IMG/VR virus record: IMGVR_UViG_3300047157_000243
Location: 1-64,000 of that record
Origin: a virus
Length of the DNA stretch: 64,000 bases
Direction: 5' to 3' (one strand)
Part shown: piece by piece, positions 1-64,000 of the stretch
Layout of the letters: each line of letters starts with the position of its first letter
Numbering within the stretch: the first letter of the stretch is position 1
Made by a program: the position numbers and the translations under genes
The notes under the pieces: model-generated
Told to the model about the DNA's origin: nothing
The model's database searches: none
The model's input: the letters and a program-made list of their open reading frames with translations, nothing else

Positions 1-1283
1 AGTGCAGCATTAGTAGCAGCGTCAGCAGCTTTATAAGCAGCATCCATTGCAGCCTCATCAGCAGCTTGTTTAGCAACTTGTGCAGCCAATCCGTCAGTTA
101 AGATTTTATCGGCAGCTTCAGCAGCAGCTTGATTAGCATCTGTGTCATCTTGAACAGCTTTAACAGCAGCATCATTTGAAATAACGTAAGCACCAAATAC
201 AGCATCGTTTTCAATATCAACAGAGTTGACTAAATTAACGATTTCATGAAATGTGTCAGTATCAGCAGTAGAAGCCTCTAAAATTGCATCAATTCTATCT
301 TTCTCAGTAGAAATCTTACCATCAAGTGCAGTATCAGCAGCTTTATAAGCAACATCCATAGCAGCTCTTTCGCTTTCTTGCTTAGATTCTTGTGCGTCTA
401 GTGCAGACTGTATACCAGCGTCAGCAGCAATTCTTGCAGCCTCTTCATTAGATATACTTAAAGCATTTGCAGCTTCAGCAGCTTGTGCTCTTGCAGTTTC
501 AGCAGCTCTTGCAGCAGCAGAAGCAGCTTTTTCAGCAGCAGCTTCATTTATGATTTCAGAAATCTCTACATCGTGAGCATCATCAGCAGCAACTCTGTTA
601 GCAGCTTCTTGCTCAATAGCAGCAGTTAATGCATCTTCAGCAGCTTTAGCTCTAGCCTCTTCAAGACCAAGTTCATAAGCGTTCAATTGTTCAGCAGCTT
701 TTGCTCTTGATTCTTCAGCAGATAAAGCAGCAGTTAATGCAACTTCAGCAGCTTTTGCTCTAGCCTCTTCAAGACCAAGTTCATAAGCATTTGCTTGTTC
801 AGCAGTTCTTGCTGTTGACGCTTCAGCGTTTAAAGCAGCAGTTAATGCAGCTTCAGCAGCTTTTGCTCTAGCCTCTTCAAGACCAAGTTCATAAGCATTT
901 GCTTGTTCAGCAGTTCTTGCTGTTGACGCTTCAGCGTTTAAAGCAGCAGTTAATGCATCTTCAGCAGCTTTAGCTCTAGCCTCTTCAAGACCAAGCTCAT
1001 AAGCGTTCAATTGTTCAGCAGCTTTTGCTCTTGATTCTTCAGCAGATAAAGCAGCAATTAAAGCTTTTTCAGCAGCTTCAGCTCTTCCTTGTTCAATACT
1101 AAGTTCGTAAGCAGCTTGCTCGAAATTCTCGTCAACTCCTTCAACGTCTCCTTGAACAATACCAACTGGTCTCAAGATTTGAGGGTCAATCAGGTTTTGG
1201 TCGGATTGCATAGCCAACTTAATTCTAGTCCCGCCTAGAGGAGAAGAGTCTTCTCCTTTGTTAAATAATAAAAATAAATCCAT
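1..1283 (-). CDS. Ala-rich coiled-coil tail-fibre-like protein, C-terminus cut by window edge
   Basis: An ATG at 1283-1281 opens a reading frame that runs without a stop off the left edge (at least 427 codons). After about 40 ordinary residues comes an Ala/Glu-rich segment, residues about 40-220, built from a 36-residue unit containing YELGLEEARAKAAE. It continues as Ala-rich probable coiled coil. Near residues 340-352 is a TFHEIVNLVNSVD-like segment of a kind seen in phage tail-fibre proteins. I infer a fibrous virion protein, perhaps a fibre shaft. The exact role and the C-terminal receptor domain are not visible here. Confidence 0.75.
   Translation of the reverse strand, partial: MDLFLLFNKGEDSSPLGGTRIKLAMQSDQNLIDPQILRPVGIVQGDVEGVDENFEQAAYELSIEQGRAEAAEKALIAALSAEESRAKAAEQLNAYELGLEEARAKAAEDALTAALNAEASTARTAEQANAYELGLEEARAKAAEAALTAALNAEASTARTAEQANAYELGLEEARAKAAEVALTAALSAEESRAKAAEQLNAYELGLEEARAKAAEDALTAAIEQEAANRVAADDAHDVEISEIINEAAAEKAASAAARAAETARAQAAEAANALSISNEEAARIAADAGIQSALDAQESKQESERAAMDVAYKAADTALDGKISTEKDRIDAILEASTADTDTFHEIVNLVNSVDIENDAVFGAYVISNDAAVKAVQDDTDANQAAAEAADKILTDGLAAQVAKQAADEAAMDAAYKAADAATNAA
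625..1164 (-). repeat. Five 108-bp tandem repeats inside the fibre-like gene
   Basis: The landmark gttaat (attaaa in the last copy) recurs at 625, 733, 841, 949 and 1057, exactly 108 bp apart. Each unit encodes 36 residues, so the frame is kept. Copies are close to identical at the DNA level, especially the second to fourth, which suggests recent expansion or homogenisation by recombination. Confidence 0.9.
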
Positions 1284-1614
1284 GTTTTTTTTTGATTTTT
1301 TTTAATTGAAACAGTACTCTTTCGTACAGAATTATAAAAAATTAAAAATTTAACTTTTTAAATTACCGATAAATATTAATATGTGATAAAGTAATTTGGG
1401 GTTAATAATAACAAAAATTAAAAAGCTACAGAATGTAAACTTTTAATTACCCATTAGATTTAAATATGTGTTATAAATATAAATATTTAATCAACTTTAC
1501 AGCCGATTACAATAATAAATAGAATGAAAAAATATAAAATCGTATTTTTATGAAAAAAAATTAAATTTTATTTACAAAAATATAACAACTACATGTATGC
1601 CAGTAGTTTAGAAT
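1284..1614. other. AT-rich intergenic region without a visible gene
   Basis: About 330 bp of very AT-rich sequence separates the fibre-like gene from the next minus-strand stop. I found no ORF with a convincing start and no clear GC-rich hairpin. It holds the possible TATTTAT element at 1369-1375 and otherwise only A/T runs. Confidence 0.6.
1369..1375 (-). promoter_or_regulatory. TATTTAT motif upstream of the fibre-like gene
   Basis: Minus-strand TATTTAT, 85 nt upstream of the ATG at 1283. This is farther from its gene than the other copies of the motif, so it is weak as a promoter for this gene. Confidence 0.3.
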
Positions 1615-2355
1615 TCAAATATTTTTATTTTTTTTTAAAACTTCTAATCTATTCACTCTTTTAAGTATATAGAAACCTCTTATTTTAAAGAATTTTTCAG
1701 TACTTCTTAAAAAGCTATTATAGTTATGGTGCTTGTTAAAGACAGGTATGTCGTATGACTTTAGTGTTTCAAACTCTTTTTCTGCATCTACATTTTTATA
1801 TATTTCAATATCTATATTCATCATTTTTTTTGATATTGATTTATAGTTTATATATGAACTATCTAAAAAGTGATTCTCTAAAAATGAAGGTATTTCTAAT
1901 TTTGTACTATAGTAATACATCATAAGTATCTCGCTTAAATTGTTAAAAACACTAATTTCTTTAGATATTAATCTTGAAAAATCTTCAGTATATAATTGTT
2001 TAGCTTCTTTAGTGTCTTTTATGGGTCTGCCCTTATTTTTGAAAATACACCAATCTATATAAGCATGTTTTACTTCGTGTATTATTGCATCTATAGTTAG
2101 GTATGAAAAATTTAGATATAAATAAACTCTATATTTGTTATCAACAAATCCAGAATTACTATGGTCATAATGAATGGTTTCAGAATGTTGTATTATCCAT
2201 TCGTCTACTTTTATATCATCGTATTGACTTGTGTCTTTTCCTGGAATGGTTATTTTTAACACATCAAGTTTGACGTTGTTGTTTTCAAAGTGCTCTTGTA
2301 TAACTTTTACAATATCATTTGAAACTATATGTACAATTTCTGATATTCCTAACAT
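1615..2355 (-). CDS. Putative zinc metallopeptidase-like protein with HEVKH motif
   Basis: 246 residues from the ATG at 2355. A longer ORF reaches a codon at 2385, but that start lies inside a terminator hairpin (2371-2392), so I prefer the internal Met. At residues about 93-97 the sequence reads IIHEVKHAYIDW, which matches the HExxH zinc-binding and catalytic motif of many metallopeptidases. I see no signal peptide. The rest is not recognised, and the third zinc ligand cannot be assigned by eye. It is probably a single-gene transcript behind the terminator. The protease role is inferred from the motif alone. Confidence 0.5.
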   Translation of the reverse strand: MLGISEIVHIVSNDIVKVIQEHFENNNVKLDVLKITIPGKDTSQYDDIKVDEWIIQHSETIHYDHSNSGFVDNKYRVYLYLNFSYLTIDAIIHEVKHAYIDWCIFKNKGRPIKDTKEAKQLYTEDFSRLISKEISVFNNLSEILMMYYYSTKLEIPSFLENHFLDSSYINYKSISKKMMNIDIEIYKNVDAEKEFETLKSYDIPVFNKHHNYNSFLRSTEKFFKIRGFYILKRVNRLEVLKKNKNI

Positions 2356-2370
2356 ATAATGGCAAAAAAA

Positions 2371-2392
2371 AAGAAGGTCATACAACCTTCTT
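2371..2392 (-). terminator. Rho-independent terminator downstream of the 75-aa gene
   Basis: AAGAAGGT (2371-2378) and ACCTTCTT (2385-2392) form a perfect 8-bp stem with a 6-nt loop. On the minus strand it is followed by a T run. It ends transcription from 2642 and shows that the next gene should not start at 2385. Confidence 0.75.
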
Positions 2393-2414
2393 TCTAATTT
2401 TAAAGCTGTTTTTC

Positions 2415-2642
2415 TTATCTATTATTATATAGAAAGTTTTTTAAATTTTTAATACTGTTTGCGTACCCAAGAGGTTCGCAAGAAGCATTTTCTGTTAAAT
2501 AGTCATTAACTAATTTTAATAACTCTGGTGTTTCTTCAAAAAGAAACATAGTTTTTTTGCCTAATTTCTCAACTTCGTATTTAAAACCCTTAAGTTTTAA
2601 AAAAGCTGATAAATAAAGGTCTGATGTCTTGTACTTGTTCAT
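2415..2642 (-). CDS. Small DUF5659-like protein
   Basis: 75 residues, ATG at 2642. The start YKTSDLYLSAFLKLKGFKY and the middle TMFLFEETPELLKLV resemble the small DUF5659 family (order: T.DL.LAAFL...G, a hydrophobic strand ending in F.F....EL, a C-terminal helix), whose function is unknown to me. No catalytic motif is seen. It stands alone, with a TATTTAT element upstream and a terminator directly downstream. The family assignment is from memory and needs an HMM search. Confidence 0.55.
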   Translation of the reverse strand: MNKYKTSDLYLSAFLKLKGFKYEVEKLGKKTMFLFEETPELLKLVNDYLTENASCEPLGYANSIKNLKNFLYNNR

Positions 2643-2679
2643 TTTTCCTTGTTTATATTACTCGTTTTTTTTGTCAATA

Positions 2680-2686
2680 ATAAATA
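2680..2686 (-). promoter_or_regulatory. TATTTAT element before the DUF5659-like gene
   Basis: Minus-strand TATTTAT in the context AATATTTATTATTG, 37 nt upstream of the ATG at 2642. Confidence 0.4.
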
Positions 2687-2736
2687 TTATAATTTTTTAA
2701 ATAATAGATTTAAAAATGAAAAAAAAAGATAAAATA

Positions 2737-3450
2737 TTAAAAAAATCTATAAGTACATTTTATCTTTGAACTCTCCAGGGGTGGATAATTAAATATGATT
2801 TTATTTTCAACCATCACATAGTCAGACATTTGACTTTCGTCTTGAAGTAGACCATTTAGGTAAACATGCTCAGAATCTAATTCAGGATAATGTTTTATAA
2901 AAAATTCTTTATTTATTCCATCAGCTACACCAGAAGGTATTTCTTTGTCTGATATTTTTAATTGTGGAGATATAGTGTCTACCATTCTATAAGAGCACCT
3001 AACCTTAGAACCTAGGAATGGAGGTTCATTAAAAGTTATTAAATTATCATTTATGGTATAGTCATATAGTTCTCCTGAGTCTTGTAGTAGACCATTTAGA
3101 TAAACATGTTCAGAGCCTACTTTTGGCTCTTGAAATAATGAGAATTCAGTATTCATCCCATCAGTTAATCCGTTTGGAGTTTCTCTATCATAAAAAAGTT
3201 TCTCATCTCTATGTTCTATAGAGAGAGGTTGCCAATCATTTATTGTAAACTCCCAATTTGAAGTCTTTAACACAAAAAAGTCATTAGTCTCTAATATGTA
3301 AGCCAACATACCAGGCTTTCTTCTTTCTGAAGGAAGATTGTTTAGTTGAAACAAATTGTTGAAAACACTATATGCTCCAACGTCCATTGGAGTGATGTAT
3401 GGGTTACTATTTATTACACTTTTACCGTTATATGTTATAAGTGCTGGCAT
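2737..3450 (-). CDS. Virion protein with two copies of a phage structural repeat domain
   Basis: 237 residues, ATG at 3450. After an N-terminal part of about 90 residues come two homologous segments (about 90-160 and 165-237). Each holds a DG.N.EF strand, then SEHVYLNGLLQD, a DY strand and a PP...SK..C.YR ending. The VYLNGLLQ.....DY......I.F..PP pattern is common in phage tail and decoration proteins. It is the last gene of a minus-strand fibre/baseplate operon starting near 11263, though a TATTTAT element also lies 15 nt upstream. It is likely a virion surface or fibre-linked protein; binding partner unknown. Confidence 0.6.
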   Translation of the reverse strand: MPALITYNGKSVINSNPYITPMDVGAYSVFNNLFQLNNLPSERRKPGMLAYILETNDFFVLKTSNWEFTINDWQPLSIEHRDEKLFYDRETPNGLTDGMNTEFSLFQEPKVGSEHVYLNGLLQDSGELYDYTINDNLITFNEPPFLGSKVRCSYRMVDTISPQLKISDKEIPSGVADGINKEFFIKHYPELDSEHVYLNGLLQDESQMSDYVMVENKIIFNYPPLESSKIKCTYRFF

Positions 3451-3465
3451 AATTTACTTTTAATA

Positions 3466-3472
3466 ATAAATA
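3466..3472 (-). promoter_or_regulatory. TATTTAT element before the double-repeat virion gene
   Basis: Minus-strand TATTTAT in the context ACTATTTATTATT, 15 nt upstream of the ATG at 3450. Confidence 0.45.
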
Positions 3473-3500
3473 GTAATTATTTATAAATTATTGTTATTTT

Positions 3501-4550
3501 TTAGCTTCTAGCTATTCTAATCCAAACGTCATCATTAACAGCTGTAAACCAATAGTTCGCATTATAGTATGCCTGGCCTTGATATGTCCCAGAAATTGTA
3601 GAGCCTGTATATACTCCAGACGGGTTCCAGTTGCTAGAGTTATCTAACAGCGTAATTGTAGAGGCGGACAAAGTGTAGGACTCTAACATAGGTATTTCCT
3701 CTATGGTACCACCAGACTGAGTTGTAGTACCTATTACAGACCTGCCATCTAAATCTTGCATCTTATCAAACGTGACACTGTCGGGTTGAATTGTAGTATT
3801 TCCAGAGTAGTTTATTAAAATGTCACCTGTTAAATCAACTCCTTGAGGTGTGTTGGATAAGTTTCCAACAAAAACTCTACCTTGATTTAAAGAGTTTAGA
3901 GCAGCGCCATCCGTTGAAAATATGTCATAAAGGTCAGTTGAGCCAGATGTAAGAACGCCAGAAACTTCAAGGTCACCACTTATGGTTAATCCACTAAATT
4001 CATCTATAACAATATCTAAGGTTGAAGCATCACTTTTTGTTAGTGTTATTTTATTTGAATTATCATAAGATAAAGAATTGGTAAATATATCTGGTCCACC
4101 TACAGCACCTACTGGTGCAAATATGTTATACAAATTAGTCCCAGCTGAATATATTATTCCTGAGTTCTCTGCTAACCTTGCATTTTGAGTGTATAAAGAA
4201 TTGTTTTGAGATGCATTTACATTAATTCCTCCGACCACTACTGAGTTTTGTACTCCATTCAAAACATCATTTCCAACACCTCCTATTATTGCAGAATAGT
4301 CAGCATTTGTTGCCACGGTATTGTTGACGCCTCCTAAAACAATAGAAAAATCACCACCAGCATCACTACTCGAATCTTTTAGAACGGCAGAATTATTTCC
4401 TGAACCTTCCTCAAAAAGTCCAACAGTACTACCTGTCCCTATAACTATGCTTTCAACCTCTCGCTTTAGTGTCCTTAAGTTTACGGCATCTTTATCATAT
4501 TTGGGGTCTGATAAATTTAGTCCTCTACTATTTCTAAAATCTGTTCCCAT
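3501..4550 (-). CDS. YadA-like beta-roll fibre protein (349 aa)
   Basis: ATG at 4550. The N-terminal third contains repeated elements such as SIVLGGVNNTV, SAIIGGVGNDV and SVVVGGINVN, spaced about 15-20 residues apart, typical of YadA/Hep_Hag-type left-handed beta-roll heads of trimeric adhesins and phage fibres. The rest is Ser/Thr/Gly/Asn-rich beta sequence ending in VWIRIARS, as in fibre tips. It follows three related genes in the same orientation. I infer a trimeric side fibre or baseplate fibre. It lacks the EGRVKIN N-terminal motif of its neighbours, beginning instead with MGTDFRNSRGLNLSDP. Confidence 0.65.
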   Translation of the reverse strand: MGTDFRNSRGLNLSDPKYDKDAVNLRTLKREVESIVIGTGSTVGLFEEGSGNNSAVLKDSSSDAGGDFSIVLGGVNNTVATNADYSAIIGGVGNDVLNGVQNSVVVGGINVNASQNNSLYTQNARLAENSGIIYSAGTNLYNIFAPVGAVGGPDIFTNSLSYDNSNKITLTKSDASTLDIVIDEFSGLTISGDLEVSGVLTSGSTDLYDIFSTDGAALNSLNQGRVFVGNLSNTPQGVDLTGDILINYSGNTTIQPDSVTFDKMQDLDGRSVIGTTTQSGGTIEEIPMLESYTLSASTITLLDNSSNWNPSGVYTGSTISGTYQGQAYYNANYWFTAVNDDVWIRIARS

Positions 4551-4560
4551 ATTTTCCTAC

Positions 4561-5359
4561 TTATACACCAGTTCCAGTTACAGCAAACCATGGAGTAATA
4601 CCTCCTGTTATAGGGCCTAAATAAGTTACAGTTACATGCTGATAAAGGCCTGAACAAATTAATAGAGATTCATTTTGCACTCCATCATTTATGTAAAAGT
4701 CTGAATTATTAGTTCCTAAAAGAATCCCAGCAAGGAAACCACTGTTGTCAATCATTACTAACTCAACAGTCCTTCCTATTTGGTCATCACTAATCATAAA
4801 TCTAAAATCAAGAGAAAAATCAGTAGGTGTAGGGGTATCTGTAAATATTGAATTATCTGTAATTAACAAAATCTCATCATCTCTAGTAATTACAGGTATT
4901 TTACCCTTGTCTGGCTCGTAAGGTTCTAGTGTAAGATATCTAGTATTTCTCACTCTACTCCCCGAGCTTTCTAAATCTGGGACAAATGTTGTGTTGTCAG
5001 TCACACCAGTTATGTTTGAGCCTCCTACTATTACTGAATTTGAAGTTCCACTAAGAATGTTGTTTTCACCGCCTATTATCGCAGAATCTAAAGAGTTGTT
5101 TTCTATAGAATTATTTTCACCTCCAATTATAGTATTTTTACCGTCACCAATTAAACCTGTTATGCTATTGTTTTTACCTCCCAAAACAACAGAGTAATTC
5201 GAAGACGATGAATTTGTATCATCTCCACGAGAAACTATAGACTGAAACCCTGTACTTCCAGACCAAGTTTCAGTCCTCGCAGTATAAACATCGTTTATTT
5301 TTTTCTCTAGCAGTGTTTAAAGAATCTGTAATAAGTATTGGGTCAATTTTGCAGCTCAT
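4561..5359 (-). CDS. YadA-like fibre protein, paralogue 1, interrupted by a frameshift at an A7 run
   Basis: The ATG at 5359 gives MSCKIDPILITDSLNTAREK and then hits a stop. The 207-aa downstream frame (stop at 4561) has no ATG of its own and begins in mid-domain. Removing one A from the minus-strand A7 run (5298-5304) joins them as REKINDVYTARTETWSGSTG, which aligns with KINNAYSATTNLWSASTG in the next gene. The body has NSVIVGG- and SAIIGGENN-type repeats. The C-terminus resembles its two paralogues in having RNTRYL, a DIGRTVEL-like strand and a small beta domain. It is a real gene with an indel, slippage-dependent expression, or recent decay. Confidence 0.65.
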
Positions 5360-5379
5360 ATATATAAATATTAATTAAT

Positions 5380-6183
5380 TTAAACGATTCCATAAATATA
5401 AATTTGCTTAGCTCCTGAGGCATTTTCTCCACCATGTAGTATGTTGACATAAGAAAGTGTGTTAGTCGCTCGGACCCAGAAGCTATCATCCAAAGGATTG
5501 TCATTAATCTGAAACCCAGCAGAACCCTTTCCGCCTCCAACGGCACCAATAAAAAGTCTCCCACCATTGAACGCAGTTACCCTCATTTCAACAGTACGAC
5601 CACTTTTACTATTTAAAAAACTTCCAATATCTAAAGCGTAGTCAGTAGGAGCAGGGGCTGGCGTTGCTCCTGGCACATTTATTTCAACAAAAATTATATC
5701 ATCGTCACCAAGTATGTTTTCATCCTGACCAGTAGTGTTATATCCTAATATTGTAGGAACTACTCTAGAGTTCCTCACTCTAGACTTTGTGGTCTTTAAC
5801 CCTTGAACCATAGTGCTTCTGTCTCCTATAGAAGATGTTATTGAATCGCCTCCTAAGGAAACTGAATACGACAAACCAGACAGAACAGTATTTTTACCTC
5901 CAATTATAGCAGAATTAAAGTCAACTCCAGATGATGGGGGGTTAATTGTATTGTTTTGACCTCCAACAATAGCAGAATACTGAGTTGAGCCAGAAATTAA
6001 ATTACCAGTTCCACCTAGAATGGATGAGTAGGTTGATTCTACTAAATTACCTGTACTATTATCTGCAATTATAGAATTACTACCAGTACTAGCCGACCAT
6101 AGATTTGTTGTTGCAGAGTAAGCATTGTTTATCTTAACTCTACCTTCATTTATCGTGTCACTACTTAATATTAATTCGCTCAT
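5380..6183 (-). CDS. YadA-like fibre protein, paralogue 2 (267 aa)
   Basis: ATG at 6183. The N-terminal motif NEGRVKINNAYSA is shared with its neighbours and with the large fibre starting at 54330. It is followed by beta-roll repeats SSILGGTGN, SAIVGGQNN, SAIIGGKN and VSLGGD (residues about 50-130). The C-terminal part has TKSRVRNSRVV and GRTVEMRVTAFNGG, then a Gly-rich end. It lies head-to-tail with paralogues on both sides (gaps about 20 nt). I infer a trimeric fibre or baseplate-attached adhesin subunit. Confidence 0.65.
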   Translation of the reverse strand: MSELILSSDTINEGRVKINNAYSATTNLWSASTGSNSIIADNSTGNLVESTYSSILGGTGNLISGSTQYSAIVGGQNNTINPPSSGVDFNSAIIGGKNTVLSGLSYSVSLGGDSITSSIGDRSTMVQGLKTTKSRVRNSRVVPTILGYNTTGQDENILGDDDIIFVEINVPGATPAPAPTDYALDIGSFLNSKSGRTVEMRVTAFNGGRLFIGAVGGGKGSAGFQINDNPLDDSFWVRATNTLSYVNILHGGENASGAKQIYIYGIV

Positions 6184-6203
6184 AATTTTTTTATAATATT
6201 TTA

Positions 6204-7088
6204 TTACGCTCCTGTACCATACATTTCCACGTAAGTATTGATTCCAATTTTTTCTTTCACTACTAATCTAACTGACGTATGGTTTGTTGTACATATTTGC
6301 AAAGTGTTTGTTGAAAGATTAACGCCATTAACAAAAACGGCTCCAATAGTACTTCCCTGCCCAAGGTATACATTCTTATTCACGAATGGAAGTATATCAA
6401 CAACATGAATATCTACAACTCTACCTATGTCTGAAAAATAAAGTGAACTTACTTCTAAATTGAAGTAAGACGCACTAGGCCTGGCGGCAATATTAGCATT
6501 AACAACAAGACAATACTCATCGTCTAAACTTATACTCTCAACAGTCAAAGGAAAACTGCCTAGTAGTTGCCAGCTATTATTCTGTATCACATAGGTATTT
6601 AGATTTCTAATTCTACCACCAAAAGACTGTATGTTTTCAACGTAAACTCTATCAGAAGTGTCGCCAGTCAATCCTTGTCCTCCTATAATAACTGTGTTAC
6701 TAATGTCAGAAGTTCCTGTAATAGCATTGGCTTCCCCCCCAACAAGTACACAGTTTTCAATATCTACATTACTACTACTGTGAGTAATTAAATTTGTATT
6801 ACCTCCAACAATAGAAGAGTTTTTTATAGTTGTATCATTAGGGGCCTGTCCAAATATAACATTCCCTACACCAGCCAATATTGAACTATACTCTACTACA
6901 GAAGAATTTGTTGAACTGTCTCCACTTATTATATTGTTCCCATCATTATTGGTTATAATATTTTTTGTAATACCAGTAAAGTCACCAGTGCTACCAGTCC
7001 ATATACAGTCTTGGTTATAAGCATTATTTATAATAACCCTACCTTGCTCTGTTGTGTCTCCACTAAATAATAATTCTGTTACTGGCAT
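6204..7088 (-). CDS. YadA-like fibre protein, paralogue 3 (294 aa)
   Basis: ATG at 7088. N-terminal EQGRVIINNAYNQD matches the shared head motif. Repeats SSILAGVGN, SSIVGGNTN, CVLVGGEAN and VIIGGQG lie at about 65-150, and a GGRIRNLNTYV / IGRVVDIHV C-terminal domain matches paralogues 1 and 2. Three copies of one architecture in tandem suggest a hetero-oligomeric fibre or alternative receptor-binding subunits. No chaperone is recognised beside them. Confidence 0.65.
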   Translation of the reverse strand: MPVTELLFSGDTTEQGRVIINNAYNQDCIWTGSTGDFTGITKNIITNNDGNNIISGDSSTNSSVVEYSSILAGVGNVIFGQAPNDTTIKNSSIVGGNTNLITHSSSNVDIENCVLVGGEANAITGTSDISNTVIIGGQGLTGDTSDRVYVENIQSFGGRIRNLNTYVIQNNSWQLLGSFPLTVESISLDDEYCLVVNANIAARPSASYFNLEVSSLYFSDIGRVVDIHVVDILPFVNKNVYLGQGSTIGAVFVNGVNLSTNTLQICTTNHTSVRLVVKEKIGINTYVEMYGTGA

Positions 7089-7097
7089 ATCTGTTTT

Positions 7098-8603
7098 TTA
7101 TATAAGTATTTGTCCTTGTACATCTTCTATCGTTAAGTCACTACCCCACTCTAATCTAACTGTATAGTCTTGTCCTGTTGTATCTACATTAAGTTCTATA
7201 GAATAAGTTTGAGTTACATACCCATCTTTTGAAATAACAATTGAAAGAGCTCCACCTTTTATGTTACTTAGTGAGTAGTTTCCATTAGAGTCTGTAATCG
7301 CAGAGAATGCGGCTCCAGTTCCACCACCTAACGGCTCATTAGTTCCTTCTGCTATAATTTCTTCAAAAGGTGCATCAACTCCAAGTTCCACATCTGATGT
7401 TGTACTCACTACTATAGCGGTAACTGTAGCTCCAGATACTGGACTTCCGAATAATTCATTTTGATAAATTGCACCAGAAATATCGTAAATACCATCTGTG
7501 GCTGTAAATGCATTTTCAGCTCTACCCCAAGTGGTAACATTTTGTTTAACTCCAAATATGTTTGTAATCTCTTTAGTGTTTCCAATTCTGTATAAAAAGT
7601 TAGAATCAGGAGTTAGTGGGGTTGAAAAGGTTCTTATAAAATCAGGTTCACCTTCTTGTTTTGGTATGTTAAAAATAGTAGATGAACTAAATATAACATC
7701 ATCAATATTATATGTTACTTGTAGTTTATAATAGTCTCCATCAGAAACGTTGTTAAAGCTAAAAATTGGAGAAAATGTATCTAACAAACCTTGTACACTA
7801 GGCTCATCACTTAGTACATCTATATTTGGCTTTTGAGGCGCAACAAAATAAGTAAATAGAGCTCCATTTACAGTAATACCAGAAAATAAACCTTTATCAA
7901 TAGTTTCTGAATTTTTACTTGTTTCAAGTAAAAAGTTTCCATCTTCACTAAGTCCTGATAGAGTTATTTCAGTTGCAACCCCCCCGCTTAAAATTTGATA
8001 TCCACCTAATGTTTTATCGCGTTCCAAAGGAAATTCGTATCTAGTATCAATAAAGTATTGAGATTTATCTACTAAAAGATTTTGAGCAAATTGACCTACT
8101 GGCTTTACAACAGTAGGCAAGTTTAAATCATAAGTGGGAAATGTTATTGTAGAACCTGTATCATACAGTGTTATTAAAGGGTTAGACAATATTTCAGCCA
8201 CACTTTCTTTAGTATAAGTTATAGCAGTTGAGCTAGCAGTTTCGGCAGTTGTAGGCAAAACTTCATCCCCCTCAAAATCAAAACTATTATAAACCTTATT
8301 GTAAATAGAGAAATCTAGTTTATATACGTCATATATAGTGTTAGTTATCGCACTAAAAGAAGAAGTGTTTGCACTGTAATTATATAGTATAGATTTTTCA
8401 TTATTTATATTTACAGATATTCCGTCTATGGCTTGTTCATAATAGTTAAAAGTAGCACCCTTTAAGCTAAACAGAGGAACTCGAAACGGATACGGCTCAG
8501 ATTCAGGCTCTACTATATTAGTTATGGTATTTTGTAAAAAAACTTGAGAAATACCGTTGTTCTCACCAATTGTTTTAGACACTATTTTTTTCTTTATTGA
8601 CAT
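7098..8603 (-). CDS. Virion protein with C-terminal carboxypeptidase-regulatory-like beta domain
   Basis: 501 residues, ATG at 8603, only 1 nt from the upstream gene. The first about 370 residues are beta-rich and not recognised. From about 370 the sequence GIYDISGAIYQ.....PVSGATV, a loop, then DSNGNYSLSNIKGGALSIVIS.DGY fits the carboxypeptidase-regulatory-like (beta-sandwich) fold used in many phage structural proteins, followed by a short tail ending GQILI. I infer a baseplate or fibre-hub component from its place between the gpI-like protein and the fibres. Confidence 0.6.
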   Translation of the reverse strand: MSIKKKIVSKTIGENNGISQVFLQNTITNIVEPESEPYPFRVPLFSLKGATFNYYEQAIDGISVNINNEKSILYNYSANTSSFSAITNTIYDVYKLDFSIYNKVYNSFDFEGDEVLPTTAETASSTAITYTKESVAEILSNPLITLYDTGSTITFPTYDLNLPTVVKPVGQFAQNLLVDKSQYFIDTRYEFPLERDKTLGGYQILSGGVATEITLSGLSEDGNFLLETSKNSETIDKGLFSGITVNGALFTYFVAPQKPNIDVLSDEPSVQGLLDTFSPIFSFNNVSDGDYYKLQVTYNIDDVIFSSSTIFNIPKQEGEPDFIRTFSTPLTPDSNFLYRIGNTKEITNIFGVKQNVTTWGRAENAFTATDGIYDISGAIYQNELFGSPVSGATVTAIVVSTTSDVELGVDAPFEEIIAEGTNEPLGGGTGAAFSAITDSNGNYSLSNIKGGALSIVISKDGYVTQTYSIELNVDTTGQDYTVRLEWGSDLTIEDVQGQILI

Positions 8604-8604
8604 A

Positions 8605-9825
8605 TTAATCTGGATAAGTTACTGGCGTTAGGTTGCTTATAATTGGTTCGTATGGAGTTTCAATATTTTCTTCCTCATATATATTTGTATTTGTATTTGC
8701 CAAATTTGTACTTAAATTTACAGTTTTACCCAAGTTAATTTGAAAATCAGAAATGTCAATGTTACCACTCACTTTATTAGATACTTTTGCACAAAAATAG
8801 TTAGACTTTATTTGTGGGTCATATCTATTTGATATATCAACAGTAAAATCAGAAGCCTGTATATCAGGTTCAAAGACAGGAGGTATTTCAGCTTGAAATT
8901 CCGAACCATCATTTAGACCTGGTTTGTAAATAAATCTATGTCTATTAAATTCTGTATTCCCATATACTGTTCCATATGTTGATAATATGCTTGTAGACGG
9001 AACTAAAAATGGAACTAAATCCTGAAAATTTCTTTCTAAAAAGCTCAAAAACTTTTCTAAATTTTTAAATGTCAATCTATTAGACTTTTGATTATTAGTC
9101 CACAACATATAAGTAACATATATCTTTTTTAAGTCTCTATAAGTCCCCGTTGTTCCATTTTGCCACCCTTTTGTTTTTCTGTTTTTTGGGTCTACATTAT
9201 TTTGATATAGATAATTTATCCACTCATATATAGTCATCCCAGTTAAATTGTCTGGAACAACTGTATTTATGTCTTCAACTTGCCATTCGAAAGGTACTGT
9301 AAGTCCCGAAAAAACAGAAGATGATGAGCCCCATTTCCACCAGCCATAACCAAATTCATACCAATCCATAACGTCACACTCTATAGCTCTAGAAGGTCTT
9401 AGGTCTACGTTTACTTCTTTGCTGTTTACAATATGTCTAGTATTACCAGTTTTCGTCTTTAAGTTGTCAACTCTTTTAAATGGTTCATACTGACTTCCTA
9501 AGCCTTCAATAAAATCAGCTCCATTGCCTGTCCCGCTTCCTCCAATTTGAAATATTTGAGAATTTACATTAGGATATCCATCATTAATTATAATATTTCC
9601 ATTTAAATCTAAAGGACTTGAATCCTGTAATTCATCAGAGTTTAAATCATCAAAAAGATTTGCAGGTATGAACGACTCTGGGTTATTAATGTCTTCTGGA
9701 GAAAAAAGTTGACCATCAACTGGATTTACAGGGAATTGAATTGTGCCCCCGTCAGTTGTATCGATAAAAGTTCCTATTTGAGGAAAAAGACTCCACATTA
9801 AATGTTGAATTATCCCCTTCTGCAT
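8605..9825 (-). CDS. Baseplate/fibre-linked protein, possibly the C-terminal half of the upstream gene
   Basis: 406 residues if started at the ATG at 9825. The first about 25 codons overlap the end of the upstream gene in another frame. Removing one T of the minus-strand T5 run (9784-9788) would join the upstream frame at FNVESF to PQIGTFIDTTDGG here and give one protein of about 890 residues. The central GYGWWKWGSSS and C-terminal LVPFLVPSTSIL segments are not recognised. It is either a separate baseplate gene with a translationally coupled start or a split one. Confidence 0.55.
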   Translation of the reverse strand: MQKGIIQHLMWSLFPQIGTFIDTTDGGTIQFPVNPVDGQLFSPEDINNPESFIPANLFDDLNSDELQDSSPLDLNGNIIINDGYPNVNSQIFQIGGSGTGNGADFIEGLGSQYEPFKRVDNLKTKTGNTRHIVNSKEVNVDLRPSRAIECDVMDWYEFGYGWWKWGSSSSVFSGLTVPFEWQVEDINTVVPDNLTGMTIYEWINYLYQNNVDPKNRKTKGWQNGTTGTYRDLKKIYVTYMLWTNNQKSNRLTFKNLEKFLSFLERNFQDLVPFLVPSTSILSTYGTVYGNTEFNRHRFIYKPGLNDGSEFQAEIPPVFEPDIQASDFTVDISNRYDPQIKSNYFCAKVSNKVSGNIDISDFQINLGKTVNLSTNLANTNTNIYEEENIETPYEPIISNLTPVTYPD

Positions 9826-11263
9826 CTAGGTTTAAATTAAAACTCCTTTGCACGTTTTTTACATCGTATACAAATTCTTCTAGATTAAAAAGGCATTTAG
9901 GAGCACCTATTAATTTAAAAACAAAACTTATAGCATCTCTAGTTCCTCTTTTTTTGTAAAGCCAAACTATGTTTACCATTATTCTCCTCCAAATTTCTAA
10001 GTTATACTCCTCAAAAGATTTGCCAGTTGAATCAAACTCACCAGCTAAATAATCTATAACATCGTCAGCATTAAAAGCGTTTGGAAGTTTCGCTCCCAAC
10101 ATATCTGCTAATCTTGATAAAAATTTATTAGGAACACTTTCTGAGCCACTATAAGTTACAGAGTGTGCATATGCTATACCATCTATATATTGTTTTATAG
10201 TATCAAACTGTTCAGCATAAACAGTTGTTATTTTTCTATAAGAGTCATCTTGAGAGTCTAAATCTGTAAAATTTTCAGGAAGCATAGTCCTGAGCATTAT
10301 ATTTGTTTTTTCTTCATCAATATTCTTAGCATTTTTTAATATCTTACTGGCATAGGTTTCAAAACTGTTTCCATAACTATCTGGTGCGAACCCGTCAATT
10401 GTTTTAGGCCAATCAAATTTTACTCTTGAATATGTGCCCGTATCAGAATTTGGCACCATTAGATTTCCATCATAAATTAATTGTGTTTCTAAGTTTGGCA
10501 AAGTCCTTTTAAATTGTCCCACCCTTTGTCTTGTTGGTCTTACGTAGATTGGATAGCTAAACGTGCTAGCACTCATAGCTTCTTCGGGCAATAAAATTCC
10601 ATTTATTTCAAACTCTAAATATTGACCATACAAGTAGTCGTATGAATTAATTTCATGAATTTCATTCATAAAAGTGCTACCAGTAATTGTACTTTGAGAT
10701 TCTCCGCTTAACTGTATTGCAAAAGAGCTAGTATCATTGTATAGGTCTATTTGCGATTCAGATTGTTCAGACCTTCCTGATACATATATAATATCACTTT
10801 GATTAGTTATTGAAGAAAGTGAAATTTTAAAAATTGATTTTTGTTGAACTAAGTCATGAGAATAATCATATATAGTTACACCGCTATTTATTGATTTTGA
10901 AAGTAATGCATATGGAAATGTGTCGACTATATTATTTATAGCATTAGCAACTTTAGTATAAAATGAGCCAAAATATGCATAACTACTAGCATCATCTGGC
11001 CTTAAGTTTAATTCATTTGATTTTGTGGTTATAATTTTTAAAACATCAAAATCATCAGATTTAGAACTTTCAATAGTTGAATAGGGCCCAAATGAAAGTG
11101 TAGAGTCTAAAGTGGTTTCTGTAAAATTGTCATTTGGTTTAGCATTGTCTATACGAAATGTGCCAAATGTAAATGCAGATTCTGCACTGGTTGCAGCGAA
11201 TCTAGTGTCTCTACCAGGGGCTGGTCTAATGTCTAAAGTTGTACCACTATCTATTGATGTCAT
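9752..11263 (-). CDS. P2 gpI-like baseplate protein
   Basis: 503 residues, ATG at 11263; first gene of the minus-strand fibre operon. The C-terminal half has features of tail protein I-like baseplate components: MLPENFTDLD, then a long helical stretch, SRLADMLGAKLP, IWRRIMVNIVWLYKKRG and TRDAISFVFKLIGAP. The KKRGT.DAI..........GAP signature is the strongest sign. The N-terminal half is unrecognised beta sequence. In this family the protein helps form the baseplate wedge. It may continue into the next ORF through a frame change near 9784. Confidence 0.65.
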   Translation of the reverse strand: MTSIDSGTTLDIRPAPGRDTRFAATSAESAFTFGTFRIDNAKPNDNFTETTLDSTLSFGPYSTIESSKSDDFDVLKIITTKSNELNLRPDDASSYAYFGSFYTKVANAINNIVDTFPYALLSKSINSGVTIYDYSHDLVQQKSIFKISLSSITNQSDIIYVSGRSEQSESQIDLYNDTSSFAIQLSGESQSTITGSTFMNEIHEINSYDYLYGQYLEFEINGILLPEEAMSASTFSYPIYVRPTRQRVGQFKRTLPNLETQLIYDGNLMVPNSDTGTYSRVKFDWPKTIDGFAPDSYGNSFETYASKILKNAKNIDEEKTNIMLRTMLPENFTDLDSQDDSYRKITTVYAEQFDTIKQYIDGIAYAHSVTYSGSESVPNKFLSRLADMLGAKLPNAFNADDVIDYLAGEFDSTGKSFEEYNLEIWRRIMVNIVWLYKKRGTRDAISFVFKLIGAPKCLFNLEEFVYDVKNVQRSFNLNLDAEGDNSTFNVESFSSNRNFYRYN

Positions 11264-11279
11264 ATAAAATGCTTTAATT

Positions 11280-11286
11280 ATAAATA
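11280..11286 (-). promoter_or_regulatory. TATTTAT element driving the baseplate/fibre operon
   Basis: Minus-strand TATTTAT in the context AATATTTATAATT, 16 nt upstream of the ATG at 11263, in the divergent region between two structural operons. Confidence 0.5.
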
Positions 11287-11388
11287 TTTAGTCAAAAAAA
11301 CTTATAGAAATAATTTATCTTTTTTTTTACTATAATATTTATTTCTAAGGAATGAAATATTTTTTAAAACTAAACAAATCAAAAGTTT

Positions 11389-11407
11389 ACTTTAAAACTT
11401 TTAAAGT
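11389..11407. promoter_or_regulatory. Perfect 9-1-9 palindrome in a divergent intergenic region
   Basis: ACTTTAAAA-C-TTTTAAAGT is a perfect 9-bp inverted repeat with a single central base, between divergent structural operons, 37 nt upstream of the ATG at 11445. The loop is too short for a good RNA hairpin, so a dimeric protein operator is possible. In such AT-rich DNA chance is also plausible. Confidence 0.3.
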
Positions 11408-11444
11408 TATATTATAAAAAATTCCTAAAAAGAGTAAATAGAAA

Positions 11445-13472
11445 ATGGGATATATTTTAAATGAACCTAAAACTTTTATAAATGTCAAATTAACTGACGT
11501 TGGTAGAAGGCAGTTGTCTTTGGGTAACTTGGTGTTTGCAAATGCAGTATTTTCAGACAGAGAGATTAATTATGGCATTGACAGAAATGATAAATATAGT
11601 ATTGCAAATAATAGAGTACTATCTCCGCTAGACACGAATCCAACTTTTACCGTTAACTTTGACGGCACCTTACCGCTTCCGCTAGAGGGAAATCAAGTAA
11701 CTTCGGCAAAACAATTTGCAACAGGAGCTACCAGTAGTTATGGAATGTTTACAGGCACTACTATTTCTAGCGCATCTACTGCAATAGACACAACGAAATT
11801 GTTAGGGTCTAACACCATTACTTATAGTTCATCTCCATTAAGTGGAGGTTCTACGGTTATTTTAGATAGTGCAACACACTACCCAAACGCAGGAGAATTA
11901 GTTTTTATTCCATGGAAACCAATACAAAACAGTGGAGCAACATACGCAGCAAACATAGTTCCTTCAGGAAGTCCAACAGTTTCACTTTGGTATAGAGTTA
12001 CTACTGCCGACAGCCCAGGCACAGGAGAAATAACACTAGATAGACCAACTCCTGATTTTGGAGGGGAGTCTACTTCTCAAGTTGTTGATACTTATTTTTA
12101 TCCTTATGATGGAATAGAAAGTTATTACGGTACAGCATCCACAGTTAATCCTATGTTGTGGAATATGAATATAGTTAGAACTCAATCGGTAGAAGGGACA
12201 TCACTAAGTGTAAGTGGTTATACTTCTTATGGTTCTATAGAATATAATGGAACTAAACAATATCTTGGATTTACAGAAGGTGTAGAATCTATAGGAATTT
12301 TACATTACACTAACGAATTTACTGGCAACACTTATGCTGAACAACTTCTTGAGTCTACAGTAAAAGTTGATTTGCCATACGTCATGTGGCATGGAACTCA
12401 AGGTACAAATGGTCAAGTTTCTAATTATGGCTTATCACTATATGATGCGGACGGAAGGACTCAATCTGATATAATTTCAAATTCAACTTACAGACTTTTA
12501 AAAGATGGAGTTACAGATACTAGCAGAACTTTGGGTAGAGTTTATCATAAGTTAAAAATTATAGTAATAACAGACCAAGAATTATTGACTGCATTAACTT
12601 ATAAGTCAAATAGAAATTATACTTTACCACCATTAAACTTATCTACATCAAGTGTCCCAAAATACCCATTAACATCAGTGGAGGCTACAGGACTTGTGAA
12701 GTCTGGAAAAACTTATTTTGTTACATATGTAACAGAAAGCGAAACTAGCTACATTTCTGGGACAACTTTCGGATACCCAAAAACTTTGCATTGTGGATAT
12801 GTTCAAAAGTTAATTGGCGGTTTGGACGCCGATGGTAATAAACCATTTTTATCTGGAAACTTCACTACAAGCTCATTTCCTTATTTGAGAAATAGTCTAG
12901 ACATGACAAGTTTGTCTGGAACTGGATGGAGTGCAAATAAGGTTCAATTATTAATTTCGGAACAAGATGATACGACTGGAACTCTTGAAATTCAAGATGT
13001 TCCCTCTTATGAATGGAAATTAATATCTAACGGATATGGTAATGGAATATATTCAGGAGAAACTTCTGACACATCAATAGATGCGAGACGTTTAAATGGA
13101 TATCAATTTATTGTTTCACAAGAAGATTATGACAGTGGAACAACATATACTTTAGATAGTTTGTTTACTGAAAACAATGACCACTCTTTAACTGGATTAA
13201 CTTTTGGAGATGAATCTTTTGTTTTTGGAAATGTTAAATCAGACGTATTAGCTACGACATATAAAACGGTAATAACAACATTTGCAAAAAATGATTCATT
13301 AAATACTTCAACAAACTTTTCTTTTGACAATACATTAGATAGCACTACATACATAACAGAAGTGGGAATATTAGATGGAGAATCAAACTTGGTAGCAGTA
13401 GGAAAGCCAACTTATCCAATAACAAAAAATGAAGGAAGATTTTTAACCTTTCAATTACAAATAGACTTTTAA
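11445..13472 (+). CDS. Large virion structural protein (675 aa), baseplate or tail type
   Basis: ATG at 11445. N-terminus GYILNEPKTFINVKLTDVGR resembles that of the following gene (DTIYATAYLTEIGRQYL): a KLTDVGR/YLTEIGR helix after a short strand. The C-terminus YITEVGILDGESNLVAVGKP is shared with the gene at 14660 (YITEIGLYNSLGELIAVAK); this ITE.G..d..g.LiAVgk motif is frequent in phage tail and baseplate proteins. The middle is long, Ser/Thr/Gly-rich beta sequence. First of four co-directional structural genes, divergent from the fibre operon. Confidence 0.65.
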   Translation: MGYILNEPKTFINVKLTDVGRRQLSLGNLVFANAVFSDREINYGIDRNDKYSIANNRVLSPLDTNPTFTVNFDGTLPLPLEGNQVTSAKQFATGATSSYGMFTGTTISSASTAIDTTKLLGSNTITYSSSPLSGGSTVILDSATHYPNAGELVFIPWKPIQNSGATYAANIVPSGSPTVSLWYRVTTADSPGTGEITLDRPTPDFGGESTSQVVDTYFYPYDGIESYYGTASTVNPMLWNMNIVRTQSVEGTSLSVSGYTSYGSIEYNGTKQYLGFTEGVESIGILHYTNEFTGNTYAEQLLESTVKVDLPYVMWHGTQGTNGQVSNYGLSLYDADGRTQSDIISNSTYRLLKDGVTDTSRTLGRVYHKLKIIVITDQELLTALTYKSNRNYTLPPLNLSTSSVPKYPLTSVEATGLVKSGKTYFVTYVTESETSYISGTTFGYPKTLHCGYVQKLIGGLDADGNKPFLSGNFTTSSFPYLRNSLDMTSLSGTGWSANKVQLLISEQDDTTGTLEIQDVPSYEWKLISNGYGNGIYSGETSDTSIDARRLNGYQFIVSQEDYDSGTTYTLDSLFTENNDHSLTGLTFGDESFVFGNVKSDVLATTYKTVITTFAKNDSLNTSTNFSFDNTLDSTTYITEVGILDGESNLVAVGKPTYPITKNEGRFLTFQLQIDF

Positions 13473-13489
13473 AAAATAAAAAATATAAC

Positions 13490-14185
13490 ATGGGAGCAAT
13501 AACATCAGCAGATACAATTTATGCAACAGCATATCTAACAGAGATTGGAAGGCAGTACTTATTTCAAGATAGCAATCACCCTAGGTTTGTAGAACTTAGC
13601 GATGGAACTAGAATAGATAGGTTAAAAATAGAAAGGTTTTCTCTAGGAGACCCAGACGTTAACTATAGGTTACCAAATCTGCCAACATCGGGAAATATAC
13701 CAGATTTATCTGGTGAAAATGAAAATAATATTACAGGAGCTAAAGGTAGAACTTTAAATAATTTAATATCTCCTTTTGAATCTGCCTTAGGAGATGGAGA
13801 TGATTCTTTGGAATATACCACAAGTCAAGGAGATATAGAGATAGATTTAAATAAAGATTTAGATAAGATACCAACCGTATATACTCAAGAGTTATTAACC
13901 TTATTGGACGAAGAGCCAACTTTAGAGTCTACATATGACTTATTACCAAAGAATTTTGGTGAAAATCAAGTAAAAGACGGAGAGTTAGTTATTACTCTGA
14001 GAATGGCAACAACTAACAACCCTGGGTATAGGATTAGAATATTATATCCTACAATTGAAGACGATAACAACATATGTACTATTCAATTTGAAACTGCAAA
14101 TATGTTACAAACAACTAAAAAAGAATATGACAAAATATCGTCAAAGATATCACCTGATGCATTCGGTAAAACTAGTTTAGGATAA
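13490..14185 (+). CDS. Virion structural protein (231 aa)
   Basis: ATG at 13490, 17 nt after the previous stop. N-terminus with ATAYLTEIGRQYLF parallels the 675-aa protein, suggesting a shared assembly or attachment segment. An acidic middle and a VITLRMATTNNPGYRIRILYP strand-rich end follow. No enzyme motif. I infer a tail or baseplate component from context and the shared N-terminus. Confidence 0.55.
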   Translation: MGAITSADTIYATAYLTEIGRQYLFQDSNHPRFVELSDGTRIDRLKIERFSLGDPDVNYRLPNLPTSGNIPDLSGENENNITGAKGRTLNNLISPFESALGDGDDSLEYTTSQGDIEIDLNKDLDKIPTVYTQELLTLLDEEPTLESTYDLLPKNFGENQVKDGELVITLRMATTNNPGYRIRILYPTIEDDNNICTIQFETANMLQTTKKEYDKISSKISPDAFGKTSLG

Positions 14186-14198
14186 GCCCAGGCTTATC
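14181..14198 (+). other. Short perfect inverted repeat at the stop codon
   Basis: GATAAGCC-CA-GGCTTATC overlaps the TAA of the 231-aa gene. There is no T run after it, so it is not a standard terminator. It could be an mRNA-stabilising or attenuating hairpin inside the structural operon. Confidence 0.4.
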
Positions 14199-14225
14199 TA
14201 CTCAATAAAAATTAAAATTAAAATT

Positions 14226-14639
14226 ATGACTAATAAAAATATAAAACCAGCTAGAAAATTAGCAAAAAACTATAGTAAAACTCCACTTACAAGAAGATTA
14301 GGGCCAATAGTTAGAGACAAGTCTCCAATTCAACAGGTTGTCGATGAAGGTAGTGAAGAAGTTTCTTATAACGATTGGCAAGTTATGGATAACATGGATG
14401 AGGGGATGAGACAAGCTTTAATTAGGTGGATAGACACAACTAAAGAAGGCAAACAAGTTCTAAACCCAACAGGTTCAACAAGAACTAAAACTATAAATTT
14501 TCAATTTTATGGAAATCCTTCTAAGGACATTATTGGAGCTGCTGGCGACATTGGTGAGTTTAAATTAGAATTTAAATATACAAAGAAAATTATACAACCT
14601 TTAGCTATTGATGGTTCAAATACCATTATAGCCAGATAA
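14226..14639 (+). CDS. Small virion-associated protein (137 aa)
   Basis: ATG at 14226. Basic N-terminus (NIKPARKLAKNYSKTPLTRR), a helical middle with MDEGMRQALIRWIDTTKEG, then beta strands ending in IDGSNTIIAR. Not recognised. It sits between two proteins with tail/baseplate signatures in a tight operon, so a structural or assembly role is likely. Confidence 0.5.
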   Translation: MTNKNIKPARKLAKNYSKTPLTRRLGPIVRDKSPIQQVVDEGSEEVSYNDWQVMDNMDEGMRQALIRWIDTTKEGKQVLNPTGSTRTKTINFQFYGNPSKDIIGAAGDIGEFKLEFKYTKKIIQPLAIDGSNTIIAR

Positions 14640-14659
14640 ATAAAATAAAATAAAATAAA

Positions 14660-15814
14660 ATGATTGCAGATTCAAGATTTACTAAAAAAGTAGATTCATA
14701 TGTAGCCCTTCAAAGAGAAAGTTCAACAATAAAAAGTCTTTCAGAAGAGACTTTGAAGTTTACTCTTTGCGATAGAGACAATTTGGCTGATAATAAAGGA
14801 AACTATTTTATGTCTTTTAATTTACCGTTTAAAACAAGCCAATTCCCTACAACAAGTAGAGTTTCTGAAGTTTTTCCCGAATTACAACAGTTAAATGTAG
14901 ACCAGATTATAATAACTCCAATATCAGCAAATGATTATAGTGAGTTTATAGACGGAAGAACAGTTAATATGACAGTACCAGTTTCGGGAAGTTCAAACCC
15001 TACACTATTATCAGGTGTGACTCTAGTTTCAAGTACTTATACAGCTGTAAAACCTTTAAAGTATGAGTCAAATGTATTGCTTGGTGATAACATTGTTTTT
15101 CTATTTTCAGACGACATAAATAAGCCTTATAGCGGAAAGACAAGAAATGAATTGGGAGACGGAATAGACAATTCAAACGTTACTTCTTGGGACCCAACAG
15201 GAGAATATAAAGATAGAGCAGGAGCAACGTCATATTCAGAGGTGAGAGATTTTTATGATACAGACCAAAGAACTGATGCTAGTTACGCTGTTTCAGTCGC
15301 ACCAGGATACCCAGAAAATAGAGATGGCTATAATTATGATGTGCCTTGTGGGTTTGCGGTTTTGGATAAGGGTTACGTGGTAATTACTCATCCTCAAATT
15401 GTAAACAATTTCCCATGGACATCTGGTTTTACAGAATCTGGAGCCGCTTATGTTGATGATTTCAATGTCACGAGTAAAACTGACATTCATTTTACGGGTA
15501 GTAGTTTTGCAGACATTTCTGCAGAAGGAGCTATTCTTTCGTATAAAGATATAGACACGTCTTTTAAAATGACATCAGTTTGCATAGCAATGCCACAAGA
15601 GTTTTATATATCAAACAATCCTACTTGGGACAAAGAGAAGGCTATTGCGCAAATGAACGAAGAGACTCAAATTGTTAATTATGATGATATATACATAACT
15701 GAAATCGGTCTGTATAATAGTTTAGGAGAATTAATAGCGGTAGCCAAAATGAGTGAACCCATTAAAAAAACATATGTAAATGCCCTTACTTTTGAAATTA
15801 ACCTAGAAATGTAA
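14660..15814 (+). CDS. Virion structural protein with ITEIGLY C-terminal motif (384 aa)
   Basis: ATG at 14660. Helical N-terminus followed by beta-rich sequence. The last about 40 residues, DIYITEIGLYNSLGELIAVA then KMSEPI and a final strand pair, match the end of the 675-aa protein and are typical of tail/baseplate proteins. Last gene of the operon; the following 180 bp hold two hairpins, the second a clear terminator. Confidence 0.6.
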   Translation: MIADSRFTKKVDSYVALQRESSTIKSLSEETLKFTLCDRDNLADNKGNYFMSFNLPFKTSQFPTTSRVSEVFPELQQLNVDQIIITPISANDYSEFIDGRTVNMTVPVSGSSNPTLLSGVTLVSSTYTAVKPLKYESNVLLGDNIVFLFSDDINKPYSGKTRNELGDGIDNSNVTSWDPTGEYKDRAGATSYSEVRDFYDTDQRTDASYAVSVAPGYPENRDGYNYDVPCGFAVLDKGYVVITHPQIVNNFPWTSGFTESGAAYVDDFNVTSKTDIHFTGSSFADISAEGAILSYKDIDTSFKMTSVCIAMPQEFYISNNPTWDKEKAIAQMNEETQIVNYDDIYITEIGLYNSLGELIAVAKMSEPIKKTYVNALTFEINLEM

Positions 15815-15857
15815 AGCATAAACAAATAAGTTCTTAAAGTGAACATCAATATTTTTT

Positions 15858-15865
15858 TATATTTG
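15858..15865 (+). promoter_or_regulatory. TATATTTG -7-like element
   Basis: TATATTTG fits the Bacteroidetes -7 consensus TAnnTTTG, but no TTG is found 20 nt upstream (TTAA there). A transcript from here would run through the two following hairpins before reaching the RuvC-like gene. Confidence 0.3.
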
Positions 15866-15877
15866 CCCTAACAAAAA

Positions 15878-15910
15878 AGAAACTCTAGTACCACGAATGC
15901 CAGAGTTTCT
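15878..15910 (+). other. 9-bp stem hairpin between structural operon and RuvC-like gene
   Basis: AGAAACTCT (15878-15886) pairs with AGAGTTTCT (15902-15910) around a 15-nt loop. No T run follows. With the terminator 20 nt later it forms a two-hairpin leader, possibly an attenuator-like or processed RNA. Confidence 0.45.
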
Positions 15911-15930
15911 ACACTAATCGACAAAAAATC

Positions 15931-15957
15931 AGCTCTCATATCTTTGAGAGCTTTTTT
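15931..15957 (+). terminator. Rho-independent terminator after the structural operon
   Basis: AGCTCTCA (15931-15938) and TGAGAGCT (15945-15952) form an 8-bp stem followed by TTTTT. It separates the structural operon from the replication genes. Confidence 0.8.
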
Positions 15958-15998
15958 ATTTACTTTTTTTTAAAAAACATAATTTAGTTAAAAAAAAT

Positions 15999-16580
15999 AT
16001 GACTTTAGGACTAGATATTTCAACAACTGTAATAGGTATAGCACTTTTTGATTCAAACGATAAGCTTTGTAATTTAGAGTACATAAAATTTAAACCAAAA
16101 ACAAATTTATTTCAAAGGCTAGACGATTTCGTTGAGCACTTTGAAAAGTTGAGTTCAGCCATCAATTTAGACAAGGGAAAGAATAAGTTAAAACACATAT
16201 CAATAGAAGAGCCTTTAAAAGCATTTAAAGGTAAATTTTCTAATGCAGAGACCATACAGAAGCTTACAACCATGAATGCTTTTGTTAGTATTTATGTTTA
16301 CCAAAAATTTAAGATAGAGCCAAGGTATTATAATGTTCAAACTGCAAGAAAGACGGCTTTCCCAAACTTAACCATTCCTAAAGGTGCCCCCAATAAAAAG
16401 TATTTAATTTGGGAAAAGGTTGTAGAGAAAGAGCCTCAAATAAATTGGGTTTATTCTAAAAAAACACATAAACTTAGAGATGAAAACTTTGACATGTCTG
16501 ATGCTTATGTTGTTGGTTATGCAGATATTATTACCCGACAAATAACTCAAAAAAATATACTAAAAGAAACAGGTTCATAA
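15999..16580 (+). CDS. RuvC-like Holliday-junction resolvase
   Basis: 193 residues, ATG at 15999. The RNase H-fold pattern is visible: GLDISTTVIGIALFD at the N-terminus (Asp6), HISIEEP (Glu70/71), and a C-terminal helix with NFDMSDAYVVGYA (Asp165/168), the usual acidic residues of RuvC/YqgF-type nucleases. Phage RuvC-like enzymes of this size resolve branched DNA formed by recombination-dependent replication before packaging. It heads a run of replication/recombination genes. Confidence 0.8.
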   Translation: MTLGLDISTTVIGIALFDSNDKLCNLEYIKFKPKTNLFQRLDDFVEHFEKLSSAINLDKGKNKLKHISIEEPLKAFKGKFSNAETIQKLTTMNAFVSIYVYQKFKIEPRYYNVQTARKTAFPNLTIPKGAPNKKYLIWEKVVEKEPQINWVYSKKTHKLRDENFDMSDAYVVGYADIITRQITQKNILKETGS

Positions 16581-16582
16581 AA

Positions 16583-16613
16583 TTGTTTAAAAACTCTTTT
16601 TAGTTTATATTTG
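16583..16613 (+). promoter_or_regulatory. Early-type promoter TTG-N20-TATATTTG
   Basis: TTG (16583-16585) and TATATTTG (16606-16613) are separated by exactly 20 nt, matching the Bacteroidetes -33/-7 form. Located 20 nt before the primase start. Confidence 0.6.
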
Positions 16614-16633
16614 TTTATTATAAAAAATCTTTA

Positions 16634-17689
16634 GTGGAAAATAATAAACAAATCATAATATCTATACTTGAAAAAATATTTGGCTCACCTAAAAAAAGTG
16701 GTGACATAAAAGAGTATGAATTCAACTGCAAAAGTAGGGTTTGCAGAAATGATGAAAACAAATTTAATCTCGCTTATAATTCTCAAAATAATATTTATCA
16801 TTGTTGGAAATGTAAATACAAAGGACACATACATAAGTTGGTTTCGGACTATGGAAATAATGATGATTTAAATAGAATATCTTTGGTTCTTCCCAAAACA
16901 AAACCTTTTAAAAAAGAAAAAAAATCAGAAGAATATAGTGACATGATTACCTGTTCGCTACCAGAAGGGTTTAAGTATATGTCTAAAAAAAGTAATTCAA
17001 AGTATTACAAGGCAGCAGCAAGGTATATGTTGTCTACAAGGGGTTGGAGTTGGGATAAAATTAAAAAACATAATTTAGGGTATACCGAAAATAAAGGAAA
17101 CAGAAAATATAGAATCATATTCCCCTCTTATAATGAGTATGGTCAAGTCAATTATTATGTAGGAAGAACTTATTATGACGTTGTTAAGCCCAATTATATG
17201 GGGCCTCCAAAAGAGGAAGTTGCTAGGACTGAAATTATATTTAATGTTAAAAGTGTAAATTTTGATATACCAGTTTTTTTAGTTGAAGGCGTTTTTGATG
17301 CTTCATGTATATATAATTCAATACCTATGCTAGGCAAGGAACCAGCTAATGTAATTATAAAAAAGCTAGTAGAGCACAACACTAGAGTTGTTTTATGTTT
17401 GGACGAGGACGCATTATATGATAGCATAGAAATATACAACAAACTAAGCTCTTATGGTTTAGATGTTTATTTTGTAGAAATACCAGATGATATAGATGAA
17501 TTCAATAAAGCAAACGGAAAACAAGCTACAATTGAACTTTTGAAAACTTGTAGAAAGTTAGATTTTCAATATATGTTTAAAAAGTTTGCACTTAATGAAA
17601 GTGTTAAAAAGAAGGATGTTATAGATGAGAAAAGTTTAAAAAATGAGTGGGAAAAAATGAAATCAGAAATACTAAAAGACCAAAAATGA
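16634..17689 (+). CDS. DnaG-type DNA primase (zinc finger plus Toprim)
   Basis: 351 residues, from a GTG at 16634 (no ATG is better placed). A zinc-binding region has C32 and C37, then HCWKC (C57, C60) followed by KYKGH. A Toprim domain from about 213 has VFLVEGVFDA (Glu219) and VVLCLDEDA (Asp257, Asp259), the metal-binding acidic residues. The enzyme would make RNA primers for lagging-strand synthesis. The stop overlaps the ATG of the Mre11-like gene (ATGA), implying translational coupling. Confidence 0.85.
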   Translation: MENNKQIIISILEKIFGSPKKSGDIKEYEFNCKSRVCRNDENKFNLAYNSQNNIYHCWKCKYKGHIHKLVSDYGNNDDLNRISLVLPKTKPFKKEKKSEEYSDMITCSLPEGFKYMSKKSNSKYYKAAARYMLSTRGWSWDKIKKHNLGYTENKGNRKYRIIFPSYNEYGQVNYYVGRTYYDVVKPNYMGPPKEEVARTEIIFNVKSVNFDIPVFLVEGVFDASCIYNSIPMLGKEPANVIIKKLVEHNTRVVLCLDEDALYDSIEIYNKLSSYGLDVYFVEIPDDIDEFNKANGKQATIELLKTCRKLDFQYMFKKFALNESVKKKDVIDEKSLKNEWEKMKSEILKDQK

Positions 17690-18414
17690 GTAAATCTAAA
17701 GATAAAAATTCAATAGCACATTTATCTGATATTCATATTAGATACGGAAGTAGACACAAAGAGTATAAAGATGTTTTTCAAAGAACTATAGATGATTTAA
17801 TTGAAAAGTGTCCTAAAAGAATCGCTATAACGGGAGATTTGTTTCATATTAAAATAAATCTATCCCCTAATGCTTTGGAGTTAGCGGGGTGGTTTTTAAA
17901 AGAGTTGTCTAAAATAGCACCAGTTGATTTAATTTTGGGAAATCACGATTTGAATCTACAGTCTCTAGAGCAAGGAAATTCAATCGAACCAATAATAAAA
18001 TTGATTAGCGATGGTTATATAATTGAAAAAGGTGCAAAGAAACTGCCAAGTCATAATGGTGATGGAAATGGAATATTCTTTTTTTTACATAGTGGTTTTT
18101 ATAATATAAATGATGATATAGTTTATGGTATATACTCTTGCTTGGATAATGAAATTTTAACGCTTAAAACAAAGGATAAAAAAAAAACATACATTGCAAT
18201 GTACCACGGCCCAGTATATGGCTCTAGAGGTAATAATGGATATGAATTACACGATAGTGAATATATGATGAAGCTTAGTACTTTTAATAATTTTGACATT
18301 GTTATGTTGGGAGATATACATGAGCATCAAGCATTTTCTTTAAAGGCATCAGCAACAGAAAATGTCGCATACCCAGGCTCACTTATACAGCAAGATTATG
18401 GAGAAAACTATTGA
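17686..18414 (+). CDS. Mre11/SbcD/gp47-like nuclease, N-terminal part (frame ends early)
   Basis: ATG at 17686, overlapping the primase stop; a longer upstream start at 17647 would run inside the primase. Calcineurin-like phosphoesterase motifs are complete: SDIH (14-17), GDLFH (50-54), GNHD (85-88), MYHG (about 172-175), GDIHEH (209-214). The frame stops at SLIQQDYGENY, exactly where homologues continue with DKGY..WDL; that continuation (IDKGYIVWDL) lies in the +1 frame. I read this as the front of an Mre11-Rad50 polypeptide, with the frame changed by a +1 event or an indel around 18400-18414. Confidence 0.8.
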   Translation: MSKSKDKNSIAHLSDIHIRYGSRHKEYKDVFQRTIDDLIEKCPKRIAITGDLFHIKINLSPNALELAGWFLKELSKIAPVDLILGNHDLNLQSLEQGNSIEPIIKLISDGYIIEKGAKKLPSHNGDGNGIFFFLHSGFYNINDDIVYGIYSCLDNEILTLKTKDKKKTYIAMYHGPVYGSRGNNGYELHDSEYMMKLSTFNNFDIVMLGDIHEHQAFSLKASATENVAYPGSLIQQDYGENY

Positions 18415-21187
18415 CAAAGGTTATATTGTTTGGGATTTAAAAAGCAAAAGTTTTTCTAGAAAATTTATACCTAATGATTTTGGTTTTTCAAGTCTTCACA
18501 TCTCTAAAGGTGAATTATTTGAAGATAGGATAGAAGATTTAAAACTTTCTCACAATCCTAAAAAAACAAAAGTTTCTGTTACTTGGGAAACGTTTCAAGA
18601 AGATTACTCTGTAGAAAAAGAGAAGCAGATAGAAAGGTTGATAAAAAATAGGTATGGATGCGAGGTGATAAACGTTAATTGTAAGCACATAAGTAAGGAA
18701 GGCGAGATAGATGACATTAACATTGATGAAGATAAAGATTACTCAAAAATAGAAGAATTTGAGACTTTGTTGAAGAATTTTGTTGACAACAGCGAATATG
18801 ATAACGAGGAAGAGGTTTTAAATTTATCCAGAAAAATAGATGAAGAATTAAACCATTCTTCCGAAAAGGGAAAAAAGTGGTTTTTAAATAGTTTAGAAGT
18901 TTGGAATTTATTCGGATTTCCAGAAAGTAAAACAACTTTTAATTTCAACGAACTTTCTGGAGTTACTGGTATTTTTGGGAAAAACTTTAGCGGAAAAACC
19001 AATATCATTAGAGCTTTTGTTTGGATTGCTTATAGAAAAATGTTAGGAGGAGGAGAGGCCTACAGGTTGACAAATATGTACACAGAAAGCGACAAGGCTG
19101 GTGGTCGTATTTATTTAACTATTGATTCTCAAAAGTATTATATAGAAAGGACGGTTAAAGTTAGGACTAAAAAAGATGGAAGTCCTGACGTTTCTTATGG
19201 TGTTGAATACAAAATTCTAAAAGAAAATTCTGAAGGCAAAAAGACTTGGGTTTCAATAGATTCAGATAAAGCAGCAACCGAGAAAACTGAAAGAAATAAT
19301 ATTATAGTAGAATCAATAGGTACATTTGATGATTTCACCAAAACAGTACTACAAGCACAAGGAGGCGAAGGCAACTTTTTAGACATGAGCCAGCAGCCCA
19401 AAAATGATTTAATAAATAAATATCTTGGCCTTGAAGTGTTTAGAGATAGATATGAGTATGCAAAACGAATTTTTAATGACATAAAATCGAAACAAAAGTT
19501 TTTAGGAAACTCAAAAGAACATCAGGAATCTATTAAAAAAGAAGACGACTTAATAGAAGAAAATAATGTTTTATTAAAGAAGTATCAAACTGAAAGGGTG
19601 GATACAGACAAGTTGGTTGAATCTCAAGAATACAAAATTAGAGACTTAACAAAATCTATAATAAAAGTAGAAAATACAAAATATTCTGATATAGAATCTG
19701 CTAAAAAATCAATTGATAGCACAGTGGAGGCGTTGAATGAAAAGTTGGAACTAGAGTCAGAACTGACTAAATGGGTATCATCCAACTTCAAAAAAGAACT
19801 TCCAAAAGATTCTGCTTTAGGGCTTGTTAAAATTCAAGACAATCTCAAAACAGAAAGAAGTTTATTTGAATCAGAAAAAAAGGAATATACTTCTTTGAGT
19901 TCTTGGATTGATAATAATCAATTACAAAAAGATGTAGATATTGAGCCTGTCAAACAAAAGGTTTTAAGTACTGAATCAGCCTTGTTGAAATTAAAAAATA
20001 AATTAGAAATATCTAAAGGAAAAAAATGTCCGACATGTGGAAATGTAGAGCAAAAACCAGATTTAAACCTAGAAAAACAGTGTAACAAAGATATTGAAAG
20101 AGGTGAGAAGTTTTTGTTAGAAAGGCAAGATGAAATTAAAAATGCCAACCAAATTAGTAAACATAACATATTTTTTGGAAAACAAGAAAATAAGTTAGGC
20201 TCTTTTAAAAACTCTCTAAAAGAGCGTAAAATTAAGATAGATAATTTGAAGAAAGATTTAGAATTGTCTCAAAAAATTGATGTAATTACCAAGCATAATG
20301 ATTTAGTAGAATCTAAAAGTAGGTCTCTAGAAAAAGTAAAAGAAGATATTTTAATATTGAAAAAAACGATTGAAGATGTAGAAAAAGAAATTGACATACT
20401 AAAGTCTAATAAAGAATCAATTGAAAAAAATAGTGAAATAAACACTCAAATAAAACTAAATGAAGATGAGAAAAAATCTTTGAAACTTATAATAAATCAA
20501 TTAAATGAAAAAGTAACTTCCATTAAATCTGATATAAAAGTTTCTACAAGCAACAAAGAGAATTTGAAAGACAAAATTGAAACAATTAAGAAAGCGGAGT
20601 CTTCATATAGCAAATATGCTATTTACCTACAGGCTGTTCATAGAGATGGTATACCTGCTAGGATAATAAGACAAAAACTGCCTATAATAAATTATAAAAT
20701 TAACTCTATATTAAAAAATTTAGTTGACTTTAAAGTTGAAATGATTATAAAAAACAATGGAGATATAAAAGAATTCTTTTATTTTAATTCTTTGGAAAAA
20801 GATGCTTTGCCAATAAGCATGGCTTCAGGTGCACAAAAGTTTATAGGAAGTGTAGCAATAAGAGACTCTCTTCATTTTGTTAGCTCACTAACCAAACCAT
20901 CTCTGTGTATAATAGATGAAGGGTTTGGGGCTTTGGATGACGAATTGACTATAGCTATACAGTCTGTATTCTATTATTTAAAGGCTAAATATAAAAACAC
21001 ATGGATTATAACTCATAAAAATGAAATTAAAGATTTTGTTGATAATATAATTCAAGTATCTAAAAACAAATCAACATTAACAGAAGAACAATTAAAAGAA
21101 AATCCTAGAGCTGGGGTATCTGTTTTCGATTTAAATAATAGACATCAAAACAAAAACAAAGATATTTCTAAGGAAGTTTCTTTTTAA
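18362..21187 (+). CDS. Rad50/SbcC/gp46-like ATPase fused to the C-terminal part of the Mre11-like nuclease
   Basis: The frame is open from 18362, but its first residues are read out of frame over the Mre11 gene, so this is probably not a true start. Residues about 18-170 are the Mre11 C-terminal region (DKGYIVWDL, ...). Without any internal ATG it passes into a Rad50 ATPase: Walker A GIFGKNFSGKT (about 203-213), long coiled coils around a zinc hook CPTCG (about 555), an ABC signature ASGAQK (about 820), Walker B CIIDEGFGALDD (about 848-860) and an H-loop TWIITHK. The complex trims DNA ends for recombination; here both subunits seem to be one chain. Confidence 0.85.
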   Translation: MSHTQAHLYSKIMEKTIDKGYIVWDLKSKSFSRKFIPNDFGFSSLHISKGELFEDRIEDLKLSHNPKKTKVSVTWETFQEDYSVEKEKQIERLIKNRYGCEVINVNCKHISKEGEIDDINIDEDKDYSKIEEFETLLKNFVDNSEYDNEEEVLNLSRKIDEELNHSSEKGKKWFLNSLEVWNLFGFPESKTTFNFNELSGVTGIFGKNFSGKTNIIRAFVWIAYRKMLGGGEAYRLTNMYTESDKAGGRIYLTIDSQKYYIERTVKVRTKKDGSPDVSYGVEYKILKENSEGKKTWVSIDSDKAATEKTERNNIIVESIGTFDDFTKTVLQAQGGEGNFLDMSQQPKNDLINKYLGLEVFRDRYEYAKRIFNDIKSKQKFLGNSKEHQESIKKEDDLIEENNVLLKKYQTERVDTDKLVESQEYKIRDLTKSIIKVENTKYSDIESAKKSIDSTVEALNEKLELESELTKWVSSNFKKELPKDSALGLVKIQDNLKTERSLFESEKKEYTSLSSWIDNNQLQKDVDIEPVKQKVLSTESALLKLKNKLEISKGKKCPTCGNVEQKPDLNLEKQCNKDIERGEKFLLERQDEIKNANQISKHNIFFGKQENKLGSFKNSLKERKIKIDNLKKDLELSQKIDVITKHNDLVESKSRSLEKVKEDILILKKTIEDVEKEIDILKSNKESIEKNSEINTQIKLNEDEKKSLKLIINQLNEKVTSIKSDIKVSTSNKENLKDKIETIKKAESSYSKYAIYLQAVHRDGIPARIIRQKLPIINYKINSILKNLVDFKVEMIIKNNGDIKEFFYFNSLEKDALPISMASGAQKFIGSVAIRDSLHFVSSLTKPSLCIIDEGFGALDDELTIAIQSVFYYLKAKYKNTWIITHKNEIKDFVDNIIQVSKNKSTLTEEQLKENPRAGVSVFDLNNRHQNKNKDISKEVSF

Positions 21188-21780
21188 ATTCTAGTCTCTG
21201 GATTTTCGTATGGTTGCTCTAAATCCCTAGCGCCAGCTTCTTTAAACCTTCTTACTTTAGACCTTAATTCTCCTGCTTCCTTTTGTTTTTCTAAAAATTG
21301 TTTTTGATACTGCTGCGCTTTAGTCAGTTTAAAACTTACTTCAACAGTGCTCATCCCTCTGTCGTTTGGGTTGTATTTTTCTGGGTTGAAGTCAAAGAAG
21401 TCCCCAGTAAACCACATGCCTCTAATGTTGCTAGCCTTAAAAAGTCTCCAAACATTTTTAGCTTCTGCACTACGAACATTTATAGACTTAGATTCAGATT
21501 CTGATTGACCAACCTTATGAACGGCTCTTATAACACGATTCCCAGCTTTAGACATTCCCATAGCAACAGGATATATTAGCCTATACTTACCAGAAGGTGC
21601 TATCATATCATCTCCTTTATATAATATTCCAACTTCTCTTCCTTGAAGTATTGCTTGAGTCATCAAATCTACATTAAAAGGAATCCTAGTGTTGCTTGCA
21701 GTAAAATTATCTACATTCTCTTTTATAGCTATACCAGCTAGTTTCTGAGCTCTTTTTATATAAGATTCAGATAAAATCAT
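21184..21780 (-). CDS. WYL-like domain protein with N-terminal SESY tag
   Basis: 198 residues, ATG at 21780. Residues 1-18, MILSESYIKRAQKLAGIA, are the short tag shared with other genes here. From about 45 the order GREVGILYKG, KYRLIYPVAMGMSKAGNRVI, NVWRLFKASNIRGM, YNPNDRGMSTVEV resembles WYL-type phage proteins (a small beta-barrel with a WRLF strand). The C-terminus is a basic helix. It overlaps the following gene by 4 nt and converges on the Rad50 gene. The role is unknown; the tag suggests a virion protein. Confidence 0.55.
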   Translation of the reverse strand: MILSESYIKRAQKLAGIAIKENVDNFTASNTRIPFNVDLMTQAILQGREVGILYKGDDMIAPSGKYRLIYPVAMGMSKAGNRVIRAVHKVGQSESESKSINVRSAEAKNVWRLFKASNIRGMWFTGDFFDFNPEKYNPNDRGMSTVEVSFKLTKAQQYQKQFLEKQKEAGELRSKVRRFKEAGARDLEQPYENPETRI

Positions 21781-22931
21781 TTTTTCTTTTTCTTGGCTTT
21801 CGATTTCTTTGCTTTAGCCCACAAATCGGCATCTGCTTTTCTAGCGCCTCCAGAGCCAGTAATAAAACTATTTACGCGACCCATAGCCCACTGATTTTGC
21901 GCAACCCCAGGCCTGTGACCAGTTCTCCACGCAGCCATACCTCTGTTATACACTTGCTTTAATATAGTAAAAGATATGCCAGAAGATTTGGCTTTACTCT
22001 TTAATCCTTTATCATTATTTTTAGATTCTTTTATAACATCTTGACTGCTTGGCATTATAGATATTCCATATTTTTTATTAAGAATCTTTTCTAATGCAAT
22101 AGGTATAGCCATTGAAACTGAGCCTAAAGCCATTACACCAATTATTTTACCTAAGTCTTTTGATTGTTCTTTTAAAAACTTTATTTCCTCTTTCGTAACA
22201 TCTTTTTTCGCAAGTATTTTTTTGCATATTTTAAATGCCTGAACAGTTTCCTTTTTCTCTCTTGAAGCAGCCTCTTTAAACTTATTAAAAGAATCAACCA
22301 GCTTATTTTTTTTATCTTTTATTAATTTGTTAAATCCTTCGCCATACATTTTTTTATAAGCCAAAGTCGCGTCACTTTTTTTTGTATTTTCACCCTTATC
22401 AGCTTTCCATTGCTTAGTGTATGCAGAAGGGTCAGATGACTTTTTGTGAGCAAACTTATCTATCTCTTTTTTCATTTGAGACCTTTTGTTCTTAGACTTA
22501 GATGTAAGATATTTGCCAGCTACTTTTCTTCCTTTTTTTGTTCTAGAGTCTTTACCTCTATTTTCTAAAAATAGACTTAATGTTTCTGATATAATTTTTT
22601 GTAAATTGATTTCAATATTAGATAAGTCCGTTTTATAAATTTTTACTTCCAAATCTCCACTACCTTTTATTAGTCTATGAAACTTTTCTGACTCTATAAA
22701 TATCGGTCTTTCAGGAGTTAAATTTTGCGGAATTTCGTTATCTATTTGTATTTGCCAATCACTTTCGTGCAAAGGGAATATAATTCTATCTTCCTTATCT
22801 CTATGCCAAACCAACTCGTTTTCATTTAATGAATTAGAAAAATTTCTAACAACAAACTTCCCATCTTTATTTTCATCAAACGGTAAGTTGTTTTTTTTAC
22901 TTTTATTACTTTCTTCCATTTCTACCACCAT
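21777..22931 (-). CDS. Multidomain protein: cupin-like N-terminus, DUF5824-like C-terminus
   Basis: 384 residues from the ATG at 22931 (alternative ATG at 22919). Residues about 25-100 read FVVRNFS.....ELVWHRDKEDR, WQIQIDNEIPQNL and HRLIKGSGDLEVKIY, a cupin-like pattern found in marine phage proteins. Then comes a tag-like helix (QKIISETLSLFLENRGK), a Lys-rich region, a hydrophobic segment (about 245-270) and a C-terminal SSGISFTILKQVYNRG / AAWRTGHRPGV / MGRVNSFITG signature that I associate with DUF5824. It ends in poly-Lys. It is translationally coupled with its neighbours and probably a virion protein. Confidence 0.55.
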   Translation of the reverse strand: MVVEMEESNKSKKNNLPFDENKDGKFVVRNFSNSLNENELVWHRDKEDRIIFPLHESDWQIQIDNEIPQNLTPERPIFIESEKFHRLIKGSGDLEVKIYKTDLSNIEINLQKIISETLSLFLENRGKDSRTKKGRKVAGKYLTSKSKNKRSQMKKEIDKFAHKKSSDPSAYTKQWKADKGENTKKSDATLAYKKMYGEGFNKLIKDKKNKLVDSFNKFKEAASREKKETVQAFKICKKILAKKDVTKEEIKFLKEQSKDLGKIIGVMALGSVSMAIPIALEKILNKKYGISIMPSSQDVIKESKNNDKGLKSKAKSSGISFTILKQVYNRGMAAWRTGHRPGVAQNQWAMGRVNSFITGSGGARKADADLWAKAKKSKAKKKKK

Positions 22932-23542
22932 TTACCTTCTCCACTTAAGCCTAGCATTTTTGCATATCTAGGTAGTCTACAAGACCAGTAGCCAGGCATA
23001 GTTTTATCGTTCTTTGTTTTACAATTGTGCCTATCAGCAAATCTTTTTCTCGCATCAGAGTCTTTTAATTTAACTGCTAATTTACCCCCTCCATCTTTGG
23101 CTCCAAATGAAACTTTAACAACCTTTCCAGTAGAAGGGTCTTTTACAAATACATAAAACTTTTTGCTACCCCCTCTTTTAGGTTTGTTTAATTTTACTTT
23201 TTTGCCTTTGTATTTAGCTTCATCTAATTTAGAAAAATTTTCTTCAAATGGCAAATCTAAAATAACAACTTGACCTCTATATTCACCTGTTAGACCAGCA
23301 TCACTTTTAATAATACCCTCATCACACTCACAAAGTACAATAGAGTCCCTATTGTATAATGACCTAACTTCTTTTATTAAGTTCATGTGTTTATCTGAAG
23401 CATATCTATATATTGAGTTGTGAACGCTTATATCATTATCTATATGATATTTTAACTCATAACTTATATCGGATTTAGACTCTTTAATAATCATAATTTC
23501 CTTAAGCTCAGTTTCTAATATTTCTGATATAAATTTTTTCAT
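22922..23542 (-). CDS. Tagged phage protein with a conserved KFYVFVKDP / GYWSC C-terminal domain
   Basis: 206 residues, ATG at 23542. The N-terminus MKKFISEILETELKEIMIIK is a charged amphipathic tag with (L/I)xE sites. The last about 95 residues, with GKKVKLNKPKRGGSKKFYVF, VKVSFGAKDGGG, DARKRFADRHNC and GYWSCRLPRYAKM, match a domain I recall from T4-like and marine phage structural or maturation proteins; I cannot name it with certainty. Two TATTTAT elements lie 7 and 23 nt upstream. It leads a three-gene minus-strand run with overlaps. Confidence 0.55.
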   Translation of the reverse strand: MKKFISEILETELKEIMIIKESKSDISYELKYHIDNDISVHNSIYRYASDKHMNLIKEVRSLYNRDSIVLCECDEGIIKSDAGLTGEYRGQVVILDLPFEENFSKLDEAKYKGKKVKLNKPKRGGSKKFYVFVKDPSTGKVVKVSFGAKDGGGKLAVKLKDSDARKRFADRHNCKTKNDKTMPGYWSCRLPRYAKMLGLSGEGKWW

Positions 23543-23549
23543 TTACTTT

Positions 23550-23572
23550 ATAAATAATCTATTAGATAAATA
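23550..23572 (-). promoter_or_regulatory. Two TATTTAT elements before the tagged minus-strand trio
   Basis: Minus-strand TATTTAT at 23550-23556 and at 23566-23572, 7 and 23 nt upstream of the ATG at 23542. The outer copy is one base short of abutting the TTG of the divergent early-type promoter at 23574, so the two directions share about 60 bp. Confidence 0.45.
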
Positions 23573-23573
23573 G

Positions 23574-23604
23574 TTGGAATTTTATAAAAATTTTGATATA
23601 TTGC
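23574..23604 (+). promoter_or_regulatory. Early-type promoter TTG-N20-TATATTGC
   Basis: TTG (23574-23576), 20 nt, TATATTGC (23597-23604). An ATG follows immediately at 23605 and another at 23614. A start site about 5-7 nt after the -7 box favours the second, with a near-leaderless mRNA. Confidence 0.55.
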
Positions 23605-23613
23605 ATGATTATA

Positions 23614-24465
23614 ATGTCATCTTCTAAAATTACAAAAATAAGTTATTCTGCATACTCTTTATATAAGAATTGTGGACATAGGTATTATCTGGAGAATATA
23701 ATAGAAGCTCCTGATTTCATACCTTCTATATACGCCTACTTTGGAGATGCTATGCACGATTCATTAAGGAAGGGTGTAGAGCACAGTCTGAATGAAGAAG
23801 AGAGAATAAATAATTTTATTTATGTATTCAAAAAGTTGGTGATGGATAATTTACAAAACCACTCAGAATTTGCAAAATTAAAAGAGTTTACAGAACAAGG
23901 AATAGAGATACTTAAGATAGTACCTACCGAAAGGCTGTCTGAAAAATATATTTTTATAGGTGCGGAAGAGTTGGTTGTAGAGTCTATGTATAAAAATTAC
24001 TCTTTTATTGGATTTATAGATTTAATTCTAAAAAATAAACTAACTGGTAAATACGTAATAATAGATTGGAAGACATCAACATTCCCTTGGGATGTCAAGC
24101 AAAAAAAGTCTGATAAAACATTTATTTCTCAAATGATGTTTTACAAGTATTTTTATGCCTTGAAAAAAAATATACCACTACAAGATGTAGATTGTAAATA
24201 TGTTGTATTAAACAGACTTAAGAAATCAGGTGATAAAGGTGGATATGGTGCAATTCAAAATGTAGAAATAGACACCGATGAGTCAGCTATGGAAGAGGCG
24301 TTAGAAGATTTGGCTAAAATAACTAGAGATATTTTTATTAAAAAAGTTTTTACTAAAGCAAAATTGGAAAAGAGGAAAGACTCTTGCAAATACTGCCCTT
24401 TTAATAAAAATTATAAATTGTGTAATGACGAAAAAAAACAAGAGCTAGATTTAGTTACCGCCTAG
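23614..24465 (+). CDS. PD-(D/E)XK nuclease, RecB/Cas4-like
   Basis: About 283 residues from the ATG at 23614 (alternative ATG at 23605). The N-terminal YSAYSLYKNCGHRYYLE is the usual first helix with a Cys. FGDAMHDSLRKG follows; the core has FIGFIDLILKN then YVIIDWKTS (the D...DWK of PD-(D/E)XK), a QMMFYKYFYAL helix, and C-terminal Cys residues in SCKYCPFN...LC that could bind an Fe-S cluster together with the N-terminal Cys. Such enzymes process DNA ends in recombination and replication. It converges with, and overlaps by 15 nt, the tagged gene ending at 24451. Confidence 0.8.
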   Translation: MSSSKITKISYSAYSLYKNCGHRYYLENIIEAPDFIPSIYAYFGDAMHDSLRKGVEHSLNEEERINNFIYVFKKLVMDNLQNHSEFAKLKEFTEQGIEILKIVPTERLSEKYIFIGAEELVVESMYKNYSFIGFIDLILKNKLTGKYVIIDWKTSTFPWDVKQKKSDKTFISQMMFYKYFYALKKNIPLQDVDCKYVVLNRLKKSGDKGGYGAIQNVEIDTDESAMEEALEDLAKITRDIFIKKVFTKAKLEKRKDSCKYCPFNKNYKLCNDEKKQELDLVTA

Positions 24466-24987
24466 CTTTTGAAAGTTTTTCCAATTATAAGCTCTTTTCA
24501 ATTTTTGGTATTTTTTATCTATACCTTTCACCCCTTCTTTATCTAAGTCGCCCTCATCTGCGGTTTCGTCTTTTTTTTCTGAATACCCCTTTTGTACCTT
24601 TAGGTCATAATCACTTTGAAACCAAAAATCTTCATCATCTGGATTGTAACTTCTCTTAAAATCTTTAGGTACAAATATTTGATTAAAAATATCCATGTAT
24701 ATATCAGATGCTGGAGTTGTGTCATTTGGCCCTGGTCCAACATTTTCATTAATAGAATTTTTATATTTTTTATCCCAAGCAACTTCTAAGCTTCCGTATT
24801 TTTTAACCATCCACTCTTTAAGGTCTTCTATTCTAAATTGGCCTTGTTCAGAATCAAATCCACAGACATGACATAAATTAGGGTCTGCATCTTTCTTTTC
24901 CTTTTCCCAACTATGATAGCAATTGTCACAAACAAGCAACCCAGACAGTTTTTTTAATCTATTTTTATATGATTCACTTAATAGCAT
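24451..24987 (-). CDS. SESY-tagged protein with a zinc ribbon
   Basis: 178 residues, ATG at 24987. The tag MLLSESYKNRLKKLSGLL covers residues 1-18. It is followed directly by a four-cysteine zinc ribbon, CDNCYHSW then LCHVCGFD (about 20-44). The rest is acidic and not recognised, with another (I)NEN segment near 80. The next upstream gene has the same tag at its N-terminus and lies 2 nt away. I infer a small virion protein with a DNA- or protein-binding zinc module. Confidence 0.55.
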   Translation of the reverse strand: MLLSESYKNRLKKLSGLLVCDNCYHSWEKEKKDADPNLCHVCGFDSEQGQFRIEDLKEWMVKKYGSLEVAWDKKYKNSINENVGPGPNDTTPASDIYMDIFNQIFVPKDFKRSYNPDDEDFWFQSDYDLKVQKGYSEKKDETADEGDLDKEGVKGIDKKYQKLKRAYNWKNFQKLGGN

Positions 24988-24989
24988 TT

Positions 24990-25367
24990 TTATAATTCTG
25001 AAATTTTAATACTATCTCCGCTTATCTCTACTTTAAAAGTAGAAGGACAAACGTTTTCTAAATATCTCTTATAAGTTTCTAAAGAATTATTTTTATAATT
25101 TAATTCTTGGTCTACTTCTATTTGTTTTATTTTAAAACTTTCTTTGTCTTTTGGCTTCTTCCAATTTATTACATTTTTAGTATTTGAATTTTTAAGAAAA
25201 TCTAATTCATCAGTAAAATGCCAAACCACCTCCCCAGAAGCCCTTTTGTAAAACACATCTCCTCCAATGTCTCTGACTTGGTATTCGTATTGAATCACAT
25301 TTGTTGCCTCCGACAAAATGCCAGACAGTTGCATCATTCTTCCTTTATAAGATTCAGATAAATTCAC
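24990..25367 (-). CDS. SESY-tagged small protein
   Basis: From a GTG at 25367 the protein begins MNLSESYKGRMMQLSGIL, in register with the tags of the two other genes on this strand; the longer frame from a TTG at 25400 would bury the tag. This alignment decides the start. 125 residues; after the tag a beta-rich domain with YEYQVRDIGGDVFYKR and GEVVWHFTDE. No known family. A TATTTAT element lies 22 nt upstream. Confidence 0.6.
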   Translation of the reverse strand: MNLSESYKGRMMQLSGILSEATNVIQYEYQVRDIGGDVFYKRASGEVVWHFTDELDFLKNSNTKNVINWKKPKDKESFKIKQIEVDQELNYKNNSLETYKRYLENVCPSTFKVEISGDSIKISEL

Positions 25368-25389
25368 ACTATTTAAACTAAAGTTTATT

Positions 25390-25396
25390 ATAAATA
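25390..25396 (-). promoter_or_regulatory. TATTTAT element before the SESY-tagged pair
   Basis: Minus-strand TATTTAT in the context GATATTTATAATAA, 22 nt upstream of the GTG at 25367. Confidence 0.45.
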
Positions 25397-25442
25397 TCAA
25401 TAAACTTTACTTTTATCATTCTTAAGTTAAATTGTTTTTATA

Positions 25443-25733
25443 ATGCACACAAGAAGTCAGATAATTAATAACCAAAAACACTTTTCATATGAGATAAAAA
25501 AGTGGTTAAAAAATGACTTTTCTAACTCAAGAAAAGAGTTGAAAAAAATAGACACATACGACCAAGACATTATAGAGGCAAAAAAAGAATTAGAAATAAA
25601 GTTTCAAAATATAAAACTAGAAAAAGAAATAAAAAATTTTTTTATAAACGAAACAAATATATACCCTAAATTTTACGCTTGGTGGGACGAGCATAGTGAA
25701 AAAGTAGAAATATTTTTATATGAAAGCAAATAG
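25443..25733 (+). CDS. Hypothetical protein (96 aa), start of the endolysin operon
   Basis: ATG at 25443. Highly charged, probably all-helical. A C-terminal NIYPKFYAWWDEHSEKVEIF segment has a W-W pair. Not recognised. It overlaps the next gene by 14 nt, and a TAAATTGT box lies just before it. Six co-directional, overlapping genes follow, including the amidase. Confidence 0.5.
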   Translation: MHTRSQIINNQKHFSYEIKKWLKNDFSNSRKELKKIDTYDQDIIEAKKELEIKFQNIKLEKEIKNFFINETNIYPKFYAWWDEHSEKVEIFLYESK

Positions 25734-26058
25734 AAAAAATACCAACAATGTTTTAATAGATTTAGCATACAAAGGTTCAATAAATGAATTTGAAGAGTTT
25801 TATGGATTTTCAGTAACATATCAAGAGCTTGAACAGCAAAGTTATATTGAGTTCAAAGAAATTATGTTTGAAACAGTAAATTCTAAAATAAAATTTAGAA
25901 AATACGGAAGAATAGGTAAAGTGTTGACTGTTAGAGCTGAGATGTATGATGAAGAAATTGAATTATTTGAAAATTTAATACAAAATAATAAGATTAAGAC
26001 TATTTATGATTGGATAGTAAAAGATGTTACAATTATAAAAGAAGAAGAATATGAGTAA
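25720..26058 (+). CDS. Hypothetical protein (112 aa)
   Basis: ATG at 25720 inside the end of the previous gene; ends overlapping the next start. Mixed helix/strand with an RKYGRIGKVLTVRAEMYDEE strand pair in the centre. No known motif. Its place in an overlapping operon with tagged proteins and an amidase suggests a virion or lysis-linked role. Confidence 0.5.
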   Translation: MKANRKNTNNVLIDLAYKGSINEFEEFYGFSVTYQELEQQSYIEFKEIMFETVNSKIKFRKYGRIGKVLTVRAEMYDEEIELFENLIQNNKIKTIYDWIVKDVTIIKEEEYE

Positions 26059-26764
26059 TAAAGGAAATACAAAAAAAGAAATGCAACAAAGATTTGCAGA
26101 TATGGGCATACCAACACCAGTTAAGCCTATAACAAACCCAAAATCAGCACCAAAAAATTCTGAGTTAGCTTCTAAGATGGACCAAATAAGAAATGGCTCA
26201 CTAGCAGGAAATTTTAAGCAATTTATATCTAAGTCAGAAAAGACATCAAGCATGCCAACAAATATACCAGTTCCTAAAGTTGGTAAGAATCCGAATGAAA
26301 AAACTAAAGACGCACCAGCACTTAGTAGCTTTACCCCAAAATCAAGCTCAGAAGCGTCTATGTTAGAAAATATGATGTATGGAACAGGACCTACAACTTC
26401 TAGTGCGCCTAGCACATCCGCAGATGTGTCAGATTTTGGGCCACAAAATGTAGATATTAGAAGTAGGCTTCAACAAAGGTTGGCACAAAAGCAAGATGAA
26501 GTCAATGACGATTCTCATTTCGCTCAACCAACTCAAGTACATGGAATTTTAGAAAATCAATTAACTGATGCTGAGCTTACTGATAAAATCACAGAAGTAG
26601 CAAAAAAAGTTTCAAAAGATATGATTAAAAATGTTATTATGGAACTTTCTAAATCTAAGGGAGGATTGATAGTGGAAAGTAAAAGCGTAAAGAAAGCAGA
26701 AATTGTAGCAAGAAACAAAGTAAAAATAGACGGAAAAGTTTATAAATTAACTTTAGATAAATAA
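26051..26764 (+). CDS. Virion-type protein with disordered middle and tag-like C-terminus (237 aa)
   Basis: ATG at 26051. The middle (about 20-130) is Pro/Ser/Lys-rich and low complexity, probably unstructured. The C-terminus has a helical region ITEVAKKVSKDMIKNVIMEL, then GLIVESKSVKKAEIVA and a KVKIDGKVYKLTLDK strand pair. The IVES site fits the (L/I)xES pattern of the other proteins here. It overlaps neighbours by 8 and 1 nt. Likely an internal or scaffold-like structural protein. Confidence 0.5.
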   Translation: MSNKGNTKKEMQQRFADMGIPTPVKPITNPKSAPKNSELASKMDQIRNGSLAGNFKQFISKSEKTSSMPTNIPVPKVGKNPNEKTKDAPALSSFTPKSSSEASMLENMMYGTGPTTSSAPSTSADVSDFGPQNVDIRSRLQQRLAQKQDEVNDDSHFAQPTQVHGILENQLTDAELTDKITEVAKKVSKDMIKNVIMELSKSKGGLIVESKSVKKAEIVARNKVKIDGKVYKLTLDK

Positions 26765-27189
26765 TGTCAAAATCTAACTACAAAATAAAAACTGAATTGA
26801 TAAAAGACAAGCCTTTTGTAACGGTTGAAATGTCATATAAGGATAGCTTTTCTAATGATAAATATATTTTATTTGGCAGCTTAAATGAAAGTAGGGTTAA
26901 TTTCACGTTTGTAAAAAATAAAGAACAAAAGATAAATGAAGCATCTTTCTATGCTACAAATGATTTAGGCTCTAATACATTTATTGAAGAACTTTCGAAA
27001 GGAGTTAATAACTATGATTTTATTGAAGATTTTAAGAAAAATAATTTAGAAGATTTTACAAAAGAATTATCTGAATTTATTGTAAAATGTGATTCGTCAA
27101 TGATTTCTGATGGAAAAATATTTGAAGGATACAAAGATAAATTAAGAGGTATGGCTGGTATAAGTGGAATAAATAAAAATTTAAGATAA
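26764..27189 (+). CDS. Small beta-rich protein with C-terminal tag (141 aa)
   Basis: ATG at 26764 sharing its first base with the previous stop. Beta-rich N-terminal part (KPFVTVEMSYKDSF), helical centre. The end KIFEGYKDKLRGMAGISG follows the tag pattern (I/L)xE.Y....L..(L/M)AGI. Stop and next ATG overlap by 1 nt with the amidase gene, implying coupled translation. Confidence 0.5.
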   Translation: MSKSNYKIKTELIKDKPFVTVEMSYKDSFSNDKYILFGSLNESRVNFTFVKNKEQKINEASFYATNDLGSNTFIEELSKGVNNYDFIEDFKKNNLEDFTKELSEFIVKCDSSMISDGKIFEGYKDKLRGMAGISGINKNLR

Positions 27190-28160
27190 TGCTAATAAAA
27201 AAGGGAAGCAAAGGAAATGAGGTAAAAGAAATACAAAAAGCCTTAGGGTTAAATGCTGATGGAATATTTGGTGCTTACACTGAAGCTGCTGTAAAAAAAT
27301 ATCAAAAACTTCAAGGTTTGAAGGATGATGGAATTGTTGGTCCAAAAACTTATGAAAAACTAATAGGAGAAAATTTAGATGCAGACACTGACAGATTTGG
27401 ATATGATGAGGCAAACGACAAAGATGATAAATTAGAATACCTAGGCTCTTACACAACGGAGGATGGTTTAGATATTGATAAAGCTTATTTAGATTCTGAC
27501 GAATATGTTAGAACTTATGGAAAAATAGAGCCAGAAAACTTTTTTATACATCATACCGCAGGATGGAACAATCCGTACAATACCATTAACTCTTGGAATA
27601 GAGACAAAAGAGGTAGGGTTGCTACTCAATATTGTATTGGAGGAATTAGTATAAAAAAGGGAAAATATGGAGATGAAAAATATGACGGTGAAGTTGTAGA
27701 ATGTTTCCCAGACGATTATATAGGTTGGCACTTAGGTAAGGTTGGGAACTTTAACATGTCAAAATACTCATCTGCTGTTGAGGTAAATAATTTTGGCTAT
27801 GTAGTAAAAAAAGGAGACAAATATTATAACTATGTAAATGTAGAAGTTCCAGAAAGTATGGTTTGTGATTTGGGTTATAAATTTAGAGGACATCAATATT
27901 GGCACGCATATACGCCAAAACAAATTGAATCTTTAAGACTGTTAATTAAACATGTTGCTAGAATTTATCCAAAAATAGATGTAACAGCTGGAATACCTCA
28001 ACTCTTAAAAGATGGAGTTGACCCCAAGGATGCATTTGAATTTAACAAAGATGCTTACTACGGAAAGGTAAAGGGATTATGGAGCCACACGTCAGTCCGT
28101 AAAGACAAATTTGATATGTTTCCCCAAAAGGAATTAGTTGACATGCTTAAAAGCCTTTAG
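27189..28160 (+). CDS. Endolysin: peptidoglycan-binding domain plus N-acetylmuramoyl-L-alanine amidase
   Basis: 323 residues, ATG at 27189. Residues 1-60 are a classic PG_binding_1 repeat (KGSKGNEVKEIQKAL...GIFGAYTEAAVKKYQ...DGIVGPKTY). The amidase domain begins near 117: NFFIHHTAG (His121/122), a TQYCIGG strand, IGWHLGK, HQYWHAYTPKQIESL, and near 295 SHTSVRKDKFDMFPQ with the second zinc His and the catalytic-region Lys/Asp pattern of amidase_2 enzymes. It cleaves the bond between MurNAc and L-Ala for host lysis. No signal peptide, so a holin is needed. Confidence 0.88.
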   Translation: MLIKKGSKGNEVKEIQKALGLNADGIFGAYTEAAVKKYQKLQGLKDDGIVGPKTYEKLIGENLDADTDRFGYDEANDKDDKLEYLGSYTTEDGLDIDKAYLDSDEYVRTYGKIEPENFFIHHTAGWNNPYNTINSWNRDKRGRVATQYCIGGISIKKGKYGDEKYDGEVVECFPDDYIGWHLGKVGNFNMSKYSSAVEVNNFGYVVKKGDKYYNYVNVEVPESMVCDLGYKFRGHQYWHAYTPKQIESLRLLIKHVARIYPKIDVTAGIPQLLKDGVDPKDAFEFNKDAYYGKVKGLWSHTSVRKDKFDMFPQKELVDMLKSL

Positions 28161-28182
28161 TCAATACTTAATTTTTGGTTCA

Positions 28183-28189
28183 TATTTAT
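28183..28189 (+). promoter_or_regulatory. TATTTAT element before the 69-aa tagged gene
   Basis: Context CATATTTATTATATATG; 5 nt separate the motif from the ATG at 28195. Confidence 0.45.
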
Positions 28190-28194
28190 TATAT

Positions 28195-28404
28195 ATGAAA
28201 GACTTTTATGTAATATCAGAATCTAACAATAAACCTCTTACTAAAACGGAAATCAAGAAGATTGTTAAAGCCGAAATAGAAAGAGCTTTAAATAAGGCTA
28301 AAATTTTAGACAAAGAAGATGTTAGAAAGGTTGTAAAAGATATGATGATAAAACAATACAAGTTTTTCTGGGAGAAAAAAAGTTTTTGGGTAAACAATAT
28401 TTAA
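28195..28404 (+). CDS. Small tagged helical protein (69 aa)
   Basis: The longer frame from 28138 overlaps the endolysin; the ATG at 28195, directly after a TATTTAT element, is the better start. Sequence: FYVISESNNKP (an ISES site), then TKTEIKKIVKAEIERAL, and an end rich in aromatic residues with YKFFWEKKSFW. A final Y..(F/L)W....FW element is common in very small proteins of T4-like marine phages. Likely a virion or assembly protein. Confidence 0.55.
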   Translation: MKDFYVISESNNKPLTKTEIKKIVKAEIERALNKAKILDKEDVRKVVKDMMIKQYKFFWEKKSFWVNNI

Positions 28405-28405
28405 A

Positions 28406-28600
28406 ATGAACAAAAAACAATTAAAGAATTTAATAGACACAGAAGTGTCAAAAGTTTTTTCTGATATGACATCAAAAGAACCAGAAAAAGAAATGAGAGA
28501 AACTAAAAAAGTTAAATCTTCACCAAAAAAAACAAGTCTAACAGAAGAAGAGTTAGATGATATATTGTTTTACGGAGGAAAAAAGAAAAAAGAAAATTAA
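28406..28600 (+). CDS. Small Lys/Glu-rich protein with tag-like N-terminus (64 aa)
   Basis: ATG at 28406, 1 nt after the previous stop. MNKKQLKNLIDTEVSKVFSD is an amphipathic helix of the tag type; the rest is charged, with LTEEELDDILFYGGKKKK at the end. Not recognised. Confidence 0.45.
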   Translation: MNKKQLKNLIDTEVSKVFSDMTSKEPEKEMRETKKVKSSPKKTSLTEEELDDILFYGGKKKKEN

Positions 28601-28601
28601 A

Positions 28602-29120
28602 ATGGCAGCAGAAATTACAAAAGCAGAAATACAAGACTTGCAAAAACAATTTACTCAAAAAATTGGAGACTATGCAGTTAAGTTTAATGAACCATCTATT
28701 TACAAAGGATACAGTGGACAAGATGCAAATTGGTCTGGAACTGTCCTTTTAGAAAAGGACTACATGATATCTTGGGAATTTTCACTAATTAATGGCCTTA
28801 AAATATTGGATGCAAACTTTAATGTTAACGATAAAAATAAAAACATAATGCAAGACCTACAGGACATATATGAAATTTTTTACGACAAGTTAAATCAAGT
28901 CGTTAGAGATGTGGAATATCAGCCAGAAACTAAAGAAACAGGCGATGAAGTAATGTTAGGTACAGACGCTGATGAAACAGAGCAGTTAGGCGGACCTGCA
29001 GAGACTTCACCAGAAGGTGAAAGCATGCCAATAAACGAATCTAGAATGGTAAAAAATAGAAGAAAGACCATAAATTCCAACTATGAAAGAATGAAAAGGT
29101 TGGCTGGATATAATAAATAA
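28602..29120 (+). CDS. Tagged virion-type protein (172 aa)
   Basis: Start at the ATG 28602, 1 nt after the preceding stop; a longer frame from 28557 overlaps that gene. An N-terminal helix (AEITKAEIQDLQKQF) precedes a beta domain with GTVLLEKDYMISWEFSL. An acidic linker follows and the C-terminus reads PINESRMVKNRR then YERMKRLAGYNK, matching the (I)NES....R..KLAG tag. Same operon as the endolysin. Confidence 0.55.
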   Translation: MAAEITKAEIQDLQKQFTQKIGDYAVKFNEPSIYKGYSGQDANWSGTVLLEKDYMISWEFSLINGLKILDANFNVNDKNKNIMQDLQDIYEIFYDKLNQVVRDVEYQPETKETGDEVMLGTDADETEQLGGPAETSPEGESMPINESRMVKNRRKTINSNYERMKRLAGYNK

Positions 29121-29134
29121 AAAAAACAAAAAAC

Positions 29135-29428
29135 ATGAAAACAATTATTAAAATTTTAAAATCTTGGTGGATTGACGCAGCTACAACTGGATTGTTGGGT
29201 GTAGTGCTTTTAATATATGGATACAAGCTATATGCTGGTATTGCACTGGGTTGGTCTATAAAAACTTTACTAAAATCATTAAAATCTATGGTTATTGCAG
29301 AAGAAGTTAAACCTGCAATACCTACTAAAAAGCCTGTAGCCAAGAAACCTGTAACTAAGAAACCTGCAACTAAGAAACCTGCAACTAAGAAACCTGCAAC
29401 TAAAAAGTCTTCTACTAAGAAAAAGTAG
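29135..29428 (+). CDS. Membrane protein with Lys/Pro/Ala repeat tail
   Basis: 97 residues, ATG at 29135. One or two hydrophobic helices at about 12-50 (TTGLLGVVLLIYGYKLYAGI). From 62 to the end the sequence is a histone H1-like basic tail of K-P-A-T-K repeats ending in SSTKKK. The tail could bind nucleic acid or the acidic cell surface. It may be holin-like by position after the endolysin operon, but that is a guess. Confidence 0.5.
   Translation: MKTIIKILKSWWIDAATTGLLGVVLLIYGYKLYAGIALGWSIKTLLKSLKSMVIAEEVKPAIPTKKPVAKKPVTKKPATKKPATKKPATKKSSTKKK
29338..29402 (+). repeat. 15-bp tandem repeats encoding a KKPAT tail
   Basis: The unit AAGAAACCTGCAACT repeats about four times, the first copy with GTAACT. 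Each unit encodes KKPAT. The copy number is likely variable. Confidence 0.8.
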
Positions 29429-29454
29429 ATTTTTTAACTTACTGAAAACTATTA

Positions 29455-29487
29455 ACCCATCAACATTATGTTGATGGGTATTTTATT
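29455..29487 (+). terminator. Rho-independent terminator of the endolysin operon
   Basis: ACCCATCAACA (29455-29465) and TGTTGATGGGT (29469-29479), an 11-bp perfect stem with a 3-nt loop, followed by ATTTTATTT. Confidence 0.85.
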
Positions 29488-29505
29488 TAATCAAAATTTA
29501 TAAAA

Positions 29506-29778
29506 ATGGAAAACAAAAAAAACCCCACATACCTCAAGTGGTTATTTACAGAACATAAAACAGGTAAATTAAAAGTGCTTTTAACTATAGTTGGTATAAT
29601 TCAATCAATTTATATTACACCCCTTCTTATAGAGGAATATAATTATGGCATGCCATTATATCCTGCTATAATGGGATTTGTAGCTTCTTATGGATTCACA
29701 ATAGGCATCACTCTACAGCCATATTCAATATATAAAAGATTGGTTGAATTAGATTGGTGGAATAAGTTTGGAAATTAG
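29506..29778 (+). CDS. Small membrane protein with two predicted helices (90 aa)
   Basis: ATG at 29506. Hydrophobic stretches at about 24-42 (VLLTIVGIIQSIYITPLLI) and 50-70 (PAIMGFVASYGFTIGITL) flanked by charged ends. No family recognised; a holin, antiholin or host-membrane effector are options. It converges with, and overlaps by 4 nt, the tagged gene on the other strand. Confidence 0.5.
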   Translation: MENKKNPTYLKWLFTEHKTGKLKVLLTIVGIIQSIYITPLLIEEYNYGMPLYPAIMGFVASYGFTIGITLQPYSIYKRLVELDWWNKFGN

Positions 29779-30122
29779 TTTTTAATAATCTTCCAACTCT
29801 CTAATGGATTGGTTTCATATTTTAAAGGCGTTTCTCTATATATTAAAAATTTGAAACTCTTTCCAGATACAAGACTATCATTACCTTGAATTTTTACATA
29901 ATCACCATCTTTAAGCTTTTCACTTTCTGCAGCATCCACTATTTTAAATAAATCATCTAACTGTCTTTCCATTTTGACTGTAACACCTTCAAAGTTTAAT
30001 ATAACTGTTTCACCAGGCTTACTATCAAATATGCTTTCTGAAGCTTTAACATCTTCTTGAGCTGCCATTTCTTCGTAAGACTCTTTTATTAACTGTCTGA
30101 TAATTTCTTTTGTAATTTTCAT
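29775..30122 (-). CDS. Tagged small protein (115 aa)
   Basis: ATG at 30122. MKITKEIIRQLIKESYEEMA combines both tag flavours (IIRQLIKES and ESY). The body (about 40-115) is beta-rich with GETVILNFEGVTVKMERQL and KDGDYVKIQGNDSL. Not recognised. A TATTTAT element lies 28 nt upstream. Confidence 0.55.
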   Translation of the reverse strand: MKITKEIIRQLIKESYEEMAAQEDVKASESIFDSKPGETVILNFEGVTVKMERQLDDLFKIVDAAESEKLKDGDYVKIQGNDSLVSGKSFKFLIYRETPLKYETNPLESWKIIKN

Positions 30123-30150
30123 TTTTTTATTTTTGTAAAAATTGTTATCT

Positions 30151-30157
30151 ATAAATA
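30151..30157 (-). promoter_or_regulatory. TATTTAT element before the tagged 115-aa gene
   Basis: Minus-strand TATTTAT in the near-palindromic CTATATTTATAG, 28 nt upstream of the ATG at 30122. Confidence 0.4.
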
Positions 30158-30180
30158 TAGGAATTTTTCTTTTTTTCTTG

Positions 30181-30188
30181 TAAATTGC
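30181..30188 (+). promoter_or_regulatory. TAAATTGC -7-like box before the helicase
   Basis: TAAATTGC ends 6 nt before the ATG at 30195, like the box at 23597-23604. No TTG is present at 20 nt, so it is weaker. Confidence 0.3.
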
Positions 30189-30194
30189 GATATT

Positions 30195-32090
30195 ATGAGT
30201 ACAAATCCAATAGTTATAACAAAACTTAAATCAAACTATAAGGTAGAATATAATTATAGAAAGAATTTAAGTGATTTCATCAAAGGATTCCCAGAAGACC
30301 AAAGGAGGATTAATGTTGATTACATACAAAATCCTGATGGTACTGGTTATGAAAGTTGGTACAGAGTTGTTTCTTCGGGATATATAGGCAAAGTTATTTC
30401 TTTTATAAAAGATAATGGAATGCCTTTTAAGTTTACAAACTTAACTCCCGAAGAGGTTGAATCATTAAGAAGAGAATTTGTCAAAAGACAAGAGTCTTTA
30501 CTAAAAGCACTGTCTATAAAGACTGAAAATATAAACACTTCTAAAGTTGATTTTTCATTCATGAATATAGAGCCTTATGATTATCAAAAACAGGCTGCTA
30601 TATTTTTTGATGCTTGTAATGGAAGGTCTTTGTTGGGCGACCAGCCAGGAGTTGGAAAGACTGCTGCTGCAATGACATATGCTTGCTGGAAGAATAAGAA
30701 AACCTTAATTGTATGTCCTGCAAACCTAAGGTTAAATTGGCGTAATGAAATACTTAAGTTTACAAAAGAGAAAGCTTTTGTATACAAATGGAAGCCAACC
30801 AAGAAATCCAAGAAAATTAACCACCCTAAGGATGATTCTATGTTTCATATTATGAGCTACAGTTCTCTGGATACATACATAACTATAGAAATGTCTCACA
30901 CATGTAAAAACGTATTTTGTGGTTGGAAAGGTAGAAATAGTAAAAAAAGATATAAAGACAAAGTTTGTCCTAATTGCGGAGTAAGAGGTATGGTTAATTC
31001 TAGGGCGACAAAAAACATAACATTCACACCAGACAAGATGGGAGAAGTGTTAAATGCGGAAGATTATGAAATATTGATAATGGATGAGGCTCATTATATT
31101 AAAAACAACTCAGCAGACAGAACTAAACTGGCAAAGAAGACGTTAAAAGATATACCTCAAAAATTGCTATTAACAGGTACTGCGATAAAAAGTAGACCTT
31201 ATGAATTTTTCTCTTTATTAAACTTCCTATACCCAGAAGAGTGGAGTAATGCTCACTCTTTTGGGGTGAAATACTGTGCTGCAGAAAAAAACAATTTTGG
31301 ATGGGACTATAGTGGAGCTTCTAATTTAGATGAGTTATTTGAAAAAATATCACCATTCTTTCTTAGGAGGTTGAAAAAAGATATATTAAAACACTTACCT
31401 CCAAAAACTTATACAGCTATACCTGTAGAGCTTACCCCTATAGAAACGAGAGAGTATAATAAGATTAAAAAAGGCATAAAAGAAGAGAGTTCTCAAGATG
31501 ACCAAGAGGCTGACAATAGAATGAATCACTTAACTAGAATTCAAAAGTTAAAACAATTCACCTCAGAAATAAAAATGAAAAGAGCATTTGAGTTTATTCA
31601 AGATATTATTGATGGAGACGAGAAGGTCGTAGTTTTTAGTCAATACAAAGGAGTTTCTTACGAAGTAGCTAATAAATTCGGAGATAAAGCAGTTGTATTT
31701 AATGGAGACATTAATGCAAACAAAAAAGAAGAGGCTGTAGAGGCTTTTATGACGGATGACAATGTCAAGGTGTTCTCTGGTACAATAGGTGCAGCAGGAG
31801 TCGGTATAACGCTTACATCGGCAAGTATTTCAATATTCATTGACCAACCATGGACTAGTGCAGATAGAGAACAGGCAGAAGATAGAATACACAGAGCGTC
31901 TTCCACGTCAGATAAAATACAAATTATAAGACTTATATGTCAAGATACAATTGATGAAGATATAGAAAAGCTTTTAAATCAAAAGTCCTCAATATTATCT
32001 AAAGTTTTAGATGGGAAAGAATTTGAGCAGACAGTTGAGGTTAAAGATGGTAATATATTCGGAGATTTAGTAAAATTATTATACAACTAA
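30195..32090 (+). CDS. SNF2-family (SMARCAL1-like) DNA helicase/translocase
   Basis: 631 residues, ATG at 30195. Motif I LLGDQPGVGKTAAA (about 145), motif II LIMDEAHYIKN (about 294), motif III LLTGTAIKSRP, an RRLKKDIL.HLPPK segment characteristic of SNF2 proteins, then motif V AAGVGITLTSAS and motif VI ADREQAEDRIHRAS (about 558). A four-Cys zinc ribbon (about 235-263: C...C, CPNCG) is inserted in the first RecA domain. SNF2 enzymes of this compact type anneal or remodel branched DNA, a role like T4 UvsW. A -7-like box lies just upstream. Confidence 0.85.
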   Translation: MSTNPIVITKLKSNYKVEYNYRKNLSDFIKGFPEDQRRINVDYIQNPDGTGYESWYRVVSSGYIGKVISFIKDNGMPFKFTNLTPEEVESLRREFVKRQESLLKALSIKTENINTSKVDFSFMNIEPYDYQKQAAIFFDACNGRSLLGDQPGVGKTAAAMTYACWKNKKTLIVCPANLRLNWRNEILKFTKEKAFVYKWKPTKKSKKINHPKDDSMFHIMSYSSLDTYITIEMSHTCKNVFCGWKGRNSKKRYKDKVCPNCGVRGMVNSRATKNITFTPDKMGEVLNAEDYEILIMDEAHYIKNNSADRTKLAKKTLKDIPQKLLLTGTAIKSRPYEFFSLLNFLYPEEWSNAHSFGVKYCAAEKNNFGWDYSGASNLDELFEKISPFFLRRLKKDILKHLPPKTYTAIPVELTPIETREYNKIKKGIKEESSQDDQEADNRMNHLTRIQKLKQFTSEIKMKRAFEFIQDIIDGDEKVVVFSQYKGVSYEVANKFGDKAVVFNGDINANKKEEAVEAFMTDDNVKVFSGTIGAAGVGITLTSASISIFIDQPWTSADREQAEDRIHRASSTSDKIQIIRLICQDTIDEDIEKLLNQKSSILSKVLDGKEFEQTVEVKDGNIFGDLVKLLYN

Positions 32091-32095
32091 AAAAC

Positions 32096-32368
32096 ATGAA
32101 AAAACTAAACACTATTTTATACATTCTGATTTTAAGCTTCTTAATTACAGGATGTGCAGACGTAAGCCCTAACGCAATCGATTGTGTTAATGAATCTTCT
32201 TATGGATTCTTTGGAGGCCTATGGCATGGACTAATATCAATATTTTCTTTTATAGGAAGTTTGTTTATGGATGATGTGGCGGTGTATGCTTATAACAACA
32301 ATGGAGCTTGGTATGATTTTGGTTTTTTACTGGGAGTTGGGGCTTTTGCTTCTCGTGCGACAAAGTAG
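32096..32368 (+). CDS. Small predicted lipoprotein
   Basis: 90 residues, ATG at 32096, 5 nt after the helicase stop. Signal sequence MKKLNTILYILILSFLITGC has a clear lipobox (LITGC), so the mature protein would begin at Cys20 and be lipid-anchored. A second hydrophobic stretch (FFGGLWHGLISIFSFIGSLF) follows. Phage lipoproteins often block superinfection or act in lysis (spanin-like); which applies is not shown. Confidence 0.65.
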   Translation: MKKLNTILYILILSFLITGCADVSPNAIDCVNESSYGFFGGLWHGLISIFSFIGSLFMDDVAVYAYNNNGAWYDFGFLLGVGAFASRATK

Positions 32369-32418
32369 TAATTTGACAATTAAAATAAATATATTTTTTA
32401 TCTAATGTAATATTTTTA

Positions 32419-32426
32419 TATATTTG
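32419..32426 (+). promoter_or_regulatory. TATATTTG box before the tRNA/ncRNA cluster
   Basis: TATATTTG at 50 nt upstream of the first tRNA fits the -7 consensus. No TTG at 20 nt upstream; the region before it is a T-rich tract. Confidence 0.4.
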
Positions 32427-32475
32427 TCGTTAGATAAAAAAAGGTTCTTTGAAATGTTGGAAAAGTAATTTAAAT

Positions 32476-32552
32476 GGACGGGTAGCTCAGCTGGATAGAG
32501 CATCTGCCTTCTAAGCAGACGGTCGAAGGTTCGAATCCTTCTCCGTTCACCA
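32476..32552 (+). tRNA. tRNA-Arg (anticodon TCT)
   Basis: Cloverleaf: acceptor GGACGGG/TCCGTTC (two G-U pairs), D-stem GCTC/GAGC, anticodon stem TCTGC/GCAGA with loop CTTCTAA, T-stem GAAGG/CCTTC with TTCGAAT. CCA is encoded. It reads AGA, a common codon in AT-rich genomes. Confidence 0.95.
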
Positions 32553-32559
32553 TTTAATA

Positions 32560-32633
32560 GGGCCTCTAGCTCAGCTGGTTAGAGCAACTGACTCATAATC
32601 AGTAGGTCACAGGTTCGAACCCTGTGGGGCCCA
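32560..32633 (+). tRNA. tRNA with anticodon CAT (Met elongator or Ile2)
   Basis: Acceptor GGGCCTC/GGGGCCC, D-stem GCTC/GAGC, anticodon stem ACTGA/TCAGT with loop CTCATAA, T-stem ACAGG/CCTGT. The paired G1-C72 argues against initiator fMet. Ile2 (lysidine-modified) and elongator Met cannot be separated by eye. No encoded CCA. It lies 7 nt after tRNA-Arg. Confidence 0.93.
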
Positions 32634-32640
32634 CTCAAAT

Positions 32641-32921
32641 ATTTTATCATTGCAAGCAGTTGTCACCTTCAACTTTAATAAGGAGAGTTTAATAGTCACT
32701 TCTTAGACACTGCTTGCATCTTATTAACCTGACACAGCAGATTAATAGAGGTTGTACGGTCCAAATTTACTCTTTAAAATATTAAGGGACCTATTCTGGT
32801 GACAATTCCAGACGCGGAGATGTGATGAAACTTTGGACATTTAGTTAGTGCATTAACTGATGTCTGTATGGGATTAAGCCGTGAAAAACGGGGCGGACTG
32901 TGAAAAAAACTGCCCCTTTTT
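32641..32921 (+). ncRNA. Candidate structured RNA downstream of the tRNAs, ending in a terminator
   Basis: Non-coding and visibly GC-richer than its surroundings. TGCAAGCAGT (32651-32660) pairs perfectly with ACTGCTTGCA (32709-32718). TCTGG (32795-32799) pairs with CCAGA (32808-32812). GACAT.TAGTTA (32836-32847) pairs with TAACTG..TGTC (32854-32864) as an 11-bp hairpin with one bulge. GTCCAAA (32759-32765) can pair with TTTGGAC (32832-32838) as an alternative. CCGT/ACGG and a terminator close the 3' end. No tmRNA, RNase P, 6S or group I intron signature was found. Function unknown. Confidence 0.6.
32890..32921 (+). terminator. Terminator of the tRNA/ncRNA transcript
   Basis: GGGGCGG (32890-32896) and CTGCCCC (32910-32916), 7 bp with one G-U pair, followed by TTTTT. 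Confidence 0.75.
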
Positions 32922-32952
32922 ATATTTTATTTTTTAAAAACATTTAAAATAC

Positions 32953-33119
32953 GTGCTGTTTAATCTGCGGCTAGTCCAGTCCATAGGATGATGAGAAATG
33001 GTGTGATAACCATATGGAGATACTTCGACAGTAATTAAATTTACACAAGTGTATGAGGATAGGTGTGAGACTTTGAGGCTGTGCCGCCAGGTGCAGATTA
33101 GTCGTCCTTGAGATAGCAC
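32953..33119. ncRNA. Second candidate structured RNA, strand uncertain
   Basis: TAATCTGC (32961-32968) is perfectly complementary to GCAGATTA (33093-33100), and outside it GTGCT (32953-32957) matches AGCAC (33115-33119), enclosing about 165 nt. Inside, CCATA/TATGG (32981-32985 and 33013-33017) encloses an ATGGT/ACCAT hairpin (32998-33002 and 33009-33013). The base composition is unlike the AT-rich intergenic DNA elsewhere. No terminator or promoter was found on either strand. It may be a processed 3' part of the tRNA-RNA1 transcript or the 3' UTR of the minus-strand gene. Confidence 0.45.
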
Positions 33120-33140
33120 CCGCTTGATGTCGGAATTAAA

Positions 33141-33851
33141 TTAAATAAGTTCTATTAATTCCTCAAATTGCTTTTCTGATAATCTATCAAAAGATATTTT
33201 TTTCTTGATATTTTTGGAGTATATTAATTCTTCGTTTGGCTCATCTACATACCAATCCTTTCCTCCAATTTTTACTTTAGGCAAATCTAGCTCCACCTTT
33301 TTTCTGCTGCCCCCCTTAGATTTTGCTTTTTCACTATTTAGCTTTGTGAAAAATAATTCGTTTTTAATAATTCTATCAACTCTTAACTTTTCTTTTGTTT
33401 GAGGAACATCATCTTTGGCAAAATATATTGTTTGTATTTCATTATTTCTAATGATAGCATATATTTTATTTCCGTTGCTTTTAGTTTTTCTGTCTAAAAA
33501 AAATAAATTTTTTCCAACTACATCTAATCTATCCTCCTCTGAATAGTAGTTTATTCTTTTTGGGTCTATCCTTATGTATGCTAATATTACTGCAAAATCT
33601 TCATTTTTTGGAAATTCGTAACCCTCTATAAGTCTATATTTTCTTTTTATACTTTCTCTTTCATCACTACTCAGGCTATATGTCCCTACTGACTTATAAT
33701 CTGGCTCAAAAACATTTGTTGAACCTCTCTCTTCATATCCAACTTGAATATTGTCTCTATCTATAAACCTTTCTGACAGTCTATCTAAAGAGTGTTCGGC
33801 AGAAAAGGCTTCTTCCAAAATTTCCTTAACAATTTTTCGAATAGAATTCAT
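33141..33851 (-). CDS. Tagged protein of unknown function (236 aa)
   Basis: ATG at 33851. N-terminus MNSIRKIVKEILEEAFSAEH is the IRKI..E(I/A)L.E type of tag. It is followed by SLDRLSERFIDRDN, a mixed domain with IYAIIRNNEIQTIYF and a C-terminal basic/acidic region. Similar HSLDRL..R pieces occur in phage proteins of unknown role. Divergent from the kinase-like gene. Confidence 0.5.
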   Translation of the reverse strand: MNSIRKIVKEILEEAFSAEHSLDRLSERFIDRDNIQVGYEERGSTNVFEPDYKSVGTYSLSSDERESIKRKYRLIEGYEFPKNEDFAVILAYIRIDPKRINYYSEEDRLDVVGKNLFFLDRKTKSNGNKIYAIIRNNEIQTIYFAKDDVPQTKEKLRVDRIIKNELFFTKLNSEKAKSKGGSRKKVELDLPKVKIGGKDWYVDEPNEELIYSKNIKKKISFDRLSEKQFEELIELI

Positions 33852-33897
33852 ACTGTAATATTTTAATAAAATATACGTTTATTTGTAAATAGTCACA

Positions 33898-33904
33898 TAT
33901 TTAT
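33898..33904 (+). promoter_or_regulatory. TATTTAT element before the kinase-like gene
   Basis: Context CATATTTATTATTATG; 4 nt before the ATG at 33909, which would give a leaderless or near-leaderless mRNA if it is a -10 box. Confidence 0.45.
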
Positions 33905-33908
33905 TATT

Positions 33909-34604
33909 ATGAAGAGAAAAATGTTAGTTTTAGTTGGACCTCCTTCTGTGGGAAAGTCAACTTGGATAGCCTCAAACTACCCAGAAGCGTATATTATTAA
34001 TAGAGACGACATTGTAGAATCGGTAGCATCAAGCTACGGATGGACTTATGATGATATGTTTGCGACACCACCAGAATATGCAGAAGTAGGTGATGTTGAC
34101 GAAAAGTACGGTACAGTCAAAGAGTCTCCATCGTGGATGACCTGGACTGAAACTATATTTGACAAAGTTTTTGAAGCAAATGGAAAAGTTCAAAAACTAA
34201 TGAATGATAAAGTCTCTCAAGCACACCCTAGCAGCAAAGATGTTGTTGTTGATATGACAAATATGAACACAAACTCCAGAAAAAATGCAATGAAAGCAAT
34301 AGAGGGAAATGAGAGTGAATACCACAAAGTGGCTGTAGACTTTAAATTTCAAGGAGCAGAAGATGTGATAAAAAAAATGGCAGAAAAAAGAGCTGAATCA
34401 GCTAAGAGAATGGGTAAGTCTAAAACTATTCCTTCAGATGTTTTTAATAAAATGTTTTCATCATACTCCAAACCATCTACTTCAGAGGGTTTTGATGAAA
34501 TAGTGTCTGTTGATAATGTTGAAAACCTTAAATCTTCTTTAGACAAAGATGATTTAAAAGAATCAATTAGGAAAGAAATAAGAAAAGAGTTATGGAATTT
34601 ATAG
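33909..34604 (+). CDS. P-loop kinase-like protein with C-terminal tag
   Basis: 231 residues, ATG at 33909. The P-loop GPPSVGKST (10-18), a following IINRDDI, and VVVDMTNMN (about 113-121) fit small polynucleotide-kinase/AAA-type phosphotransferases such as the kinase half of T4 Pnk. No phosphatase domain follows. The last 16 residues LKESIRKEIRKELWNL are a tag of the IRKEIRKEL type, seen here at a C-terminus. It would phosphorylate nucleic-acid ends or a nucleoside; the substrate is not shown. Confidence 0.65.
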   Translation: MKRKMLVLVGPPSVGKSTWIASNYPEAYIINRDDIVESVASSYGWTYDDMFATPPEYAEVGDVDEKYGTVKESPSWMTWTETIFDKVFEANGKVQKLMNDKVSQAHPSSKDVVVDMTNMNTNSRKNAMKAIEGNESEYHKVAVDFKFQGAEDVIKKMAEKRAESAKRMGKSKTIPSDVFNKMFSSYSKPSTSEGFDEIVSVDNVENLKSSLDKDDLKESIRKEIRKELWNL

Positions 34605-34843
34605 GCAAATATGAAAATTGGTATAATCGACTTATGAAAGTTGGTTATGATGGAGCAGAGGATAAGGTTAAAAGTTTCATGGAGGCACATAATGATATTA
34701 TATGGGAACAAAAGTTAATGGACTTCGTAAATAAAGGAATGGAAACAAAAGATGCTATGTCAAAGGTTAGCATTTTAAGAGAAGCATTTGCTGGTGACCA
34801 TAAATGTGAAAAGTTTGTTCAGTCTATAGAGGATAAAAAATAA
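34592..34843 (+). CDS. Hypothetical helical protein (83 aa)
   Basis: ATG at 34592, overlapping the kinase-like gene by 13 nt. Mostly helical (GYDGAEDKVKSFMEAHND, GMETKDAMSKVSILREAF). No known motif; co-transcribed with the kinase-like gene. Confidence 0.5.
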   Translation: MEFIGKYENWYNRLMKVGYDGAEDKVKSFMEAHNDIIWEQKLMDFVNKGMETKDAMSKVSILREAFAGDHKCEKFVQSIEDKK

Positions 34844-34893
34844 TTATATTTTAATTAAAATCATATTTTATTAATATATTAAATAATAAACTT

Positions 34894-35106
34894 ATGACAA
34901 AGATAAGAATTAACGACTTGCCAAACGAGGAGAGAATGTTTTTTTTAAAAAAATTTAAAACAAAATATTTTGAAGAAAATTTTGATGACCTTTATTTTCA
35001 GCTTGAAGAAGAGTGTGTAAAAAGAGGCTATGTTGATAATGAAATAAAGTTCATAGTAGAAAACAAATATGTTAAAGCCTATGTTTTGGTTGATTTGATT
35101 AAATAG
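34894..35106 (+). CDS. Hypothetical protein (70 aa)
   Basis: ATG at 34894. Charged, helical, single small domain with EERMFFLKKFKTKYFEENF. Not recognised. Confidence 0.45.
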   Translation: MTKIRINDLPNEERMFFLKKFKTKYFEENFDDLYFQLEEECVKRGYVDNEIKFIVENKYVKAYVLVDLIK

Positions 35107-35132
35107 TTTAACTACTTTATAAAACTATTATA

Positions 35133-35139
35133 TATTTAT
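35133..35139 (+). promoter_or_regulatory. TATTTAT element before the HNH gene
   Basis: Context TATATATTTATATTCATATG; 6 nt before the ATG at 35146. Confidence 0.4.
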
Positions 35140-35145
35140 ATTCAT

Positions 35146-35643
35146 ATGCAGCAAGTATTAGTATTAAACAGCACATACCAGCCCATAAATGTAACAAGCT
35201 TATCTAGAGGATTTAAGTTAGTTTTTAAAGGAAAGGCTGAAATACTAGAACACATCTCAAAAGAACCTATTGTAACAGAAAGAAAAAGCTTTAAAAGACC
35301 TACAGTTATTAGACTTTTAAAATACGTATCCGTTCCTTTTAGAAAAGTTTATTTATGCAGGCAGAATATATTTAGAAGAGATGATTTTCAATGCCTATAT
35401 TGTAATAGCGAAAAAGATTTAACCATAGACCACGTAATGCCCAGCTCTAGAGGAGGTAATAACACTTGGCAGAATTTGGCAACATGTTGTAAATCTTGTA
35501 ACGAAACAAAGGATAACAAAACCCCAGAAGAAGCAAATATGAATATGAGACACAAGCCTTTTAGGCCTTCCTATTTATATTATGTTCAGAAATTTAAAAG
35601 AATACATAAATCCTGGAATGTTTATGTTGGAATTAATAGTTAA
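35146..35643 (+). CDS. HNH endonuclease
   Basis: 165 residues, ATG at 35146. The N-terminus VLVLNSTYQPINVTSLSRGF is typical of the stand-alone HNH family with a VLVLN..Y.P start. CLYC (83-86), DLTIDHVMPSSRGG (DH 95-96), WQNLATCCKSCN (Asn110 and C115/C118) give a complete beta-beta-alpha-metal motif with two CxxC zinc ligands. Phage HNH enzymes act in packaging, homing or host DNA attack. It is not inside an intron and stands alone. Confidence 0.85.
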   Translation: MQQVLVLNSTYQPINVTSLSRGFKLVFKGKAEILEHISKEPIVTERKSFKRPTVIRLLKYVSVPFRKVYLCRQNIFRRDDFQCLYCNSEKDLTIDHVMPSSRGGNNTWQNLATCCKSCNETKDNKTPEEANMNMRHKPFRPSYLYYVQKFKRIHKSWNVYVGINS

Positions 35644-36506
35644 GACTTTTTATAAGCCCTGATATAATCTATTTCGTGATACGTTGGAAACGTGGCTTCA
35701 TCTAATTTTCTATCTTCACCCGCATCTATTTGATTTCCTATAATGATATGCATTGGATGTTTGAAGTCTTTTATGGCTTTTGGGTTACTAAAAACTCTAA
35801 TTAATATATTATCATAATATATTTTAAAACCTTTTTCATTCCACTCTACCGCATATGTGTGAAAGTCTGTTGATATATTATTAACATTATGTCCCATCGC
35901 TTTCATTTTTTTGTTTTCAGATGTTCCCCAATGAAAGTTAGACTCAAAATTAACTAAGCCCCTAACAGGCCTGCCAGTATATGCTTCATATATATCTATT
36001 TCTGGTGGCCAAGCATGTACAGATGCTAACCAAAAAGCAGGCCAATGCCCTGGTTCTGAAGGCATTTTACTTCTTATCTCAAAGAAACCATACTTTTGCT
36101 CAAAAGACTTAGAACTATCTAATTGACCCACTCTATATGGTATGGTGTACGAGCCGTAATCTTCTCCTTCCCAAGTTACATAGTTTATTTTTATGGGATT
36201 TTTTTCAGCTCTTTGTTTTATTGTAGAATCTGTAAATTCAAACATATTGTCTCCACAATATTGTTTTGGAGCTGTACTATCTTCAATAATACTCCCTGGA
36301 TGGTATCTTAGCCCAAAGTAATGGTCAGTTCTCCACTTTTTTTTATCTAATTTTTTATTGTTAAATTCATCTTGAAAAGTCAGATTCCAACCTTTTTTTT
36401 TAGAATTATTATTAACATTTTTAAATCTTTTAGAATCAAAAGCTAAATAGCACCATAACCTAATTTTTAAGAAAAAGTTGATTACAAAATCTCTCAATAC
36501 CCACAT
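35640..36506 (-). CDS. Glycoside hydrolase family 16 (beta-glucanase/laminarinase-like)
   Basis: 288 residues, ATG at 36506. GH16 order is clear: WNLTFQDEFNNKKLDKKKWR (about 40-59), YGFFEIRSKMP, PGHWPAFWLAS, and the catalytic PEIDIYEAY (E169, D171, E174: ExDxxE), then FHTYAVEWNEKGFKIYYDN and a final YHEIDYIRAYK. The N-terminal hydrophobic stretch (about 8-23) is not a clean signal peptide. GH16 enzymes cut beta-1,3/1,4-glucans, agar or carrageenan. Unusual as a stand-alone gene on a phage; see findings. Confidence 0.9.
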   Translation of the reverse strand: MWVLRDFVINFFLKIRLWCYLAFDSKRFKNVNNNSKKKGWNLTFQDEFNNKKLDKKKWRTDHYFGLRYHPGSIIEDSTAPKQYCGDNMFEFTDSTIKQRAEKNPIKINYVTWEGEDYGSYTIPYRVGQLDSSKSFEQKYGFFEIRSKMPSEPGHWPAFWLASVHAWPPEIDIYEAYTGRPVRGLVNFESNFHWGTSENKKMKAMGHNVNNISTDFHTYAVEWNEKGFKIYYDNILIRVFSNPKAIKDFKHPMHIIIGNQIDAGEDRKLDEATFPTYHEIDYIRAYKKS

Positions 36507-36524
36507 ATATATATGACTTATTTT

Positions 36525-36742
36525 TTACTTATTTTCGTTGCTAAATATGCCTCCAACAGTCCTTAGTCCAATCAAGGTACATCCAGCTACTAGAACAGAG
36601 TTAAACAATTCTTTTCCAACACCATAAAAGTGAAAGCCATCTAAAACGTAAGTTACAGCACATAGCGCTAAAAATATATTACCCCAAAACTTTTTACTTG
36701 ATACTTTTCCTCCTTTTTTTTTTCTGTGAATAAATCTTTCAT
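36525..36742 (-). CDS. Holin-like small membrane protein, frame broken in an A10 run
   Basis: From the ATG at 36742 the frame reads MKDLFTEKKK and enters an A10 run (36714-36723). In frame 0 it soon stops; in the -1 frame it continues GGKVSSKKFWGN, then hydrophobic IFLALCAVTYVLDGFHFY and FNSVLVAGCTLIGLRTVGGI, ending NENK. The hydrophobic pair and charged ends resemble small holin-type proteins of marine phages. The A10 run is a classic slippery site for -1 slippage, or a length error. It sits between GH16 and tRNA-Ala, one gene from the lysozyme. Confidence 0.55.
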
Positions 36743-36764
36743 AATTTTTAATTTTAATTAAATG

Positions 36765-36838
36765 TGGAGGATATCGGAGTCGAACCGATGACCTCCTGCG
36801 TGCAAGGCAGGCGCTCTAGCCAGCTGAGCTAATCCCCC
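36765..36838 (-). tRNA. tRNA-Ala (anticodon TGC)
   Basis: On the minus strand: acceptor GGGGGAT/ATCCTCC, D-stem GCTC/GAGC, anticodon stem CCTGC/GCAGG with loop CTTGCAC, T-stem ATCGG/CCGAT with TTCGACT. Discriminator A, no encoded CCA. A TATTTAT element lies 12 nt upstream. Confidence 0.93.
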
Positions 36839-36850
36839 ATAAGTTTTATA

Positions 36851-36857
36851 ATAAATA
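36851..36857 (-). promoter_or_regulatory. TATTTAT element before tRNA-Ala
   Basis: Minus-strand TATTTAT in the context GATATTTATTATAA, 12 nt upstream of the tRNA 5' end. Since a tRNA has no start codon, this supports a transcriptional rather than translational role for the motif. Confidence 0.45.
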
Positions 36858-36875
36858 TCATAAAAAAACAATATG

Positions 36876-37901
36876 CTACATTATACCAGCTAATTTTTTT
36901 AATCTTTTTTTATGGCTTTCAGATATTATGTTTTTTGATTTTTCAACATCAACAACTAAAGGGTTAGAGTCCAAAGATTTGCCAAACATTTCAGACTCTT
37001 TTTTTCTTCTTTTAATGTGGCCTGGATAACTTACGTTTGTGGATAATATCCTTTCTTTAGCTTCTTCGTAATTTCCTTTTTTGACTAGTTGTATGAAATC
37101 GCTACCTCTAAATCCACCTCTTCCCATGTTAAATGTCATGGAAACCATTGCATCGTACATGTTTTGGTCTACATAAAAAGGTATGTTTTTACCTTTCCAT
37201 TCTTCAAAAACACTTTTTACCGCTTTTTCAGCACTATTCAAATCTTGAAGCAAAAGTTCTTTAGCTTTTTCTAGTTTTATTGTATCTCCAACTTTAAATT
37301 GTGAATTACTTTTACTTTCAGCATGCCCCCATCCAATGGTTATCATATCGTCTCCCAAATCATAAGCAACCAAGACTGGTTCGCCTTTAAATTTTGCAGA
37401 ACCCTCTTCTATTTTCATGAAGTCAATCAAAGAATCTGATATAGAGCTGGGTATATGACTTAAAATCACTTCTTCATCTACACTTTCCTCCTCATCTTCT
37501 TTAGAGTCCAAGTCCATAACATCAGGAGAATCTTCTTCTGCGTTATTTGCTGTTAAATCTAACTTAATAATTTCAATTTCATCATCTAGCCCTGAATCAC
37601 TATTAGATGCATAATCATACAATTGAGAATAACTCATTATACCAGCCAAAGATATAAATGCGTATTTTAAAATTTTTAATTTTATTTTTTTGGGTAGATT
37701 TTTAATTTTTTTAAACAGTATATTTAAATATTGTTTTGCTTGCTCTATAGTTTTTACCCCCAAAGTAGAGTCTTTAACTTTTTTTTCTGTTAAATCCCAC
37801 TCGTAAGTTGGAGAAGGTTCTTCAGAGTTTTCTTTGTATACATTTTTTATAGCCTCAGATATAAGGTTTTCTATCTCTTTTATATTAGATTCTTTTAGCA
37901 T
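36876..37901 (-). CDS. GH24 T4-type lysozyme with tags at both ends
   Basis: 341 residues from the ATG at 37901; a longer frame from 37964 would include the upstream terminator. N-terminal tag MLKESNIKEIENLISEAI, a hydrophobic segment at about 78-95 (KYAFISLAGIMSYSQL), an acidic linker, then a GH24 domain from about 150: LIDFMKIEEG (catalytic Glu about 165), MITIGWGHA, and FNMGRGGFRGSDF near the end. C-terminus IISESHKKRLKKLAGIM is the SES..R..KLAGI tag. It cuts the MurNAc-GlcNAc bond. The tags and extra domain argue for a virion-associated lysozyme rather than the soluble endolysin (an amidase serves that role). Confidence 0.8.
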   Translation of the reverse strand: MLKESNIKEIENLISEAIKNVYKENSEEPSPTYEWDLTEKKVKDSTLGVKTIEQAKQYLNILFKKIKNLPKKIKLKILKYAFISLAGIMSYSQLYDYASNSDSGLDDEIEIIKLDLTANNAEEDSPDVMDLDSKEDEEESVDEEVILSHIPSSISDSLIDFMKIEEGSAKFKGEPVLVAYDLGDDMITIGWGHAESKSNSQFKVGDTIKLEKAKELLLQDLNSAEKAVKSVFEEWKGKNIPFYVDQNMYDAMVSMTFNMGRGGFRGSDFIQLVKKGNYEEAKERILSTNVSYPGHIKRRKKESEMFGKSLDSNPLVVDVEKSKNIISESHKKRLKKLAGIM

Positions 37902-37905
37902 GTAA

Positions 37906-37912
37906 ATAAATA
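37906..37912 (-). promoter_or_regulatory. TATTTAT element before the lysozyme
   Basis: Minus-strand TATTTAT in the context AACTATTTATTTACATG, 4 nt upstream of the ATG at 37901 and just after the terminator of the preceding gene. Confidence 0.45.
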
Positions 37913-37925
37913 GTTTTAAAAAATA

Positions 37926-37958
37926 AGACCACTTATAGTAGCGAACTTTAAGTGGTCT
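37926..37958 (-). terminator. Terminator after the 144-aa tagged gene
   Basis: AGACCACTT (37926-37934) and AAGTGGTCT (37950-37958) form a 9-bp stem; on the minus strand it is followed by TATTTTTT. A second small CGGT/ACCG hairpin (about 37976-37989) lies between it and the stop codon. Confidence 0.75.
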
Positions 37959-37999
37959 ATGCAACCGAAGTTACAACGGTCCTAACCGTATTTTAAATG

Positions 38000-38434
38000 T
38001 TATGGATATTGAAACTCAATATCAATAGATTTATAATCATTATTTATTGATACCTCTGTTGGATAAAAGCTGTTTGAATTTTCTTTTTTTTCTATATTCA
38101 ATTTCAAACCCTCAAAATCATCACCATCAATAATGCCTGAGCCAAAGTCATAAACTTTTTCAAAATTTTCTAATTCATCCTCCCAAGCATCTTCTGTTGC
38201 TCTATATATTTCAGAATTTAAAGTCAATTTATGAATCTTAGGTTTTAACATACTGAATCCATATGTCTTTTCGCTAGTAAGCACACTCCACTCTACCGTT
38301 GCAGTGCTATCGCCAAAATAATCATCTGGGCCTAATACGTCATTTATGTATAAGTGTAAATCTACTTTTGTCACATATGTTTCTGAGTCTACACCTAATG
38401 CTTCTCTTATTATTTTTCTTATTTCTTGACTCAT
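38000..38434 (-). CDS. Tagged protein of unknown function (144 aa)
   Basis: ATG at 38434. MSQEIRKIIREALGVDSE is the clearest IRKIIREAL tag. It is followed by a beta-rich domain (TYVTKVDLHLYIND, TATVEWSVLTSEKTYG) and an acidic end. No family recognised. Terminator downstream, TATTTAT 4 nt upstream: a single-gene late-type unit. Confidence 0.55.
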   Translation of the reverse strand: MSQEIRKIIREALGVDSETYVTKVDLHLYINDVLGPDDYFGDSTATVEWSVLTSEKTYGFSMLKPKIHKLTLNSEIYRATEDAWEDELENFEKVYDFGSGIIDGDDFEGLKLNIEKKENSNSFYPTEVSINNDYKSIDIEFQYP

Positions 38435-38438
38435 ACTA

Positions 38439-38445
38439 ATAAATA
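38439..38445 (-). promoter_or_regulatory. TATTTAT element before the 144-aa tagged gene
   Basis: Minus-strand TATTTAT in the context TATATTTATTAGTATG, 4 nt upstream of the ATG at 38434. Confidence 0.45.
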
Positions 38446-38471
38446 TAATTAATTTTTATTTAATTTGTAAT

Positions 38472-38478
38472 TATTTAT
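38472..38478 (+). promoter_or_regulatory. TATTTAT element before the YqeY-like gene
   Basis: Context AATTATTTATTGTATATTAG; 25 nt before the ATG at 38504. A TATATTAG box also follows. Confidence 0.35.
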
Positions 38479-38503
38479 TGTATATTAGATTAGAAAAATA
38501 ATT

Positions 38504-38902
38504 ATGAGTAATTTAAAAGATAAAATATCAGAAGACTTCATGAAAGCTTTTAAAGCTAAAGACATGGATAAAAAGAATTTTCTTGGTGTAATTAAAGGAG
38601 AGATTCAATTGCAAGAAGGTAGGGGAATAGATTCTACTGATGAAAATGTTTTAAAAGTTTTGAAAAAAATAGAAAAATCTTTAAAACAAACAAATACTAA
38701 AGAGACAAAAAAGGAACTTAGTTATATTAAAAAATATCTACCAGAACAAATGGATGAAAAAAGAATAAAAGAAATTATTCTTGAATACACAAATTCTGGA
38801 TTGGGTAATGTTGGTCAAATAATGGGAAAATTTAACAAAGAACACAAAGGTAAGGCGGATAATAAGTTGGTATCTGAAATAGTTAAATCTATTCTAAATT
38901 AA
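38504..38902 (+). CDS. yqeY: GatB/YqeY-domain protein
   Basis: 132 residues, ATG at 38504. Full-length match by eye to the YqeY family: LKDKISEDFMKAFKAKD at the start, NFLGVIKGEIQLQEG, LSYIKKYLPEQMDE, and IMGKFNKEHKGKADNKLVSE at the end. YqeY is related to the tail domain of the GatB amidotransferase subunit, which contacts tRNA; its own role is unclear. Here it sits in a phage that also carries tRNAs and an aminoacyl-tRNA synthetase. Confidence 0.85.
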   Translation: MSNLKDKISEDFMKAFKAKDMDKKNFLGVIKGEIQLQEGRGIDSTDENVLKVLKKIEKSLKQTNTKETKKELSYIKKYLPEQMDEKRIKEIILEYTNSGLGNVGQIMGKFNKEHKGKADNKLVSEIVKSILN

Positions 38903-38910
38903 AGTGAGTT

Positions 38911-39210
38911 ATGGCTTCTGATAATTATAGATATAATAAGTATAGCATGCCTGAACAAGATTGGGAAAAGAAACTTATTACATATTCTAACTTTATTTCA
39001 GATAGACTTAAGAGTTATTTGGCAAAAAAAAATATGACAACAGAAGTATTGTCTAAAAAGATTGGTATTTCAAACGATACAGCCAAATTGATGTTACACG
39101 ATATTTATGTTTATAATTATAGTATAGAAGAAATTTCTAAACTAGACCTTTTATTTGAAGGGCATTATGATGTTTATGAAAAAAAAGCTTTTGATAGAAA
39201 CAGTAAATAA
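38911..39210 (+). CDS. Helix-turn-helix protein (99 aa)
   Basis: ATG at 38911, 8 nt after the YqeY-like gene. Residues about 40-75, NMTTEVLSKKIGISNDTAKL then MLHDIYVYNYSIEEISKL, fit a Cro/CI-type HTH (helix, GIS turn, recognition helix, support helix). Possibly a transcription regulator of this cluster. No operator is identified. Confidence 0.55.
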   Translation: MASDNYRYNKYSMPEQDWEKKLITYSNFISDRLKSYLAKKNMTTEVLSKKIGISNDTAKLMLHDIYVYNYSIEEISKLDLLFEGHYDVYEKKAFDRNSK

Positions 39211-39212
39211 TT

Positions 39213-39881
39213 TTAGTTAGAACCAGTGTAATCTTTACGTGGTTCCATCTTTTCGTAAAAGCCTTCTTTAGAACCCTTCCAGTCCCAGGGTAAACCGTGT
39301 TCTATGTTGTATTCTAATTGTGTATCAGATACTCCCTTTAGTTTTAATAAAGCTTTTTTCAATAAGGGTATATTATCCTTTGCCATGGATTCAGAGATAA
39401 CATCTCTTACAATCATTCTTACTGATTCATTTATTTTAAAATCTTCAGAATCAATAGCTTTTAAGTAAGATGTTGAATCTTTTTGATATCTAGCTAAAGT
39501 TTTTAGCTCATCTTTTAAGTCATCATCTAATTCCACCAAATCAGCTTGAGTGTTTTCATAATCTTCTAATCCTTTTCCTGTCGTTAAGTGCTCTAAATTA
39601 TCGTTTATATAATTTTCTATAACTTCTGAGTTAATATCCCAATCCCCCAATTCTTCGTCAGGCATTCCATCTTCATCAAAGTCAACACCTAAAATGCTCC
39701 TTGTTGCATAAGGCTCTAATTCATCTTTGTCTAAAAGATAAATGTTAAATATATATTTTTTACCAGATGATTTGTCTTGTAAAACAGCCATCTCACTATT
39801 GTCACTAAATATTACATCCATTTTATATTCTTTAGCTTCTTTTCCCACTTTTTGATTTTCACCATCTCTTATTTTTTTCAT
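39213..39881 (-). CDS. Tagged acidic protein (222 aa)
   Basis: ATG at 39881. N-terminal beta-rich part (MDVIFSDNSEMAVLQDKSSG), a highly acidic centre, then INESVRMIVRDVISESMAKD at about 150-170, an internal tag with INES and ISES sites. C-terminal GLPWDWKGSKEGFYEKMEP. Not recognised. Converges with the HTH gene. Confidence 0.5.
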   Translation of the reverse strand: MKKIRDGENQKVGKEAKEYKMDVIFSDNSEMAVLQDKSSGKKYIFNIYLLDKDELEPYATRSILGVDFDEDGMPDEELGDWDINSEVIENYINDNLEHLTTGKGLEDYENTQADLVELDDDLKDELKTLARYQKDSTSYLKAIDSEDFKINESVRMIVRDVISESMAKDNIPLLKKALLKLKGVSDTQLEYNIEHGLPWDWKGSKEGFYEKMEPRKDYTGSN

Positions 39882-39887
39882 AGTACT

Positions 39888-40022
39888 TTATTTTCCCTGG
39901 CCTCTGTATTTTTTTTTGTAATACTTTGCACCTTTAGAGTTAGAATGTTTGCTTTTAGCATGAATACCTGGTCTTTTCTTTTTCATTTCACCAGAATTGT
40001 TTTTACTAGAAGATTTTGCCAT
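39888..40022 (-). CDS. Very small basic protein (44 aa)
   Basis: ATG at 40022, stop 39888-39890. Composition is Lys/Ser/Gly-rich: MAKSSSKNNSGEMKKKRPGI then HAKSKHSNSKGAKYYKKKYR. It has a normal start, a TATTTAT element 26 nt upstream and lies 6 nt before the tagged acidic gene, so I accept it as real. Similar tiny basic HAKSK..SK..K.Y.K.Y.GQG proteins occur in T4-like marine phages. Probably binds nucleic acid. Confidence 0.6.
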   Translation of the reverse strand: MAKSSSKNNSGEMKKKRPGIHAKSKHSNSKGAKYYKKKYRGQGK

Positions 40023-40048
40023 TTTAAATATGATTTTAATTGTTAATA

Positions 40049-40055
40049 ATAAATA
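40049..40055 (-). promoter_or_regulatory. TATTTAT element before the small basic gene
   Basis: Minus-strand TATTTAT in the context CATATTTATTATTAAC, 26 nt upstream of the ATG at 40022. Confidence 0.4.
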
Positions 40056-40072
40056 TGAAAAAATTTCATTTA

Positions 40073-40103
40073 TTGACTTTGGTGAATACTTTTCTTATCT
40101 TGC
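40073..40103 (+). promoter_or_regulatory. Early-type promoter TTG-N20-TATCTTGC
   Basis: TTG (40073-40075), 20 nt, TATCTTGC (40096-40103). The ATG follows 4 nt later at 40108, again near-leaderless. Confidence 0.5.
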
Positions 40104-40107
40104 ATAA

Positions 40108-40422
40108 ATGACTAAAAGTCTTTTGATAGAAAAGTGCGGACACCTGTCTCTTAATTTAACTTCTGTTCAAGTGATGGGAGAGTTTAGGCCATTAAGAACA
40201 TGTTGGACTCCCGAGCTCTATCAAGACTCAGAATATTATACTAATAATTATGAGGCAGAAGAGCCTGAAAACATTTTTAAAAAGAAGTTAATAATTGAAA
40301 AATATATACCTTATAACTTTAAAGATGTCGAATCAGAGCTTTCTAATATTTTAGCTACAGAACTTGGAGCATCTATTGATGCAGAGATATTAGGTAGTTT
40401 AATTGATTTGGAAAATGAATGA
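40108..40422 (+). CDS. Hypothetical protein (104 aa)
   Basis: ATG at 40108 right after an early-type promoter. It shares a KKLIIEKYIPY / LLIEKCG pattern with the next protein (RKLLVEKCVEYTV), so the pair may be distant relatives. Not recognised. Its stop overlaps the next start. Confidence 0.5.
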   Translation: MTKSLLIEKCGHLSLNLTSVQVMGEFRPLRTCWTPELYQDSEYYTNNYEAEEPENIFKKKLIIEKYIPYNFKDVESELSNILATELGASIDAEILGSLIDLENE

Positions 40423-40687
40423 TTCTATAAAGTCACATTTAGAAGAGTGGACTAATTTAGTTTATCCTAAAAAAGAAAACGTATACAAAAGAAAACTTCT
40501 TGTTGAAAAGTGTGTTGAATATACTGTTCGACATTCAGAAACTGATTTCACTGTTTTAGGTTATGACTTAATCACATCTGGTTCAACTATAATCGGAATT
40601 AGCTCTAGAGCAGTCGGCGGTCCAATTAATTATCCTACACACATAACAAGCTCAGAAGAATTTAGAGAAATTTTTGGTGATGTGTAA
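40415..40687 (+). CDS. Hypothetical protein (90 aa)
   Basis: Best start is the ATG at 40415 (MNDSIKSH), overlapping the previous stop by 8 nt. Contains YKRKLLVEKCVEYTV and a Gly/Ser-rich beta segment (GSTIIGISSRAVGGP). No known family; early-type expression is suggested by the promoter upstream of its partner. Confidence 0.5.
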   Translation: MNDSIKSHLEEWTNLVYPKKENVYKRKLLVEKCVEYTVRHSETDFTVLGYDLITSGSTIIGISSRAVGGPINYPTHITSSEEFREIFGDV

Positions 40688-40737
40688 TATTTTTTAAAAA
40701 TTTACGTTTATATAACATAACAATTAAAAATTATATT

Positions 40738-41085
40738 ATGAGCTTAACACAAAAAGAGAAAGACGAAATTCACGAAAGAGTTGAAAGTATGACACCTAAA
40801 CAAAGAAGTCGTAGAATGGATAGGTTAGTAAATGAATCTATAATTAAGAGCGTAATTGTACATGCTGTTTTATTGTTATATGTACTTACATCTGTGTATA
40901 TAAAACAAAACTATGAAATTAATAGCCTTATATACATAGTTTTAATTGGGGTGGGTATTTTTTGGACTTACGGTTGTATGTTGACGTTTCAAGCATATCT
41001 GTTTTTTAAGAGCGCAAAAAATTTATCTAATTCATTTGGTTCAAGTATACAAGATGGTATTGATTTTTTAGATTTAAATGAATAA
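40738..41085 (+). CDS. Membrane protein with 2TM-like hydrophobic pair (115 aa)
   Basis: ATG at 40738. Charged N-terminal helix (EKDEIHERVESMTPKQRSRR), then two hydrophobic segments at about 41-58 (VIVHAVLLLYVLTSVYI) and 65-90 (SLIYIVLIGVGIFWTYG). Resembles the small bacterial 2TM domain in layout. Followed by a bidirectional terminator. Confidence 0.5.
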   Translation: MSLTQKEKDEIHERVESMTPKQRSRRMDRLVNESIIKSVIVHAVLLLYVLTSVYIKQNYEINSLIYIVLIGVGIFWTYGCMLTFQAYLFFKSAKNLSNSFGSSIQDGIDFLDLNE

Positions 41086-41108
41086 TTTGATTTAAAAACA
41101 CAAAAAAA

Positions 41109-41136
41109 AAAGCGACTTATATAAAGTCGCTTTTTT
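41109..41136. terminator. Bidirectional terminator between convergent genes
   Basis: GCGACTT (41112-41118) and AAGTCGC (41124-41130) with an A run before and T6 after, so it can stop transcription from both sides. Confidence 0.85.
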
Positions 41137-41160
41137 AAAATATATAATTATTTAACTATC

Positions 41161-41934
41161 CTATTTTTTTTCTATTTCTGAAATTATTTTATTAGCTTCT
41201 TTTTTTAATTTTTTGATTTCTTCAGATTTTCTAGCTTCTTCTCTAAAGATTTTTCTAATATCATTTTCATTAATAGATTCATTCTTACCACTTATACCAG
41301 CAAGTTTCCTGTCTTTATATGCTGCTGCCAATGTAGGCTTTCCTTTCAGGTCTACAATTCTAATATCTTGTTTACTAACATTTAATCCATCCCATTTATT
41401 TTTAGGAGTTAATACTTTATCAATAAAAGATTGAACTCTTGATTTTAAACCAGCTTTTTCTTCATCAGTCAATTCTCTAACAACTTTACCAGCGGTTAAG
41501 TTGTCTACACCTTTCCATTCTATCATTTCACCTTTGTCTATTTCAGCTTCAACAGCTTTCTTGGCAAGAGATATAGCTTCTTCAGCTTTCTTCGGGTCTT
41601 TTTTAAACATGTCCATTACACCTTCTTCACACCTTCGCCTTCGTTTTCTTCAACACCTTCGTTTTCTTCACACCTTCGTTTTCTTCAACACCTTCGTTTT
41701 CTTCAACGCCTTCGTTTTCTTCAACGCCTTCATTTTCTTCAACGCCTTCGTTTTCTTCAACGCCTTCGTTTTCTTCAACGCCTTCTTCGCAAGTATCATT
41801 CTCTTCCATTGAGTAGTTCTCGTTTAAACGCTTTTTGAATTTTCGCTTTCTCAGCCTCTAAAGATTGAATTGTTAAAAAATCTATCAGCTTCTTCTTTTA
41901 TTATTTGACTAAGCTCTTGTTTTGAAATTTTCAT
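41161..41934 (-). pseudogene. Tagged acidic-repeat protein broken by several single-nucleotide indels
   Basis: The frame from the ATG at 41934 gives MKISKQELSQIIKEEADRFF, then a stop. The same tag start occurs in the next gene. Later frames give EENEGV repeats (41637-41785) and then a 151-aa domain (stop at 41161) with LAGISGKNESINENDIRKIF. One continuous product needs a T fewer in the T6 run (41875-41880), a T fewer near 41823-41825, and a T restored in each of two repeat units whose plus-strand sequence reads CTTCACACC instead of CTTCAACACC. Either a decaying gene or an error-rich assembly stretch. Confidence 0.6.
41637..41785 (-). repeat. 18-bp tandem repeats encoding GVEENE
   Basis: The minus-strand unit GAAGAAAACGAAGGCGTT repeats about eight times, with GGTGTT variants and two copies short by one base. 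It encodes acidic EENEGV repeats. Such arrays expand and contract easily. Confidence 0.85.
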
Positions 41935-41936
41935 GA

Positions 41937-42737
41937 TTATTTGTTTTGTAATATTTCGTTTATTTCCTGACCTATTGTGCCACCATTAGACTCTATTTCT
42001 TCAGCTATAGTTCTTAGTCTATTAACTAAATCTTCTTTTTTAGAATTATCTTTATAAGACTTTACAGCTTTTTTAGCTTCTGATAAAATAAAAGTTTTTA
42101 ACTCTTTTTTAGTATAAGATTCTTTCAGCTCATTTTCAATGTTGCTACCATCTATCACGATTCCAGCAGCTATTCTTTCTGTTGGCTCTTCAGCATCTTC
42201 TTCTGGCATTCTTTCGTGAACTTCAGCCTTGGCTTGACCAGCAGTATGAGAACTTCCTTTCTTTTCTTCACCAGCAGAAACATAAGTCTTTGCCTTTTCA
42301 TCTACTAACTTGTCTTCAGAATTCATTTCTAAACCTTCAACTCTTTCGTCAAATGGGCCAGAAGCATCTGTTCCTTGAACATCTTTTTTAGATGTGAAGT
42401 TAGCTTTTGCTTGACCTTTAGTGTGACTATCACCACCTTTTTTGGCACCAGCATCTACTTTAACTGCTACAGCAGCTTTTTTGTCTGAACCTTCAACAGA
42501 GTCTTTTGAGTTCATTTTTGGCATCTTTTCATTTTCTCCTTCTTTTTCTACTTTCTTTGAAGGGTCTTTGTAAGTTAAAGCTTTATCAGAATCACCTAGC
42601 TCATCGTTTGCATTCATATCAACATCATAAACGTTAACTGAATCCGAAACAGCTTCTGACTCTTGAATCATAGCGCTTTTTATAGACTTTGCTTCAGTTC
42701 TAATCATGTCTATAAGTTCTTGTTTGCTAATTTTCAT
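41937..42737 (-). CDS. Tagged, internally repetitive virion-type protein (266 aa)
   Basis: Start at the ATG 42737 (a longer frame from 42797 has no support). N-terminal tag MKISKQELIDMIRTEAKSIK with a following MIQESEA site. Two internal repeats carry KKGGDSHTKGQAKANF and KKGSSHTAGQAKAEV after M.N..DS/ED segments. The C-terminus has LKESYTKKELKTFILSEAKK, a second tag. Acidic, probably flexible. SHT.GQAKA pieces are familiar from marine T4-like phage structural proteins. Likely an internal head protein. Confidence 0.55.
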   Translation of the reverse strand: MKISKQELIDMIRTEAKSIKSAMIQESEAVSDSVNVYDVDMNANDELGDSDKALTYKDPSKKVEKEGENEKMPKMNSKDSVEGSDKKAAVAVKVDAGAKKGGDSHTKGQAKANFTSKKDVQGTDASGPFDERVEGLEMNSEDKLVDEKAKTYVSAGEEKKGSSHTAGQAKAEVHERMPEEDAEEPTERIAAGIVIDGSNIENELKESYTKKELKTFILSEAKKAVKSYKDNSKKEDLVNRLRTIAEEIESNGGTIGQEINEILQNK

Positions 42738-42776
42738 TTTTTTTGTTTTTAAAAGTTCATTATTATTATAATACCT

Positions 42777-42783
42777 ATAAATA
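42777..42783 (-). promoter_or_regulatory. TATTTAT element before the repetitive tagged gene
   Basis: Minus-strand TATTTAT in the context ATATATTTATAGG, 39 nt upstream of the ATG at 42737. Confidence 0.35.
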
Positions 42784-42824
42784 TATATAAAAAACAAAAA
42801 TTCGTTTTTTAAAAACTATTTTTA

Positions 42825-42856
42825 TTTGTTTGAAAATAAAAAGATTATTATATTTG
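42825..42856 (+). promoter_or_regulatory. Early-type promoter TTTG-N20-TATATTTG
   Basis: TTTG (42825-42828), 20 nt, TATATTTG (42849-42856), 17 nt before the ATG at 42874. It shows that the longer frame starting at 42826 is not the gene start. Confidence 0.65.
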
Positions 42857-42873
42857 TTATAATAATTTATCAT

Positions 42874-43428
42874 ATGAAAAATTTAGGAGAATTTATAGGT
42901 CACTTTACTGTTAAAAATGATAATGAAAAAAGCTTGTTTAAAGTTTATTTTTATGAAAAAGGAATATCTTTTGATGATGACTTTTTAAGAGGCATAATAG
43001 AGAGTGAAGATACTTATAAAGAATTTATTATTATAAACGATAAGTGGAAGTGTAAAAATGACAACAGAGATGAAGTTATGAAATGTATTATGGAAATGTT
43101 GGAAAGATATCAAGATTATCTTTCAAACTTTTTTATTAATGATGAAACAAAAAAAGAAGAAAAATACTTAAAAGATTCTAATTCACTATTTCTTGAATAT
43201 CTAGAAGAAAAAGATATGCTAGTTGAAATAGGCAGAAAGGACTTTGAGGCTAATATAATAGATGAAAAGGTAGGGGAGTTTTATGTTGATAATTTAAAAG
43301 AAACAAAAGATGATTCAAAATTTTATACATATACTTCAGAAACATCTGGTTTAGAATTTTATTTAATGGTAGTAAGTAATAAAATTAAAATAGGGTTTTC
43401 ATCAGGAAAGAAAGCTACTAACGTTTAG
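42874..43428 (+). CDS. Hypothetical protein (184 aa), first gene of the PcfJ operon
   Basis: ATG at 42874 following a strong early-type promoter. Mixed alpha/beta: GEFIGHFTVKNDNEKSLFKV at the start, EVMKCIMEMLERYQDYLSNF in the middle, FYLMVVSNKIKIGFSSGKKA at the end. Not recognised. Confidence 0.5.
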   Translation: MKNLGEFIGHFTVKNDNEKSLFKVYFYEKGISFDDDFLRGIIESEDTYKEFIIINDKWKCKNDNRDEVMKCIMEMLERYQDYLSNFFINDETKKEEKYLKDSNSLFLEYLEEKDMLVEIGRKDFEANIIDEKVGEFYVDNLKETKDDSKFYTYTSETSGLEFYLMVVSNKIKIGFSSGKKATNV

Positions 43429-43439
43429 AGTTTATAAAA

Positions 43440-43946
43440 ATGAGTATTGTAAAAGAAGGTGTTGATATTAATTTAGAGGTATGCGAACCAGACAGGTTGT
43501 ACAGAGCTTATGTTGGCGAAGAGTCATGGTTAGATATGTTAAATTCTTCAATAAACAAATGCAATGGAGTATGTCAAGGCTGTGGATACAACCCGCCAGA
43601 TAAAAGTTTTTTAGAGATACATATTATATCAGGAAGCGTTAATGATTTAGAGACTTATTTATATACATTGTTATGTAAAACATGTCACACCTTAAAGCAT
43701 ATTGATATAGCTTCTGAAAAGGGATGGATAAAACTTTGTAACTCTATTTTTGACCAAAAGAAATTGATATCTATATGTCGTTCAGGAAAATCTAGGTTAC
43801 TAGAAAAGGTAAATTCAGGAGAAATAATGCTATTAAAAACAGATGCAACTCAATATTCAAAGTCCTTGTCTGAAGATGTTTTTAATAAGCGGAAGAAAAT
43901 AAAGGCTGTATTCGGAAAAAATTTTCCTAAAGAAAGATTAAAATAA
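43440..43946 (+). CDS. HNH-like zinc protein (168 aa)
   Basis: ATG at 43440. Central CNGVCQGCGYNPPD, then LEIHIISG and LLCKTCHTLKHI give two CxxC pairs and an IHI element where HNH nucleases have HH or DH. The first His is replaced by Ile, so activity is uncertain. The overall layout matches small HNH proteins. It lies between the early gene and the large PcfJ-like gene with gaps of only 4-11 nt, so the three are probably one transcript. Confidence 0.55.
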   Translation: MSIVKEGVDINLEVCEPDRLYRAYVGEESWLDMLNSSINKCNGVCQGCGYNPPDKSFLEIHIISGSVNDLETYLYTLLCKTCHTLKHIDIASEKGWIKLCNSIFDQKKLISICRSGKSRLLEKVNSGEIMLLKTDATQYSKSLSEDVFNKRKKIKAVFGKNFPKERLK

Positions 43947-43950
43947 AAAC

Positions 43951-45879
43951 ATGAAATATAAAAATCTAAAAAATAAGTTTTGCTTTCATCACAAAGAAGA
44001 TAATAAAGAGCTTTACTTTTGCTCATGTGGCAAAAAAATAGACAATAACAATAACGAAGCAAATCCAGAAGAAATAGTTATGTCTGTAAATTCTAAAGAG
44101 CATGACGTAGACATAATGTCTAGATTTGATGATGTGGTTAATGTTGTTTGTCCTAAGTGTAAAAAAGATTATTCTAAACAAAAAAATTTACAATTTATAG
44201 TTGAGTCTAATAAGAATTTTTTTAGTGAGTTTTTATTTGAAAACAATGAAGAACTTTCTCTGCTTAGAAGAGTAAAAGTAAAATCATCATGCACAAGCAA
44301 ATCTAGATATGTAAGATTTAAAGATTCTGAATCATATATATCTGTTAATAAGAAAACTAAAAAATTATTTTATAAAAGTTATTCTAGTAAAAAAGAAATA
44401 GAATTTAGCTTAGATTCTATTATTCATGTTTTAAAAGAGTTTTATTTTGACAAAGAAGAATTGAATATAGTAGGCAATTTAATATCTGTACATAGATTTA
44501 TAAGTGAGGTGGCAAGTATTGTTGTAGACTCTAATAATATGGATATTGTTGAAGGTTTAATGAATCAAATGATTGGAAGGCCTGGAGTGGATGTTTTGTA
44601 TAAGATTAACTCTATATTTTTTGGGATAATTTGTTACTCAAACTTGTCAACAATAGCGCTAACCAAAGGCACTGTGTTTTTATTTGACATGATGAACAAT
44701 TGCAACATGCCTAACATTTCTACTTTATCTGATAGTGGGGTTACATCTCCTTTGAAAATATTTAATTTTTTAGTATCATTAGAGAATGAAAAAGCTCAAA
44801 AGGAAATAGAGTCAGAAAAAGAAGAAGATTCTGAATTTATATATAAAACCAAAGACAATAAACTTCACAATTTAAAATTTGACTTAAAAAGGTGGGGATT
44901 TGGCAACTCTAAGAAGAGTGCCATTGTTAAATCTGAAGGTAAAATAAATGTAAGAGAAGATTTAAAGGTGAAGTCTGTTTCAAAATTCATTTTTAATAAA
45001 ATAGATAAATTTAATGATTACAAAAGGTTGATTAGGTTTACAAAGTTTTTATCTTATGAAGAATTGGTTTCTCTAGTAATGAATTATGACATTCAATTTA
45101 TTGTCAACCTTTTTGATTTGATTGAATTTAGAGAAGACATAAACTCAGATAGTCTTAAGCAGATTATTCCTTTGACATTAGACTGGCTTGAAAATGGAAG
45201 AACTTCTTACACCTTTTCTTCAATTAGTTCAGATAGATTAGCTTCTAAAAATGGAGGTATTGAATTAAGAGAAGATGTTAAAGTTAATTATGCAGCAGTA
45301 TCTGCTTTTAGCTTTTATGAATATGATGATTGTGTAAGAATGATAAATGCTTTAGAATGGGACAGAAATAAAGAATTCAACAAAATAAAAAAAGTAAATG
45401 AATTAAAAGAATATCATGACAAATTAGTTAATCACTTTAATTTGCTAAGTGATAAAGCTAAAAACGAAAGGTTTGTTCAGTTTGCAAAAAAGTTTAAATA
45501 CCTAGAAGAATATGATGGAGATTATAAATTAACTCTTCTGTCTCAGCCAAAATTAGTTTTAGATGCCGCAAAAGACATGAAAAACTGTGCAGGCTCATAT
45601 GTCACAAGAATAAGTAGAGGTCAATATTTGCTATTGTTAGCAAATGACAAATCTGAAGAAAGGAACATTGATGAAAAGTCTAGATTTATGCTAGGTCTTA
45701 ACGTGTCAAATGAAGGGCTTATATTTGAACAATTTAAAGGTGATTGCAATTTCCCAGCCTCTAACAGACAAAGAGAGATGATGAAGCTATATTTAGAAGA
45801 CAAAGATATATCTTATAAAGATGTAGGAGATTTGAGAATAACTAGAGTTGAGGGTGAAAAGCCTGAATTATTTTTATGA
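43951..45879 (+). CDS. PcfJ-like protein with N-terminal zinc fingers (642 aa)
   Basis: ATG at 43951. N-terminal Cys pairs (FCSCGKK at about 27, VVCPKCKKDY at about 67) look like zinc knuckles. The long middle is helical and unrecognised. Residues about 530-630 match PcfJ-like domains: LVLDAAKDMKNCAGSYVTRI, a SRGQYLLLLAND strand, FMLGLNVSN and FKGDCNFPASNRQREMM. PcfJ-like genes are found on plasmids and phages; their biochemical role is unknown to me. Overlaps the convergent LamG gene by 6 nt. Confidence 0.65.
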   Translation: MKYKNLKNKFCFHHKEDNKELYFCSCGKKIDNNNNEANPEEIVMSVNSKEHDVDIMSRFDDVVNVVCPKCKKDYSKQKNLQFIVESNKNFFSEFLFENNEELSLLRRVKVKSSCTSKSRYVRFKDSESYISVNKKTKKLFYKSYSSKKEIEFSLDSIIHVLKEFYFDKEELNIVGNLISVHRFISEVASIVVDSNNMDIVEGLMNQMIGRPGVDVLYKINSIFFGIICYSNLSTIALTKGTVFLFDMMNNCNMPNISTLSDSGVTSPLKIFNFLVSLENEKAQKEIESEKEEDSEFIYKTKDNKLHNLKFDLKRWGFGNSKKSAIVKSEGKINVREDLKVKSVSKFIFNKIDKFNDYKRLIRFTKFLSYEELVSLVMNYDIQFIVNLFDLIEFREDINSDSLKQIIPLTLDWLENGRTSYTFSSISSDRLASKNGGIELREDVKVNYAAVSAFSFYEYDDCVRMINALEWDRNKEFNKIKKVNELKEYHDKLVNHFNLLSDKAKNERFVQFAKKFKYLEEYDGDYKLTLLSQPKLVLDAAKDMKNCAGSYVTRISRGQYLLLLANDKSEERNIDEKSRFMLGLNVSNEGLIFEQFKGDCNFPASNRQREMMKLYLEDKDISYKDVGDLRITRVEGEKPELFL

Positions 45880-46623
45880 TATAAATCTTGATTTTAACAC
45901 ATTATAGTTATGTTCAATTTCTGAATCTGACAAAGCTTTACCATATAATGTAATTGGCCCTATTTTTCCGCCAAAAAATCCATACCCCATCGAATTCCCT
46001 ATGTCTAATTTGTTTATAGTAATATCGCTATTATTAGTTCTTGTAGTCGATTCACATAGCTGACCATTATAGTAAATGGATTGTTTTAATGGTTCTACTA
46101 CAAAAGTTGCATTATGCCATGTATCGTAATAGTTTGGATTTATTTGACCTGGCAATTGTGTGTTTGTGGTTCCATTACTGGATTTAGTTCGAAGAGATAG
46201 TTGGTGAGCAAAACTATGGTGATTGCCAATAGAAAAACAAGCAAATTCAGTAGAATGCCATGCTCCCGTATTGCCTAAGTTCCTGAAGTGAGTATCTGTT
46301 GATGAAGGTCTATACCAAATGGAGTAAGTTAAATGTGACAGCGTAACACTTGTATTCAACCTGATGAAGTCATTCATTCCATCTAGATTCAAGGCGCCTT
46401 TGTTTTCCTCTGAAAACATTGTTCCATTACGCAATTCAGCATAAGCGGAACTTGGAGTAGAAATGCTCATTGGACCAGAACTGGCAATATTATTTGATGG
46501 CTTATATGCTCTAGATAAGCTGTTAATTTTTTGACTCACATCAATGTAAGACTTACTATTGCCTGCATCAAAACAGTCTATTAAACCATCTGTGATTAAT
46601 TTATTACTTTTATTTACGCTCAT
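45874..46623 (-). CDS. LamG/concanavalin-like adhesin protein
   Basis: 249 residues, ATG at 46623. The start KLITDGLIDCFDAGNSKSYI is the usual opening of phage LamG proteins (I.TDGL...DA.N..SY). It continues with LNLDGMNDFIRL, LTYSIWYRPSS, a WHNATFVVEPLKQSIYYNGQ strand and GKIGPITLYGKALSDSEIEH at the end. Concanavalin-type jelly roll, likely binding surface glycans. Last gene of the second fibre operon; related in layout to the gene at 49829. Confidence 0.75.
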   Translation of the reverse strand: MSVNKSNKLITDGLIDCFDAGNSKSYIDVSQKINSLSRAYKPSNNIASSGPMSISTPSSAYAELRNGTMFSEENKGALNLDGMNDFIRLNTSVTLSHLTYSIWYRPSSTDTHFRNLGNTGAWHSTEFACFSIGNHHSFAHQLSLRTKSSNGTTNTQLPGQINPNYYDTWHNATFVVEPLKQSIYYNGQLCESTTRTNNSDITINKLDIGNSMGYGFFGGKIGPITLYGKALSDSEIEHNYNVLKSRFIS

Positions 46624-46632
46624 ATTATAAGT

Positions 46633-46896
46633 TTAAACATTTTCTTCTGAGCTTGTCCATTCCCTGCTAGTCATTATTTTCACCATTTCACTATGACTAT
46701 ATGGACCTTCTTTTGTCTGTAAGTCATTAATTGAGTCTGGTATTTTAGCACCTTCCCATTTGACGAATGTTTTTTGTTCATCAATGGATTTTCTAATTGT
46801 TTCTTGAGAATCTTCCATTACTTGACTAAAGTCAACAGAATTAATTTCAGACATATTAAAAATAATATAATTTCTATCTTCTACTTTTCTTATCAT
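46633..46896 (-). CDS. Small fibre-operon protein (87 aa)
   Basis: ATG at 46896. Contains NYIIFNMSEINSVDFSQVME, a TFVKWEGAKIPDSI segment and a YSHSEMVKIMTSREWTS end. Similar in size and place to small tail-fibre-associated or chaperone proteins; no firm match. Confidence 0.5.
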   Translation of the reverse strand: MIRKVEDRNYIIFNMSEINSVDFSQVMEDSQETIRKSIDEQKTFVKWEGAKIPDSINDLQTKEGPYSHSEMVKIMTSREWTSSEENV

Positions 46897-46957
46897 AATT
46901 TATTGTTTTTGTTTATGTTCATATTTCTAACTTAATTTAGGGCTTAACCATTTCCTG

Positions 46958-47263
46958 TTATTCATTTGAATTTATATTGTTAGGTTGATAATTATTTGAA
47001 GGCCCTTGAAACTTTTCTGATTCAGTCTCTACCGCTTCTTTATAATAGCCTTCTCCTGCAATATTATCTAAATAAATTTCTAACTCATCTTCAGTGATAA
47101 AAGCTAAAATATTAGGTTGCCCTGTTGATAGTTCAAATTCATTAATTGCACCTACATAACCAAACACAATAAACCCTGCTTCACCTGCGTCATTGTCGTA
47201 AACTAAAAACCATCTGTTAGGATTTGTTTTAGTTATTTCATTTATACTATTCTTTAAAGCCAT
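46958..47263 (-). CDS. Small fibre-operon protein (101 aa)
   Basis: ATG at 47263. One alpha/beta domain (RWFLVYDNDAGEAGFIVFGY, NILAFITEDELEIYLDNI) and an Asn/Gln-rich tail. No family recognised. Between the DUF285 adhesin and a LamG protein; possible fibre assembly factor. Confidence 0.45.
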   Translation of the reverse strand: MALKNSINEITKTNPNRWFLVYDNDAGEAGFIVFGYVGAINEFELSTGQPNILAFITEDELEIYLDNIAGEGYYKEAVETESEKFQGPSNNYQPNNINSNE

Positions 47264-47272
47264 AGTTCATTT

Positions 47273-49339
47273 TTATATTTGTCCACCATCTGTTATAGTC
47301 CAACCTCTACTAACCATATTTGCTCTTGCCGTTGCAGGTGCTCCAGCATTATATTGTGCAGTTAGAGTGCTTAAAACAACATTGCTTGTTCCGTAGGCAT
47401 CCCAAGCAACTAATAATAAATCATAATTTGCTGTCCCAAAACCACTGTCTGTAAACATAAAAGTTGCAGTTCCTAAACTTGTAATGTCTAAACCGCTAAT
47501 ATCTTGGTCAAACACATACGCGTTATTAAACATGTAGGTCATACTAGTAACATTTGAAGTGCTTGAAATAGTTATGGGTGAATTTAACACAAAACAATTT
47601 CTAAACATTTGAGTCATTGTAGTTACGTTTGTTCCTATAAAATTAATTGTTTGGTCAAAAAGCCTACAATTATAAAACATACTTTGAAATGTTGTTGAAC
47701 TACTTGTATTAAAATTTATTGGTTGATTAAATACAAGACAACCACTAAACATATTTCTAAAAGTAGTAACATTTGAAGTATCTGTAAGTGTTACCGCAGA
47801 ATCAAAAGCTTGACAATTCAAGAACATAGAACTTGTACTATTTAATGAACTTGTATCAAATGTTAATGGTTGATTAAAATTAGTACAACCGTTAAACATA
47901 TCACTCATTGAAGTAACATTACTTGTATCGCTAAATGTTATAGAGCTATTTAAACTACTACAGTTTTGAAACATATTTAGACACAGAGTTAGGTTGGGAG
48001 TAGACCAATTAATTGTTTGATTAAAACTACCACAATTTTGAAACATTAAATAAAAGGTAGTTGCACCGCTTGTATCAAAATTAACGGGTTGATTAAAATT
48101 AGTACAACTTCTAAACATTTGTTGCCAAACTGAAACATTACTACTATTGTTTAAAGTTACAAGTGAATTAAAGTTTGTACAATTATAAAACATTTCTTGT
48201 ACAGAGGTACAATTAGTAGTGTCAAATGTGATAGGTTGATTAAAGCTACTACAATTACGAAACATTCTAAACATAATAGTAACATTGCCTGTATTTGTAA
48301 AATTTAAAGGTGAATTAAAATTTGTACACGCGTAAAACATATCATAAAAAGTACCGTTACTTGCACAATCAAAATTAAGTGTTTGATTAAAATTTGTGCA
48401 ATATGCAAACATAGTTTGCATATTGGTAACACTTGAAGTATCAAAGTTCAAAGGTTGGTTAAAATTAGTGTTATTTCTAAACATTGCCAGCATAGTAGTG
48501 ACGTTAGAAGTATCACTAAATGTAATTGGAGAATTAAGATTTGTATTATATTCAAACATTGAATTCATGCTTGTAACATTATCTGTGTCAAAAGTTACTG
48601 GTTGATTAAAATTAGTACATCTACTGAACATTCTAAACATGTTAGTTACACTTGAGGTATCAAAATTAACGGGTTTATTAAATACAGGACACCTTTCAAA
48701 CATTCTATCCATAGTAGTAACATTTGAAGTATCATCAATACTTACATTTCCATTAAATAAATCACAATTAGTAAACATTTGATAAGTTGATAAAACATTT
48801 GAAGAATTTGTAATTGTTATATCTGAATTTAAAGAATCACATAGACCAAATGTTTGTTGCAACGTAGTACATAATGGTACATCAATAGTTACAGGTGAAT
48901 TAAATAATGTGCAATTATAGAACATTGTATTCATTCCATTAATTTCTGAAAAATCTGGATTATCAGAGTAGTTACCTACCATATTTATGCAATTTCTAAA
49001 TGAACCTGTACCACTCTGCCACTTATTATCCCCCCAATTATCAATAGAAATTAATTTTTCAGAATCATTTTGATAAAACTTTAAAGAATCAAAACTCCCA
49101 TCTAAACTAACTTGGTAAGTACCGCTTGTAGCATATACATGAGTTAATTCTGCTTGGTCATATGCTGTAATAACATCTGAACTTCCATCACCCCAATCAA
49201 CAGTAAGGTTAACAGAACTTGAAGTTGCAAAAGCTAATTCAAAAGATTGATTGTTAGTGACACCAGGTTTTGTAGTGTCAATAGTCATTTTAAACAAAGG
49301 AGACGGCGGCCCTACTCTAGGTCCTATTACAGCACTCAT
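47273..49339 (-). CDS. DUF285 (BspA-like) repeat adhesin with N-terminal PKD-like domain
   Basis: 688 residues, ATG at 49339. Residues about 25-110 form a PKD-like beta-sandwich (VNLTVDWGDGSSDVITAYD, THVYATSGTYQVSL). Then about twenty repeats of roughly 23-25 residues, typified by FDTSSVTNMFRMFSRCTNFN and FSDTSNVTTM.AMF.NNTNFN, the DUF285 surface-protein repeat found in Mycoplasma, Listeria and BspA-like proteins. The end has ATARANMVSRGWTITDGGQ. It is a solenoid that probably binds the host surface. Co-directional with two LamG proteins and the long fibre. Confidence 0.85.
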   Translation of the reverse strand: MSAVIGPRVGPPSPLFKMTIDTTKPGVTNNQSFELAFATSSSVNLTVDWGDGSSDVITAYDQAELTHVYATSGTYQVSLDGSFDSLKFYQNDSEKLISIDNWGDNKWQSGTGSFRNCINMVGNYSDNPDFSEINGMNTMFYNCTLFNSPVTIDVPLCTTLQQTFGLCDSLNSDITITNSSNVLSTYQMFTNCDLFNGNVSIDDTSNVTTMDRMFERCPVFNKPVNFDTSSVTNMFRMFSRCTNFNQPVTFDTDNVTSMNSMFEYNTNLNSPITFSDTSNVTTMLAMFRNNTNFNQPLNFDTSSVTNMQTMFAYCTNFNQTLNFDCASNGTFYDMFYACTNFNSPLNFTNTGNVTIMFRMFRNCSSFNQPITFDTTNCTSVQEMFYNCTNFNSLVTLNNSSNVSVWQQMFRSCTNFNQPVNFDTSGATTFYLMFQNCGSFNQTINWSTPNLTLCLNMFQNCSSLNSSITFSDTSNVTSMSDMFNGCTNFNQPLTFDTSSLNSTSSMFLNCQAFDSAVTLTDTSNVTTFRNMFSGCLVFNQPINFNTSSSTTFQSMFYNCRLFDQTINFIGTNVTTMTQMFRNCFVLNSPITISSTSNVTSMTYMFNNAYVFDQDISGLDITSLGTATFMFTDSGFGTANYDLLLVAWDAYGTSNVVLSTLTAQYNAGAPATARANMVSRGWTITDGGQI

Positions 49340-49340
49340 T

Positions 49341-49811
49341 TTAAGAGGTTGTTATTTTTGAACGCGAATCAGGACTTGTTATATTGATAGAGATTTGGTC
49401 TAACCTTACAAGTCTAACAGTAATTAAGCAACCTCTTAAGTATCTGCTTTCATTGACAGTAACTATAGACCCATTTCTTATCTCTAAATTACCATCAGAA
49501 CATGACGCCAATCCGTAAAAGGTAACCCCAGACACTCTTGGTCTAAAATCTAAAAAAGCACCAGTCAAAGTTCCGGGAGAATCACTTATATAAAACGTAT
49601 ATGTATTACCAATCAGATTTGCAGAAGTATCAAATCTAAAAGACAGTTCATTGCCTGATTGTAGATTAACATCAAACCAAGTATCTGACAAATAGTTTTT
49701 GCCTATATCTATGCTACCATTTCCAGAAATTGAATTTACTTCCTTTTTGCCAGAAACAATTCCTTCCGATATCACTCCTCCCCTAAAAATTGTTTTACCC
49801 TTTGTGTTCAT
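49341..49811 (-). CDS. Small fibre-operon protein (156 aa)
   Basis: ATG at 49811, 1 nt before the DUF285 gene. Beta-rich, with SGNGSIDIGKNYLSDTW, FRFDTSANLIGNTYTFYI and a final LITVRLVRLDQISINI. Resembles in style the C-terminal domains of the YadA-like fibres at 4561-7088. Probably a fibre or tip subunit. Confidence 0.5.
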   Translation of the reverse strand: MNTKGKTIFRGGVISEGIVSGKKEVNSISGNGSIDIGKNYLSDTWFDVNLQSGNELSFRFDTSANLIGNTYTFYISDSPGTLTGAFLDFRPRVSGVTFYGLASCSDGNLEIRNGSIVTVNESRYLRGCLITVRLVRLDQISINITSPDSRSKITTS

Positions 49812-49828
49812 ATTGATAAATTTTAATA

Positions 49829-50833
49829 TTATTTAAATCTTTCTTTTATTGCATTGTAATTTCTTAACACTTCGTCAGCATTTATTGCTCTATCATACAT
49901 CATTATTGAAGCAACTTGACCATTAATGGTATCAGAAAAGCTACTACCTCCTCTGCCTATAAAAAGAAGACCAGTGCTTGGATTATCCATCCAAGATGAA
50001 TTTAGCCAAGGAGTGTCAGCCGATAAACTAGACTTAACCAATTCTCCATTTATATACCATTTTCTATTTCCTTCAGTAAGCAACTTGCCTTCATCAGTGT
50101 ATGTGACTAAGTTCCACTCATTTGGTTCATTATCAGCTCTACTTATAGAATAAACCCCTTTAGTTTCATTGTTAGATAGAAATGCAGAAAAATTAGTCCC
50201 TAAAGTCATTCCCCATCTACTATTAGACGAACCAGCCACCCTGTATCTAAAATAAGCATCGTCCACAGGAGAAGTTCCTCCTAAATCAGAGCCTAAAATA
50301 AGTATAGTGTCACCACTTAAACTATTATGAGGTTGACTTAATGCTTTTACACTTGTAACAGTACCGCCAGAATCTATTGTTATTGTAAAGTTTGGTACCG
50401 TTCTAGCTCCATTTGTAACATTAGTCCCTGGTATATTTGAATAAATACCTTGAGAATAGCTAGTACCAGTTAATGGGGTATAGTCTAAAGTGTAATCTCT
50501 AGAGCCAGCAAACATGGCAACACCACCAGGGCCAGTAGTTCCTGATTTTATCCATGCAGAAAATGTAAAATCGCTTGGTTTATAATTTACAAAAGGCTGT
50601 CTTCTAACACCAGAGGTGAATTTCATATGGTCATCTGTTCCATCTACTTTTATAGATTTGTAATCTGATGAAATGCTTAATCCATTTTCTAAAGTAAACT
50701 CCCCTCCCTTTATAAGCTCGCTAGCTGTACCAGCACTGGCCGAAAAACTTCTGTCCCTACATTTAGGATTAAGTGTGTCTAAATAAAAACATAGACCATC
50801 TGTTACGATTTTAGGCGAATAAGAAAAGCTCAT
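49829..50833 (-). CDS. LamG/concanavalin-like adhesin protein (334 aa)
   Basis: ATG at 50833. Start KIVTDGLCFYLDTLNPKC matches the LamG opening. SIKVDGTDDHMKFTSG, FTFSAWIKSG and the C-terminal INGQVASIMMYDRAINADEV show the jelly-roll domain. An insertion (about 110-215) holds YLDYTPL-type and GTVTSVKALSQPHNSLSG sequences found in other fibre proteins. It lies 2 nt after the long fibre gene. Confidence 0.75.
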   Translation of the reverse strand: MSFSYSPKIVTDGLCFYLDTLNPKCRDRSFSASAGTASELIKGGEFTLENGLSISSDYKSIKVDGTDDHMKFTSGVRRQPFVNYKPSDFTFSAWIKSGTTGPGGVAMFAGSRDYTLDYTPLTGTSYSQGIYSNIPGTNVTNGARTVPNFTITIDSGGTVTSVKALSQPHNSLSGDTILILGSDLGGTSPVDDAYFRYRVAGSSNSRWGMTLGTNFSAFLSNNETKGVYSISRADNEPNEWNLVTYTDEGKLLTEGNRKWYINGELVKSSLSADTPWLNSSWMDNPSTGLLFIGRGGSSFSDTINGQVASIMMYDRAINADEVLRNYNAIKERFK

Positions 50834-50835
50834 AA

Positions 50836-53800
50836 TTATATACTTTTTATTATAGTTTTAATGTCCCAACTTTCAGCGCCTGTAATTGTAGCTGTTAAAT
50901 CTGCAGTGTTTCCTGTGGAAATAACTACACTCATAGTTACTGCAGTAGTTGAACCATTTATGTCATTAGTACTAACATCTGAATAGTCCACACTAGAACC
51001 ACTCCAAATAGATGAAATATTACCAGCTCTAGCACCACCTGAAGATGTTCCCACTATTGTATAATCATAAAAACCTCCTGTGTATGCACTTGTTGGTATA
51101 GAATATAAAACATTAGCACCAGTAGTTACTGTCGAATACGAACTTGTATTTAATGATGGAGATATATTATCACCCATCAGTATAGTGTTGTCAGAATAAA
51201 CCTCTAATACAGGCAGGCCTGATATGTCATTTACAGCGAATAATTGACCATCTAAATTGTCTGTTACAGTAAAAAGTTCTCCACTTGAGCCTTGAACACT
51301 AAATATAGGACTTGTATCTCCTGAGCCATATATGGTAAGTGCTGGGAGTGTTGTCCCTGAAATTGTTCCTCCCGTTAGCGGCAAGAAATCTCCGCCACCA
51401 CCAGCAGAACCTGTAACTACATTTCCACCAGAATCTATACCTAAATTATTAACGGATGTTCCTGTAGCTAAACTGTTTATGTTTAAATAAGGAACATAAA
51501 CTGTGTCATCAGTTGTTCCTGTAATATTTTGCCCACCTAAAACGGCACTTCTTACACCCGTAACCAAAGAGTCGGTAGAGTGTATAAAAGAAGTTAGGCC
51601 AGAAGCTATAGAGTTTCTACCAGCGGCATGAGTATAATTTCCAGAAGCTATTGTTTGGCTGTTTTGCGAGTGACTAAATGAACCAACAGATGTCGTTTGT
51701 CCCCCTTCAGCGTGAGAATATCCTGAAGCGAATGTTGTAAAACCTTCTGCATGAGAAGCAAACCCAGAAGCTGTAGTGCTTTCACCTTCTGCATGCGAAC
51801 CTAGACCACTTGCCACAGTAAATCTACCTTCAGCATGAGACCCCTGTCCAGAAGCTAAAGTGCTTAGACCCTCAGAGTGTGAAGAGTATGTTATTGCAGA
51901 TGTTGGCTGTGACAACGAGCCCTTACCAGTAAAATAAATACCCCCTTCAGCATGTGATGCTTCTCCGCTTGCTAAATTGTTATTACCTTCAGCGTGAGAA
52001 TAATCTCCGCTTGCTGTTGTTTGAGAACCTTCAGCGTGAGAATAGTCTCCACTAGCTACAGTATTATTGTTTTGAGCATGAGCCCCTCTACCAGAGGCTG
52101 TAGAAAGTTCACCTTCAGCATGAGAACCTGTACCTAAAGAAATTGAGCCAATACCCTCAGCGTGAGAAGTGTCGCCAGATGCTATCGTATTAGTACCTTC
52201 AGCATGTGATAGGCCACCACTCGCAGTAGTATTCCCTCCTTCAGCATGAGATGAAACGCCTGATGCAGTATTTGGGATAGTACCTTTTCCATCAAATCCA
52301 CCTTCAACATGAGAAGCGTGTCCACTAGCTATATTCGAAATTCCTTCAGCATGAGAATAGTCTCCACTTGCTGTTGTTTGAAAGCCTTCCGAGTGAGAAA
52401 CGACACCAAGAGACGTTGTCTGAAAACCTTCAGCATGAGAAGTGTCACCAGAAGCTACTGTAAGCTCTCCTTCAGCGTGACTGGCACTCCCGTAAGTAAT
52501 TGAGTCATTCCCTTCTGCGTGAGAGTTGGTTCCAAAAGTCTTAGTTCCAGTACCTTCAGCATGAGAATTGTTTGCAACGGCTGTGGTAAAAAATCCTTCA
52601 GCGTGAGCAGTTGCACCACTAGCTCTAGTGTTTGCCCCTTCTGCATGTGAAGCGAGTCCTGCAGCAATGTTAATATACCCCTTCCCTGGAAAACCTCCTT
52701 CAGCATGAGAAGCCTCTCCTACAGCTTGATTTCCAAATCCTGAAGCAAAAGAATAGTTACCTGTCGCATCTACACCTGAAGTATTTATGGCTTTTATAGA
52801 AAAAGAACCTGTTGAGCCTGTTGTGAAAACAGTCGTACCAGTTCCTCCGCCACCACCAGCAGAACCTGTAACTACATTTCCACCAGAATCTATACCTAAG
52901 TTATTAACAGATGTTCCTGTAGCTAAGCTGTTTATGTTTAAATAAGGAACATAAACTGTGTCATCAGTTGTTCCTGTAATGTTTTGCCCTCCTAAAATAG
53001 CACTTCTTTGACCAGTAACTAAAGAGTTTGTTGAATGTACAAAAGAAGTGGAACCAGATGCAATAGAGTCAGAACCTCCCGCATGCGAAAATGAACCGCT
53101 TGATATTGTTTCAAAACCTTCTGCATGTGAAGCTAGTCCACTAGCTGTTGAGCTATAACCTTCTGCATGAGCGGCATCATTACTAGCCGTTGTATCAAAA
53201 CCTTCCGTATGAGACGCTGTACCTGTAGATGTTGTATTAAAGCCTTCTGAATGAGAAGATGTACCGCTTGCTATTGTATTTAAACCTTCCGCATGAGAGT
53301 CGGCTCCACTTGCCACAGTACCAAATCCTTCAGAGTGAGAATCTTCACCACTAGACGTTGTGTTCCATCCTTCAGCATGAGCATAATCTCCACTTGCAAC
53401 CGTAAACAATCCTTGCGCATGAGAATCTTCACCAGATGCTGTTGTAAAATATCCTTCAGCATGAGCTTCCGCTCCAATGGCAGAAGTTCCCCATCCTTCA
53501 GCATGAGATTCACCACCCCCAGCAACTGTAACACGACCTTCTGCGTGTGCAGAGCTTCCACTTGCTAATGTCTGCCTACCTTCAGCATGAGAAGCTGGTC
53601 CAGAGGATATAGTCGTTGCACCTTCTGCGTGTGCATAATTTCCTGAAGCCGAAGTACTACCACCTTCAGCGTGTGAATAAGAACCACTAGCAACTGTGAA
53701 AAACCCTTCTGAGTGGTCACCAACATTAAGTGCTTTAGTGGATTGTCCCTCAGCGTGAGAATAGTTCCCAGCAGCCAAAGTGCCTACGCCTTCAGCGTGA

Positions 53801-54330
53801 GACGAAAAAGTTGTAGCAGATGTTGGGTCTGAAAATTTACCATTAAAACCACCTTCAGCGTGAGATGCTGTTCCGCTAGCTAAATTATCGTAACCTGAAG
53901 CGAATGCATAATCACCTGTTGCATCTATTGCAGTATCATTTAAGGCTTTTATTGAAAATAAGCCAGTTGAACCAGATGTGAAAACTGAAGTAGAGCCAGT
54001 TAAATAATCTAATAAAGGAGTATCTCCAATAAAGTATGTGTCTCCTGAAATAGTTGACCCACTTATGTTTTCAGCAGTAATACCTGTAAGATTTATACTT
54101 CCATTTAAATTAACTTCATAAGTTGATATTCCTAAAGTGGAGCCAGAAACAACATTTATGTTTGAACCTCCATCTGTGATTGAATGCCCACTTAAAATGC
54201 CATGTATGGCATCTCCAAAAACATCTTCGATAAGCTCAAAGTTGTCATTTATTTTAACTCTACCCTCGTTGGGCGTATCCGAAGGGAGTATATCTTTTAT
54301 TGTTGTTGTACCTGTAAAAAAATGTGACAC
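50836..54330 (-). CDS. Giant YadA-like trimeric fibre (1164 aa)
   Basis: Starts at a GTG at 54330. N-terminal PNEGRVKINDNFEL is the head motif shared with the fibres near 4561-7088. Residues about 140-440 and 540-960 are about 14-residue repeats such as ASGDYSHAEGQTT, the YadA/Hep_Hag left-handed beta-roll. Two long blocks, each ending with TDDTVYVPYLNINSLATG and then GSAGGGG, indicate an internal duplication. The C-terminal part has SPIFSVQGSSGELFTVTDNL, typical of fibre tips. Likely the long tail fibre or a whisker. Confidence 0.85.
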   Translation of the reverse strand: MSHFFTGTTTIKDILPSDTPNEGRVKINDNFELIEDVFGDAIHGILSGHSITDGGSNINVVSGSTLGISTYEVNLNGSINLTGITAENISGSTISGDTYFIGDTPLLDYLTGSTSVFTSGSTGLFSIKALNDTAIDATGDYAFASGYDNLASGTASHAEGGFNGKFSDPTSATTFSSHAEGVGTLAAGNYSHAEGQSTKALNVGDHSEGFFTVASGSYSHAEGGSTSASGNYAHAEGATTISSGPASHAEGRQTLASGSSAHAEGRVTVAGGGESHAEGWGTSAIGAEAHAEGYFTTASGEDSHAQGLFTVASGDYAHAEGWNTTSSGEDSHSEGFGTVASGADSHAEGLNTIASGTSSHSEGFNTTSTGTASHTEGFDTTASNDAAHAEGYSSTASGLASHAEGFETISSGSFSHAGGSDSIASGSTSFVHSTNSLVTGQRSAILGGQNITGTTDDTVYVPYLNINSLATGTSVNNLGIDSGGNVVTGSAGGGGGTGTTVFTTGSTGSFSIKAINTSGVDATGNYSFASGFGNQAVGEASHAEGGFPGKGYINIAAGLASHAEGANTRASGATAHAEGFFTTAVANNSHAEGTGTKTFGTNSHAEGNDSITYGSASHAEGELTVASGDTSHAEGFQTTSLGVVSHSEGFQTTASGDYSHAEGISNIASGHASHVEGGFDGKGTIPNTASGVSSHAEGGNTTASGGLSHAEGTNTIASGDTSHAEGIGSISLGTGSHAEGELSTASGRGAHAQNNNTVASGDYSHAEGSQTTASGDYSHAEGNNNLASGEASHAEGGIYFTGKGSLSQPTSAITYSSHSEGLSTLASGQGSHAEGRFTVASGLGSHAEGESTTASGFASHAEGFTTFASGYSHAEGGQTTSVGSFSHSQNSQTIASGNYTHAAGRNSIASGLTSFIHSTDSLVTGVRSAVLGGQNITGTTDDTVYVPYLNINSLATGTSVNNLGIDSGGNVVTGSAGGGGDFLPLTGGTISGTTLPALTIYGSGDTSPIFSVQGSSGELFTVTDNLDGQLFAVNDISGLPVLEVYSDNTILMGDNISPSLNTSSYSTVTTGANVLYSIPTSAYTGGFYDYTIVGTSSGGARAGNISSIWSGSSVDYSDVSTNDINGSTTAVTMSVVISTGNTADLTATITGAESWDIKTIIKSI

Positions 54331-54353
54331 TATTATATAATTTTATTTCTTTA

Positions 54354-54360
54354 ATAAATA
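54354..54360 (-). promoter_or_regulatory. TATTTAT element before the giant fibre
   Basis: Minus-strand TATTTAT in the context CTCTATTTATTAAAG, 23 nt upstream of the GTG at 54330. Confidence 0.45.
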
Positions 54361-54428
54361 GAGATTAAAAACTCTTATAAAGTCAAAATACTATTTACAC
54401 AAAAGCTTTTTTTCTTTTAATTTGTTTT

Positions 54429-54923
54429 ATGTATTACTTTGAATATGATAAAAATGGATTTTTGGTAAAATATGCCGAAACTGAAGTGGATGTAGAATTT
54501 AGTGAAATATCTATAAACAATTCTATCTTTTACTGTATAGTAGATAATTTTTTAGTAAAGAAGTTTGAAGAGAATGGACTTTTTAAAACTGTAAGCAAAT
54601 ATGGAGGGCCAATAAAATTGACACATTCTTTCAGCGAAGGAGAAAGTTGGATAAAAGTTTTTAATAAAAAAGGCAGCAGTATTATTAAACATTATAATGA
54701 TTGTACAAAAGGTGTATCATCATACAAAGAAACAAACTACCCATGGTTTACATACAGTGCAGATACATCTTTAGAAAACTACATTGAAAAACATGTAGAA
54801 AATGTTAGTAAATATGCCATCCCCACCAGTGTAATTTCTTTGGAAGGAGAAAGTTTATCTCATTTAAATTTTAAAGTCAAAGATTCTTTTTTAGAAAAAT
54901 GGACTAATATAATTGATTTTTGA
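54429..54923 (+). CDS. Hypothetical protein (164 aa)
   Basis: ATG at 54429. Beta-rich N-terminus (MYYFEYDKNGFLVKYAETEV), a central SEGESWIKVFNKKGSSIIKH and a C-terminal FKVKDSFLEKWTNI segment that also occurs, shortened, in the next protein (LKVKNDCFNNWLN). Not recognised; first gene after the fibre operon, divergent from it. Confidence 0.5.
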   Translation: MYYFEYDKNGFLVKYAETEVDVEFSEISINNSIFYCIVDNFLVKKFEENGLFKTVSKYGGPIKLTHSFSEGESWIKVFNKKGSSIIKHYNDCTKGVSSYKETNYPWFTYSADTSLENYIEKHVENVSKYAIPTSVISLEGESLSHLNFKVKDSFLEKWTNIIDF

Positions 54924-54933
54924 AATTGTTATC

Positions 54934-54940
54934 TATTTAT
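54934..54940 (+). promoter_or_regulatory. TATTTAT element before the 161-aa gene
   Basis: Context ATCTATTTATTTAATATAC, 19 nt before the ATG at 54960. Confidence 0.4.
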
Positions 54941-54959
54941 TTAATATACTAAATGTTAG

Positions 54960-55445
54960 ATGATGTATAACAAAAATAATAGATTAAGGAATATACTTTT
55001 TGAAAGCTTTCATGATAGAAATGAATCTTTTTATTACCTAGCCCCAGATATTGTAGGTTCAGTGTCAAATGCTAATATGGATATGAATAAAAATATATTC
55101 GTAATAGACTTTAATACTACTGATGGTAGAGTTTTAAATTTGAAAGTTAAAAATGATTGTTTTAACAACTGGTTAAATCAAGAAGAGTGTGAAAATTCTG
55201 GGGTTGTTGATTTTGTTAAACATTTTATATCAAACTCTAAATCAGAAGACGAATTAGAAACCGATACTTTAGAAGAAATAGTAGATGAATATGGTGACAT
55301 CATGAATAGTGATGATATGCCAAACAACTCTAATAACTCAATGATGGGTAAATCTAAGTTTGGTTCTGAAAAAGCAATAAAACAAACTATAGCAAAATCT
55401 AAAAGGTATTATGGAGATTTGGGCTTAGGAGTTGTTACTTGGTAA
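54960..55445 (+). CDS. Hypothetical protein (161 aa)
   Basis: ATG at 54960 (a second ATG at 54963). NNRLRNILFESFHDRNESFY at the start is a tag-like helix with an ILFES site. Centre FVIDFNTTDGRVLNLKVKND resembles its upstream neighbour; an acidic linker and SKFGSEKAIKQTIAKSKRYY at the end. Probably another virion-type protein. Confidence 0.5.
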   Translation: MMYNKNNRLRNILFESFHDRNESFYYLAPDIVGSVSNANMDMNKNIFVIDFNTTDGRVLNLKVKNDCFNNWLNQEECENSGVVDFVKHFISNSKSEDELETDTLEEIVDEYGDIMNSDDMPNNSNNSMMGKSKFGSEKAIKQTIAKSKRYYGDLGLGVVTW

Positions 55446-55464
55446 TTTTATAAAAATATAAGAT

Positions 55465-55989
55465 ATGTTTAAAATGAGAGAAATATTTGACTTTGACTCC
55501 GAAAAGGGAAAGGGTAAAAGTAAAAAAGGTAGTCAAATTGACAGAATGAAACAATTGAATGAAACATATCAAAAAAGAGGTGAGTTCATCAAAGAAAATA
55601 AAGGTAAGGAAGTTGATGAGAAAGTGTTACAAGAAGAGGCTGATAGGCTTAAGAAGCTTTCAAGTCACAGAACAACTCTAAAAGAAAACGGTGGTATCCC
55701 ATTCATGGGAATGAAGCAAGCGGGCCAGGGTGAAACTGTGAATACATTTTTGCCAACAATACCAGATTCTGCAAGAAACTCTTCCTTCTCTTATATAAAG
55801 CCAGAAGAAGCTTTAGATATATCTATAAAAAGAGCTATTGAATCAGGAACCCCTATTAACAATATGGGATTTTATGATGAGGTTAATTGGATTTTAAACA
55901 ACTTAGGCTTTGATTCTAAGAACCCAATGGACATTAAATCTGCAATGATAAAAATAGCTGGTGGTGACTTAAACACTTCTGTAGACTAA
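55465..55989 (+). CDS. Hypothetical virion-type protein (174 aa)
   Basis: ATG at 55465 (or 55474, MREIFDFDSEKG). Basic helical N-terminal half with LQEEADRLKKLSSHRT, then GIPFMGMKQAGQGE and a C-terminal helical domain (EEALDISIKRAIESG, GFYDEVNWILNNLGF). No family recognised. Directly abuts the next gene. Confidence 0.5.
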   Translation: MFKMREIFDFDSEKGKGKSKKGSQIDRMKQLNETYQKRGEFIKENKGKEVDEKVLQEEADRLKKLSSHRTTLKENGGIPFMGMKQAGQGETVNTFLPTIPDSARNSSFSYIKPEEALDISIKRAIESGTPINNMGFYDEVNWILNNLGFDSKNPMDIKSAMIKIAGGDLNTSVD

Positions 55990-56481
55990 GTGGTGAATGA
56001 GGTAAGAAAAATAATTAGACAAGAAATAGAAAATCTTTTTGAGGATTTTCGATATAGATATGATGGAAGTTTTTACCCAAATGAATCCATGATTAAAAGT
56101 TGTTTAGAAGCATTAAATGCAGTTGAAGAAAATGATTTAACTAAAAACGTATCTAAAAAAAATGAAGGTTCTGGTAAAAGTAAAGCAAAAATCATAGTAA
56201 ATAAAGAGCCATTAAACCACTCTCAACTAAAAAGGATGAAAGCTTTTTTTGACAATAATGAATCTGAAGCATCATTAGAAAAGTCAAAAGGGGAAAATGT
56301 TTATACATCTGGATTGTTGCAAATTTGGAACCTGTGGGGTGGAGATGCTGGTAAGTCTTGGTGTAATACGCACATATCCCAAAGAAATAGTAGCAATGAT
56401 ACTAGCAAAACAATTAGAGGAGCTTCTGGTATCAGGTCTAAAAATTTAATGAACCCTCTCAACACAAGAATACATAGATAA
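55990..56481 (+). CDS. Tagged protein with conserved NHSQLKRMKAFFDN segment (163 aa)
   Basis: Start GTG at 55990 (or 55993); no ATG is available at this end. N-terminus VNEVRKIIRQEIENLFEDF is a tag. Residues about 78-100, LNHSQLKRMKAFFDNNESEA, then a W-rich SGLLQIWNLWGGDAGKSW segment match a small conserved phage protein I recall from T4-like marine phages (LSHDQ.KRMKSFFDNH). Role unknown. Confidence 0.55.
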   Translation: MVNEVRKIIRQEIENLFEDFRYRYDGSFYPNESMIKSCLEALNAVEENDLTKNVSKKNEGSGKSKAKIIVNKEPLNHSQLKRMKAFFDNNESEASLEKSKGENVYTSGLLQIWNLWGGDAGKSWCNTHISQRNSSNDTSKTIRGASGIRSKNLMNPLNTRIHR

Positions 56482-56483
56482 CC

Positions 56484-56515
56484 TTTGATTCTTAAGTTTT
56501 AAATTCTTATATTTG
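56484..56515 (+). promoter_or_regulatory. Early-type promoter TTTG-N20-TATATTTG
   Basis: TTTG (56484-56487), 20 nt, TATATTTG (56508-56515), 26 nt before the methyltransferase ATG. Confidence 0.65.
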
Positions 56516-56541
56516 TTTTCTTATAAATTAATTTCATTTCA

Positions 56542-57489
56542 ATGAATGTTCTTAGCCTATTTGATGGTATGAGTTGCGGCCAGTTAGCACTAAAAAAAGC
56601 TGGCATTATCTATAACAACTATTATTCTTCTGAAATAGATGAGTACTCTATGAAAATTGCTCAGATTAATTTCCCTGAAACCATACAGTTAGGAAATGTA
56701 ACTGAATTAAATGCTAAAAAGCTGCCTAAAATAGATTTGCTAATTGGAGGGTCCCCATGCCAGGGTTTTAGTATGGCTGGAAAACAGCTTAATTTTGAAG
56801 ATGAAAGAAGTAAGTTGTTTTTTGAATTTGTAAGACTTCTAAATGAATTAAAGCCCAAATATTTCTTGTTAGAAAATGTAAAGATGAAAAAAGAATATAG
56901 AGACATAATAAGTTCTTATTTGGGTGTTGAGTGTATAGAGATAGACAGCAGTTTACTTTCTGCTCAAAATAGAAAAAGATTATACTGGACTAATATAGAA
57001 AACATTAAACAACCTAAAGATAAAAAAGTTTTTTTATCAAAAGTGCTGGAAAGGGGGGTGACACAAGAAAAGTATTTAATAAAAGAAGAAAGTGCTATTA
57101 AGCAAAATATTATTAAATATAGAGATGAGCGTCTAGCTAAACAAGCAGTTTTTACTGAACGTAGAACCGAAGAGGCAAAAAAGATAAGAAAAGAATATAG
57201 AGCTAAATACGGAAGAGATTTTTCGCCTAGAAGAGCTAAAGAAATGGTGCCTAGAACGGATGATAAGTGTAATTGCTTAACAACATCACTAACTAAAGAG
57301 CATGTGTTGATTGATGAAAATTATAATTTTAGAAAATTAACACCTACAGAATGTGAAAGGTTACAAACGGTCCCAGACAATTACACTAAACACATTAACA
57401 TTTCAGACACACAAAGATACAAAATGCTTGGAAATGGCTGGACAATTTCCGTAATTGCACATATATTTAAAAACATTAAAAATAAATAA
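56542..57489 (+). CDS. C5-cytosine DNA methyltransferase
   Basis: 315 residues, ATG at 56542. Motif I LSLFDGMSCGQLAL, motif IV GGSPCQGFS (catalytic Cys73), motif VI LENVKMKK (111-113 ENV), motif VIII SAQNRKRLYW, motif IX RKLTPTECERLQTVP and motif X YKMLGNGWTISVIAHIF are in canonical order. The target-recognition region (about 165-245) is short and basic. The short size and motif spelling resemble stand-alone or DNMT3-like enzymes. No restriction gene is next to it, so it likely shields phage DNA or marks it. Confidence 0.9.
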   Translation: MNVLSLFDGMSCGQLALKKAGIIYNNYYSSEIDEYSMKIAQINFPETIQLGNVTELNAKKLPKIDLLIGGSPCQGFSMAGKQLNFEDERSKLFFEFVRLLNELKPKYFLLENVKMKKEYRDIISSYLGVECIEIDSSLLSAQNRKRLYWTNIENIKQPKDKKVFLSKVLERGVTQEKYLIKEESAIKQNIIKYRDERLAKQAVFTERRTEEAKKIRKEYRAKYGRDFSPRRAKEMVPRTDDKCNCLTTSLTKEHVLIDENYNFRKLTPTECERLQTVPDNYTKHINISDTQRYKMLGNGWTISVIAHIFKNIKNK

Positions 57490-57510
57490 TAATAAATAAA
57501 TACAATTAAT

Positions 57511-58071
57511 ATGTCAGAAACATCAGAAACATCAGAAGCAACAGTTTCAAAATTTGAAATAACTCCAATATTACCGCAAGACTATGAGGGATATATGGAT
57601 GCAGATGAAGAGCTTGCAATAATTGCAAACCATGTAAAAAATTCAACGGTTCATAATGCAGATATTGAAACTAATAGAATTAAGTTTTTATATTCTACTT
57701 TAAACCCAAAAAAAGAAGGAGGAAGATATGTATTAACTTCTTTAACCAAAAGAAGTGATATAGACAAAATGGTTAATGATGATTATGATTACATAATTAC
57801 TGTATATTATGATGTCTGGAAGGATTTAGATGAATCTAACAAAATAATACAACTAGATAAAGCTTTGTGTGGTATTGATATGGGAACTTTAGAAAAGCCT
57901 GTTTTGAAAAAAAGCACACCAGACACAAGAGAATATAATGATAACTTAAGGTTTTATGGAGCTGAAAAAGTGCTAGACAGTTCTGAAATGGTAGACTTAG
58001 CATGTCAAAGAATTTCTGAAGAAAAAAGAGAAAAAAAGAAATTAGATAAAGAATTGAAAATAATAAAGTAA
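57511..58071 (+). CDS. Phage metallopeptidase-like protein lacking its catalytic histidines
   Basis: 186 residues, ATG at 57511. The central YDYIITVYYDVWKDLDESN followed by KIIQLDKALCGID aligns with phage metallopeptidase-like proteins that read ...W..L......ALLDHELCHI, but here the HELCH is KALCG, so zinc ligands and catalytic Glu are absent. The downstream TPDTREYNDNLRFYGAEKV corresponds to the HD..EF...L..YG segment, with HD replaced by PD. I infer a catalytically dead relative, perhaps a binding protein. Confidence 0.55.
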   Translation: MSETSETSEATVSKFEITPILPQDYEGYMDADEELAIIANHVKNSTVHNADIETNRIKFLYSTLNPKKEGGRYVLTSLTKRSDIDKMVNDDYDYIITVYYDVWKDLDESNKIIQLDKALCGIDMGTLEKPVLKKSTPDTREYNDNLRFYGAEKVLDSSEMVDLACQRISEEKREKKKLDKELKIIK

Positions 58072-58124
58072 ATATTTACTTTATTATTTTTTTTTATATA
58101 TTATAATTCTAAAATAAAACAAAA

Positions 58125-58364
58125 ATGGAAGATATTAAAATACAACTTAACAACTCTGTAAAAGCAGTAAGTTCACATTTTCAAGCAGAAAAAGATAGGG
58201 CTATTGCTGATTTAGAAATTTATTTAAATAGACCCGTAGGAGTGGGAGACCACTCAAGCGTTTTGGATGATACTATTAAAATATTTGAAAAATTAGAGCA
58301 TGCAAAATCTATGCTTGAAATGATTAACTCTATGACTTTAGGTTCTGATACAACAGCTAAATAA
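58125..58364 (+). CDS. Small helical protein (79 aa)
   Basis: ATG at 58125. Helical with EKDRAIADLEIYLNRPVGVG and HAKSMLEMINSMTL. Not recognised; 6 nt before the next membrane-protein gene. Confidence 0.45.
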   Translation: MEDIKIQLNNSVKAVSSHFQAEKDRAIADLEIYLNRPVGVGDHSSVLDDTIKIFEKLEHAKSMLEMINSMTLGSDTTAK

Positions 58365-58370
58365 ATAAAC

Positions 58371-58610
58371 ATGGAAATTTTATTAAAAATAATTTTAGGA
58401 ATGCTATTTGCTGCTTCTATCTTTTTTGGAAGGCTAGTATATACTGAGTATAAACTTTTTAACAAAGATATTGAAACAAAGAGCACTTCTTTATTGGAAA
58501 GAATATTAGTTAATGGTTTAATATTTATTATTTTTTCTATATTAGCTTTTTTAATGTCATTTTCTTTATATACTATTTTTGGAAAAATAACTTTTGAAAC
58601 ATACTTTTAA
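58371..58610 (+). CDS. Small two-helix membrane protein (79 aa)
   Basis: ATG at 58371. Hydrophobic N-terminal helix (LLKIILGMLFAASIFFGRLV), charged loop, hydrophobic C-terminal helix (GLIFIIFSILAFLMSFSLYT). Candidate holin or inner-membrane effector; no hydrolase is directly adjacent. Confidence 0.5.
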   Translation: MEILLKIILGMLFAASIFFGRLVYTEYKLFNKDIETKSTSLLERILVNGLIFIIFSILAFLMSFSLYTIFGKITFETYF

Positions 58611-58613
58611 TAT

Positions 58614-58862
58614 ATGAAGCTGTTTAAGAAGATAAATTTTTATATAAGAAATTGTATTTGGAATTATAAATTTTGGCTTTTTTGTAAGCGAAAATATGTA
58701 GAATATAGCTTTGTTAAAAAAAATCCAATAAACGGAAATAGAGAAAAAGTAATCAAAAAAAGATTTCAAGGATACGAGTATAAAGGAAAAATATACCAAG
58801 ACAACCCAGGCATGCCCTTATCTACAGAACATGAATGGGATATTGTAAAGAAAAAAATATAA
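58614..58862 (+). CDS. Small basic protein (82 aa)
   Basis: ATG at 58614. Basic, aromatic-rich N-terminus (FKKINFYIRNCIWNYKFW), then REKVIKKRFQGYEYKGKIYQ. Not recognised. Last gene before a strong terminator. Confidence 0.45.
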   Translation: MKLFKKINFYIRNCIWNYKFWLFCKRKYVEYSFVKKNPINGNREKVIKKRFQGYEYKGKIYQDNPGMPLSTEHEWDIVKKKI

Positions 58863-58864
58863 AC

Positions 58865-58894
58865 AAAGCCCGCTTTTTAATAGCGGGCTTTTTA
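58865..58894. terminator. Strong, possibly bidirectional terminator
   Basis: GCCCGCT (58868-58874) and AGCGGGC (58882-58888), GC-rich 7-bp stem flanked by A3 before and TTTTTATT after. It ends the plus-strand operon and could also end a minus-strand transcript from about 59029. Confidence 0.85.
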
Positions 58895-59190
58895 TTGGTC
58901 ATAATATAAAATTTGTTTGTTATGATAAGCTGTCCCCACCTTTCTCCCATTTGATATTCATGACCTTCCCAAACCATACGTTTATATATGTTTATTATTT
59001 TCTTGTTTATGAAAATTATATATAAACACAAAGTTATAAACATTTTTCAGTATTACACAAACCTTTATTGTAAAGGCTAATATGTATAAAAATGATATTA
59101 ATTTTTTATAAACAATAATCATTGCAAAATATAATGTTTTTTAAATTTTTGAGTATATTTATATGAAAAGTTACATTAAAAAGGTTTATT
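58895..59190. other. Intergenic region, possibly holding a small minus-strand transcript
   Basis: About 300 bp without an accepted gene. On the minus strand TTTG (59058-59061), 21 nt, TAACTTTG (59029-59036) resembles an early-type promoter. A frame MVWEGHEYQMGERWGQLI begins near 58979 in locally GC-richer DNA but runs into the terminator stem. A TATTTAT element for the next plus gene lies at 59156. The small frame may be a peptide or part of an RNA. Confidence 0.35.
59156..59162 (+). promoter_or_regulatory. TATTTAT element before the 605-aa gene
   Basis: Context GTATATTTATATGAAAAG, 28 nt before the ATG at 59191. Confidence 0.45.
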
Positions 59191-61008
59191 ATGGCCGACA
59201 TGAAAGATATAAAAAACGGAGAAGAGAAAAGTAATAAAGACTTTTCTAATTTGGAAGCAGAAACTCATAAGGTTTTTGAGATGATTAAAGAGTTACTTAA
59301 ATCAACTACTGAAAAAGAAATAGAAAAGCTTGGATTTACAAAAAACAATAAAATCGCTGGAGTTTATGGTGATGGAACAACATACGGAGCAGGAGTTGAA
59401 GAGGATGAATATAATGTCATCGTAACGTCAAGGCCTAGAAAGTTCAATAGTTCCAAAAATATGAGCCATGGATATGGGAATGGAACTTTTGAAAAACAAA
59501 TACTTATAGGAGCTAAAAGAGTTGAGTCTCAACTAGACTTTGAAATAAAAGGCAAAGTTCTACATGTACAATACAGAAGTCCAGAAGCTGGCTTTTTTAG
59601 AGGAGTTGAAGATGACGGTAGTACATTTATGGTAAGAAAAACAATAACAGTTCCATTAAAAGATGCTAAAAAAGCTCTAAAAGAAGATTTAGAAGACGCA
59701 GCAAGAAAAGAGGTGGGATATTTAACTCACACAAAATTAGGAGTAGAAGATAGGTTAGATGCCAGTACTACATCAATAGTTGAAAATTTAGATATGAAAA
59801 AACTAACACTTAAAAGCTTGTTTAAGGACGAGCTAGACTTTGAAACAAAAGAAGTCAATGAAGGATATGAAAAGCTTCCAGATGGAGAAGAAAACATAAA
59901 TGCATTTAAAAAACTTAACAAAGTTGAACTTCCAAACTCAAGTGATAGATTCTTGCTTTTTGATGACGAAGAACAATGCGAGGAATTAATCAAAGAATTA
60001 AACCTTGAAGAAGATGAAGAATTCAAAGAAAAACTTAAAGATGAATATGGAGTAGAAGATGGAAAGGTTTCCAAATTAACTCCTGCTGAAAAGACAGATT
60101 TTTTTAACTCACTAAAAAAAGAAGCAGAAAACTTAGAAGAAAACTTAGAAGAAATATCAATGTCAGGACCTTCCGTTGCAGGTGTTCAAGTTGGAGCTGG
60201 AGGTTATTTGCCAAAATTAGTTGCTTTAAGCAAAAAGAAGTTTTCTAAAGTCGGAGCCCCTTACAGCATCCCGGCTAATGACCCTATATATCAAGAGGCA
60301 GATGCTTTAAGTGAGTCTAAAAAAGCTTTTAAAAAGTCTTTTCAAAAAACAGCATATGCTAAAGGTCAAAAATCAAGACCTAAAGTTGATAAGAATTATA
60401 ATGTAATTCCTGAAACTAAAAACACTAACGCTAGTAAGCCTTATACTCAAGTGGTAAAAATAGACCCAAATACTCATCCGCTTGGAATGCCTTTCGTAAA
60501 GCCAAACAGCAAAGAAGAGTGGGAAAGAACTAGCGGTGTTGGTAGAGACCATGACAAGATGGAAAGAATGGGATTAAAAGAAGACAATTCTAACAAAACT
60601 TCTAGATTGGTTAAGAGAAAATTTATTTCTGAATCAGAAAACAAGTCTAAAGGTATAAATAAGAGATATATTGTTACAGAAAAAACAAATCAAGAATACG
60701 AATCTGACAGATGGAATAAACTTTCAAATTTTAAAAAGTTTGAAACAATAAAAGAGGCCGAAGAAATGAATTCTGTTCTTGAAAGTATAGAAGAATATAA
60801 TGATTTTTATCAAGAAAAGTCTAACATAATTAAAGAGTCAATTGCCCCAATTTCAAAAGATACTGAAAAAACTATAGAAGTAGAAAAGCCAGGAAGCGTT
60901 TTTGGAATTACTCAAAAGTTTTACGAAAAAGATTTTTTAAATGAAAACAAGCAATTTATATTAGATTTGAATTCTATGGTTTTTGTTTCGAATCCAAATT
61001 CAAAATAA
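59191..61008 (+). CDS. Large virion-type protein with several tag/cleavage-like sites (605 aa)
   Basis: ATG at 59191. N-terminal about 200 residues have beta and helical segments (GVYGDGTTYGAGVEED, GKVLHVQYRSPEAGFFRG); the middle is very acidic and Leu/Glu-rich; the C-terminal half has DALSESKKAFKK, RKFISESENKSKG, GINKRYIVTEKTNQ and NIIKESIAP. These (L/I)xES sites match those in the tagged proteins, and the FISE.....INKRYIVTEKT segment is one I recall from marine T4-like phage structural proteins. It may be a processed virion precursor. Terminator directly downstream. Confidence 0.55.
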   Translation: MADMKDIKNGEEKSNKDFSNLEAETHKVFEMIKELLKSTTEKEIEKLGFTKNNKIAGVYGDGTTYGAGVEEDEYNVIVTSRPRKFNSSKNMSHGYGNGTFEKQILIGAKRVESQLDFEIKGKVLHVQYRSPEAGFFRGVEDDGSTFMVRKTITVPLKDAKKALKEDLEDAARKEVGYLTHTKLGVEDRLDASTTSIVENLDMKKLTLKSLFKDELDFETKEVNEGYEKLPDGEENINAFKKLNKVELPNSSDRFLLFDDEEQCEELIKELNLEEDEEFKEKLKDEYGVEDGKVSKLTPAEKTDFFNSLKKEAENLEENLEEISMSGPSVAGVQVGAGGYLPKLVALSKKKFSKVGAPYSIPANDPIYQEADALSESKKAFKKSFQKTAYAKGQKSRPKVDKNYNVIPETKNTNASKPYTQVVKIDPNTHPLGMPFVKPNSKEEWERTSGVGRDHDKMERMGLKEDNSNKTSRLVKRKFISESENKSKGINKRYIVTEKTNQEYESDRWNKLSNFKKFETIKEAEEMNSVLESIEEYNDFYQEKSNIIKESIAPISKDTEKTIEVEKPGSVFGITQKFYEKDFLNENKQFILDLNSMVFVSNPNSK

Positions 61009-61030
61009 GACTTCTAAACGAATTACTAAA

Positions 61031-61058
61031 AAGCTTAACTAATTGTTAGGCTTTTTTT
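61031..61058 (+). terminator. Terminator after the 605-aa gene
   Basis: AAGCTTAAC (61031-61039) and GTTAGGCTT (61045-61053) form a 9-bp stem with one G-U pair, followed by a T run. Confidence 0.75.
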
Positions 61059-61067
61059 GTTTTTAAT

Positions 61068-61074
61068 TATTTAT
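61068..61074 (+). promoter_or_regulatory. TATTTAT element and TATATTGC box before the AT-hook gene
   Basis: TATTTAT at 61068-61074, 45 nt before the ATG at 61120; a TATATTGC -7-like box lies at 61092-61099 without a TTG at 20 nt. The gene may have both an early-type and a late-type signal. Confidence 0.35.
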
Positions 61075-61119
61075 TTTTAGTAAATATTCCTTATATTGCA
61101 TATTAATAAAACAATTTTT

Positions 61120-61629
61120 ATGAAAATAACAAACATTACAAAAGACTCATCTAAGTTATCACAACAGCTCAGATTACCACTTAGAAAAAGAGGTGGTTTA
61201 AATTTCACGGTAGTACTAGACCCAGGTGATTCTATTTTTTTAGAAGAAAGAAACAATAACAATGTTGTTAGAATATATGAAAAGAAAAAATTTCTATCAA
61301 TAAGCAATGAAAAACCTTCAGGTTCACAAGTGTATTACGTTGTATATACTGCAGCGGCACTCAATAGTTTAAAAGAGACTAAATCAACAAGTGTTAAAGT
61401 TGTTGTTAAAGAAGAAGATGTTTATACAGTTGAAAGTGCTAATAATATCATTTTGGAAAAAGAGTTAAGCGAGCCTGTAGAGGTAGAGGTAATTGTCCCA
61501 GAAAGTGCTTTTTCCAAACCAAAAGGAGGTAGGCCAAAAGGTGCTAAAAACAAATCTAAAAGAGGTAGGCCTAAGGCTAAAAAGTCGGTAGGAAGACCTT
61601 CTAAAAAAAGTAAAACAAAATCTAAATGA
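61120..61629 (+). CDS. DNA-binding protein with three C-terminal AT-hook-like motifs
   Basis: 169 residues from the ATG at 61120 (a longer frame from 61096 is less likely). N-terminal beta domain (GLNFTVVLDPGDSIFLEERN, NVVRIYEKKKFLSI). The C-terminal 40 residues contain GGRPKGAKNKS, KRGRPKAKK and VGRPSKKSK: three R/G-R-P cores in a Lys-rich tail, the AT-hook pattern that inserts in the minor groove of AT-rich DNA. Likely packages or organises phage DNA or alters host chromatin. Overlaps the next gene by 4 nt. Confidence 0.65.
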   Translation: MKITNITKDSSKLSQQLRLPLRKRGGLNFTVVLDPGDSIFLEERNNNNVVRIYEKKKFLSISNEKPSGSQVYYVVYTAAALNSLKETKSTSVKVVVKEEDVYTVESANNIILEKELSEPVEVEVIVPESAFSKPKGGRPKGAKNKSKRGRPKAKKSVGRPSKKSKTKSK

Positions 61630-61904
61630 TAATCAAATCTTTTCAAATCTCAAAAAGAGAGGCTGAAAAAAGATTGTCTTCTACATTACAACATAAATTA
61701 AGAGTTGTGATGAAGTGTTATACTATAAATAACTTTTCTATAAATGAAGAAAATAGTACATTTTCTTTCAATAAAACAAATAGAATAAGAGGTATAGTAA
61801 TAAAAGATAAAAACACATTTTCAGGAACGTATGACTTGTTAAAGAGCGAAGAGCCAGAATATGACATGGAATATAACTTAACAATTAACGTAGGCAATTT
61901 ATAA
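61626..61904 (+). CDS. Hypothetical protein (92 aa)
   Basis: ATG at 61626 overlapping the AT-hook gene stop. Basic N-terminal helix (ISKREAEKRLSSTLQHKLRV), then beta strands. Stop overlaps the next ATG by 1 nt. Not recognised. Confidence 0.45.
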   Translation: MIIKSFQISKREAEKRLSSTLQHKLRVVMKCYTINNFSINEENSTFSFNKTNRIRGIVIKDKNTFSGTYDLLKSEEPEYDMEYNLTINVGNL

Positions 61905-62578
61905 TGTCAAAAAAAGCCAGCAAAAGAGAGAAGCAGATAATGAAAACTATGGGCATAGATTTAGTTACAACTAAGTCTATAACTGAAATAGGTAGAATAT
62001 CTGGAACCCATAAGTATGATGTTTGGATTGGTAGAGAGGTTTCAAAAAATTTAGAGTTAATAAATCAACAAAGTGATTTTCAATTTATAATAGATTGGGC
62101 AACAAAAGATAGACCAGATATATTTTCACTAACTTTTGAGGAAGCAATGAGCTCGTCAGAGGAGTGGCACAACAATCTAAAAACAACAGGTAAGTACAGA
62201 ATTTTCGAGGAAGACAAGGATGAAAAAAGAGTCGTTTATGTCAGTAGGGATAAGAATTTCTTTTTTATGTTATTAAACGTTAATGAGCTGGATGCTGAAG
62301 GAGATATAATGCGTAACTGTATAAGTTCATACAAAAACAGAGTAATCAAAGGGCATTCGATTATAATTTCTATGAGAGACAGTAAGAATCAGCCTCACGT
62401 TACCATAGAGGTAGATGTTAGAACTAGTTCTGTAACTCAAGTTAGAGGAAAGGCAAACACCAGCCCATCTAAAGAATATATGAAAATAATAACTGAATTT
62501 GCATTACATGTTAGTGGTTTTGATGAACATTTAGATGAAGAAGTTGTAGACCTAATCAATTTAAAGTTTGAAGATTAG
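61904..62578 (+). CDS. PcfJ-like protein (224 aa)
   Basis: ATG at 61904. N-terminal helical part; from about 125 FFFMLLNVNELDAEGDIMRN, then CISSYKNRVIKGHSIIISMR, HVTIEVDVRTSSVTQVRGKAN and a final helix. The M.NC..SY...V..G...i.s.R....H.T.Ev......QvrGk.N pattern is the PcfJ-like core, here without the zinc-finger N-terminus of the 642-aa relative. Function unknown; part of an overlapping three-gene run. Confidence 0.7.
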   Translation: MSKKASKREKQIMKTMGIDLVTTKSITEIGRISGTHKYDVWIGREVSKNLELINQQSDFQFIIDWATKDRPDIFSLTFEEAMSSSEEWHNNLKTTGKYRIFEEDKDEKRVVYVSRDKNFFFMLLNVNELDAEGDIMRNCISSYKNRVIKGHSIIISMRDSKNQPHVTIEVDVRTSSVTQVRGKANTSPSKEYMKIITEFALHVSGFDEHLDEEVVDLINLKFED

Positions 62579-62601
62579 TTTTTAAGTTGTTATTTTTTTT
62601 T

Positions 62602-62609
62602 TAAATTTG
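62602..62609 (+). promoter_or_regulatory. TAAATTTG box before the PheRS gene
   Basis: TAAATTTG fits TAnnTTTG and ends 23 nt before the ATG at 62633. No TTG at 20 nt; a TTG lies at 12 nt. Overlap with this box argues against the alternative TTG start at 62612. Confidence 0.4.
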
Positions 62610-62632
62610 TTTTGAATCAAACAATTTTAATT

Positions 62633-63670
62633 ATGAGCAATAAAAACTGCAACATCACAAAATCAATAAGGGAAAAGATGGGTAGAAACATCCATAACAC
62701 CCAAAATCATCCAATTAAAATAATTAAAGATAAAATATACGAATATTTCGGTGAGTCTTTTGAAAAGTTTGATTCTTTTGAACCTAAAGTAAATGTTGTA
62801 GAAAATTTTGACAAATTACTAATACAAAAAGAACACCCAGCGAGAAGCTTGTCTGATACATATTATTTTGATGAAAACACTTGTTTAAGAACTCATACTT
62901 CAGCTCATCAAAACGAGTTATTATCTAAAGGTTGTGAAAAATTTCTTGTAACAGGAGATGTTTATAGAAAAGATGAGATAGACAGTTCTCATTATCCTGT
63001 ATTTCATCAAATGGAAGGAGTTTGTATTGTTGAAGATAATGAAAATGTTCAAGAAGAATTTAAAAACAAATTAATTGGGCTAGTTGATTATTTGTTTCCT
63101 GGGTGTGAGTATAGATTTAATGATGATTATTTTCCTTTTACAGACCCATCTCTTGAAATTGAGGTTAAGTTTAATGGAGAGTGGTTAGAGATAATGGGAG
63201 GGGGAATTGTTCAAGGTAAAATAATGGAAAACTGTGGACTCAAAAATAAGAAAGCTTGGGCTTTTGGTTTAGGGTTAGAAAGGTTGGCTATGATTTTATT
63301 TAACATACCTGATATAAGATATTTTTGGACAACAGACGAAAGATTCTTAAATCAGTTTAAGTCAGGTGAAATTGTAGATTTTAAAGAGTATTCCAAATAT
63401 CCACCTTGCTCAAAAGATGTAGCTTTTTGGCTAAATGATGAATACAATTATAATGACTTTTGTGAAATAGTTAGAGAAATGGGTGGAGATTTTGTTGAAG
63501 AAATATCTTTATTAGATAAGTTTACTAATCCAAAAACAAACAAAATCTCTCATTGTTACAGAATCACTTATCGTTCAAATGATAGAAGTTTAACAAATGA
63601 AGAAATTGACGAAGTTCAAATTAAGGTTAGAAATCTACTAAAAGAGCAAATGAAATTAGAGCTTAGATGA
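62633..63670 (+). CDS. Single-chain, mitochondrial-type phenylalanyl-tRNA synthetase
   Basis: 345 residues, ATG at 62633. A class II core: HPARSLSDTYYF, motif 2 RTHTSAHQNELL (86-93), TGDVYRKDEID, FHQMEGV (124-130), a FPFTDPSLEIEV strand, LEIMGGGIV and motif 3 GLGLERLAMIL (212-222). From about 255 a complete FDX-ACB anticodon-binding domain follows: DVAFWLNDEYNYNDF, IVREMGGDFVEEISLLDKF, SHCYRITYRSNDRSLTNEE. Bacteria normally have separate PheS and PheT, with FDX-ACB at the end of PheT. This PheS-FDX-ACB fusion is the layout of mitochondrial FARS2. No editing domain. Confidence 0.92.
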   Translation: MSNKNCNITKSIREKMGRNIHNTQNHPIKIIKDKIYEYFGESFEKFDSFEPKVNVVENFDKLLIQKEHPARSLSDTYYFDENTCLRTHTSAHQNELLSKGCEKFLVTGDVYRKDEIDSSHYPVFHQMEGVCIVEDNENVQEEFKNKLIGLVDYLFPGCEYRFNDDYFPFTDPSLEIEVKFNGEWLEIMGGGIVQGKIMENCGLKNKKAWAFGLGLERLAMILFNIPDIRYFWTTDERFLNQFKSGEIVDFKEYSKYPPCSKDVAFWLNDEYNYNDFCEIVREMGGDFVEEISLLDKFTNPKTNKISHCYRITYRSNDRSLTNEEIDEVQIKVRNLLKEQMKLELR

Positions 63671-63699
63671 CAATAGTCAAATAAGTAAACGTAACATTT

Positions 63700-63737
63700 A
63701 AAGCCTTTATCCTAATAAGTTAAAGGCTTTCTTTTTT
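63700..63737 (+). terminator. Terminator after the PheRS gene
   Basis: AAAGCCTTTA (63700-63709) and TAAAGGCTTT (63721-63730) form a 10-bp stem followed by CTTTTTT. Confidence 0.85.
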
Positions 63738-63748
63738 AAAAAAAAATA

Positions 63749-63755
63749 CTATTTA
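63749..63755 (+). promoter_or_regulatory. TATTTAT element before the last gene
   Basis: Context TACTATTTATAGATAG, 27 nt before the ATG at 63783. Confidence 0.4.
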
Positions 63756-63782
63756 TAGATAGTAATTATATACCAAATAAAT

Positions 63783-64000
63783 ATGAAATTTAAATTAAAA
63801 GAATCATTAATAAAATACAACCTTTTAAAAGAAGGGTGGATGCAAGATTTGGAAGGGCAATACGATGAAGACCTGCTGATATTTGTGGGAAGAATGCTTC
63901 AGAAAATTTATGGAAGCGAAAATATAGAAAATCACAAATTAGCTCCATGGATTGCTGAAGTTACAAAAACATTAGGAAAAGCACCTTATGACATTGACGC
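63783..64000 (+). CDS. Tagged protein, cut by the window edge
   Basis: ATG at 63783, open to the right edge (72 codons). MKFKLKESLIKYNLLKEGWM has two LKE sites in a basic amphipathic helix, as in the other tags. It continues LEGQYDEDLLIFVGRML, IYGSENIENH and APWIAEVTKTLG. Not recognised; likely another virion-type protein. Confidence 0.55.
   Translation, partial: MKFKLKESLIKYNLLKEGWMQDLEGQYDEDLLIFVGRMLQKIYGSENIENHKLAPWIAEVTKTLGKAPYDID

Follow-up and report, generated by a model that had tools for sequence, protein, structure and literature searches.

The locus and its genomic setting

The DNA analysed here (the window) comprises positions 1-64000 of a 75,015-bp IMG/VR record, which is itself a fragment. 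Close to the right-hand end of the window lies a gene for a complete, one-chain phenylalanyl-tRNA synthetase (PheRS) of the FARS2 type, carried by a large bacterial virus (Table 1). The open reading frame begins with ATG and encodes 345 aa; an alternative in-frame TTG start at 62612 would add 7 aa.

Table 1 Features of the PheRS gene, its neighbours and other translation-related genes (window coordinates)
Feature	Position	Strand	Basis
Single-chain phenylalanyl-tRNA synthetase (345 aa, FARS2-type)	62633..63670	+	Pfam, NCBIfam, PDB, AlphaFold2
PheS-like class II catalytic domain, residues 17-242	62681..63358	+	Pfam PF01409 tRNA-synt_2d, E 1.5e-56
FDX-ACB anticodon-binding domain, residues 254-345	63392..63667	+	Pfam PF03147, E 1.6e-22
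PcfJ-like protein, conserved left neighbour, directly upstream	61904..62578	+	PF14284
769-aa phage protein (5' part; extends beyond window end), conserved right neighbour	63783..64000	+	Homologues adjoin PheRS in G001, G002 and G004
tRNA-Arg(TCT) and tRNA-Met(CAT)	32476..32634	+	tRNA search of window
tRNA-Ala(TGC)	36764..36838	-	tRNA search of window
YqeY-like gene	38504..38902		

The gene sits in a conserved neighbourhood. The window is collinear over nearly its full length with two related records, G001 (68.8 kb) and G003 (72 kb); with two larger ones, G002 (212 kb) and G004 (222 kb), collinearity is seen around the PheRS gene. The PcfJ-like left neighbour occupies the equivalent position in all four and is 65% (G001), 62% (G003), 43% (G002) and 44% (G004) identical. 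A second PcfJ-like protein is encoded in the same phage record (L002:11594-13876), and an M42 glutamyl aminopeptidase-like gene lies at the record end (L002:14422-15015). The PheRS gene is under purifying selection, with dN/dS values of 0.08 against L005 and 0.11 against L003, both at dS near saturation.

Genes for an endolysin-like lysis protein, SbcCD, a primase and a helicase are found in the window, and no capsid or terminase gene was found in the 75-kb record itself. The evidence for a tailed bacteriophage is at the level of the lineage: G004, collinear at the PheRS locus, encodes a T4-type Gp23 capsid protein (E 2.3e-72), and a terminase is present in 12/20 related records. Short, broken pieces of T4-type Gp23 also occur in two contigs collinear with the window (G001:25543-26297 and G003:16799-17719). 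Only 2/58 ATG genes have a Shine-Dalgarno-like motif, which is not above the 7.5% background. Leaders lacking Shine-Dalgarno enrichment fit Bacteroidota-type initiation, and on this leader composition, the sole basis for a host assignment, the large tailed phage probably infects Bacteroidota.

Domain architecture and predicted structure

The class II core and the FDX-ACB domain lie in one polypeptide, as the initial annotation had read from the sequence; Pfam and NCBIfam bear this out, and the profile search that it had proposed for the FDX-ACB domain located it at the C-terminus. The protein scores 365 bits on TIGR00469 (pheS_mito), passing the curated equivalog cut-off of 258. It does not belong to bacterial PheST, in which a PheS with an N-terminal extension is separate from PheT, as it reaches 181 bits on TIGR00468 (pheS) with a cut-off of 237 and has no PheT, and the pheT model gives 65 bits against a cut-off of 403. 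Membership of the SrmL family (NF051887) was likewise rejected, at 246 bits against a cut-off of 300. In a sequence search of the PDB human FARS2 was the best match (E ~1e-100), the next family being bacterial PheS (6e-42).

The predicted structure agrees with this assignment. The AlphaFold2 model of the 345-aa protein has a pLDDT of 90.8, and structural comparison, which had been suggested as a check, returned human FARS2 for all of the best PDB folds (TM 0.91-0.92, 41% identity), while bacterial PheS matched over the core only (TM ~0.58). The catalytic residues H88, S90, R112, Q126, E128, F167/F169 (the FPF pair), A210 and the motif-3 R217 are kept in 11/11 group A phage enzymes; group B phage enzymes carry S90T and E128D. 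Human FARS2 reads G34 of its tRNA through Asp364, Phe366, Ser375 and Arg414 (PMC7540514). The counterparts in the window enzyme are D295, F297, S306 and R345, with identical spacing, and these positions are kept among the phage enzymes, apart from a Tyr that replaces F297 in one enzyme and a single truncated sequence. In the window enzyme the residues of the phenylalanine pocket and those corresponding to the G34 readers are all conserved.

The window enzyme resembles human FARS2 (TIGR00469; PDB 3CMQ, 5MGW, 3TUP) in having a PheS core and FDX-ACB domain in one chain with no editing domain, in its fold (TM 0.92) and G34-contact residues, and in sequence, with 45% identity across the part aligned by BLAST. 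It differs in being phage-encoded, in having neither a targeting sequence nor the eukaryotic insert (345 aa vs a 451-position model), and in branching outside the eukaryotic pair.

PheT, tRNAs and other synthetases

A PheT gene elsewhere in the genome would have spoken against a self-sufficient enzyme. None was found across 17 records, namely the window's own 75-kb fragment and 16 related records, some of them larger. The sole match to the PheT model in 16/17 is the FDX-ACB domain of the PheRS gene itself; in G003 the gene is cut by the contig end and there is no match. Since PheT is absent, so is the editing domain, within the fragment and in the larger relatives alike. Both PF00587 and PF00133 synthetase families are missing in 17/20 records, so that in most of them the PheRS is unaccompanied by those aminoacyl-tRNA synthetases (aaRS).

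The tRNAs and YqeY-like gene mentioned in the initial annotation are real. Its statement that there is no tRNA-Phe holds for the window, but not for the record: a search of the remainder located three units resembling tRNA-Phe(GAA) at 69927-70275 of the record (L002:9928-10276), ~6 kb past the end of the PheRS gene. They are arranged in tandem, two being nearly identical, and score 31-34 bits vs ~70 for other tRNAs. Their acceptor and anticodon stems are intact, whereas the T-arms are odd, with a bulge of 2-3 nt in the 5' T-stem. In units 1 and 3 neither the D-loop GG nor the usual T-loop is present (bulge and loops were read by eye), and unit 2 has a 46-nt insert. Pseudogenes, assembly errors and unusual tRNAs are all candidate explanations for these units. 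In the stretches surveyed, tRNA-Phe is present in 8/15 related records, with a canonical copy in the nearest relative, G003, and none seen in G001 or G004.

Viral and cellular relatives

Three query sets converged on 30 other IMG/VR loci with a single-chain PheRS, making 31 viral contigs in all. These reach up to 536 kb and many have T4-type capsid or terminase genes. Using the organellar-type sequence L074 (see below) as query gave no additional viral relatives. The matches in named phage records were all PheS-type or divergent, none spanning 80% of the query; an uncultured phage record of 634,780 bp (L147, LR745206.1) encodes a PheS-like protein that is very divergent (27% identity) and may have an FDX-ACB-like region at its C-terminus. 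Group B phages (L009-L018; records G007-G016) have as many as 65 tRNA genes in a single record. CTA-anticodon tRNAs occur in several of these records and TTA-anticodon tRNAs in one, which suggests stop-codon recoding.

The initial annotation took the single-chain form to be that of mitochondria, as opposed to the tetramer of bacteria and archaea, and this premise did not survive. Full-length homologues 50-53% identical to the window enzyme are encoded in Bacteroidota isolates (GTDB genomes) and match NCBIfam NF051887, the "PheS-related mystery ligase SrmL". Like the window enzyme, these close cellular relatives are single chains with both domains; they differ in being chromosomal, with PheST elsewhere in the genome (normal PheS and PheT in 6/6 genomes checked). 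H88Q is found in 10/12 and E216D in 12/12 SrmL proteins, whereas the window enzyme keeps H88 and E216. SrmL-type paralogues (L059-L073, L075) include two in Sphingobacterium tabacisoli, and the five neighbourhoods listed appear to differ.

Single-chain PheRS was also found with a protein query in ~12/145 sampled Patescibacteria; TIGR00469 at E 1e-60 had given no matches there, the threshold being too strict. The observation covers L076, L077 and L127-L138. PheT was found in 0/13 of the Patescibacteria checked, and six of these have an adjoining ORF resembling PheT residues 41-151 (TRBD). The clade (L076, L077, L128-L137) shares the architecture of the window enzyme and its lack of PheT, but is 37-42% identical to it, sits on a long branch and provides the only PheRS found in the genome. 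It is possibly an unreported case of bacteria with a single-chain enzyme as their sole PheRS.

A further relative, L074 (PBDU01000016.1), is an organellar-type PheRS 51% identical to the window enzyme, on a contig assigned to a MAG labelled Euryarchaeota. Its neighbours, judged by eye, are eukaryote-type (mitochondrial ATP synthase beta, RPB9 and CAF1), and the contig is probably mis-binned and the gene eukaryotic.

Phylogeny and the origin of the compact enzyme

Two trees were built with different outgroups and sampling, in which eukaryotes are represented by human FARS2 and L074 only, one of them partly rebuilt from PDB alignments. In both, these two enzymes fall inside the phage diversity, with moderate support (84-87), and Patescibacteria lie outside all others. 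AU tests rejected neither phage monophyly (p 0.127, 0.062) nor placement of the eukaryotes outside phages plus SrmL (p 0.305, 0.216). A viral origin of the compact enzyme, one of the possibilities initially raised, is therefore favoured by the topology but left unproven by the tests; as phage monophyly is not rejected, a phage-to-mitochondrion transfer is possible but unproven.

That a phage lineage captured a eukaryote's organellar PheRS gene, also raised at the outset, we consider improbable. Such a capture would fit the observations that, among enzymes characterised by experiment, mitochondrial ones are the closest, and that L074 shares 51% identity with the window enzyme. However, making the window clade sister to the eukaryotic pair was rejected (AU p 0.010), in a post hoc test chosen after the tree had been seen and involving two eukaryotic sequences; those two sequences are surrounded by a broad spread of phages in both trees, and the place of the gene is fixed in several phage genomes. 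The family appears to be old and common to organellar FARS2, the SrmL proteins of Bacteroidota and the Patescibacteria clade, which speaks against a recent eukaryotic source. An artefact, whether a chimeric assembly or viral DNA with a cellular gene attached, has a negligible chance of explaining the locus. The sequence is a fragment of a metagenomic contig, for which such a join had been flagged as a risk, but the same gene with the same flanks recurs in independently assembled records from other metagenomes, its GC content (29.7%) is close to that of the window (31.5%), and synteny in G001, G002, G003 and G004 rules the join out.

Proposed function

Two other readings concern the task of the enzyme. 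In one, which is very unlikely, the protein would be an SrmL-like ligase with a non-translational job instead of tRNA charging, as the homologues in Bacteroidota that match SrmL and coexist with normal PheST might suggest; yet the window protein falls short of the SrmL model while passing pheS_mito, and it keeps the G34 readers together with H88 and E216, which are Q (10/12) and D (12/12) in SrmL. In the other, the enzyme would be dedicated to the phage's own tRNA-Phe-like genes, whose aberrant products the host tetramer could not charge. The GAA anticodons, intact stems and atypical T- and D-arms of the three units agree with this, as does the dependence of human mitochondrial PheRS mainly on G34 (PMC7540514). 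The low scores of these units, which may be pseudogenes or assembly errors, and the insert in unit 2 count against it, as do the canonical tRNA-Phe of G003 and the finding that no viral contig has an exact copy of the anticodon arm, and we regard it as very unlikely.

We favour, with a probability of about 0.82, a working, self-sufficient single-chain PheRS that belongs to a tailed phage lineage, was not recently captured from a eukaryote and charges tRNA-Phe during infection. The PheS-like core would activate phenylalanine and the FDX-ACB domain would read G34 of tRNA-Phe, such that one 345-aa polypeptide could do the job of the host PheS2PheT2 tetramer. Within the infected cell, we infer, it would charge host and/or phage tRNA-Phe on its own, supplementing the host enzyme without depending on it. 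Charging would rely on G34 and the acceptor end. Charging of tRNA-Phe during infection without an editing domain is the most likely role of the protein. A phage might attend to phenylalanine in order to escape a host PheST that is limiting or under attack, to supply late translation, or to charge a phage tRNA-Phe that is a poor substrate for the host enzyme.

Significance

The one-piece PheRS is the mitochondrial form in textbooks. A 2010 review of PheRS structures likewise assigns the monomer to mitochondria and describes the tetramer as conserved across every known prokaryote (PMC3275996). Huge-phage aaRS have been described as related to those of their hosts, in a main text that does not mention PheRS (Al-Shayeb 2020, PMC7162821). 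The window enzyme resembles these in being a phage-borne translation enzyme found together with tRNAs, and differs in not being a host-type PheST. Phage aaRS and FARS2 are thus both already known, whereas no phage family of FARS2-type enzymes, and no report of a single-chain PheRS in phages or Patescibacteria, was found in the main texts of the open literature searched.

The 31 viral contigs, with the bacteria that have no other detectable PheRS, break the rule that the monomer is mitochondrial and the tetramer prokaryotic. Phage descent has already been proposed for the mitochondrial RNA and DNA polymerases. We suggest, tentatively and as a possibility rather than an expectation, that eukaryotic mitochondrial PheRS may descend from a phage enzyme of this single-chain family, phages being the reservoir for both FARS2 and SrmL. 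The missing relatives of the organellar enzyme are now supplied, which makes the origin of mitochondrial PheRS newly testable. With the family comes a compact PheRS/tRNA-Phe pair that is possibly orthogonal, and by means of its enzyme the phage may bypass the PheST of its host.
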